Origin: a virus
Virus record (IMG/VR): IMGVR_UViG_3300019360_000149
Span: 1-37,810 of that record
Reading direction: 5' to 3' (one strand)
DNA length: 37,810 nt
The notes beneath the pieces were generated by a model that worked only from the letters and a program-made list of their open reading frames with translations, ran no database searches and was not told the origin of the DNA. Shown here in pieces: positions 1-37,810 of this stretch (positions are counted from its first letter, which is position 1; every line of letters begins with the position of its first letter). Position numbers and translations under genes: made by a program.

Positions 1-141
1 CGCGCGCATGTCGCAGGCCAGAAAAAAAGCTTGGGCCGATCCCGAGGTCCGCGCGCGCATGTCGCAGGCCAGAAAAAAAGCTTTGGCCGATCCCGAGGTC
101 CGCGCGCGCATGTCGCAGGCCAGAAAAAAAGCTTGGGCCGC
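1..141 (+). repeat. 51-bp tandem repeat, about 2.8 copies
   Basis: Start codons at 8, 59 and 110 mark three successive copies of a 51-bp unit. The copies are nearly identical; the visible change is a Trp to Leu codon in copy 2. The third copy diverges from about position 141. Each unit carries a run of seven A. The period is a multiple of three, so each copy encodes a 17-residue unit (M-S-Q-A-R-K-K-A-W-A-D-P-E-V-R-A-R). The array touches the window edge and may contain more copies to the left. Confidence 0.95.
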
Positions 142-247
142 GAAGCGGATCCCGGTTCCTGATCATCTGAAATCATATGCCGCCAAACTCCGCCGATGCG
201 GCATCCGAGGTGACGAGCTCCGGAAGGCGTTGGAGGCGGCGCAATGA
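8..247 (+). CDS. NUMOD3-like repeat protein (possibly 5'-partial)
   Basis: This protein of at least 79 residues begins with the 17-residue basic repeats and ends with a unique C-terminal stretch of about 33 residues. The repeat resembles the short basic helical motif found in NUMOD3 modules of homing endonucleases and in many small phage proteins, where it is thought to bind DNA; that is family knowledge, not shown here. No HNH or GIY-YIG nuclease residues are visible. Any of the repeated ATGs could be the start, and the true start may lie left of the window. The same A-D-P-[ED]-[FV]-[RQ] motif recurs in the protein at 1047-1715, so the two are probably related. The stop overlaps an ATG at 244. 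Confidence 0.6.
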   Translation: MSQARKKAWADPEVRARMSQARKKALADPEVRARMSQARKKAWAAKRIPVPDHLKSYAAKLRRCGIRGDELRKALEAAQ

Positions 248-482
248 AGAAAATGCGCCCTTCGGCTCGCATTTGCTCTACGCCCAGGACGGCATCCTCG
301 ACGACACAAACCCGGAAGAGCGGCGCCTCGGCATGGCGGCGGGATTCGCCTGGGGCGGCGTCGCCGACCTGGTCGCCGTCTACACCGATCGCGGGATCTC
401 CGGCGGCATGTGGAAGGGCATCGAGGTCGCCAAGGGCCGCGGCACGCCGATCGAATACCGCAAGTTGGGGGATAAGCCGTGA
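244..482 (+). pseudogene. DUF7768-type protein, 5' half lost and out of frame
   Basis: Positions 255-482 encode the C-terminal half of a DUF7768-like domain, a phage-associated fold related to nucleoside deoxyribosyltransferases. Recognisable pieces are A-P-F-G-S-H-L-L-Y, the L-D-D-x-x-P-E-E-R-x-L-G stretch, G-F-A-W and T-D-R-G-I-S-x-G-M. The usual N-terminal half, about 40 residues, is absent. An ATG at 244 overlaps the upstream stop (ATGA), as expected for the original start, but it reads a different frame from the conserved part. The simplest reading is an internal deletion close to 250-255 that joined the start region to the second half out of frame. The ATG at 177 in the conserved frame only adds a reading of the upstream gene in another frame. 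Family assignment is by motif memory. Confidence 0.6.
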
Positions 483-510
483 CGGGCGGTGGCATTTTCG
501 GGGGCTGAGG

Positions 511-1047
511 ATGTTTGGCTGGAACGACGACAACGAGCAGAAATTCCGCGACCTGTGGGCGATCGGCCGCAGCGCGAGTCAGATCGCCGGCGAGCTCGGC
601 ACGACCCGCAGCGCGGTCTGCGCAAAGGCGCGGCGCATGAACCTTTCCCGGCGCGTTGCGACGGGCGGCCGTCCCGAGCGCGCCATCGTCCCGGATGACC
701 CGACTGCGCCGAACGTAGTCAGCCTGCCGCCGCGGCGGCCGCGCCTGCAGGGCCCGCCCGTCGATAGGCGGACCCGCCAGGAAATGGTTATGCCGGCGCG
801 CGCCCCCAGGCCTGCGCCGGTGCCGATGCCGCGGCTGAAGGAGCCAGAGCCCGCGAAAAAACCAGACGGCGCGCATTTCACCATCATGGACGTAAGCGAG
901 AAGGTTTGCCGCTGGCCGATCGGCACGCCGGGTGAAGAGGCGTTTCACTTCTGCGGCAATGCTACCCGCAACCCAGGCCTCGCGCCCTATTGCGAGTATC
1001 ATGAGCAGCTCTCGGTTCAGCCGGTTCAGCAGCGGAGGGCACCGTAA
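511..1047 (+). CDS. GcrA-family cell cycle regulator homologue
   Basis: This 178-residue protein has the two-part GcrA architecture. Residues 3-45 are the N-terminal helix-turn-helix (W-N-D-D-N-E then S-A-S-Q-I-A-G-E-L-G and R-S-A-V), which in Caulobacter GcrA contacts DNA. Residues 132-170 are the C-terminal Cys/His segment (C-R-W-P-I-G, F-H-F-C-G, Y-C-E-Y-H), which in GcrA binds sigma70 domain 2. GcrA activates promoters carrying methylated GANTC sites. The linker (50-130) is Pro/Arg-rich. The start at 511 is chosen because it gives the canonical N terminus; the same frame is open back to 244 but encodes nothing GcrA-like there. The stop overlaps the next start (TAATG). It lies in one operon with a DnaA-like protein and a DNA methyltransferase. 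Chromosomal gcrA is normally elsewhere, so this is a phage paralogue. Confidence 0.88.
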   Translation: MFGWNDDNEQKFRDLWAIGRSASQIAGELGTTRSAVCAKARRMNLSRRVATGGRPERAIVPDDPTAPNVVSLPPRRPRLQGPPVDRRTRQEMVMPARAPRPAPVPMPRLKEPEPAKKPDGAHFTIMDVSEKVCRWPIGTPGEEAFHFCGNATRNPGLAPYCEYHEQLSVQPVQQRRAP

Positions 1048-1715
1048 TGCCGCGCGCCAAGCCCAGACTCACGCCGGAATGGCGCGCGCACCTCTCGGAG
1101 GAGATGAAGCGGCGCCATGCCGATCCCGATTTCCGCATGACCTTGGGAAAGGCGGCCTCGGCCGCCTACAGGAAGCGCGCGCGCAAACCCGAATACAGGG
1201 CGTGGCGCAGCGAGCTGGCCTTCGAGGCCCGCCTCGATCCGAAGCGCTGCATCAATCACCGCGCCGCCATGCGCCGGCGTTGGGCAAAGCCCGGCGCGCG
1301 CGAAGCCCAGCGTCAGTCCCTTCGCCGCCGCAAGGCAGATCCCGAGTTTCAGAGGCTGACGAATGAAGCGCGCTGGACGCCGGCCGCGCGCGCCAAGGAG
1401 AGCGCCAGGAAGAGACGCCTCTGGGCGGAGCGGCGAGCGTTCGTGCATGAGCTCATTTCGCGTGGGCTGCTGCTCCGCAAGCAAAGGCGTCCCGGCAAGA
1501 TCGCCGGCATCATTCTCAAGGTGATGAAGGCGCATCGCATCACGCTCGACGATCTGCTGCGTAAGACACGCCGGGCCCTGATCGTCGAGGCGCGGATGGA
1601 GGCCTCGCGCCTGCTTCGCGCCGCCGGCTTCTCCTATCCCGTCATCGCGCGGGCGCTCTCTTTGCATCACACCACGGTGATCCATGCCGTGCAGAAGGGG
1701 GAAGCACGGTCATGA
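1047..1715 (+). CDS. DnaA domain IV-like protein with NUMOD3-like N-terminal repeats
   Basis: This is a 222-residue very basic protein. Residues 8-130 hold several copies of a short basic helical motif (H-A-D-P-D-F-R, K-A-D-P-E-F-Q, R-R-R-W-A) like the repeats at the left edge of the window. Residues about 150-216 match the DNA-binding domain IV of the replication initiator DnaA: a helix, the I-T-L-D-D-L-L turn, a second helix, and the signature A-L-S-L-H-H-T-T-V-I-H-A-V, which corresponds to the DnaA-box contacting helix. No AAA+ ATPase domain is present. It could bind DnaA boxes in phage or host DNA, or be a replication-region DNA-binding protein; that role is inferred. Start and stop overlap both neighbours, so it is translationally coupled. 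Confidence 0.75.
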   Translation: MPRAKPRLTPEWRAHLSEEMKRRHADPDFRMTLGKAASAAYRKRARKPEYRAWRSELAFEARLDPKRCINHRAAMRRRWAKPGAREAQRQSLRRRKADPEFQRLTNEARWTPAARAKESARKRRLWAERRAFVHELISRGLLLRKQRRPGKIAGIILKVMKAHRITLDDLLRKTRRALIVEARMEASRLLRAAGFSYPVIARALSLHHTTVIHAVQKGEARS

Positions 1716-2683
1716 GGCTGCCCTGGTACAAACGAAAGCACCAGCGGACGTTGGAGCGGGACCGCCCCCTGCCGCTCGAGCAGCGGGGTGCCTTGGGCAC
1801 GATCGAGGACCTCATCATGATGCGCGGCGCGCCGCTGCCGGACGATGTCCGCTGGCTCGCCGGCCATCTGGGGTGCTCGGTGCGCAAGGCGGGGCAGATC
1901 CTCGCGGCATTGGTGGGCGCCGGCGTCCTTTTCCGCGCGGGCGACGGCTTCATGACCGAGTCCTGCGCGGAGCTGATCGCCGAACGGCATGGCGAATCCG
2001 AACGCAACGCCGCCGCCGGCCAGGCGTCTGGCGCAGCGCGGCGCGCGAAGTCCGAATTATCTCCGGAAAATCCAGAGATAATTCCGGGCTCCGCAGACGC
2101 GCCCCAAGCAAAATCAAGGTCTTGCGGGAACGGACGCTCGGAAGAGCTAGAAAGAGAGAATAAACAAGCAGCAGCCGTAACTATCCCCGCTGCTGCGCCT
2201 CGATCGAAATCGAGGGCAGAAGATCCTGTGCTGACGCAGCAGGCGGTGGAGCTCCACCGCGCGGTGGCGAAGCTCATCGGCTCGGAAGCAGGGCGATGGG
2301 CCCATGAATTCGGCACCGTGATGGGCTGGGTCGAGCGCGGCTGGGGAGGGCATGCGCTGTCGGCGATCGAGCGCGTGCTCAAGCGCCGGAAGGGGCAGCT
2401 GCCCAATTCCTGGAAGTATTTCACCGATGCGATTGGCGAATCGGCGAAGGGCACCGGGCCGCCGCCGGCGCCGAGCGCGGCCGTCACGGCCGAGATGAGC
2501 GATGCCGAATGGGACCGCGCCGTGGCGCAATACTGCAAATTTGCACGAAAGGCGAAGCACAAGGGGCTGACCGGCCCTCCTGCATTCGCCTGGCATCATC
2601 AGCTCGGGCCGCCGCCAGGCGATGAGCGCTGCAGGGCGCCGGCCGCGGTGCTCGAGCGTCATGGTTTCACAAGGGCTGCATGA
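1712..2683 (+). CDS. DUF1376-like phage replication protein
   Basis: The protein has 323 residues. Residues 1-112 resemble DUF1376 / phage replisome organiser N-terminal domains: P-W-Y start, L-P-L-E-Q-R-G-A, a winged-helix region ending in G-A-G-V-L-F-R, then a charged helix and the G-x-x-S-G-A-A-R-R-A-K linker. The middle is low-complexity and the region 185-260 is a separate helical domain (W-A-H-E-F-G-T-V-M-G-W-V). Such proteins typically act in phage replication initiation or helicase loading. The start overlaps the preceding stop (ATGA) and the stop overlaps the next start. No helicase is seen next to it in this window, so the loading partner would be the host DnaB; that is inference. 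Confidence 0.6.
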   Translation: MRLPWYKRKHQRTLERDRPLPLEQRGALGTIEDLIMMRGAPLPDDVRWLAGHLGCSVRKAGQILAALVGAGVLFRAGDGFMTESCAELIAERHGESERNAAAGQASGAARRAKSELSPENPEIIPGSADAPQAKSRSCGNGRSEELERENKQAAAVTIPAAAPRSKSRAEDPVLTQQAVELHRAVAKLIGSEAGRWAHEFGTVMGWVERGWGGHALSAIERVLKRRKGQLPNSWKYFTDAIGESAKGTGPPPAPSAAVTAEMSDAEWDRAVAQYCKFARKAKHKGLTGPPAFAWHHQLGPPPGDERCRAPAAVLERHGFTRAA

Positions 2684-3711
2684 CGACGAAACGTGAAAGA
2701 GTCCGAAAAGCAGCCGCCCGACTCATGAATGCTTTGATCGAATCCCTGCGCTCGCCGCCGAGGCGAGATCCGGCAACGGGCATCGAGACGCGGGGCACGT
2801 TCGGCAAGGAGGCGCTGGCGCGGCTGGGCGTGAGCTTTCCACCGCCGAAGGGCTGGCGCAAAGAGCTGCTCTGGCGCGCCGGCGAGATTGCGTGCGCCAA
2901 CCGAAAGCTCGATGTCTTCGACGATATCGAAGAGCGCGCGCAACGGCGCGCCGCGCCGGCATCGATGGCCGCCATGAAGGAGGCCTGGAAGCTTTCCGTC
3001 GAGGCCATCATGCGCAGCATGATCGAGAACGGCGAGCAGCTGCCGGCATGGCCGATATTCGAGCAGGCCCTCAAGACGCCGATCGCCATCGACACGGTGA
3101 ATGAAGAGCGTGACGCATGGGGCGACCTCATCACCGCCGACCGGGTGATCAGGCTCGAGGAAGGAACGGTGATCGCCCGGCTGTACAATCGCGGGCATAT
3201 CACGCGCGAGCAGCGGGACGCAGCGGCGCTCTATGCAACGACCTATGGAAGTGCCGGTATCGATGCGCGGGTGACGGCGAGCTATGGCCAGGGCACCGGC
3301 GCCGGCGAGCCGAGCTATGGCATGCCGGCGACGGTGGCGGCGGCGATCGCCAGGGACCAGCTGCGCAAGCTCAGGGCGCGTCTCGGCAACGACACTTGGC
3401 CGCTCGTCGAGCGCGTGGTCATCGTCGACGAGCCGGTGCTACAGATGGGCTATGCGGCCTATCCGCCATGGAAGACGCCGAGCCGCCGATCGGCGATCCG
3501 CACCGGCATGAAGCTGCTCACCCATGGCCTCGACCAGGCCTTCGAGCACTTCCATAGCGGCGTCGACCGGCGCCGGCGGCACGCCACCGCGGCGCCCGTG
3601 TCGAGCGCCGAGCGCCGGGCCTATTTCGCCAGGGGCGCCGACGCGCCGGCGCTCGAGAAGGCCATGGAGAAAATCCGGGCTCGCAACGCCAAGCGGAAGA
3701 GCCGGCGCTGA
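2680..3711 (+). CDS. Phage early protein with DUF6456-like C-terminal part
   Basis: The protein has 343 residues and no firmly recognised catalytic motif. The N-terminal 130 residues are basic and helical. Residues about 165-300 (R-L-Y-N-R-G-H-I-T-R-E-Q, then G-I-D-A-R-V-T-A-S-Y, later R-R-S-A-I-R-T-G-M-K-L-L) resemble DUF6456-type domains found in alphaproteobacterial regulators and phage early proteins. The C terminus is strongly Arg/Lys-rich and suggests nucleic-acid binding. It is coupled by ATGA overlap to the gene before it and by TGATG to the gene after it. A role as a late-gene activator or antiterminator would fit its position at the end of the replication block, but the sequence does not show this. 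Confidence 0.5.
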   Translation: MTTKRERVRKAAARLMNALIESLRSPPRRDPATGIETRGTFGKEALARLGVSFPPPKGWRKELLWRAGEIACANRKLDVFDDIEERAQRRAAPASMAAMKEAWKLSVEAIMRSMIENGEQLPAWPIFEQALKTPIAIDTVNEERDAWGDLITADRVIRLEEGTVIARLYNRGHITREQRDAAALYATTYGSAGIDARVTASYGQGTGAGEPSYGMPATVAAAIARDQLRKLRARLGNDTWPLVERVVIVDEPVLQMGYAAYPPWKTPSRRSAIRTGMKLLTHGLDQAFEHFHSGVDRRRRHATAAPVSSAERRAYFARGADAPALEKAMEKIRARNAKRKSRR

Positions 3712-4058
3712 TGGTCAGTGAACAGACGACGAACACAATTGTGGAGCTGGCGAAAAACGGCATGCTCCCGCGCGCGATATTCGAGAGGCTGAACCGCGCG
3801 GTCTCGATCGGCGTCATATATAAAGTCTTGCGGGCCGCCAAGCATAAGGGCGTCAGGCTCCGCGACTTCCGTTTGGGCACTTATGACGTTCGGGAAATCC
3901 TTACAAAACAGGTAGTTGCGGGCCTATCGGATGCCGCGCGCGACCGCGATTGCGGCATCGGCGAGCTCGCCCGCCGGCTTCTCGAGCGCATCGTCGAAGA
4001 CGGCCTGGTCAATGCGGTTCTCGACGACCACAAGCCCCGAAAAAACAGGCAATCGTGA
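3711..4058 (+). CDS. Small putative helix-turn-helix protein
   Basis: This 115-residue protein starts in a TGATG overlap with the preceding gene. Residues 8-50 have a helix-turn-helix look (I-V-E-L-A-K-N-G-M-L-P-R-A-I-F-E-R-L followed by I-G-V-I-Y-K-V-L-R-A-A-K), similar to homeodomain-like or resolvase-type HTH units. The remainder (70-105) is a helical segment with G-I-G-E-L-A-R-R-L-L. No family is recognised with certainty. A transcriptional or replication regulator is the reasonable guess from HTH and context. Confidence 0.55.
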   Translation: MVSEQTTNTIVELAKNGMLPRAIFERLNRAVSIGVIYKVLRAAKHKGVRLRDFRLGTYDVREILTKQVVAGLSDAARDRDCGIGELARRLLERIVEDGLVNAVLDDHKPRKNRQS

Positions 4059-4243
4059 AGGGGTGGATTGGCGTGGCACTCGATGGCATTGAATGTGCAA
4101 CTGCTGATTCGCGCGCCTGGAGGCGAGCCCAAGTCGGCGGAAAGGCCTCAGGCTCCTCCCCGGACGTGATGCCTTTGATCCACGTGGCCCGGCGTTCACC
4201 CCCTCGCGCCGGGCCATTTCATAGGGAGATCGGTCAGACATGA
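4055..4243 (+). CDS. 62-aa ORF bracketed by GTGA and ATGA overlaps
   Basis: This ORF starts at a GTG sharing bases with the preceding stop (GTGA at 4055) and ends at a TGA sharing bases with the methyltransferase start (ATGA at 4240). Such coupling on both sides is unlikely for a random open frame. The N terminus M-K-G-W-I-G-V-A-L-D-G-I recalls motif I of HAD-type hydrolases often found in phages (G-W-I-G-V-D-L-D-G-T). Here the first Asp is Ala and Thr is Ile, and nothing HAD-like follows. It may be a decayed HAD gene, or an unrelated small protein. The segment also contains a perfect 9-bp inverted repeat (4186-4194 with 4207-4215) and an imperfect one (4119-4129 with 4151-4159). The alternative is a non-coding leader. 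Confidence 0.45.
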   Translation: MKGWIGVALDGIECATADSRAWRRAQVGGKASGSSPDVMPLIHVARRSPPRAGPFHREIGQT

Positions 4244-5556
4244 GCAAGAAGGCGGCCGGCAAGGTCGCCATCGTCCATTGGCCTTTGGCGAAGCTGAAGG
4301 CCGATGCCGGCAATGCGCGCACCCATTCGCCTGAGCAGGTGAGGCAGATCGCCGCCAGCATCAAGGAATTCGGGTTCACCAATCCGATCCTGGCGAAGTC
4401 TGACGGCACGATCATCGCCGGCCATGGCCGCCTGCTCGCCGCTACGCGCCTCAAGCTCGACGAGGTGCCGGTCATCGTCCTCGACTGGCTGACCGATACG
4501 CAGGCGAAGGCGCTGCTGCTCGCCGACAACAAGCTGGCCGAGAATGCAGGGTGGGACGAGGAACTGCTCGCCCAAGCGATGCGCGAGCTCGATGAGGCGG
4601 ACTTCGACCTGGCTCTCACCGGATTCGACGACGACGAGATCAACGCGCTGCTGATGGACGCCACCAAGGGCGCCACAGATCCCGACGCGGTTCCGGAAAT
4701 GTGGGCGACGCCGGTTTCGCGCGCCGGCGACTGCTGGATACTGGGTCAGCATCGCGTGCTCTGCGGCGACGCCACGAATCCCGAGGACGTGAAGCGCGTG
4801 CTCAACGGTGTCTCGCCCATGCTCATGATCGGCGACCCGCCTTACGGCGTGAGCTATGATGCAAGCTGGCGCGATCGGGCGAATTTCTCTGGCAGCGGCA
4901 CGCGATCGACGGGCAAGGTCAAAGGTGATGATCAGGCCGACTGGACGAGGGCCTGGGATCTCTTCCCCGGCGATATCGCTTATGTCTGGCATGGTGAGCT
5001 GCAGGCGCCGGATCTCGCGCGTCAGCTGCAGGCGAGCCGCTTCATACTGCGCAATCTGATCGTCTGGCGGAGACCGCAATTCGTGGTGAGCAGGGGCAAT
5101 TATCACAGGCAGCACGAAACCTGCTGGTACGCTGTCCGCAAGAGCGCCACCGGGAACTGGAGCGGGGACCGCAAGCAATCGAATGTGTGGGACATCACCA
5201 ACAGCGCGGGCGGTGATGATACACAGACGGACCACTCCACACAGAAGCCAGTGGAGTGCATGCGCCGTCCAATGCTCAACAACTCCTCGCCCGGGCAGGC
5301 AATATATGACCCCTTCCTGGGCTCGGGCACAAGCGTCATCGCTGCGGAGATGGAGCGTCGCATCTGCCATGGGCTGGAGATCGATCCGCTCTATGTCGAT
5401 CTCATCGTGAGGAGATGGCAGGACTTCACGGGCAAGGAAGCCAGGCTCGAGCAGGACAAGCGCAGCTTCGCCGAGATCGTATCGGACCGTGCTGTCACTG
5501 CGGATGGTGCACCGTCGCAGAAGGTAAAGGTGCTGAAGAAGAGGAAGGCAGCATGA
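4240..5556 (+). CDS. ParB-domain DNA methyltransferase (N6-A/N4-C type)
   Basis: This is a 438-residue two-domain protein. Residues 10-105 are a ParB/sulfiredoxin-type domain, with N-A-R-T-H-S, the G-H-G-R box at 61-64 and A-D-N-K-L-A. Residues 160-405 are a DNA methylase of the N6_N4_Mtase family: catalytic motif D-P-P-Y at 199-202, H-S-T-Q-K-P-V-E at 332-339, and the SAM-binding D-P-F-L-G-S-G-T at 357-364. Motif IV before motif I indicates the beta-class order, as in CcrM. It probably methylates adenine (or N4-cytosine) on phage and host DNA. No restriction partner is adjacent, so it is an orphan enzyme. Target specificity cannot be read from sequence. Its co-occurrence with GcrA makes a GANTC-type or promoter-relevant target worth testing. 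Confidence 0.92.
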   Translation: MSKKAAGKVAIVHWPLAKLKADAGNARTHSPEQVRQIAASIKEFGFTNPILAKSDGTIIAGHGRLLAATRLKLDEVPVIVLDWLTDTQAKALLLADNKLAENAGWDEELLAQAMRELDEADFDLALTGFDDDEINALLMDATKGATDPDAVPEMWATPVSRAGDCWILGQHRVLCGDATNPEDVKRVLNGVSPMLMIGDPPYGVSYDASWRDRANFSGSGTRSTGKVKGDDQADWTRAWDLFPGDIAYVWHGELQAPDLARQLQASRFILRNLIVWRRPQFVVSRGNYHRQHETCWYAVRKSATGNWSGDRKQSNVWDITNSAGGDDTQTDHSTQKPVECMRRPMLNNSSPGQAIYDPFLGSGTSVIAAEMERRICHGLEIDPLYVDLIVRRWQDFTGKEARLEQDKRSFAEIVSDRAVTADGAPSQKVKVLKKRKAA

Positions 5557-5741
5557 GGGTAGAGAGCTTCACGGCCTATGCCGATCATGTACTGCGTGAA
5601 GTAGCACATGCGATGCGCATCCCTTATGAGCATCTGCTTCACGCCTTCGATGAGCAGGAGCGTGCCCGCGAACTGAAGCGCTTGTACCTCTGCATGCCCA
5701 AGCCAGTTGATCCCCGTGCCGATGCCGACCCCCGGGGTTAG
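5553..5741 (+). CDS. Small protein, faint resemblance to a portal segment
   Basis: The 62-residue ORF starts in an ATGA overlap with the methyltransferase stop. The stretch A-D-H-V-L-R-E-V-A-H-A-M-R-I-P-Y-E-H-L-L recalls the conserved helix of phage portal proteins (R-E-I-A-x-A-L-G-x-P-Y-E-x-L). The resemblance is short and could be chance or a remnant of an older portal gene. The complete portal is at 8168-9790. The coupled start argues that it is translated. Function unknown. Confidence 0.5.
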   Translation: MRVESFTAYADHVLREVAHAMRIPYEHLLHAFDEQERARELKRLYLCMPKPVDPRADADPRG

Positions 5742-5872
5742 GGACCGTATGCCGCGCGCTATATGCGGGGTAGCACAGTCCCGGTTTATCACGCAATTTT
5801 TCCTAACATAGGGGGACCCGGCACTTTCTTTTCCTGTTGCCGGGGCAACCTGTGTTTTCAAGGACTTAACCC
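5742..5872. other. Intergenic region before terminase; candidate cos and hairpin
   Basis: This is the main non-coding gap between early and packaging genes (131 bp), and it is more AT-rich than its surroundings. It contains a 7-bp inverted repeat (CCCGGCA near 5818 with TGCCGGG near 5839) enclosing a pyrimidine-rich loop, followed by TTTT at 5854-5857, which could be a weak terminator. An AAGGA at 5860-5864 serves as ribosome binding site for the terminase start at 5873. Lambda-type phages with a GpA-type terminase usually have the cos site just upstream of the small subunit gene, so cos is expected here; the exact nick sites cannot be seen. A late promoter would also be expected here, but no consensus promoter is evident. 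Confidence 0.4.
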
Positions 5873-6364
5873 GTGGCCGAGAAGACGGCCGCCGGCGCCA
5901 CCGCGGCGCAGCTCGCCAAGGTGTTCGGCTGCCACGAGCGGCGGATCTTCGAGCTGGCGAACAAGGGCATCGTCGTCAGGGCCAAGGCCAAGGGCCGCTT
6001 CGAGTTCCTGCCGTCGATCCACGCCTATATCGCGCATCTCGAGAAGATCGCCGCCGGCCGCGAGGGCGACAACACGCTGGCCAGCGTGCGCACCGAGCTC
6101 GAGAAGGAGAAGACGGAGAACTTCCGCCTCAAGAACGCCGCGCTCAGGTCGGACCTGGTCTCGCGCGAGGAGATCACCGAGGGGTGGCTGCGCATCGTCA
6201 AGGCGGTGCGCGGCGCGGTCCTCGCGATCCCGACCAAGGCCCGCCAGAAGCTGCCGCATCTCACGGCGCATGACGGCGAGGCGCTGGCCAAGATTTGCCG
6301 CGATGCCCTGACGGACGTCGCGGAGTCGGAGAAGAAGAAGGCGAAGCGACGTGCGCGCCATTGA
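5873..6364 (+). CDS. Terminase small subunit (Nu1-like)
   Basis: This 163-residue protein starts at GTG 5873 with an AAGGA site about 8 bases upstream. Residues 8-45 form a winged helix-turn-helix (A-A-Q-L-A-K-V-F-G-C-H-E-R-R-I-F-E-L-A-N-K-G-I), the cos-binding domain of Nu1-type small terminases. A long charged helix follows (E-L-E-K-E-K-T-E-N-F-R-L-K-N), and the C-terminal part would contact the large subunit. It recognises phage DNA and loads the large terminase. Its stop lies 14 bases inside the large-subunit gene. Confidence 0.85.
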   Translation: MAEKTAAGATAAQLAKVFGCHERRIFELANKGIVVRAKAKGRFEFLPSIHAYIAHLEKIAAGREGDNTLASVRTELEKEKTENFRLKNAALRSDLVSREEITEGWLRIVKAVRGAVLAIPTKARQKLPHLTAHDGEALAKICRDALTDVAESEKKKAKRRARH

Positions 6365-8171
6365 CCGCGTTGTCGCCGAGGTGCTCGCCTCCTTCGCGCC
6401 ACCACCGCATCTTTCGTTCAGCAACTGGACGGAGAAGTTCGTGCGGCTGCCGGCACGCTCGAGCGCCGATCCCGGCGCCTTCGTGCCGTGGAAGTACCAG
6501 CGCGGCATCTTGGATGCGATCGGCGATCCGCTGATCGAGCGGGTGACGGTGATCAAGTCAGCGCGCGGCGGCTACACGAAGTCGCTCGCCGCAGCGGTCT
6601 GTGCCTACAGCTCGAATGCGCCGTGCTCGATCATCCTGCTGGTACCGACGGACGACGACGCCCGCGGCTTCGCGGTCGATGAAATCGATCCGATGTTCGC
6701 GGAATCGCCGACGCTCGCCGGGCTGATCCCGCGCGGCAGGCTCGACGGCCGCAATACGCTGACGATCAAGTCGGTGCTCGGCGGCGGGTCGATCAAGATC
6801 CTGGCGGCGCGATCACCGCGCAACCTTCGCCGGCACGACGCCAAGGTGCTCTTCGTCGACGAAGCGGACGCGATGGAGGTGATCAAGTCGGAAGGCGATC
6901 CGATCGACCTCGCCGAGAACCGCACGATCGCGCATGCCGATCGCAAGATCGTCATCGGCTCGACGCCGACCGAGGAAGGCCTCAGCGTCGTCGACAAGAA
7001 ATATGCCGAATCGGACCAGCGCGTTTTCGAGGTGCCGTGTCCGGAATGCGGCACGTTCTTCGAGCTGCTCTGGGGGCACATCTTCTGGCCGGCGGGCAGG
7101 CCGCGCGAGGCGGCGGCCAGGTGTCCCTCATGCAAGGCCTCGATCGAAGAGCGGTTCAAGGTCACGATGGTGGAGAAGGGCGAGTGGCGCGCGACCAAGC
7201 CGGAAGTGACAGGGCATGCGGGCTTCAGGTTCAATGCCCTGATCTCGCAGTTCCACAATAACGCCTGGGGCAAGCTAGCCGAGCGGTTCATCCGCGCCAA
7301 GCGCGCCGGCCCTGCCGAGCTGCAGGTCTTCGTCAACACCGCGCTCGGCCAAGTATGGCGGGCCACGGTGAGCGCCGTCGACGAGAACCACCTGATGGCC
7401 CGCACCGAGCCCTTCGCGATCCGCTGGGATCCAGAGAAGTCGCGATGGGTGGAGAGCATTCCGCTCGAGGTGCTTTACATCACCGCCGGCGTCGACGTGC
7501 AGCTGGATCGCCTTGAAGTCACGTTCCTCGGCTGGACCAGGGAGGATGAGCTCTACGTCCTCGGCCATGAGGTGGTGCGCGGAGAGACCAATGCGACGAG
7601 CACCTGGGATGAGCTCGACGCGATGCTCAAGACCCAGTGGCAGCATCCGCTGGGCGGGCGCATCGGGATAGAGGCCACGGCGGTCGACTCCGGTGACGGC
7701 AACCGCACGCAGCAGGTCTACGATTTTTGCGCCACGCGGTTCGGCCGCCGCATCGTGGCTATCAAGGGCGTGCCCGGCACCAAGCCCTTCCTCGAGGCTT
7801 CGCGATCGAAAAAGCACGGCGTGCGGTTTTGGAACATCGCCGTCGACCAAGTGAAGACCGAGCTGATGACGCGCGCCGGAATGACGGAGCGAGGCCCGGG
7901 TTGGATGCATTTCTCGAGCTCTCTCGATGAGGAATGGTTCCGGCAGTTCACTTCGGAGCGGCGCAAGATCGAAAAATACGTACGTGGGCGCCCGAAGATC
8001 GAGTGGGTGCGCCAGGCCGGCCGGGCCGCCGAGGCGCTCGACTGCACCGTTTACGGCTACGCCATTCGCCGCCTCGTGCGCTTCGACTTCGAGGCGCGCG
8101 CCGCGGCGCTGGCGAAGACCGCCCCGACCAAGAAAAGCATCGGAGACATCGCGAAATCGCTGAACCAATGA
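6351..8171 (+). CDS. Terminase large subunit (GpA family)
   Basis: The protein has 606 residues and starts at GTG 6351, overlapping the small-subunit gene. Its motifs are an A-type phosphate loop S-A-R-G-G-Y-T-K at 70-77, Walker B V-L-F-V-D-E-A-D at 166-173 and coupling motif G-S-T-P-T-E-E-G at 203-210. A zinc-finger-like pair follows: C230/C233 and C258/C261. The nuclease domain starts near 375 with T-A-G-V-D-V-Q. Length and motifs match lambda gpA-type terminases, which translocate DNA into the prohead with ATP and cut it at cos. The stop overlaps the portal start (ATGA). Confidence 0.96.
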   Translation: MRAIDRVVAEVLASFAPPPHLSFSNWTEKFVRLPARSSADPGAFVPWKYQRGILDAIGDPLIERVTVIKSARGGYTKSLAAAVCAYSSNAPCSIILLVPTDDDARGFAVDEIDPMFAESPTLAGLIPRGRLDGRNTLTIKSVLGGGSIKILAARSPRNLRRHDAKVLFVDEADAMEVIKSEGDPIDLAENRTIAHADRKIVIGSTPTEEGLSVVDKKYAESDQRVFEVPCPECGTFFELLWGHIFWPAGRPREAAARCPSCKASIEERFKVTMVEKGEWRATKPEVTGHAGFRFNALISQFHNNAWGKLAERFIRAKRAGPAELQVFVNTALGQVWRATVSAVDENHLMARTEPFAIRWDPEKSRWVESIPLEVLYITAGVDVQLDRLEVTFLGWTREDELYVLGHEVVRGETNATSTWDELDAMLKTQWQHPLGGRIGIEATAVDSGDGNRTQQVYDFCATRFGRRIVAIKGVPGTKPFLEASRSKKHGVRFWNIAVDQVKTELMTRAGMTERGPGWMHFSSSLDEEWFRQFTSERRKIEKYVRGRPKIEWVRQAGRAAEALDCTVYGYAIRRLVRFDFEARAAALAKTAPTKKSIGDIAKSLNQ

Positions 8172-9790
8172 CAGAGATCCTCGATTCCTACGGCCGCCCG
8201 GCGAAGACGGAGCGCCCGCAGCCCTCCGGCGCCTATTTCCAGGGCGAGCGCAACATGCACCTCTGGTCGTGGCGGCCGGCGCTGCGCGACATCAACGATG
8301 ACGTGCAGTCCGCCTGGCGCATCGGCACGGCGCGCGCCGTCGAGGCCCTGCAGAATTCCGGCTGGCTCTCCGGCGGCGTTGATGAAGCGGTGGCGTCACT
8401 TGTCGGCACCGGCCTGCAGCTCAGTCTCAAGCCGGACTGGGAGGCGCTCGGCTGGACGCAGGAGCATGGCCAGGAATGGGCGCGCCGCGTCGAGGGCCGG
8501 TACGAAACCTGGGCCGATGACCCGACGGAATCGGATCTGACCCAGCAGTTCACGGTGCATCAGCAGATCATCGCCGCCTGCAAGCTCTATTACGCGACAG
8601 GCGCGTTCCTGGCCTGGCTGCCGATCCGCAAGCGGCCGTTCGCCCGCACGGTCACCAAGCTGCAGATGCTGCACCCGGCGATGATCTGCGACCGCACCGA
8701 CATGACCCGCCGGCTTCGCAACGGCGTGTTCCTCGATGCCGACAACGCGCCGATCGCGCTGCTCATCCGGCAGCGCGACCCGGCCACCGGGATCGAGCAG
8801 GACTATACCATGCGGCTGCGCGACGATTACGGCCGGCCGGCGCTGATGCATGTCTTCGACGGCCTGCCCGGGCAGGTGCGCGGCATCACGCCCCTCGCGC
8901 CGGTCCTCAAGGTCGTTCGCCAGTATGACCAGCTCGCCGATGCGACGCTGACGGCCACGCTCCTGCAGACGCTCTTCGCGGCGACGCTGACCAGCAATCC
9001 GAATCTCAGCGCCGATGCCTTCGCGGCGCTCTCGACGACGGACGAAACCACGGGAAACCCGGTCAGCGCGCTCGAGGCCTATATGGGCATGAAGGGCGAG
9101 TGGTACAAAAACACCAAGCTCGATCTCGGTGTGCATGGCCGCATCGCCCATCTCTTCCCGGGCGAGACGCTCGACTTCAAGGGCGTGCAGAATCCGAGCT
9201 CGCTCTATGAGCCGTTCTCGAACGGCCTCCTGCGCGAGGTCGCCCGCTGCGCCAACATCACCTTCGAGCAGATGACCGGCAACTATTCGCAGGCGACCTA
9301 TTCGAGCGTGCGGATGGCCACGTCGAACATATGGCAGATCGTGCTGACGCGCCGGAAATTCCTGCCGGCCAGGGTCTATCGCGGCGTCTTCGAGGCCTGG
9401 CTCGAGGAGGATATCGCCGAAGGCAACACGCCCTGCGTCGTCAACGGTCAGCAGGGGCTCGATGCATTCCTCGCGAACCGCTCTGCGCTCTGCAGGTCGA
9501 CCTGGCGCGGGCCCGCCAGGCCCACGGCCGACGACCAGAAGACCTCCAATGCGCAGAAGACGAAGCTGACCATGGGCGTCACCACGCTCGAGGCCGAGTC
9601 TGCCGAATACGGCATGGACTGGGAAGACATCGCCGAGCAGCAGAAGCGCGAGCGCGACACTTACAAGAAGCTCGGCCTGGTGCACCCGGTCGATGCCGAG
9701 CGCGGCCGCGGGCAGAACGAAGTGGGCAAGGAGACGTCGCCGGACCCGGACGCGCCGGATGACGAAACCGAGAAGAAGGAAGCAGCCTGA
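8168..9790 (+). CDS. Portal protein (lambda gpB family)
   Basis: This 540-residue protein starts at ATG 8168, overlapping the terminase stop. The N-terminal Tyr/Gly-rich stretch, S-A-W-R-I-G-T-A-R-A, D-E-A-V-A-S-L-V-G-T-G-L, the T-L-T-A-T-L-L-Q-T-L-F-A helix, F-P-G-E-T-L-D-F and N-I-T-F-E-Q-M-T-G-N-Y-S-Q-A-T-Y-S-S-V-R are all conserved portal features. The acidic C-terminal tail (D-P-D-A-P-D-D-E-T-E) is typical of this family. It forms the dodecameric DNA entry ring of the prohead. The frame is open further upstream inside the terminase gene, but that part is not portal-like. Confidence 0.95.
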   Translation: MTEILDSYGRPAKTERPQPSGAYFQGERNMHLWSWRPALRDINDDVQSAWRIGTARAVEALQNSGWLSGGVDEAVASLVGTGLQLSLKPDWEALGWTQEHGQEWARRVEGRYETWADDPTESDLTQQFTVHQQIIAACKLYYATGAFLAWLPIRKRPFARTVTKLQMLHPAMICDRTDMTRRLRNGVFLDADNAPIALLIRQRDPATGIEQDYTMRLRDDYGRPALMHVFDGLPGQVRGITPLAPVLKVVRQYDQLADATLTATLLQTLFAATLTSNPNLSADAFAALSTTDETTGNPVSALEAYMGMKGEWYKNTKLDLGVHGRIAHLFPGETLDFKGVQNPSSLYEPFSNGLLREVARCANITFEQMTGNYSQATYSSVRMATSNIWQIVLTRRKFLPARVYRGVFEAWLEEDIAEGNTPCVVNGQQGLDAFLANRSALCRSTWRGPARPTADDQKTSNAQKTKLTMGVTTLEAESAEYGMDWEDIAEQQKRERDTYKKLGLVHPVDAERGRGQNEVGKETSPDPDAPDDETEKKEAA

Positions 9791-10041
9791 TGGCGGTGAA
9801 CTGGACCACGGTGGATTGGGACGACCCATGCGCGGCCCTCGCCGTCATGCGCCCCGCTTATTACCAGCTTCTCGCCGGCGCGAAGAACATGACCGTCAAG
9901 TATGGCGAGACGGAAGTCCGCTTCGCCGACACGGAAGTCAAGGCCCTGGGCGCGGTGGTGACCGAGCTCGAGGCCAAATGCAAGGCCAAGACGTCCGGCC
10001 AGCCGAGCCGGTTCGCGATCGCCGCGGGGTATCGCCGATGA
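9790..10041 (+). CDS. gpW-like head-tail joining protein
   Basis: The 83-residue protein starts in a TGATG overlap with the portal gene. A helix (M-R-P-A-Y-Y-Q-L-L-A-G), a beta hairpin (M-T-V-K-Y-G-E-T-E-V-R-F-A-D-T-E-V) and a second helix (L-G-A-V-V-T-E-L-E-A-K) give the compact alpha-beta-alpha pattern of gpW. In lambda gpW stabilises the packaged head before tail joining. Position between portal and protease agrees with lambda (B is flanked by W and C). The stop overlaps the next start (ATGA). Confidence 0.75.
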   Translation: MAVNWTTVDWDDPCAALAVMRPAYYQLLAGAKNMTVKYGETEVRFADTEVKALGAVVTELEAKCKAKTSGQPSRFAIAAGYRR

Positions 10042-11354
10042 GCACTGAAGCTGAAGCGGCCGTCGAGCAGCCGGTCCTAGCGCTGCCGCACATCATGGAG
10101 CTGGTGTTCAACCGCCCGCTGCTGCTGACGGAAGAGAAGGCCAATCTGGTCGCGTGGGTGATCGCCGGCCGCATCGGCATCGAGGTGGCCATCCCCGAGC
10201 CCTCCGCGTCGCGTTTCGTCGGACAGCGACGCGGCGCGACCCGCTACAGCGAGATCAACGGCACGGCGATCATCCCGGTCATCGGCTCACTGGTGAATCG
10301 TGGCGCCTGGGTAGGGGCGAGCTCCGGTCTGGTGAGCTACGAGGGCCTGCAGGCGCAGCTGCTCGAGGTGGCGGCCGACAAGGACATCAACCGCATCATC
10401 CTCGACATCAACTCCGGCGGTGGCGAGGCGGCGGGCATGTTCGACCTTGCCGATACGGTGCGAGGGGTCCGCGAGAAGAAACCGGTGATCGCTGTCGTCA
10501 ACAACATGGCGGCGAGCGCCGCCTATGGCATCGCCAGTCAGGCCAACCGCATCGTGACGGCGAAAACCGGCGTCACCGGCTCGATCGGCGTGGTGATGGT
10601 GCATCTCGATCATTCCGGGATGCTGCAGCAAAAGGGCGTGGCGGCCACGCTCATCTATGCCGGCAAGCACAAGGTCGACGGCAACCCGTTCGGCCCGCTG
10701 TCCGAATCGGTCAAGGCCGAGCTCAAGGCGGAGATCGGCGATCTCTATGAGGATTTTGTCGCCAAGGTGGCTGAAGGACGCCCGAGCCTCACGGCCGACG
10801 CGATCCGCGCCACCGAGGCGCGCGTGTTCAGCGGCGAGAAGGGCCTGAGGGCCGGCCTCGCCGATGAAGGCGGAACGATCTTCGACGTTCTCGAAGGCCG
10901 CGCCGCGCAACTGCCCAGGCAAGTCCGGGGCGCAACTCTCACAAGGAGCACATCGATGTCGAAAGACAATCCGGCGCCCGGGACGGAAACTCCGGGCACC
11001 TATACCCAGGCCCAGCTGGACGTTGCCGTCAAGGCCGCGCTCGCCGAAGGCCAGAAGGCCGGCATCACCGCCGAGCGCGCGCGCATCGTGGCCATCATCG
11101 GCCTCGACGCCGCCAAGGAGCGCATGAAGCAGGCCATCACCATGGCCACAACGACGGATCTCACCGCCGACCAGGCCAAGGCGCTGCTCGAGGCCTCGCC
11201 GACCGAGAGCAAGCAGGCCGGCGCCGTTCCGCCGAAGGATCGCCAGCAGCCGGGCGGCACGATCGACCCCACCGTCGAGAAGCCGAACGCCTCCGCCGCC
11301 TGGAAGAAGGCGGTCGCAAAGGTGAACGCGACCCTGCCTGGCGCCCGCCAGTAA
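10038..11354 (+). CDS. S49 capsid protease with C-terminal scaffold (gpC-like)
   Basis: This 438-residue protein begins at ATG 10038 within an ATGA overlap. Residues 70-270 are an S49 (SppA/ClpP-fold) peptidase: I-I-L-D-I-N-S-G-G-G-E at 120-130, N-N-M-A-A-S-A-A-Y-G with the likely nucleophile Ser160, T-G-S-I-G-V-V at 180-186, and Lys212 as the likely general base. The Ser-Lys spacing of 52 equals what I recall for the lambda gpC dyad. Residues 307-438 are Ala/Lys/Glu-rich and helical, as in scaffold proteins. A second start is embedded at 10956. The protease matures the prohead and degrades the scaffold. Confidence 0.93.
   Translation: MSTEAEAAVEQPVLALPHIMELVFNRPLLLTEEKANLVAWVIAGRIGIEVAIPEPSASRFVGQRRGATRYSEINGTAIIPVIGSLVNRGAWVGASSGLVSYEGLQAQLLEVAADKDINRIILDINSGGGEAAGMFDLADTVRGVREKKPVIAVVNNMAASAAYGIASQANRIVTAKTGVTGSIGVVMVHLDHSGMLQQKGVAATLIYAGKHKVDGNPFGPLSESVKAELKAEIGDLYEDFVAKVAEGRPSLTADAIRATEARVFSGEKGLRAGLADEGGTIFDVLEGRAAQLPRQVRGATLTRSTSMSKDNPAPGTETPGTYTQAQLDVAVKAALAEGQKAGITAERARIVAIIGLDAAKERMKQAITMATTTDLTADQAKALLEASPTESKQAGAVPPKDRQQPGGTIDPTVEKPNASAAWKKAVAKVNATLPGARQ
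10956..11354 (+). CDS. Nested in-frame scaffold protein (Nu3-like)
   Basis: An ATG at 10956 lies in the same frame as the protease and is preceded by AAGGAG at 10943-10948, seven bases upstream, an excellent ribosome binding site inside a coding region. The product would be 132 residues, equal to the C-terminal part of the protease fusion. It is rich in Ala, Lys, Glu and Gln with helical segments, as expected for scaffolding. Lambda makes Nu3 scaffold the same way from within gene C. The protease upstream of this point has a complete S49 domain, so the junction fits a domain boundary. Expression of the short form is inferred. Confidence 0.82.
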   Translation: MSKDNPAPGTETPGTYTQAQLDVAVKAALAEGQKAGITAERARIVAIIGLDAAKERMKQAITMATTTDLTADQAKALLEASPTESKQAGAVPPKDRQQPGGTIDPTVEKPNASAAWKKAVAKVNATLPGARQ

Positions 11355-11391
11355 GGGCGTCCCACAACCCCCACTTTCAAAGGAGAACATC

Positions 11392-12054
11392 ATGCCTCCC
11401 GTATTCACTGAAGGCCGCCATGCCGGCGAGTTCCTGTTGAGCGAAGCCGACGGCATGCGCTCGCGCGACAACATCACGGTCAAGTCCGGCGCCGGCATCC
11501 TCGCGGCCGGCACCGTGCTCGGCAAGGAAACCGTCGGCGCCGCCACGCCCGCGGCCAAGGCCGGCGGCAACACCGGCAACGGCGTCCTCACCATGGACGG
11601 TACCACGCCGGTGAAACAGGGCGCCAAGACCGGCATCTATACGGTGCGTTGCATCGCCGCCGCTTCCAACAGCGGCACGTTCCGCGTCGAGGACCCGGAC
11701 GGCAACGTCCTGGGCGACGTCGTCGTGGCCGCCACCTTCGACGACGACATCAAGTTCTCGATCGCCGACGGCTCGGCCGACTTCATCGTCGGCGACGGCT
11801 TCGACATCACCGTCGCCGCGGGCACCGGGAAGTACGTGTCCTCGCCGGCGACCGGCGTCACCGGCGCCGAGAAGGGCTCGGCCATCCTGCTCGACAAGGT
11901 CGACGCCACCGCGGCCGACGTGAACGCCGCGGCGATCACGCGCGACGCCGAGGTGAACGGCAAGATCCTGAGCTATGCCGCTTCGGTCGACGACGATCCG
12001 AAGAAGGCGGCGAAGGCGGTCGAGCTCGCGGCAGCCGGCATCATCGTCCGCTGA
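11392..12054 (+). CDS. Head decoration protein (lambda gpD family)
   Basis: The 220-residue protein is preceded by AAAGGAG about 8 bases from ATG 11392. The N terminus (F-L-L-S-E-A, then N-I-T-V-K-S-G-A-G-I-L-A-A-G-T-V-L-G) and the C terminus (V-D-A-T-A-A-D-V-N-A-A-A-I-T-R-D-A-E-V-N) are the two halves of the gpD fold. A Gly/Thr-rich beta insertion of roughly 90 residues (about 55-150) lies between them, making it twice the length of lambda gpD (110 residues). Such insertions occur in other gpD-family proteins and would be displayed on the capsid surface. It stabilises the expanded head. Confidence 0.88.
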   Translation: MPPVFTEGRHAGEFLLSEADGMRSRDNITVKSGAGILAAGTVLGKETVGAATPAAKAGGNTGNGVLTMDGTTPVKQGAKTGIYTVRCIAAASNSGTFRVEDPDGNVLGDVVVAATFDDDIKFSIADGSADFIVGDGFDITVAAGTGKYVSSPATGVTGAEKGSAILLDKVDATAADVNAAAITRDAEVNGKILSYAASVDDDPKKAAKAVELAAAGIIVR

Positions 12055-12123
12055 AACCTCACCTGTTCAGTCCCTGAGCAAACCCCCGCGTCGGGCAAGG
12101 CGCATCCCCAAGGAGAACCGTCC

Positions 12124-13149
12124 ATGTTGGACATTTTCAAAGACGACGCGTTCGGCGTGGTATCCCTCACCGACGCGATCAATGAGCTGAGCTTCGTCCC
12201 AGGCCGCTGCGGCGAACTCGGGCTCTTCAACGCCGAGGGCGTCGCGGCGACGTCGGTGGCGCTCGAGAAGAAGGGCGACATCCTGGTGCTCGTAGCGCCG
12301 ACGCCGCGCGGCGGGCCCGGCATCACGATCGGCAAGGAAAAGCGCGACCTGCGCTCCTTCATCGTCCCGCATTTCGAGATCAACGATGCGATCTATGCCG
12401 ACGAGGTCCAGAACGTCAGGTCCTGGGGCACTGGGCAGCAGCTCGAGACGGTGATGACCAAGGTGGCGCAGCGCGGCGCCACGCACTCCCAGTCTTTCGC
12501 CGCGACCGAGGAATACTCGCGAATCGGCGCCGTCAAGGGCCTCGTCACTTATGCCGATGGCTCGACGCTCGACCTCTTCACCGAGTTCGGCGTGTCGCAG
12601 GAAACGGAGGTCGCCTTCGATCTCTCCGCGGCGAGCCCGGCGAACGGCGTGCTCCGGAAGAAGTGCGCCGCGGTGGTCAGGAAGATGGCCGACAATCTGG
12701 GCGGCGAGCCGTTCCAGTATGTGCATGCCTTCTGCGGCAATGACTTCTTCGACGATCTCCTGGCCCACAAGGAGGTGACCGACAGTTACAAGAACACGCC
12801 GATGGCCGAGGTCCTGCGCCAGGGCTATGTGCTGCCCGGCGGCCGGAAGATCTATGGCGTCTTCGAATTCGGCGGCATCGTGTGGGAGAACTACCGCGGC
12901 AAGGTCGGCGCCACCGACTTCGTCCACACCGACAAGTGCCACATGTTCCCGATCGGCGTGCCGATGCTCTTCCGCACCTATTGGGCGCCGGCGGATTACA
13001 TCGAGACGGTCAACACGATCGGCCAGCGTCTCTACCAGAAGCAATTTGAGATGCGCAACGGCAAGGGCATTCATCTCGACACTCAGATGAACGCTCTCAA
13101 CATCTGCCGGCGCCCGAAGGTGCTGATGAAGGGCAAGCGCGGCGCCTGA
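12124..13149 (+). CDS. Major capsid protein (lambda gpE family)
   Basis: The 341-residue length matches gpE (341). The N terminus (M-L-D-I-F-K-D-D-A-F, then L-T-D-A-I-N-E-L), the P-T-P-R-G-G-P-G loop, F-I-V-P-H-F-E-I-N-D-A-I-Y-A-D-E-V-Q and the C-terminal N-A-L-N-I-C-R-R-P form the family pattern. The ribosome site AAGGAGAA lies just before ATG 12124 after a 69-bp gap. It is the main shell subunit with the HK97 fold. The stop overlaps the next start (TGATG). Confidence 0.95.
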   Translation: MLDIFKDDAFGVVSLTDAINELSFVPGRCGELGLFNAEGVAATSVALEKKGDILVLVAPTPRGGPGITIGKEKRDLRSFIVPHFEINDAIYADEVQNVRSWGTGQQLETVMTKVAQRGATHSQSFAATEEYSRIGAVKGLVTYADGSTLDLFTEFGVSQETEVAFDLSAASPANGVLRKKCAAVVRKMADNLGGEPFQYVHAFCGNDFFDDLLAHKEVTDSYKNTPMAEVLRQGYVLPGGRKIYGVFEFGGIVWENYRGKVGATDFVHTDKCHMFPIGVPMLFRTYWAPADYIETVNTIGQRLYQKQFEMRNGKGIHLDTQMNALNICRRPKVLMKGKRGA

Positions 13150-13481
13150 TGTCCTTTACCGATCTCGCCCAGGAGGCGGTGGCGATCGCCTTCGAAACCT
13201 TGGGCGAGGTCGCCGAATACCGGGCATTTGTCGGCGGCGTCCTGCAGCCGATGGTGCCCGGCATTCTCGTCATGCCCACCACGCGCGACGATATCGCGCG
13301 TGAGTGGGAGCAGAACAGGGTGCGCTACGAAACCCTGCTCGACGTCCAGGTGGCGCAGCTCGCCACCATCCCGAAGGGCAGCCAGTTCACCTTCCTGGGC
13401 GCGACCTGGGAAGTGAGCGGCGAGCCGCATCGCGATGACATCCGCGGCCTGGTCTGGACCTTCGGCTGCAAGAAGGTGTGA
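13149..13481 (+). CDS. Head-tail joining protein (gpFII-like)
   Basis: This 110-residue protein sits directly after the major capsid gene in a TGATG overlap. Features are a helix at the N terminus (L-A-Q-E-A-V-A-I-A-F-E), followed by a beta-rich part with R-Y-E-T-L-L-D-V-Q-V-A-Q, F-T-F-L-G-A-T-W-E-V-S-G-E-P and D-I-R-G-L-V-W-T-F. This matches the size, layout and position of gpFII-type connectors that join head and tail. Assignment is mostly by position and pattern. Confidence 0.65.
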   Translation: MSFTDLAQEAVAIAFETLGEVAEYRAFVGGVLQPMVPGILVMPTTRDDIAREWEQNRVRYETLLDVQVAQLATIPKGSQFTFLGATWEVSGEPHRDDIRGLVWTFGCKKV

Positions 13482-13482
13482 C

Positions 13483-13722
13483 ATGAGGAAGATCACGATC
13501 ACCGCCACGCATGGCCGCGGCGGCTGGACCCGCTATGCCGGCAAGACGCTCGACGTTGCCGAGGAGGGGCCATCGACCGAGACGGCCATGTCCGGCTTCG
13601 ACGCGGAATGCTGCGTCGGGGAAGGCCTCGGGGCCTGGGCGCCGCAGGAAGCCGCGCGCGACGTCCCGTTGTCGCCGCCGCCGGATGCAGAAGCCGCTCC
13701 GCCGCGGCCGGGCAAGAAATGA
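13483..13722 (+). CDS. Small hypothetical phage protein
   Basis: This 79-residue ORF starts one base after the preceding stop and overlaps the next gene by ATGA. The N terminus M-R-K-I-T-I-T-A and W-T-R-Y-A-G-K-T-L-D-V suggest a small beta-rich domain. The C terminus is Pro/Ala-rich and likely disordered. No family is recognised. Its place in the connector block suggests a role in head completion or assembly. Confidence 0.6.
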   Translation: MRKITITATHGRGGWTRYAGKTLDVAEEGPSTETAMSGFDAECCVGEGLGAWAPQEAARDVPLSPPPDAEAAPPRPGKK

Positions 13723-14420
13723 CGCTCGAGCTTCGCCTGGCCCTGCAGGGCCGTCTCGTCGACTTCTATCGCGGGGAAGCGGAAGCCGGCGCGCGCGGCT
13801 GCACGGTCGGCATGAACGACACGGTGGAGAGCGGCAAGAATTTCGCCCGCCAGCAGGTGGTGAGCGCCGGCCTCGGGCAGCGGCTCGCCAACACCTGGCG
13901 CGGCCAGACTTATCCCCACCGCAGCGGCGTCTACTCGATGGAGCCAGCGGGACTTCTCTTCAACAAGGCGCCGGATATCATCCACGGCTATGCCCATGGC
14001 GGCACGATCGTGCCGGTGAACGGCAAGCGCTATCTGGCGATCCCCACGAGCTACGCGCTCAAGATCGTGCCGACGCTGGTAGGCAACATGCGGCGCTCGA
14101 AGAAGGTCAACCCGCAGCGCCTCGCCGATCATCTTGGCATCCGCCTGGTGGTGCGGCGCAACCGACACGGCACCGTCTGGCTCGAGGGCAGGGGGCTTCG
14201 CCTCTCCAGGAGCAAGAAATCGACCCGCGCCGGCACCGCCAAGAAGGCATCAGACAAGATGATCGCCAAAGGCAAGGACCTGGCGCTGCCGCTGTTCTGG
14301 CTGGTGCCCCAGGCGCGCATCGCCAAGAAATTGGACCTGCCGGCGATCGAGGCCCACATGCTGAACCAGGTCGAGGCCAATGTGCTGAGGCGCTGGCAGG
14401 AATTCGCGCCCCGTGCCTAG
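13719..14420 (+). CDS. DUF6441-type tail completion protein
   Basis: The 233-residue protein begins at ATG 13719 in an ATGA overlap. The motifs G-L-G-Q-R-L-A-N-T-W-R, Y-P-x-x-x-G-V-Y-S (here H-R-S-G-V-Y-S), F-N-K-A-P-x-I-I, H-G-G-T-I-V-P-V-N-G-K-R-Y-L-A-I-P-T and the basic P-Q-R-x-x-D-H-L-G-I-R-L region are typical of DUF6441 proteins, which occupy the gpZ-like position in alphaproteobacterial phages. It probably caps or completes the tail; that role is inferred from position. The final bases overlap the next gene, which starts at GTG 14413. Confidence 0.7.
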   Translation: MTLELRLALQGRLVDFYRGEAEAGARGCTVGMNDTVESGKNFARQQVVSAGLGQRLANTWRGQTYPHRSGVYSMEPAGLLFNKAPDIIHGYAHGGTIVPVNGKRYLAIPTSYALKIVPTLVGNMRRSKKVNPQRLADHLGIRLVVRRNRHGTVWLEGRGLRLSRSKKSTRAGTAKKASDKMIAKGKDLALPLFWLVPQARIAKKLDLPAIEAHMLNQVEANVLRRWQEFAPRA

Positions 14421-14901
14421 CTCGCCCAGCAAGATGCTCGCCGCCCGCACCGCGCTGAAGGCGCTGCTCGCGGCGGCGATGACGGCGCTCTATCCGGGCG
14501 GCATGCCGGCCGGCTGGCCGGAGGCGCCGCGAGTCCGCGATATCGACGAAAGCCCATCCGACACGCCAGCGGGCGGTGAGATCGTCATGGAGCGCGGGCG
14601 GACGGTTCCGACCCCGGTCGAGTTCGGTCAGGGCAACGGCGCCGTATTCGAGCACCGCATGACGGTGCCGCTCGCGCTTTACGCGAACCACGACGATCCC
14701 ACCGTCCAGACGCAGGCCTTCGACGCAATGCTCAAGGGCGTCGGCGCCGCGATCGCCGCCGACGAGAGCCTGGGCGGCGTGGTCGACACTTGCGAGTTCA
14801 CCGAATCCGAGAACGACCAGCTCGGCGGTGAAGGCAACCCCGGCGGCGAGGGCTCCCTCGTCTCGCTCGATCTGGTCTGGCACGGCCCGCCTTTCGGCTG
14901 A
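14413..14901 (+). CDS. Tail terminator-like protein (gpU position)
   Basis: This 162-residue protein starts at GTG 14413, eight bases inside the preceding gene. An N-terminal helix (A-A-R-T-A-L-K-A-L-L-A-A-A-M) is followed by beta strands and the helix Q-T-Q-A-F-D-A-M-L-K-G-V-G-A-A-I-A-A-D. The last strand is S-L-V-S-L-D-L-V-W. This beta-alpha-beta layout and position before the tail tube gene match gpU-type terminators that stop tube growth. No strong signature residues are known for the family, so confidence is moderate. Confidence 0.6.
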   Translation: MPSSPSKMLAARTALKALLAAAMTALYPGGMPAGWPEAPRVRDIDESPSDTPAGGEIVMERGRTVPTPVEFGQGNGAVFEHRMTVPLALYANHDDPTVQTQAFDAMLKGVGAAIAADESLGGVVDTCEFTESENDQLGGEGNPGGEGSLVSLDLVWHGPPFG

Positions 14902-14925
14902 CACCTTCACTCAAAGGAGATCATC

Positions 14926-15897
14926 ATGCCCTCCATTCGTGCAACCGGCGCGGATGCCCGGTTCATCGCCGCCTTCGAAGCCGCCTATGGCGTGGACCCC
15001 GCCGCCAACTACCATCAGCTGCTGTGCTCGAGCTTCGATCCCGGCCGGCAGCCGCAGCTCGGCTACGAGACCGAGCTCGGCCAGGGCGACGAGGACACCG
15101 ACCCCTTCTATGAGGGCGCCCGCTTCCGGCCGACCTTCGGCGTCCATATGGGCATCGACAGCTTCGGCTTCTGGCTGAAGACGCTGATGGGCGCGCCGGT
15201 CACCACCGGTTCCGGCCCGTTCACTCACACCTTCGGGTCGACCGGCGATCCGCCGTCCTTCGCCTTCGAGGAGGGCGATGTCGGGCTCGCCTCGGCGATC
15301 TACTGGCTCATGCTCGGCACCGTCATGGGCGGCATGTCGATCGACCTCTCCCCAAAGGGCGTGGCCAAGGCGAATTTCACCGCCTTCGCCAAGACCCGCT
15401 CGAAGGGCGGCGCCACGGCGGAGGGCTCGCCAACCGCCTATTCCACCAGCGGCGTCTACAAATACTTCAACAAGAATTCGAAAGTGCAGTGGAACGGCGC
15501 CGATGTCGGCCAGGCGATGTCGGGTTCGCTGAACTACACGACCGGCGCCGAGGAGGTCGAAACGATGCGCGGCGACGGGCAGATCGAGGGCGTCGACGAT
15601 GGCAGCCACGGCGCCACCGGCCAGCTGCGCATCCGCCGCTCGGCCGCCTCAGGCATGTATGACGACGCCGTGGCCGAGACGCCGCGCGCCCTCAAGCTGA
15701 TCTGGACCACGGCCGTGAACGCGGCCTACAAGCTCGAACTCACCTTCCCCAAAGCCTATCTCGATATCTCGGGCGGCGGACTGCCGGGCCCGGGCGGCAT
15801 CGACGATCTCTACAACTTCCGCGCCGCCAAGGCCTCGGGCGGGCGGGTGATGACCGCCGTCCTGATCAACGGCGTCGCCGGCTCGGTCTACGCCTGA
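14926..15897 (+). CDS. Major tail tube protein
   Basis: The 323-residue protein has a strong ribosome site (AAAGGAG) just upstream of 14926. It is Gly/Thr/Ser-rich and beta-dominated. P-F-T-H-T-F-G-S and D-V-G-L-A-S-A-I-Y-W-L-M-L-G-T-V are typical of phage tail tube proteins. V-A-K-A-N-F-T-A-F-A-K and the symmetric second half are typical too. It polymerises around the tape measure to form the tube. The next gene begins inside its stop (TGATG). Confidence 0.88.
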   Translation: MPSIRATGADARFIAAFEAAYGVDPAANYHQLLCSSFDPGRQPQLGYETELGQGDEDTDPFYEGARFRPTFGVHMGIDSFGFWLKTLMGAPVTTGSGPFTHTFGSTGDPPSFAFEEGDVGLASAIYWLMLGTVMGGMSIDLSPKGVAKANFTAFAKTRSKGGATAEGSPTAYSTSGVYKYFNKNSKVQWNGADVGQAMSGSLNYTTGAEEVETMRGDGQIEGVDDGSHGATGQLRIRRSAASGMYDDAVAETPRALKLIWTTAVNAAYKLELTFPKAYLDISGGGLPGPGGIDDLYNFRAAKASGGRVMTAVLINGVAGSVYA

Positions 15898-16445
15898 TGG
15901 CGGTGAGGATAGGGGGCGCAAGGCACACGCTCGAGAAGGTGACCTTGCCGGGGGGCGTCGTCTGCATGTGCAGGCCATGCACCACCGCCATCTGGGAATC
16001 GGCGCTGGCCCACGCCCGGCGCACCGTCGCGGCGCTCATCGCCGGCGAGGAGGTGATGGAGGATCTGGGGATCGATACCGATCTGCTGCCCGATCTCTCC
16101 GATCCCGACGCGCAGGAGGGCTTCCGCAAGCTGCTCTTCGTCCAGGCGCTGGCGCGCCACGCGATCAAGTCGTGGAAGGGCGTCGAGGAGCCCCACGGTG
16201 GGGATGCCAAGGGCCAGAAAAGATGGCGGCCGGCGCCGGTGACGCACAAGGCGATCGCCGAGCTGATGAACATCCACCGGATGGCCGAGGAGTTCATCGA
16301 CCGCTACGGCCGCAACGTCTTGCAGCGGTACGCCGAGGGAAACGCATCCAGGCTCTCGCCCAATGGCACTTCGGGCGGGGGCCGCAATACTGCGAAGGCT
16401 GCAAAGCGGCGGGTGCCGCCTGCGCGCAAGGCCGCATCGGCCTGA
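15897..16445 (+). CDS. Tail assembly chaperone, short form (gpG-like)
   Basis: The 182-residue product is read without frameshifting. It is helical and includes S-A-L-A-H-A-R-R-T-V-A-A-L-I-A-G, L-L-F-V-Q-A-L-A-R-H-A-I-K-S-W-K-G-V-E and A-I-A-E-L-M-N-I-H-R-M-A-E-E-F. Position between tube and tape measure genes fits a gpG-type chaperone. After the slippery site at 16337 the zero frame continues for 34 more codons into a basic tail. Chaperones of this class coat the tape measure protein during tail assembly and are absent from the finished virion. Confidence 0.83.
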   Translation: MAVRIGGARHTLEKVTLPGGVVCMCRPCTTAIWESALAHARRTVAALIAGEEVMEDLGIDTDLLPDLSDPDAQEGFRKLLFVQALARHAIKSWKGVEEPHGGDAKGQKRWRPAPVTHKAIAELMNIHRMAEEFIDRYGRNVLQRYAEGNASRLSPNGTSGGGRNTAKAAKRRVPPARKAASA

Positions 16446-16702
16446 ACGGCCGGCGCTGCCCCTATGTCGAGAGTGCCCCTGAGACCGACGAGGGGGCCGC
16501 GGCATGGGCCCATATCCTCTCCTGCCAGTCGCAGGTGCGCGTCGGCTTCGCCGGCGTGGTGGGCTTCGACTTTCCCGCCATCCTTGAGATGGCCGGGCAT
16601 AAGGGCGTCGACCTCGAGATGCTCGCCTTGCTGCTGCCCTTCGCCGATTCGGGCCTCCGCCTCGGCCTCTCCGAACTGAAATCCGAAACCAAGGACACCT
16701 GA
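15897..16702 (+). CDS. Tail assembly chaperone, -1 frameshift fusion (gpGT-like)
   Basis: Ribosomes slipping back one base at G-GGA-AAC (16337-16343) leave the short-form frame after Asn149 and continue from CGC at 16343 to the TGA at 16700-16702, giving 268 residues. The frame arithmetic was checked: the heptamer lies in the zero frame as G GGA AAC, and the new frame is open to the tape measure start. The added 119 residues carry Cys-rich C-E-G-C...C and a helical end (F-P-A-I-L-E-M-A-G, L-E-M-L-A-L-L-L-P). No better start exists for this second frame, which supports expression by frameshift as in lambda gpGT. The stop overlaps the tape measure start. Confidence 0.85.
16337..16343 (+). promoter_or_regulatory. 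Programmed -1 frameshift heptamer G GGA AAC
   Basis: The heptamer has the X-XXY-YYZ form with X=G, Y=A, Z=C and lies in the correct phase of the upstream gene. Lambda uses the closely related GGGAAAG at the same genetic position. Both tRNAs can re-pair after a one-base slip (GGG and AAA). Frequency of slippage cannot be seen. Confidence 0.88.
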
Positions 16703-18957
16703 TGCCGCGCGACGTCGCCATTCGAGTCTCGATGCAGGACGGCGAAACCGTCCGGCGCGCGCTCCAGTCGCTGGGCGCCGACGGCGAGGCCGCGCTGAAG
16801 CGCCTCGAGCGTGGCGGCCTGCCGGCGTCCGCAGGCCTGCGCGCCGTCGACGCCGCGGTGAAGGAAGTCACGGGATCGGTCGAGCACCTGGCCGCGCGCG
16901 CCGGCGCCGGCACGTCGGTCTTGCGTGCGTTCGGCCCGGGAGGCCTCGCCGCCGCGGCGGGCGTCGGCGCGCTCGTCATAGGTCTCGGCGCTCTTATGAG
17001 CAAGGCGCGCGAGGCAGCCGAGGAGTTCGACCACCTGCAGGATTCGGCGGACCGTCTCGGCACCGGCACCGAGTTCCTGCAGGGCGTGCGCTTCGCGGTG
17101 GGACAGTCCGGCGGCGACATCGAGAAGACCGAGGCCGCGCTCGACAAGCTCAACGCCGTGATGGGCAACGTCGCCAATGGCAACGCCAAGGAAGCGGCCG
17201 AAGCCTTCAAGCGCATGGGCGTATCGGTCACCGACAGCGAGGGCCGGATCAAGTCGCTGGAGCGCTTCCTGCCCGAGCTCGCGGACGGCTATGAGGGCCT
17301 GGCCTCCGCCCAGGACCGCGCCAGTGTCGCCACCCAGCTCTTCGGCCGCGGCAACCAGGCTTTCGCCCGGGTGCTGGCTGACGGTGCCGACGGACTGCGC
17401 CGGCAGATCGACCTGGCGCGGGAGATGGGCGCCGTCGTCGACGAGGAACTGGTCCGCAAGGGAGCCGAGGCCAAGGACAAGCTCGAGGCGCTGGCCATGG
17501 TGGTGCAGGCACAGCTCAACGGCGCCGTGATCGACGCCGTGCCGGCGATCGTCGCGCTGTCGGAGGGCTTCGCTGCTCTCGCCAAGTACATCGGCTATAC
17601 GGCGGACGCCTGGAAGTCTCTGCCGGACCAGCGGATCGCGACCTTGACCGACACGCTGGGCAAGCTCCGCGCGGAACTGGAAAAGCTTCAGTCCCAGCGT
17701 GACGATGCGATCTACAATCCCGGCGTCATCGACAATCTTCTCAACCGGGCGCCGGACACATCCGACTTCGACAGGACCATCGCCGCCCGCAAGGCCGCGA
17801 TCGCCGCCATCGAGGCCGAACTCGAGGCCCGCGCCCAGAAGGGGCTCGAATTCAACCGCGGCACCGCGCTCGGCGCCGGCACCACCGAGGAGCTCGACGA
17901 ATTTTCGGCCGCCGTGCAGGACACCATCGACAAGCTGGAGGAACAGGCCGAGAAGGCGCGCCTCGCCGGTCGCGAGCTCGCCGTCTATGAGGCGCTCCTC
18001 GGCCATGAGAACGCCACCGAGAAGGAGCGCCTGGCGATCCGCGCCGAGGCCATCAAGACCTACGAGGCCGAGGAAGAAAAGACCCGGCGCCTGAAGGCGG
18101 CGCGCGAGGAAGAGGCTGAGGCGAAGAAAAAACAGGCGGAAGCCGAACGCGAACATCAGAAGCTCATGCGCGAGGGCGAGCGGGTCACCGAGCAGGTCGG
18201 CACCGCCGAGGAGCAGCGCGCGCAGCGCCTGCGCGAGATCAATGAATTGCTCCTCGCCAACGCGATCAGCGAAGAGACGGCGGCGCGCGCGCGGCAAGAG
18301 GTCGAGGACGATCTTCTTGACGACCGCACGGATGTCGGCGGCGGCTTCGAGCGCGGGCTGCGCGAGATCCGCAAGGATGTGGGCGACACGGCCGAGGAGA
18401 CTGAGAGCCTGCTGACCAATGCCTTCTCGGGAGCCGAAGACGCGCTCGTCAACTTCGTCAAGACCGGGAAGCTCAACTTCGGCGACCTCGTCGACTCGAT
18501 GATCGACGACGTGGCGCGGCTGGCCATCCAGCTGGCTATCTCCGGCATATTCAACCTGATCAGCGGAGGGGCCGCGCCGGCGGGCGTTGCACCCGGCACC
18601 AATGGGCTGGGCTTCCTGCACTTCGGGGGGCCGCGCGCCGGCGGCGGCCCGGTATCGCCTGGCAGCTGGTACATGGTGGGCGAGCGCGGGCCCGAGCCCT
18701 TCGTTCCGAGCGTGCCCGGCAACATCCTGCCAAATTCGGCGCTGGGCGGCGGTTACTCCGGGCCGATGCAGCTCAATCTCAATGTGCGCAACGAGTCGAA
18801 CGGCGAGCCCCAGGTGACGCGTGCCGAGCAGCGGGGCAATCAGTTCGATATCGACATGTACATCGAGCGCAAGGTGCTGGAGACCATGGCAGGCTCCGAA
18901 TCGCAGCGCCTCTTCGACAACGGCTATGGCATGCTGCCCGCTAGGACCAGGAGATAG
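16702..18957 (+). CDS. Tape measure protein
   Basis: This is a 751-residue, largely helical protein. A hydrophobic segment lies at about 77-98 (L-A-A-A-A-G-V-G-A-L-V-I-G-L-G-A-L). A long coiled-coil stretch with many Glu, Lys and Ala residues spans about 300-560, including several A-E-E-E and K-K-K-Q-A-E-A-E-R runs. Residues 574-622 match the lambda-type C-terminal tape measure domain (A-F-S-G-A-E-D-A-L-V-N-F, F-G-D-L-V-D-S-M). It sets tail length and is wrapped by the chaperones encoded just before it. At about 0.15 nm per residue the tail would be roughly 110 nm, a rule-of-thumb estimate. Confidence 0.93.
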   Translation: MPRDVAIRVSMQDGETVRRALQSLGADGEAALKRLERGGLPASAGLRAVDAAVKEVTGSVEHLAARAGAGTSVLRAFGPGGLAAAAGVGALVIGLGALMSKAREAAEEFDHLQDSADRLGTGTEFLQGVRFAVGQSGGDIEKTEAALDKLNAVMGNVANGNAKEAAEAFKRMGVSVTDSEGRIKSLERFLPELADGYEGLASAQDRASVATQLFGRGNQAFARVLADGADGLRRQIDLAREMGAVVDEELVRKGAEAKDKLEALAMVVQAQLNGAVIDAVPAIVALSEGFAALAKYIGYTADAWKSLPDQRIATLTDTLGKLRAELEKLQSQRDDAIYNPGVIDNLLNRAPDTSDFDRTIAARKAAIAAIEAELEARAQKGLEFNRGTALGAGTTEELDEFSAAVQDTIDKLEEQAEKARLAGRELAVYEALLGHENATEKERLAIRAEAIKTYEAEEEKTRRLKAAREEEAEAKKKQAEAEREHQKLMREGERVTEQVGTAEEQRAQRLREINELLLANAISEETAARARQEVEDDLLDDRTDVGGGFERGLREIRKDVGDTAEETESLLTNAFSGAEDALVNFVKTGKLNFGDLVDSMIDDVARLAIQLAISGIFNLISGGAAPAGVAPGTNGLGFLHFGGPRAGGGPVSPGSWYMVGERGPEPFVPSVPGNILPNSALGGGYSGPMQLNLNVRNESNGEPQVTRAEQRGNQFDIDMYIERKVLETMAGSESQRLFDNGYGMLPARTRR

Positions 18958-18960
18958 ATC

Positions 18961-19326
18961 ATGTATGCCTGGTCGGCCACGCTGCCGCAAAGCGCCCTGG
19001 TGCGCAACTTCTCAATGGATCTCGACGCCAATGTCGATGTGTTCCAGCCGGACGAGGGCGAGCCGATCACGGCGCCGGCGTCTCCCTTCTCTTATGAGAC
19101 CTGGAACCTCACATTCCGCATGTCGCCGGCGCAGCGTGACGAATTCCGCGTGGCGTGGAAGGCCGACATCAAGAACGGGGCCCTCAGCTTCACTGGACCC
19201 GATTTCATGACGGGAGCCCCCGGACCCATCAAGTACAAGCCTGTACCCCGGACCAAGCCGAAGATCGCGCCGATCGGGACCGGCCGGCAGTTCTCGGTGA
19301 GCTTCGCCGTGCGCAGGAAGGTCTGA
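18961..19326 (+). CDS. Minor tail protein at the gpM position
   Basis: The 121-residue protein follows the tape measure gene with a 3-bp gap. It is beta-rich, with S-Y-E-T-W-N-L-T-F-R-M-S-P-A-Q-R-D-E-F and F-S-V-S-F-A-V-R-R-K-V at the end. Lambda has gpM (109 residues) at this place, and the fold pattern is compatible with a tube-like beta domain. No sequence signature confirms it. Confidence 0.6.
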   Translation: MYAWSATLPQSALVRNFSMDLDANVDVFQPDEGEPITAPASPFSYETWNLTFRMSPAQRDEFRVAWKADIKNGALSFTGPDFMTGAPGPIKYKPVPRTKPKIAPIGTGRQFSVSFAVRRKV

Positions 19327-19327
19327 C

Positions 19328-19813
19328 ATGCCGTCGACCGAAAAGCTGCTGTCGCATGAGCGGTCCGATCCGCTCATCGATCTTGCCGTCATCACGCATC
19401 CGCGCATCGAGCCCCTGCGCGCCGCAAATGTCGAGCCGGAGGAGGATGGGTCGAACGATGTCTTCCACCAGGGCGAGCGCTTCCTGCCGTTTCCCTTCGC
19501 CTTGGAAAGGCCGGGCGAGGGGCCCAGCCAGCAGACCGGCAGCATCAGAATCCCGAACCTCGACCGGCGCATCGGTGAGGGAATCCTGGCGATCGCCGGA
19601 CAGGACCCGGCGCAAGTGCGGCTCCTGCAGGTGCTCGCCTCGACGCCAGACGAGATCGAGTGGTCCTATGCCCGGCTGCTGCTGCGCAACGTGGCGCTCA
19701 ATCAGGTCGAAGTCACCGGAGCGCTCCGCCATCCGGACCTCACGTCCGAGCCATGGCCGAACCTCCGGGTCACGCCAGGCCTCTTCAGGGCGATCTACAG
19801 GGCGCGCGGATGA
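19328..19813 (+). CDS. DUF1833 minor tail protein (gpL position)
   Basis: The 161-residue protein shows the DUF1833 pattern: R-S-D-P-L-I-D-L-A-V-I-T-H near the start, P-F-P-F-A-L-E in the middle, and V-T-G-A-L-R-H-P-D, S-E-P-W-P-N-L-R-V-T-P-G-L-F-R-A-I-Y at the C terminus. DUF1833 proteins occur in tail-tip operons between tape measure and NlpC/P60 genes, the position of lambda gpL. The stop overlaps the next start (ATGA). Confidence 0.8.
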   Translation: MPSTEKLLSHERSDPLIDLAVITHPRIEPLRAANVEPEEDGSNDVFHQGERFLPFPFALERPGEGPSQQTGSIRIPNLDRRIGEGILAIAGQDPAQVRLLQVLASTPDEIEWSYARLLLRNVALNQVEVTGALRHPDLTSEPWPNLRVTPGLFRAIYRARG

Positions 19814-20259
19814 CCTCACATTGGGCTGATAAGTATGTCGGCGTGCCGTACCGCGCCGAGGGCCGCGATCTCGGCGGGTGCGATTGCTGGGGCCTGGTGC
19901 GTCTGGTGATGCGCGACCAGGCCGGGCTCGATCTCGCCGCGTTCGAAACCGTGCGCGTGCGCAATGGCGCGCGCGTGATGGCCACGGTCCGCGAGGAGAT
20001 CGCCAGCGGCGAGTGGCTCGAAGTCCCGCGCGACGAGGCGCGCCTCTTCGATGTCGTCACGATGCGTTGCCATTTTCGCACGCGCGCGGGCTGGCAGGCC
20101 GGCGACATTCATATCGGCATCTGCGCCGGGACGAATGGGCTCGGGGTTAAGCATGTCCTGCATGTCGAGGAGCCGTGGAACGCGGTCTGCCTGCCATTCT
20201 CGCATCCGACGATCAGCTTCCGGCTCAAGGAAATCTACCGGCATAGGAGCCTCGCGTGA
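19810..20259 (+). CDS. NlpC/P60-type tail tip peptidase (gpK-like)
   Basis: The 149-residue protein has the phage NlpC/P60 signature. The nucleophile is most likely Cys26 in G-G-C-D-C-W-G-L-V. His101 lies in G-D-I-H-I-G-I and the last catalytic-type His is about 115-118 in K-H-V-L-H-V-E. It starts in an ATGA overlap at 19810 and its stop overlaps the tip gene. Such tail-tip peptidases cut the peptide stem of murein during DNA entry or act in tip assembly. Unlike lambda gpK, no JAMM domain is fused to it. Confidence 0.88.
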   Translation: MTSHWADKYVGVPYRAEGRDLGGCDCWGLVRLVMRDQAGLDLAAFETVRVRNGARVMATVREEIASGEWLEVPRDEARLFDVVTMRCHFRTRAGWQAGDIHIGICAGTNGLGVKHVLHVEEPWNAVCLPFSHPTISFRLKEIYRHRSLA

Positions 20260-23200
20260 AACGTACGACTTCGGTTCCGATCATATCCCGGCTCGAGCCC
20301 TTCAAGCCCGAGTGGACCTATGCCGTCCCGGAAGGCTTGACGCTGCTCGAGATCGTCGAGCGCGTGCCCAACCTGCCCGCCGCCTTCGTCCACCATGGCG
20401 AGGTCCTCGTCAACGGCAAGCGATGGCGCCGCGCTATGTGGAAAAGCGTCCGCCCTACGGCCATGGCCGTGGTGACGCTGCAGCTCATGCCCGGGATAGG
20501 AGGCGCCGGCGGCGGTGGGGGCGGCGGCGGTGGCCAGAAGAACGTCGCCCTCACCATGGCGGCGATCGTTATCCTTGCCGGCACGATCTTCATCGGCGCC
20601 GGAGGCATCGCCGCCCTGGCGGGCCTGCCCGCAACTTCGACCTGGGCCGCCGGCGGCCTCGGCGCGCAACTCGCCGCCGGCCTGTTCGGCGCCGCCGGGG
20701 CGTTCGCGCTCCAGGCGCTCGCCCCGCCGCCCTATTCGCCCAAGGCGCCGGCGACTACGGGCAGGGACAGCGGGTCCGATCCCTTGTCGCAGGCGGGGAT
20801 CACCGGCAACGGCGTCAAGATCGGCGATGAGCTGCCGGCGGTGCTCGGGCTGTTGCAGTATTCTCCGCCGCTTGGCAGCCCGTCTTTCACGACGCTCCAG
20901 AACGGCGTCGTCTATGCCCATGCGACCTACCTTCTCGCGGGCTATTACGACGTGAGCAATATCCTCCTCAACGGCGTGCCGATCGGCGAGTTCGCCACCG
21001 TCCAATATGAGGTACGGGACGGCGCCCCCGGCAACAGCCTCCTGACGCTCAACAACAAGACGTTCATCGAGAAGCGCAACCAGAATGCGCTGCTGACCAA
21101 TTTCGTGCTGGAGGGCGAGGACAGCAGAGGCAACAAGCTCGTCCACCAGTCCAACCCCGACCAGGATCTGCCACAATGGCAAGTGTTCAAGACGGCGGGC
21201 CCGGCAGACGAGATCCGCATCCGGATCTTCATCCCGGCGCTGCAATGGACGGATGACACCAATACGGTTCCGCCCGAGACCGGCGTCGTTCCGGTCAGAG
21301 TCGAGATCCGCGAGCGCGGCACGTTCACCTGGCTCAAGATGCCGGTCATTCACTTCAGGAGCCACAAGCTCAATCAACAGCTGCGGCAGGAGATCAGGCT
21401 GATCTGGGTCGCCGATCCGGGCGGCGCCCGCATCAATTTCAAGCGCGGCCTGCACACCTTCGGCGCCTATCACACGACGGGCGACGGGCAGGCGTTCGAA
21501 TACAATTCGGAGAGCTATTTCCTTCAGCCTGCGATCGTCGACCAGATTCCGGTGATGACGGCGGCGACCACCAGCGGCGTCACGATGTCGGCATCGAACC
21601 AGGTCGTCGGCAACGAAGCCTGGCGTGCCGGCGACAATAGCGCGCTCACAACCTATTGGATCGCCAGCAGCGCTTCGTTGCCGCAATGGAACAAGGTCGA
21701 TTTCGGGGCCGCCGGCGCGCGGATCATCAAGTCGATGATGATCTCGCCGAGGTTCGCGGACGATGGCGCGCCGGAAGATTTCACGGTCCAGGGATCGAAC
21801 GACAATGCGATCTTTGACGTGCTGCTGACGGTGGAGGGGTACACCCGCTGGAAGGATGACGATGAGCCCGATCCGGCAACCTTCCAGTTCGACACCTTTG
21901 GATCATATCGGTACTACCGGATTCACGTTACGAAGACCATCGACGGAGGTCCCGCCAATCTCCTCGACTGGCAATTGTTCCTGCACGACGCGCCCGGAAC
22001 GAGCGAGTTCCACGAGAACAACCCGGCCGACATCTTCGCTTCGAACTGCAATCTGCATGACGATGGGATAGACATCTTCCTTGACCCGGCGACCTTCCCG
22101 AAGGGCGAATATGAGGTCCGGGTCAAGCGCGGCCTGGGCGTCATCGAAAATCAGTTCAACGAGGAGCAGTACACCTATAGCGCCAGCGCCGTGAACGCGA
22201 ATTTCTTCGGCTATTACGACGACGCCGGCATCAAGAAAGTGCGCCAGACCCAAGCGACGGTCGCGAGCGAGACGTTCCTCGAGAGCTTCACCACGATCGA
22301 AAATGTCTACCCGTTCGATCCAAGCATCCACCAGAAGGGCGTAGCGATGATCACGCTGGTGGCGCCGAGCATGACCATCGAGAGCCTGTCGGCTTCGTTC
22401 CACAGCATCGTCCCGGTGTACCAGGACGGCACGTGGTCGACACTCGCTCCGTCGTCGAACCCGGCGGCGCTGTTCCGCCATGTCGCGCTGGGCAAGGAGA
22501 ATGTGAAGGCGCTACCCGGCGAGATCGTCGACGAGGAGAACCTGCAGGCTTTCTGGGCGAGATGCGTCGCGGCGGGCTTTGAATGCAATTTCGTCGCCGA
22601 CGGGATGTCGGCGGAGCAGATCCTGCAGGTCATCGCCGCCGCCGGCTGGGCAGTGCCGAAGCGCGCCGGGCTTTGGGGCGTCATGATGGAATATGACCGT
22701 TCCGGCGATGCGATCCAGCAGTTGTTCACTTCACGCAACTGCAAGTCCTATGGCCACAGCATCGATTTTCCCGACGCGATCCATGCCATCCGGGCGGAGT
22801 ATTCGAACGAGGACAACGACTACGCGCCGGACGAGGTCATCGTCTACGCGCCTGGCTACAATATCGACAACGCGGTCAATATTGTCGCGGTCAAGTATCT
22901 GGGGATCACCAATACCGACAAGGTAGCCGACCGGGCGCTGCTCGACATAAGGCAGATGATCTATCGCAGCGTGACATCGGAGATCGAGGTCCCGGCGGAA
23001 GGTATCTGCTCGGCCGCCGGCGATCTCGTCGGCCTAAATGACGACGTCCTCGTCAAACATCACGGTGCCTGCCTCATCGAGGCAGTCCTGCTGGACGGCG
23101 GCGGAAACATAACGGGCCTGGTGCTCGAGGCGGAGATCGACTTCGGCGCCGCCGCCGGCGAGATCGAGGAGCGCATGATGGCGGCGATCCGCACCATGCC

Positions 23201-23441
23201 GGCGGCGGGCCCGCCCGCCGTCATCATGGCCGAGATCGACGAGCAGACCGAAACCGACACGGTGACCTTCACCACGCCGATCCCGCCGGACGCCACGGTC
23301 AAGGCCGGCGGCCTGGTGGCCTTCGGCGTCTATGACCAGGTCGTCGTCCGCAAGCGCATCTTCGAGATCGCCCGGGGGCGCGGCAAGACCCACCGGCTGC
23401 GGCTCAAGGACGACGCCTCCGAGCTGATCCACGCCGCCTAA
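20256..23441 (+). CDS. Central tail tip protein (gpI/gpJ-like fusion) with discoidin-type insert
   Basis: The 1061-residue protein starts in an ATGA overlap. Residues 1-155 look like a gpI-type part: a beta-grasp-like start (P-E-G-L-T-L-L-E-I-V-E-R-V, H-G-E-V-L-V-N-G), a Gly run near 84-93 and a hydrophobic stretch (about 97-155). The gpJ-like tip body follows (G-S-D-P-L-S-Q-A-G-I-T-G-N-G-V-K-I-G, E-L-P-A-V-L-G). Residues about 450-577 form an F5/8 type C (discoidin-like) domain: N-E-A-W-R-A-G-D-N-S, T-Y-W-I-A-S, D-F-T-V-Q-G-S-N-D and Y-R-Y-Y-R-I-H-V-T. The C-terminal part has the J-type region (V-K-A-L-P-G-E-I-V-D). It should close the tail tube and start receptor contact. The inserted domain may bind carbohydrate. 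Confidence 0.88.
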   Translation: MKRTTSVPIISRLEPFKPEWTYAVPEGLTLLEIVERVPNLPAAFVHHGEVLVNGKRWRRAMWKSVRPTAMAVVTLQLMPGIGGAGGGGGGGGGQKNVALTMAAIVILAGTIFIGAGGIAALAGLPATSTWAAGGLGAQLAAGLFGAAGAFALQALAPPPYSPKAPATTGRDSGSDPLSQAGITGNGVKIGDELPAVLGLLQYSPPLGSPSFTTLQNGVVYAHATYLLAGYYDVSNILLNGVPIGEFATVQYEVRDGAPGNSLLTLNNKTFIEKRNQNALLTNFVLEGEDSRGNKLVHQSNPDQDLPQWQVFKTAGPADEIRIRIFIPALQWTDDTNTVPPETGVVPVRVEIRERGTFTWLKMPVIHFRSHKLNQQLRQEIRLIWVADPGGARINFKRGLHTFGAYHTTGDGQAFEYNSESYFLQPAIVDQIPVMTAATTSGVTMSASNQVVGNEAWRAGDNSALTTYWIASSASLPQWNKVDFGAAGARIIKSMMISPRFADDGAPEDFTVQGSNDNAIFDVLLTVEGYTRWKDDDEPDPATFQFDTFGSYRYYRIHVTKTIDGGPANLLDWQLFLHDAPGTSEFHENNPADIFASNCNLHDDGIDIFLDPATFPKGEYEVRVKRGLGVIENQFNEEQYTYSASAVNANFFGYYDDAGIKKVRQTQATVASETFLESFTTIENVYPFDPSIHQKGVAMITLVAPSMTIESLSASFHSIVPVYQDGTWSTLAPSSNPAALFRHVALGKENVKALPGEIVDEENLQAFWARCVAAGFECNFVADGMSAEQILQVIAAAGWAVPKRAGLWGVMMEYDRSGDAIQQLFTSRNCKSYGHSIDFPDAIHAIRAEYSNEDNDYAPDEVIVYAPGYNIDNAVNIVAVKYLGITNTDKVADRALLDIRQMIYRSVTSEIEVPAEGICSAAGDLVGLNDDVLVKHHGACLIEAVLLDGGGNITGLVLEAEIDFGAAAGEIEERMMAAIRTMPAAGPPAVIMAEIDEQTETDTVTFTTPIPPDATVKAGGLVAFGVYDQVVVRKRIFEIARGRGKTHRLRLKDDASELIHAA

Positions 23442-23465
23442 ATCCGAACCGAAAGAGGGACTGTC

Positions 23466-26400
23466 ATGATCCGTTCCTGCAAAGCGGTGCTCGCCGCTCT
23501 GTTGCTGCTGGTCCTCGCCCAGACCGCCGCCCACGCCACGGCGAGCGGCGCTACGCCGTGCAGCGGCGGCGGTTTCCAGATCTCGACGAACTGGCAGAAC
23601 AACACCTGCCCGGATGTCAATGAAGAGATGGCGAATGCCAATAACCGGGGCATCATCCGGCTGACCTCGGTCGCCGGCACGAACGACTACACGGCCAATG
23701 CCGCGCCCTTCGCGCTGACCGCCTATGTCGACGGCCAGCACTTCACCCTGAAGGTTCCGAACGCCAACACGACGACCGGCCGTTTGAACGTCAATGGCCT
23801 GGGCCTCAAGGCGATCGTGAAGCAGAACGGGACGGCGCTTTCGTCCGGCGACCTGGCCACGTCGACGATCTATCTCGTTCAATATGTCGGCGGCGCCGAT
23901 GATCAATTTAGGGTCATGGGGGCGGTCGGCACGCCTGGCGTCGATGACGACATTCCCGATGCCGGTTCGGACTATGCCAACCTCGTGGGCGGGACCGGGA
24001 TCGTCAATTCGCCGGTCGGCACAATCGCCTTCGACTTCAGCGACAAGGGCGCCAGCCCGGCGCTGTCGGTCGATCAGTGCGTCTTCACCTCCAACGCGAC
24101 GACCGCCGGCTATATCGTCTGCGAGGGCGATACCGCGGATACTTTCGAAAGCCGCATCGCCTTCGCCGATCCGACCGCCGATCGGCTGATGACGGTTCCC
24201 AACGCCAACTCAAATCCGGTCCAGCCGCTCACCTGCGGTGGCACCGACAAGATCTCGGGCATATCGTCCGCCGGCGTCGTCACCTGCGCGGCCGACCAGG
24301 TCGGCGGCGGCGTCTCCGATGCCGACTATGGCGATATCTCCGTCGTCGCCGGCGTCTGGACGATCGATGTCGGCGTCGTCACCTCGGGCAAGATCCTCGA
24401 CGGCACGATCGCCAATGGCGATCTCGCCAACATGGCAAATGCCACCTTCAAATGCCGCAACACGGCCGGCAGCGGCGCGCCCGAGGATTGCACGGCAAGC
24501 CAGGTGCGCAGCCTGCTTGCGCTCGTCATCGGCACCAATGTGCAGGCCTGGGACGCGGATCTGGATACCTGGGCGGGCGTGACGCCCTCGGCCAACGGCC
24601 AGTCGCTCGTTTCGGCGGCGAATTATGCCGCGATGCGCGCGCTGCTCGATCTCGAGGCGGGAACCGACTTCTATTCGATCGCCGCCGCCGATGCCGCGTT
24701 TCAACCTCTTGATAGCGATCTGACCACATGGGCAGGCGTGACGTCGTCGGCAAATGGGCGATCGCTGGTCTCGGCTGCGAACTATGCGGCGATGCGCGCG
24801 CTGCTCGATCTCGAAGCGGGAACCGACTTCAACGCCTTCAGCGCGCGCCTGGCTGACATTGCGGGCATCACCTGGAACCAAGGCGACATCCTCTATTACA
24901 ACGGGTCGAACCTCGTCGACCTCGGGCCTGGCACGAATGGTCAATTCCTGAAGACGCAAGGCGCCGGCGCTAATCCGGTTTGGGCCGATGCTCCTGGCGC
25001 TGGTGGAGGCGCTGACGTCTTCACCGATCTTAACGACGTTCCAGCGTCCTACAGTGGCGCGGGCGGCCGATGCGTCAAAGTTACCGCTGGCGAAGACGGC
25101 CTTGAATTCGTCGCTTGCGCGGGCGGCGGCAGCATGGACGACTTCACCTTGGCCGGCGACGCGGGAACGCCGCAGACGATCGCCGACGGCAATACCCTGA
25201 CCGTCGCGGGCAGCACGGGGGTTTCGACCGCGGCCGGCGCTACCGACACACTGACGATCACGCTCGACAGTGACCTTCAGTCGTGGGCCGGCGTCACGCG
25301 CGCGAGCGGCTTCGATACGTTCACGGCGACGCCCTCGAGCGGCAACTTTGCCTCGCTGGTTACCGGCGAAACGGGCTCCGGCGCGCTCGTCCTCGGCACC
25401 GATCCCGACATCTCGATTTCAGCCACGACCGAGAGCAACATTGAGGCGGCGATCGACACCTTGTCGAACCTGACGTCTATTCAGGGACGAACTATCACGC
25501 TCACTGACGACAATCTCGACGTCCTGGCGGGCTGGGATGACAGCGACGGCGCCTATGAAAGCTTGTCCCTCGCCGAAATCGCAACGGAAGCTTCACCGGC
25601 CGCCGGTGACTTCCTGCTGATCTATGGTGCTGAGGGCGACCTCAGAAAGGTCGATTGGTCGGGCCTTCCTGGTGGCGGGGGAGACTCGATTACTGTCAAC
25701 ACGACCGCTGTCACCGATCCTGATTTTGACAATGCTGCGCCGGCCGCACCAGCCGGCGGGTATAACGTCAAATGGCAAACCTCCTCGAACGACATGAGCG
25801 CCTACATCGATTTTACCGGCGCGACCGATCTCACCTCACCTGATGTTGCGGACTCAATCCTAGTCAATGACGACTCGGCGTCGGACGCAATCCGTGAGGT
25901 ATTGCTCTCAGATCTATTCAAGGTGACGAATGCCTTAACCGAGGACACAGCGCCGGCTGTCACCGCCGATTTCGTTCCGACCTACGACACCTCGGCGACA
26001 TCGGCGAAAAAGGTCCTGCTCTCGAGGATCGGCGTCGGCAAGACTGTAGTCCCGCTCCCGGCTGGATCCGGTACCACGCCATCCGGCGGCGGCATCGCCT
26101 CCTGCACGATGATCAATGCGTTCGACTCGGGCTCGAACGATATCTTCATGAAACAGTGCAGCTTCTCGGCCGGCACTGACAACGCCATCTACTACTACAT
26201 TCCAGCACCCAAGGCCGCGAATGAGACCGTCGACTGGACGGTTAGGGTCGACTGGACCTCAGCAACGACGACGGATGGATCGGACAACGTGATATGGACG
26301 GCTGCTGCCGTGTGCTGGTCGAATGATGACAGCCTCAACGGCAATGCATTCCCGACCGTCGACACCGTCACCGATACGCAAACCGCTGCCGGAGATTTCC

Positions 26401-26573
26401 TCTCGACTTCGGAAATCACGGCGATTACGCCCGCTGGCACCTGGGCAGAGAATGACGGCTGCGTTCTGAGGATTACGCGCGATGCCGATGCCGGCGGTGA
26501 CAACTTTAACGGCACGGCCGAGCTTTTGAATGTGATGCTCTACATCACTACCAACGCCAATACCGAGGATTGA
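23466..26573 (+). CDS. Large tail fibre/adsorption protein with N-terminal signal peptide
   Basis: The 1035-residue protein is Gly/Ala/Thr/Asp-rich and beta-dominated, typical of fibres. It has K-V-P-N-A-N-T-T-T-G-R-L-N-V-N-G-L-G near 95 and two copies of a 40-residue repeat around 363-455, with a third partial match near 600. Residues 1-24 are a Sec-type signal peptide: M-I-R-S-C-K, a Leu/Ala core, and A-H-A before the likely cut. Cys residues are more frequent than in cytoplasmic fibres (C32, C48 and pairs later), which suits an oxidising compartment. A ribosome site AAAGAGGGA precedes the start. Identity as a tail fibre rests on position after gpJ and on composition. An exported, cell-surface phage protein is the alternative. 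Confidence 0.7.
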   Translation: MIRSCKAVLAALLLLVLAQTAAHATASGATPCSGGGFQISTNWQNNTCPDVNEEMANANNRGIIRLTSVAGTNDYTANAAPFALTAYVDGQHFTLKVPNANTTTGRLNVNGLGLKAIVKQNGTALSSGDLATSTIYLVQYVGGADDQFRVMGAVGTPGVDDDIPDAGSDYANLVGGTGIVNSPVGTIAFDFSDKGASPALSVDQCVFTSNATTAGYIVCEGDTADTFESRIAFADPTADRLMTVPNANSNPVQPLTCGGTDKISGISSAGVVTCAADQVGGGVSDADYGDISVVAGVWTIDVGVVTSGKILDGTIANGDLANMANATFKCRNTAGSGAPEDCTASQVRSLLALVIGTNVQAWDADLDTWAGVTPSANGQSLVSAANYAAMRALLDLEAGTDFYSIAAADAAFQPLDSDLTTWAGVTSSANGRSLVSAANYAAMRALLDLEAGTDFNAFSARLADIAGITWNQGDILYYNGSNLVDLGPGTNGQFLKTQGAGANPVWADAPGAGGGADVFTDLNDVPASYSGAGGRCVKVTAGEDGLEFVACAGGGSMDDFTLAGDAGTPQTIADGNTLTVAGSTGVSTAAGATDTLTITLDSDLQSWAGVTRASGFDTFTATPSSGNFASLVTGETGSGALVLGTDPDISISATTESNIEAAIDTLSNLTSIQGRTITLTDDNLDVLAGWDDSDGAYESLSLAEIATEASPAAGDFLLIYGAEGDLRKVDWSGLPGGGGDSITVNTTAVTDPDFDNAAPAAPAGGYNVKWQTSSNDMSAYIDFTGATDLTSPDVADSILVNDDSASDAIREVLLSDLFKVTNALTEDTAPAVTADFVPTYDTSATSAKKVLLSRIGVGKTVVPLPAGSGTTPSGGGIASCTMINAFDSGSNDIFMKQCSFSAGTDNAIYYYIPAPKAANETVDWTVRVDWTSATTTDGSDNVIWTAAAVCWSNDDSLNGNAFPTVDTVTDTQTAAGDFLSTSEITAITPAGTWAENDGCVLRITRDADAGGDNFNGTAELLNVMLYITTNANTED
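24552..24830 (+). repeat. Two 120-bp repeats inside the tail fibre gene
   Basis: Unit 1 is 24552-24671 and unit 2 is 24711-24830, with a period of 159 bp. Both encode D-x-D-L-x-T-W-A-G-V-T followed by S-A-N-G-[QR]-S-L-V-S-A-A-N-Y and A-A-M-R-A-L-L-D-L-E. A shorter, diverged third match (D-S-D-L-Q-S-W-A-G-V-T) lies near 25266-25300. They look like duplicated fibre shaft or knob modules and could recombine. Confidence 0.85.
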
Positions 26574-26577
26574 TCCG

Positions 26578-27420
26578 ATGCAATTTGATCCTCGCCGATT
26601 TGTAAAGCTCGCCTCGGGCCTCGTGGTCCCGAAGCGGCCGGCCTTGTTCACCCCGAAACGCTTAGGGGGCCTTACCAGGCGTGCATTCCTGGCAGGCCTC
26701 GGTGCATCGATAATCACGCCCACGCCAGCGCTGGCGAATTTCAGCGCAGCGCCTGGCTTTGCCGTAGCATGCCTTCCGGTCTCGCTCACCTATGTCAGCA
26801 TCGTAGGCGACACAGCCAATGGGACCAACTATACATTCACGTCTCAAAGCTATGGCGCGGTAGTGCCAGCCGGCAATGCCCGTCATCTGCTCGCTTGCAT
26901 TTCTGGCGTCGCCAGCTCAACTGCCGGCGACATCACCTCGGCCACGATCTCTGCTAATGCCACCACCCGTGTCGCTTCGGCGGGCTCGGTGGGACGGCCG
27001 ATGGCCTGCTTTCTCCTGACAGACAATGCCCTGACATCTGGTCAAGTGGCTTGCGTCTTTGCTCAGACCCAAGTTCATGCGGCTTGCGCAGTTTTCCAGT
27101 TGGTCAATCCGATCAGCACGACCCCAACGAATACCTCGGCGGCCTCGGCTAATGCCACCTCGGTCAACACCACCCTAACAACCCCGCCCTGCGGTGTTGG
27201 CCTCGCGATGGCATCACCGAACGTACTCTCGGGCGCCCTAAGTTGGACCATCGATCTTGGGACGATCACCGAAGTTTATGATTTTAATGTTGACGGCGGA
27301 GCAGGGACGAATGTCGGCGGTGCTGTAACCGGGCCAGTCAACAATGAGCAGCGCACCGTCACGGTGACCCAGGTTGAAAGCGGCAACGTCATCCAAATAT
27401 TCACTGCTGGATGGAACTAG
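26578..27420 (+). CDS. Tail-region protein with a Tat-type signal peptide
   Basis: The 280-residue protein begins 4 bp after the fibre gene. After 31 residues comes L-T-R-R-A-F-L-A-G-L-G-A-S-I, a close match to the twin-arginine export motif (S/T-R-R-x-F-L-x). P-A-L-A-N follows as a likely signal peptidase site near residue 53. The mature part (about 227 residues) is Ser/Thr/Ala/Gly-rich, beta-type, with several Cys (V-A-C-L-P, L-L-A-C-I, A-C-F-L, V-A-C-V-F). It resembles phage adsorption domains only by composition. No family is recognised. GC content looks lower than in the structural genes. It is either an exported phage protein that alters the cell surface or a distal tail part. Confidence 0.7.
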   Translation: MQFDPRRFVKLASGLVVPKRPALFTPKRLGGLTRRAFLAGLGASIITPTPALANFSAAPGFAVACLPVSLTYVSIVGDTANGTNYTFTSQSYGAVVPAGNARHLLACISGVASSTAGDITSATISANATTRVASAGSVGRPMACFLLTDNALTSGQVACVFAQTQVHAACAVFQLVNPISTTPTNTSAASANATSVNTTLTTPPCGVGLAMASPNVLSGALSWTIDLGTITEVYDFNVDGGAGTNVGGAVTGPVNNEQRTVTVTQVESGNVIQIFTAGWN

Positions 27421-27433
27421 CAGGTGGCGGTCA

Positions 27434-27667
27434 CTAAAACTTCGGCGACGCGAGGCGTTCAACGGAGTCGCCCTCGACGTAGAGCACCCCATCCAGATCA
27501 AGAATCTTTTCCATGATGACGCGTACATCGGAGGCTGAAATATCCTGTTTCAGCCTGACAATAAGCGGTGGAAACCGCTCATCTTTTAGGTTCTTTGTCG
27601 TGCTCTTCCGCTCGCTGAGACTCCCCCTTTTGGTAGGAGTCTTTGCTTGGTGCTTGCGGATGTCCAT
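27434..27667 (-). CDS. Small minus-strand ORF, possible accessory gene
   Basis: The 77-residue reverse-strand ORF lies between two plus-strand late blocks. The first half is basic. The second half (P-P-L-I-V-R-L-K-Q-D-I-S-A-S-D-V-R-V-I-M-E-K-I-L, then D-G-V-L-Y-V-E-G) has a beta-alpha-beta rhythm like ACT or HMA ferredoxin-type folds, which favours real coding. A minus-strand promoter candidate lies about 40 bases upstream. No good ribosome binding site is visible before the ATG at 27667. An independently expressed accessory gene (moron) fits; function unknown. Confidence 0.45.
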   Translation of the reverse strand: MDIRKHQAKTPTKRGSLSERKSTTKNLKDERFPPLIVRLKQDISASDVRVIMEKILDLDGVLYVEGDSVERLASPKF

Positions 27668-27801
27668 GGTTTTGCCGCCCCAACAGACTGTGTCGCCGAC
27701 GACACGCTAGCGTCTTGCCAGGAGCCTTGTCAAATGAAGCGCAGCCCCCTCACTTTCCTGCTGCATTGCGACGCGGCTATGTCGCACCGCAATGACGCGC
27801 C
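27668..27801. other. Intergenic region between minus-strand ORF and lysis block
   Basis: This 134-bp gap separates divergent genes. It holds the minus-strand TTGACA candidate. No convincing plus-strand promoter or terminator is visible, although the following block would need one if it is transcribed apart from the tail genes. Confidence 0.5.
27704..27733 (-). promoter_or_regulatory. Candidate promoter for the minus-strand ORF
   Basis: On the minus strand a perfect TTGACA occupies 27733-27728. With an 18-base spacer it is followed by TAGCGT at 27709-27704, which matches the key -10 positions 1, 2 and 6. The -10 is weak. Confidence 0.4.
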
Positions 27802-28197
27802 ATGATGAAAGTCATCCGCATGGTTTCATCGATCCACATTCTGTGGGGATCGAGCCTGATGTTCTTGCCGGTCCCGCGGCCGTTCGGCGCGCTGGAGCCT
27901 TATTTTGTGCTGTTCTCGACGTCCGGCGCCGGCGCGGTGCTCACCTTCTCCGGCGCGCTGCCGCTCCTGGCGCTGCATCTGAAGCGGTTCCGGTGCCTGC
28001 TGTGCTCGGTCGTTCCCCAGCAGATGCTGCTGTTCTGGGCGCTCATCATTTCCGGCCGCGACGTCATCGAGACCCATGACCATAGGGCGGTCCTCGCCCT
28101 TTGCTACCTGTTGCCGATGACGATCTATCACTTCAGCGAGGTGGTCGACCTGGCCGAGCATTTTTTCTGGAAGGCGAGGAAAGATGACCGCGACTGA
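27802..28197 (+). CDS. Small membrane protein, about four transmembrane segments
   Basis: The 131-residue protein begins with two adjacent ATG codons. Hydrophobic stretches lie near 5-24, 34-58, 68-84 and 94-115 (for example L-L-F-W-A-L-I-I-S-G and L-C-Y-L-L-P-M-T-I-Y-H-F). The C terminus is charged. No strong ribosome site is seen. It opens the lysis and membrane cassette, so a holin, antiholin or exclusion role is possible, but four segments are unusual for a holin. No family recognised. Confidence 0.6.
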   Translation: MMKVIRMVSSIHILWGSSLMFLPVPRPFGALEPYFVLFSTSGAGAVLTFSGALPLLALHLKRFRCLLCSVVPQQMLLFWALIISGRDVIETHDHRAVLALCYLLPMTIYHFSEVVDLAEHFFWKARKDDRD

Positions 28198-28579
28198 CCT
28201 GGCTGCGCTCCTCAACAGATATGCCGGCGAGATCATCGCGACGATCCTCTCGCCCATCCTGCTGGGCCTGGTCGGCTACTGGAAGCTCAAGCGGCTCGGC
28301 GTCAATCGATCGAACATTGCCGAGATCGAGGACCGGGCAAAATTCCGCCAGTCGCTGCTCGATCGCATCACCCAGGTCGAGGCCGAGCTCAAGAATTCGC
28401 ACGCCCGCGAGCTCCAGCTCATGCAGCAGAACAACCTGCAGGCTCACCAGATCGGGCAGCTGCAGGGCGAGAACGACGCGCTGCGCGAGGACGTCAGGGA
28501 ACTGAAGGAGAAGCGCCGCGAGGACAAGCAGCGCATCCGCGAGCTCGAGGAGAAGACCAAGGGAATGAGGCTGCCATGA
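28184..28579 (+). CDS. Membrane-anchored coiled-coil protein (i-spanin-like or accessory)
   Basis: The 131-residue protein overlaps the preceding gene by 14 bases. One hydrophobic segment (I-I-A-T-I-L-S-P-I-L-L-G-L-V-G-Y-W) at about 17-33 is followed by an almost continuous charged coiled coil from 45 to 128 (E-A-E-L-K-N, Q-L-Q-G-E-N-D-A-L-R-E-D-V-R-E-L-K-E-K). This single-anchor plus coiled-coil layout matches i-spanins, which pair with a lipoprotein o-spanin. The o-spanin candidate here is 4 kb away, so the pairing is uncertain. Confidence 0.65.
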   Translation: MTATDLAALLNRYAGEIIATILSPILLGLVGYWKLKRLGVNRSNIAEIEDRAKFRQSLLDRITQVEAELKNSHARELQLMQQNNLQAHQIGQLQGENDALREDVRELKEKRREDKQRIRELEEKTKGMRLP

Positions 28580-28971
28580 AGTCGTTCCGCGGAGCGATCA
28601 TCATCCTGATCGCCGGCGTCCTGTTGCTGCTGCTTGCCGCCTGGCTGGCGGCGCCGGCGCGCGCGCATGACTGGTACTCCTCAAGCTCCGATCCGGTCTA
28701 CCAGTCCTCATGCTGCGGCGGGCATGACTGCGCCCCGGTCGATCCCGAATGGGTTTCGATCGAAGGCGACGGCTACCGGCTGCGCATGACGCTCGATCAG
28801 GCGCGCACCGTCAACAAGCAGGCTCAGGCGCCGGTCGATGCCCACATCCCCGGCAACCGCGTGCAGAGCCCGCCTAATGCCGATCATCTCTTCTATGCCT
28901 GCATCTATGACCGCGATCGCGAACGGCCGCGCCAGGGCGTGATCTGCTTCTTCGCAACCCCGACAATGTGA
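28576..28971 (+). CDS. Secreted Cys-rich protein of a Rhizobiales-type family
   Basis: The 131-residue protein starts in an ATGA overlap. Residues 5-30 are a signal peptide or anchor (I-I-I-L-I-A-G-V-L-L-L-L-L-A-A-W-L-A-A-P-A-R-A). The mature part starts H-D-W-Y-S-S and contains S-C-C-G-G-H-D-C-A-P-V, then Y-A-C-I and V-I-C-F-F. The H-x-W-Y plus S-C-C-x-G-x-D-C pattern belongs to a family of periplasmic proteins common in Rhizobiales chromosomes and phages, function unknown. Its place in the lysis block suggests an envelope role. Confidence 0.7.
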   Translation: MKSFRGAIIILIAGVLLLLLAAWLAAPARAHDWYSSSSDPVYQSSCCGGHDCAPVDPEWVSIEGDGYRLRMTLDQARTVNKQAQAPVDAHIPGNRVQSPPNADHLFYACIYDRDRERPRQGVICFFATPTM

Positions 28972-28977
28972 GCTCCC

Positions 28978-29148
28978 ATGATCAAATGCTTCTTCATCGT
29001 GCCGACAGGCGAGCACGACTGCTCGGTCACGGGCTACTGCGCCAATGGCCATCGCGCGGACATGGCAATGGGGCGCCTGTCGCAGCGCCCGGGGTTCCCC
29101 GACAAGCCATCTGCGGCCGGCCTGAAGCCCACCATTCATTTCACTTGA
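28978..29148 (+). CDS. 56-aa Cys-containing small ORF
   Basis: This ORF starts at ATG 28978, six bases after the preceding stop, and ends at TGA 29146-29148, before the endolysin gene. The product begins M-I-K-C-F-F-I-V-P-T-G and contains C-S-V-T-G-Y-C-A-N-G-H-R, then a Pro/Lys-rich end. It fills the gap in this tightly packed block. No good ribosome site is visible. No family recognised. Confidence 0.5.
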   Translation: MIKCFFIVPTGEHDCSVTGYCANGHRADMAMGRLSQRPGFPDKPSAAGLKPTIHFT

Positions 29149-29175
29149 CATACCCAAACACTTTGGAGGTCTCCG

Positions 29176-30441
29176 ATGAGAGCCAATAGAGAAGCCGTGC
29201 TTGCTGAAATCCTTCACACCGAGGCGGGCTATGCCGAGCGCAAGGAAGAGGGCGGCGGCGCCGTCAATCGCGGGGTGACCTTCGCGGTGTTCTCCGCCTG
29301 GCGCCGGCTCAAGGACCTCGAATACGGCAACGATCCCCTGCCGCCGACCTGGGATGACCTCAAGCGGCTGACCAGGGAGGAGGCGATCGAGATCTATGAG
29401 GACCAATACCTGGCGCCGATCCGCTTCGATGAGCTGCCCGCAGGCGTCGACTATTGCGTCCTCGATGCCGCCGTGAACGGTGGGGTCACCGGCAGCATCA
29501 AGATCCTGCAGGAGGCGCTGGGCTTCGAGCCCGAGAAATGCGACGGCCACTTCGGCGCGGTGACGCGCTGGGCCGTCACGCATCGCGTCGTGCCCGACCT
29601 GATCATGCGGCTGTGCGACGAGCGCCTCGAAACCTACCGCACCTTCAAGACGCGGTGGAACACCGTCGCCAACGAGAAGACCGGCAAGACCTGGGGCGAG
29701 ATCTGGAGCGAGCGCATCGAGAAGGTGCGGGGACACGCGCTCAAGATGGTGGGCGTGACGCCGGTGCTCGTCGATCCGGAAGTGCCCAAGCCGCCGCCGG
29801 CGCCGCGGCTGACGCCGATCATGCCGTCTCCCTATATCAACCGGCTCGGCATGGACCTGCTGCTCGAGGGCTGGACCAAGGAAGGGTTTGCCAAATACGT
29901 CGAGGAGGTTGTGGCCAAGCGCATGGGCGCCTGGCGGCCGCAAGGCGTGGTGCTCCATGCGACCTATCAGCCGAGCCTCAAGACCTGGGACGAGGACAAG
30001 ACGGTCCGCAAGATCACCGAGGCGCAGCGCATCGCCAACATGGTGCCGATGTGGCAGAAGCAGGGGTTCAAGGCCTCACCGCATCTCTTCATCGATCGCG
30101 AGGAGATCTGGACCGCCACTCCGTTGTGGAAGCGTGGGACCCATTCGCCGAGCTGGAACGCTACGCACTGGGGCGTGGAGCTCGTCGGCAACTACGCCGA
30201 CGTCCCCGGCGAGGCGCTGCCGGCGAGTCTCAGGGACAACGCCGTCCACGCGATCGCCTGCCTCTATCTGATGCAGGGCTATGAGCCGACCAAGAGCAAT
30301 TTCCGTTTCCATGGCGAAGACCCGCGCACGTCTCACAAGCGCTGCCCGGGCCACGCCGTGGGATCGAAGGAGGAGTGGGACCGGTTGATCGAGGCAAAGA
30401 TGGCCGAGCTCGCGCCCGGCGATCACTATGTGAGGGACTGA
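29176..30441 (+). CDS. Dual-domain endolysin: GH108-type muramidase plus amidase
   Basis: The 421-residue protein has GGAGG 6 bases before its ATG. Residues 5-190 are a GH108-type muramidase domain: E16 in T-E-A-G-Y is the likely catalytic acid, with G-G-G-A-V-N-R-G-V-T after it. Its C-terminal peptidoglycan-binding part includes G-H-F-G-A-V-T-R-W-A. A Pro-rich linker (about 202-215) leads to an Amidase_2 domain (250-400): H261 in V-V-L-H-A-T, H379 in F-H-G-E-D, and C390 in K-R-C-P-G are the expected zinc ligands. It should cut both the glycan strand and the stem peptide amide. Either domain alone is common in phages. There is no signal peptide, so a holin must release it. Confidence 0.9.
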   Translation: MRANREAVLAEILHTEAGYAERKEEGGGAVNRGVTFAVFSAWRRLKDLEYGNDPLPPTWDDLKRLTREEAIEIYEDQYLAPIRFDELPAGVDYCVLDAAVNGGVTGSIKILQEALGFEPEKCDGHFGAVTRWAVTHRVVPDLIMRLCDERLETYRTFKTRWNTVANEKTGKTWGEIWSERIEKVRGHALKMVGVTPVLVDPEVPKPPPAPRLTPIMPSPYINRLGMDLLLEGWTKEGFAKYVEEVVAKRMGAWRPQGVVLHATYQPSLKTWDEDKTVRKITEAQRIANMVPMWQKQGFKASPHLFIDREEIWTATPLWKRGTHSPSWNATHWGVELVGNYADVPGEALPASLRDNAVHAIACLYLMQGYEPTKSNFRFHGEDPRTSHKRCPGHAVGSKEEWDRLIEAKMAELAPGDHYVRD

Positions 30442-30444
30442 GCC

Positions 30445-30639
30445 ATGATCGGCTGGATCATCCTGCTGCTGCTCCTGGGTGGCCTCGCGATCTGCGCCTT
30501 CTCCCTTGTGAAGACCGAGCAGAACACCGGCACGGCCGATGCGCGCATGGGCGAGGCGTTCATCTTCCTCGTCGGCGCGGCGATGGTCGCGCTCGCGCTG
30601 ATCATCCTGATCGGCGCTGACATCTACAAGCTGATGTAG
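30445..30639 (+). CDS. Small two-TM protein, holin candidate
   Basis: The 64-residue protein starts 3 bases after the endolysin. Two hydrophobic helices lie at about 2-21 and 38-60, separated by a polar stretch with K-T-E-Q-N-T. This size and topology fit class II holins, and it is adjacent to the endolysin. It is the best holin candidate, though two other small membrane proteins follow. Confidence 0.6.
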   Translation: MIGWIILLLLLGGLAICAFSLVKTEQNTGTADARMGEAFIFLVGAAMVALALIILIGADIYKLM

Positions 30640-30641
30640 CG

Positions 30642-30998
30642 ATGGGCCAGCTCAGTTCGCGCCTGCGCAGCTCGCGCGCCGGCAGGCATGCGCATTGGTG
30701 CCCGGGCTGCGAGGAGATGCATGTCATACCCGCCCGCGGCTGGACCTTCGACGGCAATGTCGAGACACCGTCGTTCCATCCGAGCGTCAAGCATACCGGC
30801 TTGCGCACAGTGGTCGTCGACGGCCGCTGGACGGGCGAGTGGGTTCTCGACGCCGCGGGCACCCCGATACCTCACTGCTGCCACTATTTCCTGACGGCTG
30901 GCGAGCTGCGGTTCTGCAGCGACAGCACGCATCCGCTCGCCGGCAGGACGGTGGCATTGCCGGAACTGCCGGCGCATCTCGCGGACGAGGACATATGA
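30642..30998 (+). CDS. DUF6527-like zinc-binding-type protein
   Basis: The 118-residue protein has H-W-C-P-G-C-E-E-M-H at 18-27, W-T-F-D-G-N-V-E-T-P-S-F-H-P-S at 34-48, H-C-C-H-Y-F-L at 78-84 and F-C-x-D-S-T-H near 91-97. This C-x-x-C...H-C-C-H...C pattern is the DUF6527 phage family, often mislabelled ammonia monooxygenase. It probably binds zinc. The gene starts 2 bases after the holin candidate and its stop overlaps the next start. Function unknown. Confidence 0.75.
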   Translation: MGQLSSRLRSSRAGRHAHWCPGCEEMHVIPARGWTFDGNVETPSFHPSVKHTGLRTVVVDGRWTGEWVLDAAGTPIPHCCHYFLTAGELRFCSDSTHPLAGRTVALPELPAHLADEDI

Positions 30999-31159
30999 TG
31001 ATGGCCGCGGCAGCCCTGGCCACCGGCGGCATCGTCCTCGTGCTGCTCGGCCGCTCGATCCTGCATGACGCCAAGGACGCGCTGCTCGGGGCCTGCGGCG
31101 CTCTCATCGGCTTCGCCGGCGTCGTCAGTCTCTTCGGCGCCGTGCTCGCCCTCTTCTGA
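30995..31159 (+). CDS. 54-aa membrane protein, second holin-like candidate
   Basis: The start is at ATG 30995, overlapping the preceding stop; a second ATG follows at 30998. The protein is mostly hydrophobic, with helices at about 5-20 and 30-53 around a short charged loop (R-S-I-L-H-D-A-K-D). It could be a holin or antiholin paired with 30445-30639. Confidence 0.55.
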   Translation: MMMAAAALATGGIVLVLLGRSILHDAKDALLGACGALIGFAGVVSLFGAVLALF

Positions 31160-31160
31160 T

Positions 31161-31181
31161 CCGCGCGCGGCGGCTCCGCGC
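31161..31181 (+). promoter_or_regulatory. Intergenic hairpin, copy 1
   Basis: The element is GCGCGG (31165-31170), loop CGGCT, CCGCGC (31176-31181), a 6-bp GC stem with five-base loop. It sits about 20 bases upstream of the gene at 31202. A near-identical copy lies at 31458-31478. No T-run follows, so a terminator is unlikely; an mRNA processing or translation control element is possible. Confidence 0.6.
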
Positions 31182-31201
31182 TTACCCATGGAGGATCCGA
31201 C

Positions 31202-31453
31202 ATGAACGCCTTGAGCTATGTGGCGTCCGAATGGACCGTGCAACTCGCCTTTCTCGGCCTCGTCGCCTTCACCATCGGCGCCGTGCTGACGGCGCGCGGC
31301 AAGCGCCGCAGCGAAGAGATCGGGCTGCGCAAGGAGCAGTTCCAGCATCAGGCCAAGATTGAGCTGAAGCGCCTCGATGCCGAACTCAATTCCCTCGACG
31401 GCAAGGCGGCGCTGCCGGCGCCCCGCCCGGGCGACGGTGACGGCGAGATTTAA
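31202..31453 (+). CDS. Single-TM coiled-coil protein (i-spanin or lysis accessory)
   Basis: The 83-residue protein has GGAGG at 31190-31194, 7 bases upstream of its ATG. One transmembrane helix (about 13-32: V-Q-L-A-F-L-G-L-V-A-F-T-I-G-A-V-L) is followed by a charged helix (Q-F-Q-H-Q-A-K-I-E-L-K-R-L-D-A-E-L) and an acidic Pro-rich end. The layout is that of an i-spanin, closer to the o-spanin candidate than the protein at 28184. Confidence 0.6.
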   Translation: MNALSYVASEWTVQLAFLGLVAFTIGAVLTARGKRRSEEIGLRKEQFQHQAKIELKRLDAELNSLDGKAALPAPRPGDGDGEI

Positions 31454-31457
31454 TTTC

Positions 31458-31478
31458 CCGCGCGCGGCGGTTCCGCGC
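31458..31478 (+). promoter_or_regulatory. Intergenic hairpin, copy 2
   Basis: The element is GCGCGG (31462-31467), loop CGGTT, CCGCGC (31473-31478). It differs from copy 1 at one loop base over 21 bases. It lies about 20 bases before the ATG at 31499, the same distance as copy 1 from its gene. Duplicated leader. Confidence 0.6.
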
Positions 31479-31498
31479 AATTCCATAGGAGTACAGAA

Positions 31499-32071
31499 AT
31501 GTCTGGTACCAACCTGGGCGCCGCGGGCAGCGTCATGCTGCGCGTCGTCAAACTCTCCATCGCCGCCGCCATCGGTTTGGCCGTGGTCGGTGGCGCGCTC
31601 ATCTCGACGGCTATGGCGCAGACCGCGCCGGCGCCGGATACCACAGTCGATTTCACGCCAATCGTGAATGGCGTTGTTGCCACCGCCGGCGCCGCCTTGC
31701 TCGCGCTCGCGACCTGGATCGGCTGGTATGTGAAGAACTGGGTTGCCTCTAAAGTCGATCTCTCGACGACCCAGCTCGATGAGCAGCTGCAGCAGATGTA
31801 CAATGAGGCGGCGGCCCGCTCGATCGCCTACGCCGAGAGTGCCGTCAAAGGCGTGGTGCCCAAGGAGGTCGACGTCAGAAGCGCGTTCGTGGCCACCGCG
31901 GCGGAATACCTGCTGAAATTTTGGCCCGACCTGGTCGGCAAGCTCGGCCTCACGCCCGAGAAGATCCGCGACACGATCATCGCGCGGTTGCCGAGCGGCG
32001 TCATGACCGAGAAAGCCGATGCCATTGTCGTGGCCAAGGCGGCCGGCTCTGCGGCCGAAGCCAAGAAATGA
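31499..32071 (+). CDS. Membrane protein resembling LLH-family holins
   Basis: The 190-residue protein is preceded by TAGGAG. It has an N-terminal hydrophobic segment (about 16-38, ending S-T-A-M-A-Q like a signal cleavage site) and a second one (about 57-77). A long amphipathic helical region follows (L-D-E-Q-L-Q-Q-M-Y-N-E-A-A, V-R-S-A-F-V-A-T-A-A-E-Y-L-L). This pattern resembles phage holins of the LLH type. Size is larger than typical small holins. Its stop overlaps the next start. Confidence 0.6.
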   Translation: MSGTNLGAAGSVMLRVVKLSIAAAIGLAVVGGALISTAMAQTAPAPDTTVDFTPIVNGVVATAGAALLALATWIGWYVKNWVASKVDLSTTQLDEQLQQMYNEAAARSIAYAESAVKGVVPKEVDVRSAFVATAAEYLLKFWPDLVGKLGLTPEKIRDTIIARLPSGVMTEKADAIVVAKAAGSAAEAKK

Positions 32072-32313
32072 GCTTCAAGGTCCTCCTCGAGATAGGGCTC
32101 ATCGCGCTCAGGATCGGCAACAGCATCTTCGAGGAAGCCAAGCGCCGCGGCATCAAGCTCGAGGGCTACACCGAGGCGCTCAACGAACAGGCCGCCGCCA
32201 CCGTGCGGGTGACGGGCATCAACGCCAGATCATTTGGAGAGGTAGCAGGATGGACCGACAGCCAAGTCGAAGACGATTTGACCAGGCCGCCGTCGCCGGT
32301 CTCGCGGCCCTGA
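32068..32313 (+). CDS. Small protein preceding and overlapping the lipoprotein gene
   Basis: This 81-residue ORF starts in an ATGA overlap at 32068. The N terminus is a weakly hydrophobic helix (F-K-V-L-L-E-I-G-L-I-A-L-R-I-G); the rest is polar. Its last 64 bases are also used in another frame by the lipoprotein gene. In lambda Rz overlaps Rz1 this way, but this protein lacks a clear TM anchor and coiled coil, so an i-spanin assignment is weak. Confidence 0.5.
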   Translation: MSFKVLLEIGLIALRIGNSIFEEAKRRGIKLEGYTEALNEQAAATVRVTGINARSFGEVAGWTDSQVEDDLTRPPSPVSRP

Positions 32314-32504
32314 TCCTGGGCGGCTGCACGCTCTTCGGCGAGAAGCCGGAGATCAAAGCCGATCCGGTGGAGACGGTCTGCTCGATTCCGTATCCGCCGA
32401 CGCTCACGCGTGAAGAGGCGCGGCAGACGCCGCCGCGGCTCGGTCGCTGGACCTCGGGCGCCAAGCGCGCGCTCGAGCAGAACGGGTGCCCGGTCAGCCG
32501 ATAA
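32250..32504 (+). CDS. Rz1-like lipoprotein (o-spanin candidate)
   Basis: This 84-residue protein has a lipobox L-I-L-G-G-C with Cys26 as the lipidated residue. Its signal contains S-R-R-R-F-D-Q, which matches the core of the twin-arginine motif, so export may be by Tat. The mature 59 residues hold V-C-S-I-P-Y-P-P-T-L-T, a later P-P-R pair and a final Cys, in keeping with short Pro-rich o-spanins. It starts inside the preceding gene in another frame (overlap 64 bp). O-spanins link to an i-spanin and disrupt the outer membrane in the last step of lysis. Confidence 0.7.
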   Translation: MDRQPSRRRFDQAAVAGLAALILGGCTLFGEKPEIKADPVETVCSIPYPPTLTREEARQTPPRLGRWTSGAKRALEQNGCPVSR

Positions 32505-32510
32505 CAAATG

Positions 32511-32533
32511 TACATTGATGCACATTGATGTGC
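32511..32533. repeat. Tandem ACATTGATG repeat with palindrome
   Basis: ACATTGATG occurs at 32512-32520 and 32522-32530. The second copy is part of a palindrome, GCACAT-TG-ATGTGC (32520-32533). It lies just after the last lysis gene and before the terminator. It could be a protein binding site or part of the late-operon end; no evidence decides. Confidence 0.6.
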
Positions 32534-32556
32534 GTTGTTGTAGGGTCCTTATTTCT

Positions 32557-32589
32557 CGCCGCCTGGCTCTCCCGCCGGGCGGCGTTTTT
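32557..32589 (+). terminator. Rho-independent terminator of the late operon
   Basis: CGCCGCC (32557-32563) pairs with GGCGGCG (32578-32584), a 7-bp GC stem, and TTTTT follows at 32585-32589. It lies 52 bases after the lipoprotein stop and just before the stop of the convergent gene at 32596, so it separates late transcription from the accessory block. Confidence 0.85.
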
Positions 32590-32595
32590 CTTTGT

Positions 32596-33000
32596 CTACT
32601 CGCACCTCACCGCGGCCAGCCAGGCATTGATCGGCAGCCTGAGATAGCGCTCCTGCTCATACCAGTCGCGGCCGGGACGATCGATCTCGGGCGGGTGCAC
32701 ATAGCCGGGCTTGCTGAGCACCGGCGCCCGTGCGTCGGGTCGAACCCATAGCGGCCATCCCGGCTCGCGCAGATTGCGGGCGCCGCAGGTGCCGCAGACC
32801 AGCAGGAACGACGCGTCGGCGAAGGTCAGGTGGCCGGGCAGGCGCACGGCATCCCGCGTGAAATACCCGTGCCTGCCGCAGATCTGGCAGCCGATCTCGA
32901 GGAGCTTGCCGGGAAAGTCGCCGACCGTCGCGATCGGCTCGGCTGCCGCGTAGTCGATCGCGGCCTGGCTGACGGTTGCCGTCGTCATGTTCCAACCCAT
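32596..33000 (-). CDS. Zinc-ribbon-like hypothetical accessory protein
   Basis: The reverse-strand protein has 134 residues from ATG 33000, or 130 from ATG 32988, which has GGG and TTGG upstream. It contains C-Q-I-C (38-41) and C-G-T-C (69-72), two CxxC knuckles about 30 residues apart that could hold a zinc ion. Trp- and Pro-rich C-terminal half. No family recognised. It has its own promoter candidate, the mark of an accessory gene (moron) expressed in the lysogen. Confidence 0.65.
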   Translation of the reverse strand: MGWNMTTATVSQAAIDYAAAEPIATVGDFPGKLLEIGCQICGRHGYFTRDAVRLPGHLTFADASFLLVCGTCGARNLREPGWPLWVRPDARAPVLSKPGYVHPPEIDRPGRDWYEQERYLRLPINAWLAAVRCE

Positions 33001-33021
33001 TACTCAACTCACCAAGAACGA

Positions 33022-33050
33022 ATTGAGAACAAGGCGCGGCATCCTGTCAA
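33022..33050 (-). promoter_or_regulatory. Candidate promoter for the zinc-ribbon gene
   Basis: On the minus strand a perfect TTGACA (33050-33045) is followed after 17 bases by CTCAAT (33027-33022), a partial -10. The start codons at 33000 and 32988 lie 20 to 35 bases downstream. Confidence 0.5.
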
Positions 33051-33089
33051 GCTGGGATTTGCCGGCGCGCACCTTATCTAGGGTCAATC

Positions 33090-33344
33090 ATGCCCCGGAT
33101 ATGGTTCTCAAAGCCGCCCGTCTGCGTCATGGACCGGGCCAAGCCCGGCCTCGTGCGCCAGGTATCCTCCGTCGAAGCGGCGGCCGAGGAGCTTCTCAAA
33201 TGGCCGAACAGCCGGAAGCGCGACAAGGCGGCGACCCTCATCGCCGACGCCCATGCCGGCAAGGCCGACGTCGACCAGGCCAAGAAGGCCTTCGAGGCTG
33301 CGGCGAAGGAAGCGAAGGTCTGGGTGCCGTATCGCGGGCCCTAG
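33090..33344 (+). CDS. DUF982 family protein
   Basis: The 84-residue protein shows the DUF982 pattern: W-F-S-K-P-V-x-V near the start (here P-P-V-C-V), V-R-Q-V-S-S-V-E-A-A-A-E-E-L-L-x-W-P, A-A-T-L-I-A-D-A, A-K-K-A-F-E-A-A-A-K-E-A-x-V at the end. DUF982 is almost limited to Rhizobiales and is common on their chromosomes, plasmids and phages; function unknown. AGGG lies before the ATG. The stop shares CTAG with the stop of the convergent higA gene. Confidence 0.8.
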   Translation: MPRIWFSKPPVCVMDRAKPGLVRQVSSVEAAAEELLKWPNSRKRDKAATLIADAHAGKADVDQAKKAFEAAAKEAKVWVPYRGP

Positions 33345-33652
33345 GCCGCGGCCTTGGGCGTGGGGATCTTCGCCAACTCGCCGGCGAGCTTCTGCCGTGC
33401 GTCCCACAGGTCGACGGCCTGCTGCATGTTGAGCCAGACCTCGGCGCCATTGCCGCAGAACTTGCCGATCCTCACGGCCGCCTCGGGCGTGATCGACACT
33501 TGCTCGGCCAGGATCTTGCGCAGCATCTGAGGCGAGATGCCGAGATCCCGCGCGGCCTGAAGCGGCGACATCTTGAGCGCCGGCAGCACCGTATTCCTGA
33601 GGACGGCGCCGGGGTGCGGGGGGCGGATGGCCCGATGGGGTGTAGCGGTCAT
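33341..33652 (-). CDS. higA: HigA-type antitoxin
   Basis: The 103-residue reverse-strand protein is a HigA/XRE antitoxin. The pattern is H-P-G-A-V-L-R near 13-19, L-G-I-S-P-Q-M-L-R-K-I-L as the HTH (38-49), I-T-P-E-A-A-V-R-I-G-K, then W-L-N-M-Q-Q-A-x-D-L-W. A GAGGAGGG ribosome site precedes it, and it starts 13 bases after the toxin stop. It binds the toxin and probably represses the operon by binding the palindrome in its promoter. Confidence 0.93.
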   Translation of the reverse strand: MTATPHRAIRPPHPGAVLRNTVLPALKMSPLQAARDLGISPQMLRKILAEQVSITPEAAVRIGKFCGNGAEVWLNMQQAVDLWDARQKLAGELAKIPTPKAAA

Positions 33653-33665
33653 CTTGCGACCCTCC

Positions 33666-33944
33666 TCAATGATACTGCTCTAGGTCGACCTTGACGGCGT
33701 CGGCGCCGTCAAATTCGAAAGTTATGCGCCAAGGCCCGTTCACGGCGACACTGTAGCGCAGCGGCTTGAACTGCTTCAAGGCGTGATAGCCATAGCCCGG
33801 CAGGTCCATGGCGGCCGGCGTCGGGGCGGAATCGAGGAAGCCGAGGCGCTCCTTGATGCGATCGTGAAACTTGCTCTGGATTTTGTTGGTGCGGCCGGTC
33901 TCGAACAGTTCCTTGAGACCCTTGTGCTTCCAGCTCTTGATCAT
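33666..33944 (-). CDS. higB: HigB-type toxin (RelE superfamily)
   Basis: The 92-residue protein starts at 33944 with M-I-K-S-W-K-H-K-G-L-K-E-L-F-E, the usual HigB N terminus; a longer frame exists upstream but is not HigB-like. Further motifs: A-x-D-L-P-G-Y-G-Y-H-x-L (here M-D-L-P-G-Y-G-Y-H-A-L), R-Y-S-V-A-V-N-G-P-W-R-I-T-F-E-F and D-A-V-x-V-D-L-E-Q-Y-H. GGAGG lies upstream. HigB enzymes cut mRNA on the ribosome. The toxin gene comes first, the standard order for higBA. Confidence 0.93.
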   Translation of the reverse strand: MIKSWKHKGLKELFETGRTNKIQSKFHDRIKERLGFLDSAPTPAAMDLPGYGYHALKQFKPLRYSVAVNGPWRITFEFDGADAVKVDLEQYH

Positions 33945-33995
33945 GGCCTGCGGGCCTCCTGCCCGGTGCGGCGGGCCCGATGCCCATCCCGATGA

Positions 33996-34028
33996 CCTAA
34001 ATTTAGGACATGCGGCTTCGAATGTCAA
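33996..34028 (-). promoter_or_regulatory. higBA promoter with operator palindrome over the -10
   Basis: On the minus strand TTGACA (34028-34023), a 17-base spacer and TAAATT (34005-34000) form a good promoter. The -10 is inside a perfect 12-bp palindrome, CCTAAATTTAGG (33996-34007). This position suits autorepression by HigA. A related palindrome lies at 34093-34108. Confidence 0.75.
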
Positions 34029-34072
34029 GTCTTGTCTTGCTGATTTTTTGGCGCGCTCGTCGAAATCTTCTC

Positions 34073-34108
34073 TTGCAGCCCGGCCCGCCCAGGTCCTATA
34101 TTTAGGAC
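34073..34108 (+). promoter_or_regulatory. Promoter of the HTH gene with a matching palindrome
   Basis: On the plus strand TTGCAG (34073-34078), an 18-base spacer and TATATT (34097-34102) form a plausible promoter. The -10 lies in the palindrome GTCCTA-TATT-TAGGAC (34093-34108). Over 14 bases (CCTA[AT]ATTTAGGAC) it matches the higBA site with one change, so the same protein probably binds both. Confidence 0.7.
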
Positions 34109-34143
34109 GCTGGCATCACGCCCGCCACGAGGAACGAAGGTCC

Positions 34144-34359
34144 ATGAGCGGTCCCACCATCCAGGAAATCGGCGAAGCTCTCTTTGGGCCGCGCTGGCAA
34201 TCGGAGCTGGCGCGCGCGCTCGAGATGAGCGATCGCCACATGCGCAGGCTCGCCGCCGGCGAGGCACCCCTTACGCCCGGGATCATGGCCGACGTCCGCA
34301 AGGTCGCCGTCGAACGCGGCCGGACGATCGCCGGCCTGATCAAGCGCCTGCCGCAGTAG
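34144..34359 (+). CDS. Small HTH DNA-binding protein
   Basis: The 71-residue protein has GAAGG upstream of ATG 34144. I-Q-E-I-G-E-A-L-F-G-P-R-W-Q-S-E-L-A-R and A-L-E-M-S-D-R-H-M-R-R-L-A-A-G form a Cro/YdaS-like HTH that is common in Rhizobiales. The frame is open much further upstream but only this part is protein-like. It is transcribed away from higBA and shares its operator sequence. A regulator of the accessory block or of the prophage is likely; targets unknown. Confidence 0.8.
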   Translation: MSGPTIQEIGEALFGPRWQSELARALEMSDRHMRRLAAGEAPLTPGIMADVRKVAVERGRTIAGLIKRLPQ

Positions 34360-34664
34360 AGCGGCCGGCGCACTCATGCTGTGGCCTTTCGTCTCATCGT
34401 CCACCATGCTGTGCCGGTGTGTTTCTCCAGGGGCGTTTCGCCGGCAACAAGTGGAAAGCGGCGCGGCCGGTGCGTTCCGCTTTGTTGCCGCGGTGTTCCG
34501 GAGCGACCGCCAAGTCACCGCCAAAAATCGCCCGGAAAAGACGGACGCCGGACGGAGCGCTTCTATCCAATTGAATCTCTTGTAAAATACGAAGCGCTGC
34601 ACAAATAGAGTCCCATGATACCGACGTTATTGTTGTTGGGCCCATGAGTGGTAGATTCAGAGGC
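34360..34664. other. Intergenic region at the prophage-chromosome boundary
   Basis: About 300 bases without a convincing gene. It should contain the right attachment site, but no tRNA or evident direct repeat is seen. The part from 34560 is AT-richer and holds TAAAAT at 34582-34587, a possible -10 of the following gene with a weak -35. Three GANTC sites are found at 34573-34577, 34608-34612 and 34654-34658. Short open frames in the region look random. Confidence 0.5.
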
Positions 34665-37600
34665 ATGACTCAGGCACCGGTTTCGCTCGACGACAAATAT
34701 GATCTGACCAAGGACCGGGTCTTCATCTCGGGACCCCAAGTCATGGTGCGGGCGACGCTCGCCCAAAAGGCCCTCGACCGCGAGGCCGGCCTCAATACGG
34801 CAGGCTATATAACCGGCTATCGCGGCTCGCCGGTCGGCGGCGTCGACCAGGCCTTCGAGCGCGCCAAGGCCAAGCTCGAGCCCGAAGCCATCAAGTTCCA
34901 TCCCGGCCTCAATGAGGACCTCGCCGCCACCGCCGTCTGGGGCAGCCAGCAGGCCGAAATGTGGGGCGAGGGCGCCTATGACGGCGTCTTCAGCATCTGG
35001 TACGGCAAGGGCCCGGGCGTCGACAGGAGCGGCGACGTGCTGCGCCACGCCAATGCGGCGGGCACCTCGAAACATGGCGGCGTGCTGGTCATGGCGGGCG
35101 ACGACCACGGGGCCGAATCCTCGACCGTGCCGCATCAGAGCGAGATCGCGCTGCTCGACGCCATGATCCCCATCCTCAATCCGGCGGGTCTCCAGGAGCT
35201 TTACGACTATTCGATCTATGGCTGGGCGCTGTCGCGCTTTGCCGGTACCTGGGTCGGCGTCAAATGCCTGCACGATACGGTGGAATCGACCGGCGTCATC
35301 GAAGCGGGCCTGCACCGCATCCGCCCGAAGCTGCCGACCAACTTCAAGATGCCGCCCGGCGGGCTCAACATCAGGCCGAATGACGACCGGCACGACCAGG
35401 AGAAGCGCCTCCATAATTTCAAGCGCCAGGCGGCCATCGCCTTCGCGCAGGCGAACGGCCTCAACCAGATCGTGTTCCGCGGCGGTCCCCACCCCAAGAT
35501 CGGCATCGCCAGCGTCGGCAAGAGCTATCTCGACACGCGCCAGGCGCTGGAAGAGCTCGGGATCGATGAGGCCATGGCGGCGAAGATCGGGCTGCGCCTG
35601 CTCAAGATCGGCCTCATCTGGCCGCTCGATTCCGCCGTCATGCATGAATTCGCGAGCGGCCTCGATCTCATCATCTGCGTGGAAGAGAAGCGCGACCTGC
35701 TCGAGACCCATGTGCGCGAATTGCTGTTCAACGACCGCAAGCACGCCATCATCGTCGGCAAGAAGGACGAGCAGGGCGACAATCTGTTTCCGGTCTATGG
35801 CACGCTCGAGCCCAACCAGATCGCCATCGCCATCGGCGAGCGCATCCTCTCCCACAAGCATTGGCCGTCGGTCGCCTCGCGGCTGGAAGAGATCAAGGGC
35901 GTGCAAAGCCGGCTCAGCAACATTCCCGATCTTCTCGCGCGCACGCCCTATTTCTGTGCCGGCTGTCCGCATAATTCATCGACGATCCTGCCCGAGGGGG
36001 CGCGCGGCTATGCCGGCATAGGCTGCCACTGGATGGTCCAGTCGATGCCGACCCGCAACACCCATGGCTCGACACAAATGGGCGGCGAGGGCGCCAACTG
36101 GGTGGGCGAGGCGCCGTTCTCCAAGCGCAATCACATTTTCCAGAATCTGGGCGACGGCACCTATAATCATTCGGGCCTGCTCGCCATCCGCGCCGCCCTC
36201 GCATCGGATGCCAACATCACCTACAAGATCCTCTACAACGACGCCGTCGCCATGACCGGCGGCCAGGCGCATGACGGCAAGCTCAGCGTGCCGATCGTCG
36301 CCCAGCAGATGCGCGCCGAAGGCGTCGAGCGCATCGCCGTCGTCTCGGACGAACCCGACAAATATTCGGGCGCCCAATTCCCGGCCCATGTCACCTTCCA
36401 TCACCGCGACGATCTCAACGCGGTGCAAAAGGAATTCATGAACGTCAAGGGGACGTCGGTCCTCATCTATGACCAGACTTGTGCGGCCGAGAAGCGCAGG
36501 CGGCGCAAGCGCGGCGAATATCCCGATCCCAACAAGCGCGTCTTCATCAATGAGCTCGTCTGTGAAGGCTGCGGCGATTGCGGTGTTCAGTCAAACTGCG
36601 TCGCCATTGCGCCGGTCGAGACGCCCTTCGGCCGCAAGCGCCAGATCGACCAGTCGGCCTGCAACAAGGACTATTCCTGCGTCAAAGGCTTCTGTCCGAG
36701 CTTCGTCACCGTCGAAGGCGGTGAGCTCATCCGCGGTCTCGACGTCAAGAGCCTGCCCGGCAGCGGCGCCGTCTTCCCGGTCCTCGCCGATCCCAAATTG
36801 CCGCCGCTCGACCGCCCGTGGTCGATCATGGTGACCGGCATCGGCGGCACGGGTGTCATCACCATTGGCCATATCCTCGGCATGGCAGCGCATCTCGAGG
36901 GCAAAGGCACCGGCATCATCGACATGGTGGGCCTGTCGCAGAAGAACGGCGCGGTGGTGAGCCATCTCAAGATTGCCAACCGGCCGGAAGACATCGCCGC
37001 CGTGCGCATCGCCGCCGGCGCCGCCGACCTGATCCTCGGCTGCGATATGGTGACATCGGCGGGCGAGAAGGTGCTGGCCGGTGCGTCGCCCGAGCGCACC
37101 CACGCGGTGCTCAATATTGCCGAGGTCATGCCGGCTTCCTTCACCCAGAAGGCCGATCTCAAGATCCCTTCAGACGAGATGCGGCTGCGCATCGAAGGCC
37201 GGGTGTTGAAGGGAGCGACACATCTCGTCGATGCGACCCGCATCGCGACCGCGCTCATGGGCGACTCCATCGCGAGCAACCTGTTCACGCTGGGCTTCGC
37301 CTATCAGAAGGGCCTTGTTCCACTCAGCGCGTCATCGATCGCGCAGGCGATCCGTCTCAATGGCCAGGCGGTGAAGATGAATCTCGACGCCTTCCTGTGG
37401 GGGAGGCGCGCCGCGCATGACCTCGCCGCGGTCGAGAAGATCTTGGGTCCCCGCGAAAGCAAGGAAGAGACGCTGGACGAGATGGTGGCACGGCGCGAAG
37501 CCTTCCTCGCCAATTACCAGGATCCCGCCTATGCCGCGCAATATGCGGAATTCGTCGCCAAGGTAAGGCAACGCGAGGCGGAGGTCGTGCCGAAATCGGT

Positions 37601-37810
37601 GGAGCTCACCCGCGCGGTCGCGCGCTATCTGTTCAAGCTGATGGCCTATAAGGACGAGTATGAGGTGGCGCGGCTCTATACCGACGGCACCTTCGATGCC
37701 GAGTTCGGCAAGCGCTTCAAAGGCGGCAAGCTCACTTTCCACCTGGCGCCGCCGATCCTCGCCAAGACGGATCCGGTGACCGGCGTGCCCCGCAAGATGA
37801 GGTTCGGTCC
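34665..37810 (+). CDS. Indolepyruvate:ferredoxin oxidoreductase, fused (3'-partial)
   Basis: The frame runs off the window after about 1048 codons; the family is about 1150-1180. ATG 34665 has AGAGG just upstream; ATG 34644 is an in-frame alternative. Early motifs are G-Y-R-G-S-P-V-G-G-V and H-P-G-L-N-E-D-L-A. The thiamine diphosphate site is G-D-G-T-Y-N-H-S-G at 496-504 to M-T-G-G-Q near 535. An iron-sulfur site is C633, C636, C639 and C645 (C-x2-C-x2-C-x5-C). The gamma-type domain begins near 725 (G-I-G-G-T-G-V-I-T-I-G). It oxidises aryl-pyruvates from aromatic amino acid transamination to aryl-acetyl-CoA. It is a chromosomal gene; the prophage lies directly upstream and may affect its promoter. 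Confidence 0.95.
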   Translation, partial: MTQAPVSLDDKYDLTKDRVFISGPQVMVRATLAQKALDREAGLNTAGYITGYRGSPVGGVDQAFERAKAKLEPEAIKFHPGLNEDLAATAVWGSQQAEMWGEGAYDGVFSIWYGKGPGVDRSGDVLRHANAAGTSKHGGVLVMAGDDHGAESSTVPHQSEIALLDAMIPILNPAGLQELYDYSIYGWALSRFAGTWVGVKCLHDTVESTGVIEAGLHRIRPKLPTNFKMPPGGLNIRPNDDRHDQEKRLHNFKRQAAIAFAQANGLNQIVFRGGPHPKIGIASVGKSYLDTRQALEELGIDEAMAAKIGLRLLKIGLIWPLDSAVMHEFASGLDLIICVEEKRDLLETHVRELLFNDRKHAIIVGKKDEQGDNLFPVYGTLEPNQIAIAIGERILSHKHWPSVASRLEEIKGVQSRLSNIPDLLARTPYFCAGCPHNSSTILPEGARGYAGIGCHWMVQSMPTRNTHGSTQMGGEGANWVGEAPFSKRNHIFQNLGDGTYNHSGLLAIRAALASDANITYKILYNDAVAMTGGQAHDGKLSVPIVAQQMRAEGVERIAVVSDEPDKYSGAQFPAHVTFHHRDDLNAVQKEFMNVKGTSVLIYDQTCAAEKRRRRKRGEYPDPNKRVFINELVCEGCGDCGVQSNCVAIAPVETPFGRKRQIDQSACNKDYSCVKGFCPSFVTVEGGELIRGLDVKSLPGSGAVFPVLADPKLPPLDRPWSIMVTGIGGTGVITIGHILGMAAHLEGKGTGIIDMVGLSQKNGAVVSHLKIANRPEDIAAVRIAAGAADLILGCDMVTSAGEKVLAGASPERTHAVLNIAEVMPASFTQKADLKIPSDEMRLRIEGRVLKGATHLVDATRIATALMGDSIASNLFTLGFAYQKGLVPLSASSIAQAIRLNGQAVKMNLDAFLWGRRAAHDLAAVEKILGPRESKEETLDEMVARREAFLANYQDPAYAAQYAEFVAKVRQREAEVVPKSVELTRAVARYLFKLMAYKDEYEVARLYTDGTFDAEFGKRFKGGKLTFHLAPPILAKTDPVTGVPRKMRFG

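Follow-up and report, generated by a model that had tools for sequence, protein, structure and literature searches.

Linked gcrA and DnaA-domain-IV genes on viral contigs: a candidate pair of phage transcription regulators

Relatives of three alphaproteobacterial cell-cycle regulators, GcrA, DnaA and a DNA methyltransferase, are encoded within about 5 kb of IMGVR_UViG_3300019360_000149, recorded as a virus of 37.8 kb, and the question is whether these genes form one circuit. The whole stretch of 37,810 nucleotides is called the window here. A sequence-only reading had proposed that the three proteins act together, redirecting host transcription or timing phage replication to the cell cycle.

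The locus and its GcrA and DnaA-IV proteins

The features of the locus are listed in Table 1. The five genes between 511 and 4058 form an operon in which every neighbouring pair overlaps by 1 to 4 nt; the DnaA-domain-IV (dnaA-IV) gene shares 1 nt with the stop codon of gcrA, and the replisome-organizer gene is joined to dnaA-IV by an ATGA overlap. From this arrangement, the five are probably co-translated. The earlier description of mostly overlapping genes within about 5 kb is even surpassed in this part, but it does not extend to the methyltransferase gene, which lies outside the overlaps, beyond a 181-nt gap with a strong hairpin that was not called as a terminator by terminator prediction. 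Genes for the small terminase, the large terminase and the portal follow 3' of the methyltransferase. The phage had also been referred to as a prophage, a status that is unsupported because the scanned ORFs included no recognisable integrase or repressor and the search for tRNAs was negative.

Table 1. Coordinates of the features of the locus (positions in the window)
Feature	Position	Strand	Description
gcrA	511..1047	+	PF07750; DNA-binding domain about 517-645, proline-rich linker, sigma-70-interacting domain (SID) about 874-1038
DnaA-domain-IV gene (dnaA-IV)	1047..1715	+	PF08299; domain IV at 1506-1697; the N-terminal half is basic and contains repeats resembling 'ADPEFR'
DUF1376-type replisome organizer / primosomal protein	1712..2683	+	phrog_34432 E=2e-14; phrog_9327 (primosomal protein) E=6e-10
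Candidate replication origin	2054..2200	.	14-3-14 inverted repeat (2054-2084), then AT-rich dip, within the replisome-organizer gene
Operon gene without family assignment	2680..3711	+	no DUF6456 match; AlphaFold pLDDT 45
Last gene of the overlapping operon	3711..4058	+	no significant family match
Strong GC-rich 12-bp hairpin without T-run	4183..4217	+	in the gap between operon and methyltransferase; z=-1.8
ParB-N6/N4 DNA methyltransferase	4240..5556	+	ParB_N 4318-4518, MTase 4828-5409, DPPY motif

By inspection, the left end of the contig interrupts a gene. At this cut end (1-153) there are three tandem 51-nt repeats encoding 'MSQARKKAWADPEVRAR' units, and a diverged copy of the repeat is found at 1085-1135, within the part of the dnaA-IV gene that encodes the N-terminal half of its product; a repeat-type segment may therefore be common to both genes. 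A short ORF at 177-482 resembles the C-terminal part of DUF7768 / nucleoside 2-deoxyribosyltransferase-like proteins. The gene at 2680-3711 was considered as a DUF6456/GafZ protein, to which its C-terminal half is similar by eye; the HMM search rejects this assignment, the AlphaFold model was uninformative, and tblastn retrieved no relative of the product in phages or plasmids. Single-sequence patterns of GcrA, the DnaA-IV protein, the 2680-3711 protein and TerL found no viral relatives, those of GcrA and TerL found none in genome contigs either, and no near DNA match to the window was present among the GenBank phages.

The gcrA product matches PF07750 over residues 4-176 (E=5.4e-29, 102 bits against a cut-off of 26.9), aligns end to end with Caulobacter GcrA 7ye1 in phmmer (E=3e-21) and aligns separately to the solved DNA-binding (5yiu) and sigma-interacting (5yix) domains. 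The N-terminal HTH DNA-binding domain and the C-terminal SID by which GcrA membership is defined are both present, and with a score 75 bits above the curated cut-off the GcrA homologue recognised earlier was confirmed. For the cell-cycle sigma-70 cofactor equivalog NF050816 it reached 87 bits, below the cut-off of 280, and judged by these scores it is a homologue, not an orthologue, of the cell-cycle GcrA. Three GcrA matches on plasmids were inspected, and none had an annotated DnaA-IV or ParB-methyltransferase neighbour. The archaeon Sulfolobus acidocaldarius, a control genome, also exceeded the Pfam GcrA cut-off, which is probably a generic HTH match.

The assignment of a DnaA domain IV to the end of the next protein likewise held (PF08299, E=1.2e-9, 38.5 bits against 31.5, residues 154-217). 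The HTTVIHA signature is intact, as are the residues corresponding to E. coli R399, R407, H434, T435 and T436, while D433 is replaced by H. Going by the published roles of these E. coli DnaA residues, DNA binding is likely kept, since these five equivalents are present, but specificity may have changed, because D433 is H. A full DnaA replication initiator was considered and rejected, as both the AAA+ domain and a DnaA-box cluster are missing: domain IV was the one DnaA domain found in the product, AAA+ ATPase domain III being absent (TIGR00362, 31 bits against a cut-off of 344). The plain label DnaA is therefore misleading, the more so as the characterised small alphaproteobacterial DnaA-IV proteins activate transcription of gene transfer agents. 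A small protein with a DnaA domain IV corresponds to GafY and to the N terminus of GafA, and we liken the protein to GafY by domain, not as a demonstrated orthologue. The HMM search found no GafZ/DUF6456 partner anywhere in the window, and no DnaA-IV contig passed the DUF6456 family cut-off.

The methyltransferase and the cell-cycle circuit

The methyltransferase matches PF01555 (E=2.5e-19), ParB_N (E=3.8e-6) and phrog_498 (E=9e-136), and ParB_N is followed by a beta-class N6/N4 methyltransferase, as is characteristic of the phrog_498 ParB-DNA methyltransferases. Its motif IV (DPPY, residue 199) precedes motif I (FLGSG, residue 359), and the beta class given earlier, together with the ParB domain, is therefore correct. 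The family has members in 713 GenBank phage records, with phages of Streptococcus, Gordonia, Microbacterium and Staphylococcus at the head of the list, and thus reaches phages of Gram-positive hosts. With the CcrM equivalog NF050803 there was a 138-aa match of 42 bits, against a cut-off of 830. Among the 49 longest other GcrA-bearing viral contigs, some N6/N4 methyltransferase occurred in 19 and a member of this family in one. Conversely, 50 long viral contigs with the closest methyltransferase relatives contained GcrA in 2 cases, DnaA-IV in 4 and both in none. In many loci the gene lies shortly upstream of the large terminase, which accounts for its position here. On these grounds, the METHYLTRANSFERASE is a separate, generic phage DNA-modification gene outside the gcrA/dnaA-IV pair, and its proposed role as third member of a circuit was not borne out: it is of the DPPY/ParB type, not CcrM, and lies outside the overlapping operon. 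On a viral contig that also has a relative of this methyltransferase, a 258-aa open frame (L083-L085; G023:6286-6705, minus strand) was observed to encode three GcrA-type DNA-binding domains in tandem.

In the circuit as first proposed, the phage methyltransferase would methylate the GANTC sites at which the phage GcrA acts, and GcrA, with the DnaA-IV protein, would couple the phage to the host cell cycle. The window GcrA retains its DNA-binding domain, and GANTC-specific phage methyltransferases exist in this host group (PMC5537653); moreover, 8 of the 53 other contigs with GcrA encode, beside gcrA or close to it, a relative of NPPY-type methyltransferases, a family that includes those of phiN3 and phiCbK. 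We nevertheless regard this circuit as quite improbable for the window, where no NPPY-type enzyme was detected, and where the enzyme that is present is generic across phages and its family missing from 48/49 other GcrA contigs. The frequency of GANTC (ratio 0.77) is within the range of control motifs, and there is one site in the gap upstream of the methyltransferase and none before the terminase. An avoidance of GANTC was apparent under a low-order model and disappeared against the control motifs. Timing by the cell cycle is likewise not supported, as GANTC is not specially avoided and DnaA boxes occur at the level of chance (2 with at most 1 mismatch versus 2.1 expected), with no cluster in the window. 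In L117, L127, L145 and L119/L120, an NPPY-type methyltransferase gene adjoins gcrA or lies at most about 0.5 kb from it. The idea of a phage GcrA-GANTC circuit fits such phages, with an NPPY enzyme beside gcrA, better than the phage of the window, and the view that the latter holds a copy of the cell-cycle circuit is corrected accordingly.

Linkage of gcrA and dnaA-IV and its possible function

A scan with GcrA profiles yielded 53 viral contigs, and of the 49 longest, which were examined for other genes, 7 contained DnaA-IV, in 5 cases within 750 nt on the same strand. The reverse scan with DnaA-IV gave 80 contigs, 50 of which were searched whole; GcrA was above the cut-off in 11, adjoining dnaA-IV in 9 of these. 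After related contigs had been merged, 11 lineages contained both genes, 8 of them within 800 nt on one strand, the window, which prompted the test, being counted in both numbers. Were the genes placed at random, this adjacency would have a probability of about 6e-11 with the whole contig available and of about 1e-4 (1.2e-4) when confined to 6 kb of the same strand; more aggressive merging (6/9 lineages adjacent) gives 0.002. These values are rough, because the independence of the lineages rests on the few ORFs shared and on ~30% GcrA identity. Representative contigs of the paired lineages had few other genes in common, and their GcrAs were about 30% identical.

The enrichment in co-occurrence was modest (11/50 versus 2/50, p=0.015; 7/49 versus 4/50, p=0.36), and most contigs have one gene without the other (42/49 GcrA contigs without DnaA-IV and 39/50 DnaA-IV contigs without GcrA), so that neither gene needs the other. 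Taken together, these counts indicate that the gcrA and dnaA-IV genes are linked beyond chance. The search for co-occurrence suggested by the sequence-only reading thus upheld the adjacency of these two genes and did not extend it to the methyltransferase.

In one of the 8 adjacent lineages, the GcrA match is an ORF of 72-87 aa that overlaps the end of dnaA-IV and covers GcrA profile positions 94-147. These SID-only ORFs exceed the Pfam GcrA cut-off and have no DNA-binding domain. An AlphaFold model built from 12 sequences had a pLDDT of 87-91 over the core, and its best PDB match was 5yix, in which the GcrA SID is in complex with sigma-70 domain 2 (Foldseek probability 0.94); the E value of 0.2 is weak, which is to be expected for 45 residues. 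A dedicated scan found the SID-only form in 14 contigs, down to 46% identity, with dnaA-IV directly upstream in 14/14. Another candidate for this form, the 61-aa gene that immediately follows dnaA-IV in two Bradyrhizobium phages, proved not to be SID-only. At L118:8558-9238, directly after a full gcrA, we noted by inspection a DnaA-IV protein with two GcrA-DBD-like HTH units before domain IV. Parts of the two proteins are being exchanged, which argues for a joint function.

GcrA is a sigma-70 cofactor and the characterised small DnaA-IV proteins of Alphaproteobacteria activate transcription, which makes steering of the sigma-70 polymerase by the pair the most economical reading. We consider it on balance probable that gcrA and dnaA-IV work as a regulatory pair of the phage and direct host sigma-70 RNA polymerase, a module that would serve transcription control rather than as a replication clock. 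The DnaA-IV protein would bind specific sequences at (late) promoters of the phage, in the way GafY acts on gene transfer agents, and GcrA would contact sigma-70 domain 2, its own DNA-binding domain being optional; the two together would switch transcription from early to late or tune it to the host, while the neighbouring replisome organizer would carry the probable origin. Speaking against a regulator pair are the independence of the two genes, the lack of GafZ/DUF6456 in the window and the modest enrichment; gene order in a replication module could also favour the adjacency. The predominance of contigs with one gene alone, and the finding that gcrA also adjoins helicase, methyltransferase and other early genes, would suit a lack of any functional link, with alphaproteobacterial phages taking host-like regulators into one early-gene slot. 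That the slot explains everything is very improbable, as the adjacency exceeds the within-module null and the SID-only ORFs are tied to dnaA-IV in every contig found.

A second alternative, which we judge unlikely, makes the DnaA-IV protein a replication accessory that works with the DUF1376 organizer at the phage origin (or at host DnaA boxes), gcrA being an independent early regulator and a neighbour by chance. The dnaA-IV gene directly precedes the organizer gene here, the order is the same in MW202748 (annotated replisome organizer) and in some other contigs, and phage records annotate such DnaA-IV proteins as replication initiators. In addition, a candidate origin is located inside the organizer gene. 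Its inverted repeat (GAATTATCTCCGGA-AAA-TCCAGAGATAATTC) is the sole one of such quality in the contig, with about 0.7 expected by chance; homologous organizer genes of other contigs show an AT dip in a similar position, around nt 320-410, where several also have 11-nt iterons; repeats with 11-nt spacing are seen there in, e.g., L051, L226, L141, L122 and L198. In lambda, the origin lies inside the O gene. A phage origin at 2054-2200 is probable from these features and would leave little need for a DnaA-box origin. The absence of an AAA+ domain from the protein and of a DnaA-box cluster from the window speaks against a replication accessory, as do the origins of the related organizers, which appear to have phage-specific iterons instead of DnaA boxes, and the SID-only GcrA beside dnaA-IV would be left unexplained. 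GafY, too, has been proposed not to act on oriC (PMC9632790).

Returning to the regulator pair, a more specific version, a reasonable possibility but short of probable, is a two-part sigma-70 switch in alphaproteobacterial phages in which the DnaA-IV protein finds the promoter and GcrA or the bare SID engages the polymerase. The sigma-binding domain of GcrA would then be a detachable module without need for methylated GANTC. Phages would have taken the part of GcrA that contacts sigma-70 away from the part that reads methylation and joined it to a DnaA-type DNA-binding domain, making the separate roles of the two halves directly testable.

Comparison with known systems

A GcrA-family protein in a phage of an alphaproteobacterium is shared by the window with phiCbK-like Caulobacter phages (PMC3556154), Atu_ph08 (PMC6630229), phiLM21-like prophages (PMC12429752) and a coral phage (PMC11309003), and the available parts of these reports describe neither the gcrA/dnaA-IV pair nor the SID-only form. 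In the corresponding part of the work on phiLM21-like prophages, GcrA is reported in five and a DnaA-annotated ORF in one, with no link drawn between them (PMC12429752). The Caulobacter GcrA-CcrM circuit (PMC3667746) has in common with the window a GcrA with both domains, whereas the window is devoid of a CcrM-type methyltransferase. The sinorhizobial phage methyltransferases shown to methylate GANTC (PMC5537653) are similarly encoded near the replication module, but have NPPY/F/W motifs and no ParB domain is mentioned for them, unlike the DPPY and ParB of the window enzyme. Aurantimonas phage AmM-1 and MW202748 encode phrog_498 methyltransferases 48-51% identical to that of the window, directly before the terminase genes in MW202748 as in the window, and have a DnaA-IV gene 3-4 kb upstream of the methyltransferase; they differ in having no GcrA.

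Gene transfer agents are thought to derive from phages, and the pair, if it works as proposed, would tie phage regulators to their GafY activators. GafA activates the R. capsulatus gene transfer agent via its N-terminal DnaA-like domain and RNA polymerase omega (PMC6363796, PMC9638019), and Caulobacter GafY binds promoters and contacts RpoD domains 3-4 (PMC11150451). Both GafY/GafZ and GafA (PMC9632790, PMC11150451, PMC9638019, PMC6363796) resemble the window in a small DnaA-domain-IV protein beside a partner acting on RNA polymerase, and their targets are phage-type structural genes; in the window, the partner is GcrA (SID in other phages) and a DUF6456 protein is not detectable. The full-text literature on GcrA with DnaA-like proteins in phages, most subscription journals being outside this scope, yielded no description of the gcrA/dnaA-IV pair or the SID-only form. 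Phage GcrA and GafA-like phage regulators (PMC6363796) are thus known, and the gcrA/dnaA-IV pair and the SID-only GcrA are apparently new within the literature searched.

Follow-up and report, generated by a model that had tools for sequence, protein, structure and literature searches.

The window analysed herein is the whole of IMG/VR virus record IMGVR_UViG_3300019360_000149 (37,810 nucleotides, 37.8 kb), whose gene set comprises a lambda-type gpA terminase, a portal, an S49 protease, a decoration protein and an E-type capsid, followed by a tail block in which the tube, the tape measure, a DUF1833 gene, an NlpC/P60 gene (a weak match) and a J-like hub lie in that order. The GcrA family is alphaproteobacterial, and since the window encodes a regulator of this family (244-1047), the host of the virus is probably an alphaproteobacterium; the same phage also carries a ParB-N and N6_N4 DNA methylase fusion (4240-5556), and the two might interfere with host cell-cycle methylation. 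The hub (20256..23441, plus strand) was assigned as a tail hub or tip attachment protein of the lambda J type by a profile match to PDB, in which profile A2, with the window hub included, retrieved Tip attachment protein J at 6e-9. It has an F5/8 type C domain inserted and is without the C-terminal extension present in relatives. The gene for the 1035-aa tail-fibre protein P0002 (23466..26573, plus strand) follows after 24 bp, and 4 bp beyond its stop at 26573 comes the ATG (26578) of the gene under study, P0001, which ends with its stop at 27420 and encodes 280 aa. A Shine-Dalgarno-like GAGGA (26565..26569, plus strand), read directly, sits 8 nt 5' of this ATG. Downstream of P0001 lie a 77-aa minus-strand ORF and then lysis-type genes, which agrees with the placing of P0001 at the end of the tail operon in an earlier note on this DNA. 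A scan of 23300-27800 found no sigma-70-like promoter upstream of P0002 or P0001, its single match (at 27374) being equal to the shuffled expectation of 1.0. Beyond this block, two further short genes with Sec-like leaders lie in the lysis region (28576-28971, with no Pfam match, and 31499-32071), and a HigA/HigB-like toxin-antitoxin pair (HigB-like toxin 3.7e-11, HTH_3 5.7e-5) occupies 33341-33652 and 33666-34028 on the minus strand.

Residues 33-40 of P0001 read T-R-R-A-F-L-A-G, with TRRAFL (residues 33-38) at 26674-26691 on the plus strand, and are followed by an uncharged stretch, LGASIITPTP, and then by A-L-A and N54. This gives a predicted twin-arginine leader of residues 1-53 (26578..26736, plus strand; predicted cut ALA|N) ahead of a mature protein of 227 aa (26737..27420, plus strand), which has six cysteines and is beta-rich by eye. 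The n-region is basic and long (32 residues ahead of T33), and the S/T-R-R-x-F-L motif, a moderately hydrophobic h-region and an A-x-A site are all present, as judged, like every leader prediction herein, by our own rules and inspection by eye. A strict form of the Tat pattern was adopted because matches to a looser one (12/1487 genes) took in plainly cytoplasmic-looking proteins (L136, L109, L003 -10). When residues 1-60 of P0001 were shuffled 200,000 times, the strict pattern arose 93 times; it is rare among the 3012 predicted genes across all loci, where it was found only in P0001, in L147 (14682-15551) and in one gene of L237, the last match being biased because that locus was retrieved with a Tat-like pattern. 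Both strict-Tat genes outside L237 lie shortly 3' of a hub. The clear twin-arginine signal that the earlier note saw in 26578-27420 is thus borne out, as is its placing of the gene 4 bp after another export-type protein, given the clear Sec-type leader of P0002.

Searches of phages, IMG/VR, plasmids, 397 genomes of one order, PDB, Pfam, PHROGs and NCBIfam found no homologue of P0001; Pfam returned no family for P0001 or P0002 at E values up to 1, no outer-membrane protein family matched P0001, and a direct reading found neither a lipobox nor a membrane-anchor feature. The single-sequence AlphaFold model (pLDDT 34) had no usable fold. Several candidate relatives were rejected: genome matches in L225 and L227 were weak, with no phage gene beneath either; phmmer with mature P0001 did not reach a leaderless, beta-rich gene of L087 (6697-7371) considered as a counterpart; and a search for the SGLVVP-like N-terminal peptide returned, apart from four spurious ORFs, only P0001 itself, in the window and in L001, a copy of the window. 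P0001 has no fibre homology and is by sequence a neighbour of the Sec-leader fibre class, not a member. The missing phage homologue would suit a passenger derived from a host Tat substrate and functionally unrelated to P0002, but a host homologue is missing as well (one match in the 397 genomes, that of L227, overlies other-strand genes resembling murein synthesis genes), and the 4-bp spacing, together with a position equivalent to that of the Tat-leader genes in L105 and L147, makes such an origin very improbable.

P0002 begins with a clear Sec-type signal peptide, MIRSCKAVLAALLLLVLAQTAAHA (residues 1-24, 23466..23537, plus strand), with a cut AHA|T after residue 24 and another possible site earlier, after A18. 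Beyond the leader it has 14 cysteines and a body of recognisable tail-fibre repeats, of which 'WDADLDTWAG' is present in 80 kept viral loci (of 135 encoding a relative); proteins carrying it are mostly leaderless, the leader-bearing exceptions being the near-copies L007-L009 and L012. Among the sequences compared, a stretch of 50 residues that includes the pair CRNTAGSGAPEDC is found with both cysteines elsewhere only in L168 and in the second fibre of Bradyrhizobium phage ppBdUSDA122-1, both leader-bearing (L168 by eye). P0002 therefore shows fibre homology, a Sec leader and hub adjacency, the three features that define the class. Tandem Sec-leader fibre-like genes also lie in L007 (7845-9500) and L012 (7707-11688), between capsid and connector genes and not after a hub.

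Genes around J-like hubs were surveyed with one pipeline throughout in the best 80 of 279 loci from IMG/VR, in 55 loci from bacterial genomes (enriched for leaders because they were seeded mostly with leader-bearing hubs) and in five named phages, leaving out seven of the 80 IMG/VR loci without a callable hub (L093, L106, L145, L149, L157, L163, L165) and excluding genes below 150 aa from the position and hub-tree tallies. Sec-like leaders were found in 26 of 121 clusters at genes 1-3 after the hub vs 13 of 261 for the preceding genes, up to 12 per hub (Fisher 2e-6; Fisher values assume independent clusters, which these are not fully, most cysteine pairs falling in one hub group), and most of the 13 pre-hub clusters were false by eye. 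By position after the hub the counts were 10/51 (first), 8/38 (second) and 8/32 (third), where a given cluster may be counted for two or more positions. Of the 86 distinct hubs, 19 are followed within two genes by a Sec-like leader, and on the tree of these 86 hubs, from which the Nitrobacter copy L169 had been left out as a near-duplicate, those 19 need seven state changes (shuffled mean 17). Thirteen of them belong to a single starred group of 14 (Bradyrhizobiaceae, Bosea, Devosia), and those outside it, the window included, are scattered, with the deepest branches unsure; a joining of the window and L220 was flagged as long-branch and set aside. The pattern suggests that fibre genes right after the hub have repeatedly gained Sec leaders, with several origins and one stable Bradyrhizobium/Nitrobacter/Bosea/Devosia group. 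The two export-type proteins that the earlier note placed in the adsorption region are accordingly both present in the window and recurrent in the hub loci of other phages.

Positional analogues of P0001 with RR occur in L105 and L147, although the searches made gave no sequence match between P0001 and either Tat protein. In L105 the genes after the hub encode in turn a small protein with a Sec leader, a Sec fibre whose repeat resembles that of P0002, a Tat-leader protein (Laminin_G_3 at 0.0014, a weak match that falls short of the curated cut-off) and another Sec protein. In L147 the hub is followed by a leaderless gene, a Sec-like gene and, in third place, the Tat-leader gene. The pairing of Sec and Tat proteins, for which the earlier note knew no described case, thus recurs as an order in L105, L147 too has its Tat gene downstream of the hub, and exported proteins beside J are as such already known from lambda Lom. 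Two further genes were observed: a 92-aa gene upstream of the hub in Jiella endophytica (L186 8475) has a Tat-like start, and EBPR siphovirus 2 gp70 (L228 8589-9752) has a domain common to virion proteins of 64 other phage records, ahead of which lies an extension of ~80 residues with a Tat/Sec-like start, outside the listed matches.

Small genes with Tat-like N-termini near terminase/head genes in L236 and L237 indicate that phage proteins other than adhesins can also have Tat-like starts. Together with the start of gp70 and the unusually long n-region of P0001, they would be consistent with leaders that do not export but are hydrophobic N-termini for tail or virion attachment, or tolerated by-products, on cytoplasmic proteins that assemble normally. 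We consider this improbable, since leader sequences diverge among homologues and the mature start is conserved (alignments A3, A4), Sec and Tat types both occur, leaderless homologues begin at the mature boundary, and a cysteine pair tracks the leader. The leaderless fibres of L251 and L252, which share the N-terminal domain of leader-bearing fibres (L251 also the Collar domain), start at MSQGSTVLPTTGVF where relatives read leader|AQSSLSLPTTGVF, and are without the cysteine pair; a second contrast is that of L095, with a leader, vs L137 and L229, without. The pair, SCNxG...GQCWxD in leader-bearing proteins, stands where others have ordinary residues (xHxG...GTxWxD), and both cysteines were found in 10 of 16 leader-bearing clusters and 0 of 33 leaderless ones, a lone cysteine in none, with L168_2 reassigned by eye from leaderless to leader-bearing (without this the counts are 9/15 and 1/34). 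Four of the 53 motif clusters had been dropped as regex mis-hits (L105_2, window_1, L164, L175_3), and L095, where the regex had matched the wrong place, was scored from its sequence as leader-bearing without the pair. The pair is absent from the remaining 6 of 16 leader-bearing clusters, and L134 is without both cysteines, its pairless first gene sitting within a cluster scored as pair-bearing.

Among cluster representatives with cysteine (genes of at least 200 aa), the total cysteine number was even in 15 of 17 with a leader vs 18 of 41 without one. Hubs of leader-bearing phages are also somewhat richer in cysteine (7.3 per 1000 vs 5.2 in others), so the excess is partly background, and raw cysteine density was for this reason judged weak evidence. 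In a low-confidence model (50) of the L003 fibre the pair positions adjoin short strands (63-65 and 81-84) in a hairpin-like arrangement; the best Foldseek matches of this model include fibres and tailspikes, all with low TM-scores. Counting against the cysteine argument, virion proteins can become disulphide-bonded with no export step, as described for the capsid protein and gp48 of JBD30, in a text that mentions no export in the parts available (PMC11445458). Loss of dsbA had partial effects on Klebsiella phages that the available text ascribes to receptors (PMC13412088).

The leader-bearing proteins can be related to tail fibres through the closest isolate, ppBdUSDA122-1, in which two leader-bearing genes (WAX24264, WAX24263) occupy the fibre slot after the hub. 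The second of these contains a Collar domain by Pfam (2.9e-10) and gave ten matches to PHROGs, several of which carry the name tail fiber; the leader-bearing fibre of L095 likewise has a Collar domain and PHROG matches. No other fibre candidate is found among the 62 annotated features of ppBdUSDA122-1. Its host forms tailed siphophage particles by electron microscopy (PMC10127595, where 'proteom' is absent from the main text as available). Its second fibre shares the cysteine-pair repeat with P0002, whereas both of its leaders are Sec-like and neither protein matched P0001. Tail collar fibres in general (PF07484; PHROG tail fiber) have the slot after a J-like hub, the repeats and the collar C-terminus in common with several leader-bearing relatives, but the usual members compared have no leader, and P0001 and P0002 have no Pfam Collar match. 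A further leader-bearing fibre-like family was seen in the Bradyrhizobium family (L253 1495-2544), recognised by its match to the C-terminal portion of fibre alignment A3.

Exported proteins need not join virions, and could instead be secreted or surface-held adhesins that cover the receptors of the dying cell, its debris or lysogens, sparing progeny wasted adsorption or excluding related phages. The window hub's own F5/8 type C domain could serve as a binding tip, and because receptor binding can be done by a J-like hub alone, an additional fibre might not be needed. The exported-type fibre-like pairs of L007 and L012 are a counterpoint to virion joining and keep free adhesins in play because they sit inside the head block. 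In lambda, the exported Lom is encoded between J and the tail fibres and is, like P0001, a signal-peptide protein encoded just after the tip protein (PMC12309495); Lom is, however, a beta-barrel outer-membrane protein, whereas P0001 has a Tat leader and no Pfam match. Set against these points, the leader-bearing genes fill the slot of ordinary fibres and are homologous to them, collar-domain ones included, ppBdUSDA122-1 has no fibre gene besides them, and the genes in the window have no promoter of their own and P0001 neither lipobox nor anchor, so that we find free adhesins rather unlikely, and prefer joining to the virion because the leader-bearing proteins replace ordinary fibres.

The earlier note had offered superinfection exclusion, receptor masking or post-export tail assembly as envelope roles. 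The last of these fits best because P0002 has relatives that occupy the fibre slot and can be recognised as tail fibres, while for exclusion and masking the late operon without a promoter of its own, lipobox or family match gave no positive evidence. Lipoprotein superinfection exclusion of the T5 Llp type involves a lipobox with a cysteine at the cut, where P0001 reads ALA|N. Virion attachment at the hub has a parallel in siphophage JBD30, whose receptor-binding protein gp54 sits on the baseplate hub gp53 (the numbers are consecutive), a hub-borne arrangement as proposed here, although 'signal peptide' is absent from the text as available (PMC11445458).

The simplest account of the sequence patterns is that export leaders have been added to phage adhesion proteins, whose mature forms adapt to an oxidising compartment. 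Adhesion proteins encoded directly after a lambda-J-like hub (fibres, jelly-roll/LamG-like partners) would gain removable export leaders; the host's Tat system would then carry P0001, and Sec would carry P0002, across the inner membrane, the mature parts would fold in the periplasm, where cysteine pairs, if present, would form disulphides, and lysis would mix the exported proteins with cytoplasm-assembled tails, to which they would most likely attach at the tip as receptor-binding parts. The leaders probably work, and the exported fibres may well form disulphides and end up on virions. P0001 appears to belong functionally with the fibre P0002, a link drawn from position, leader and six cysteines because P0001 has no homologue or fold. 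Tat exports already folded proteins, which sits awkwardly with a later oxidation of these cysteines. For P0001 as a small adhesin-like protein sent via Tat beside a Sec fibre, both of an exported adhesion class likely joining the tail tip, we judge the case evenly balanced. More tentatively, the receptor-binding apparatus may be of two compartments, with heads and tails made in the cytoplasm and Sec/Tat-exported fibre and adhesin subunits undergoing oxidation and folding in the periplasm, to be attached to the tail tip only at lysis, the leader being swappable and gained several times.

Tails of tailed phages are taken to assemble in the cytoplasm, and the full-text literature, in which subscription journals are thinly covered, yielded no published account of exported (Sec/Tat), disulphide or signal-peptide collar fibres. 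Our results suggest that fibre assembly in some phages is completed in the host envelope and not within the cell, and the known lysogen B. diazoefficiens USDA 122 permits a direct test of a periplasmic fibre route. If this route is real, disulphides could harden the fibres, unattached fibres would already occupy the envelope ahead of lysis, with consequences for re-adsorption and exclusion, and the host machinery for export and disulphide formation would act as phage assembly factors for a whole group of alphaproteobacterial phages.
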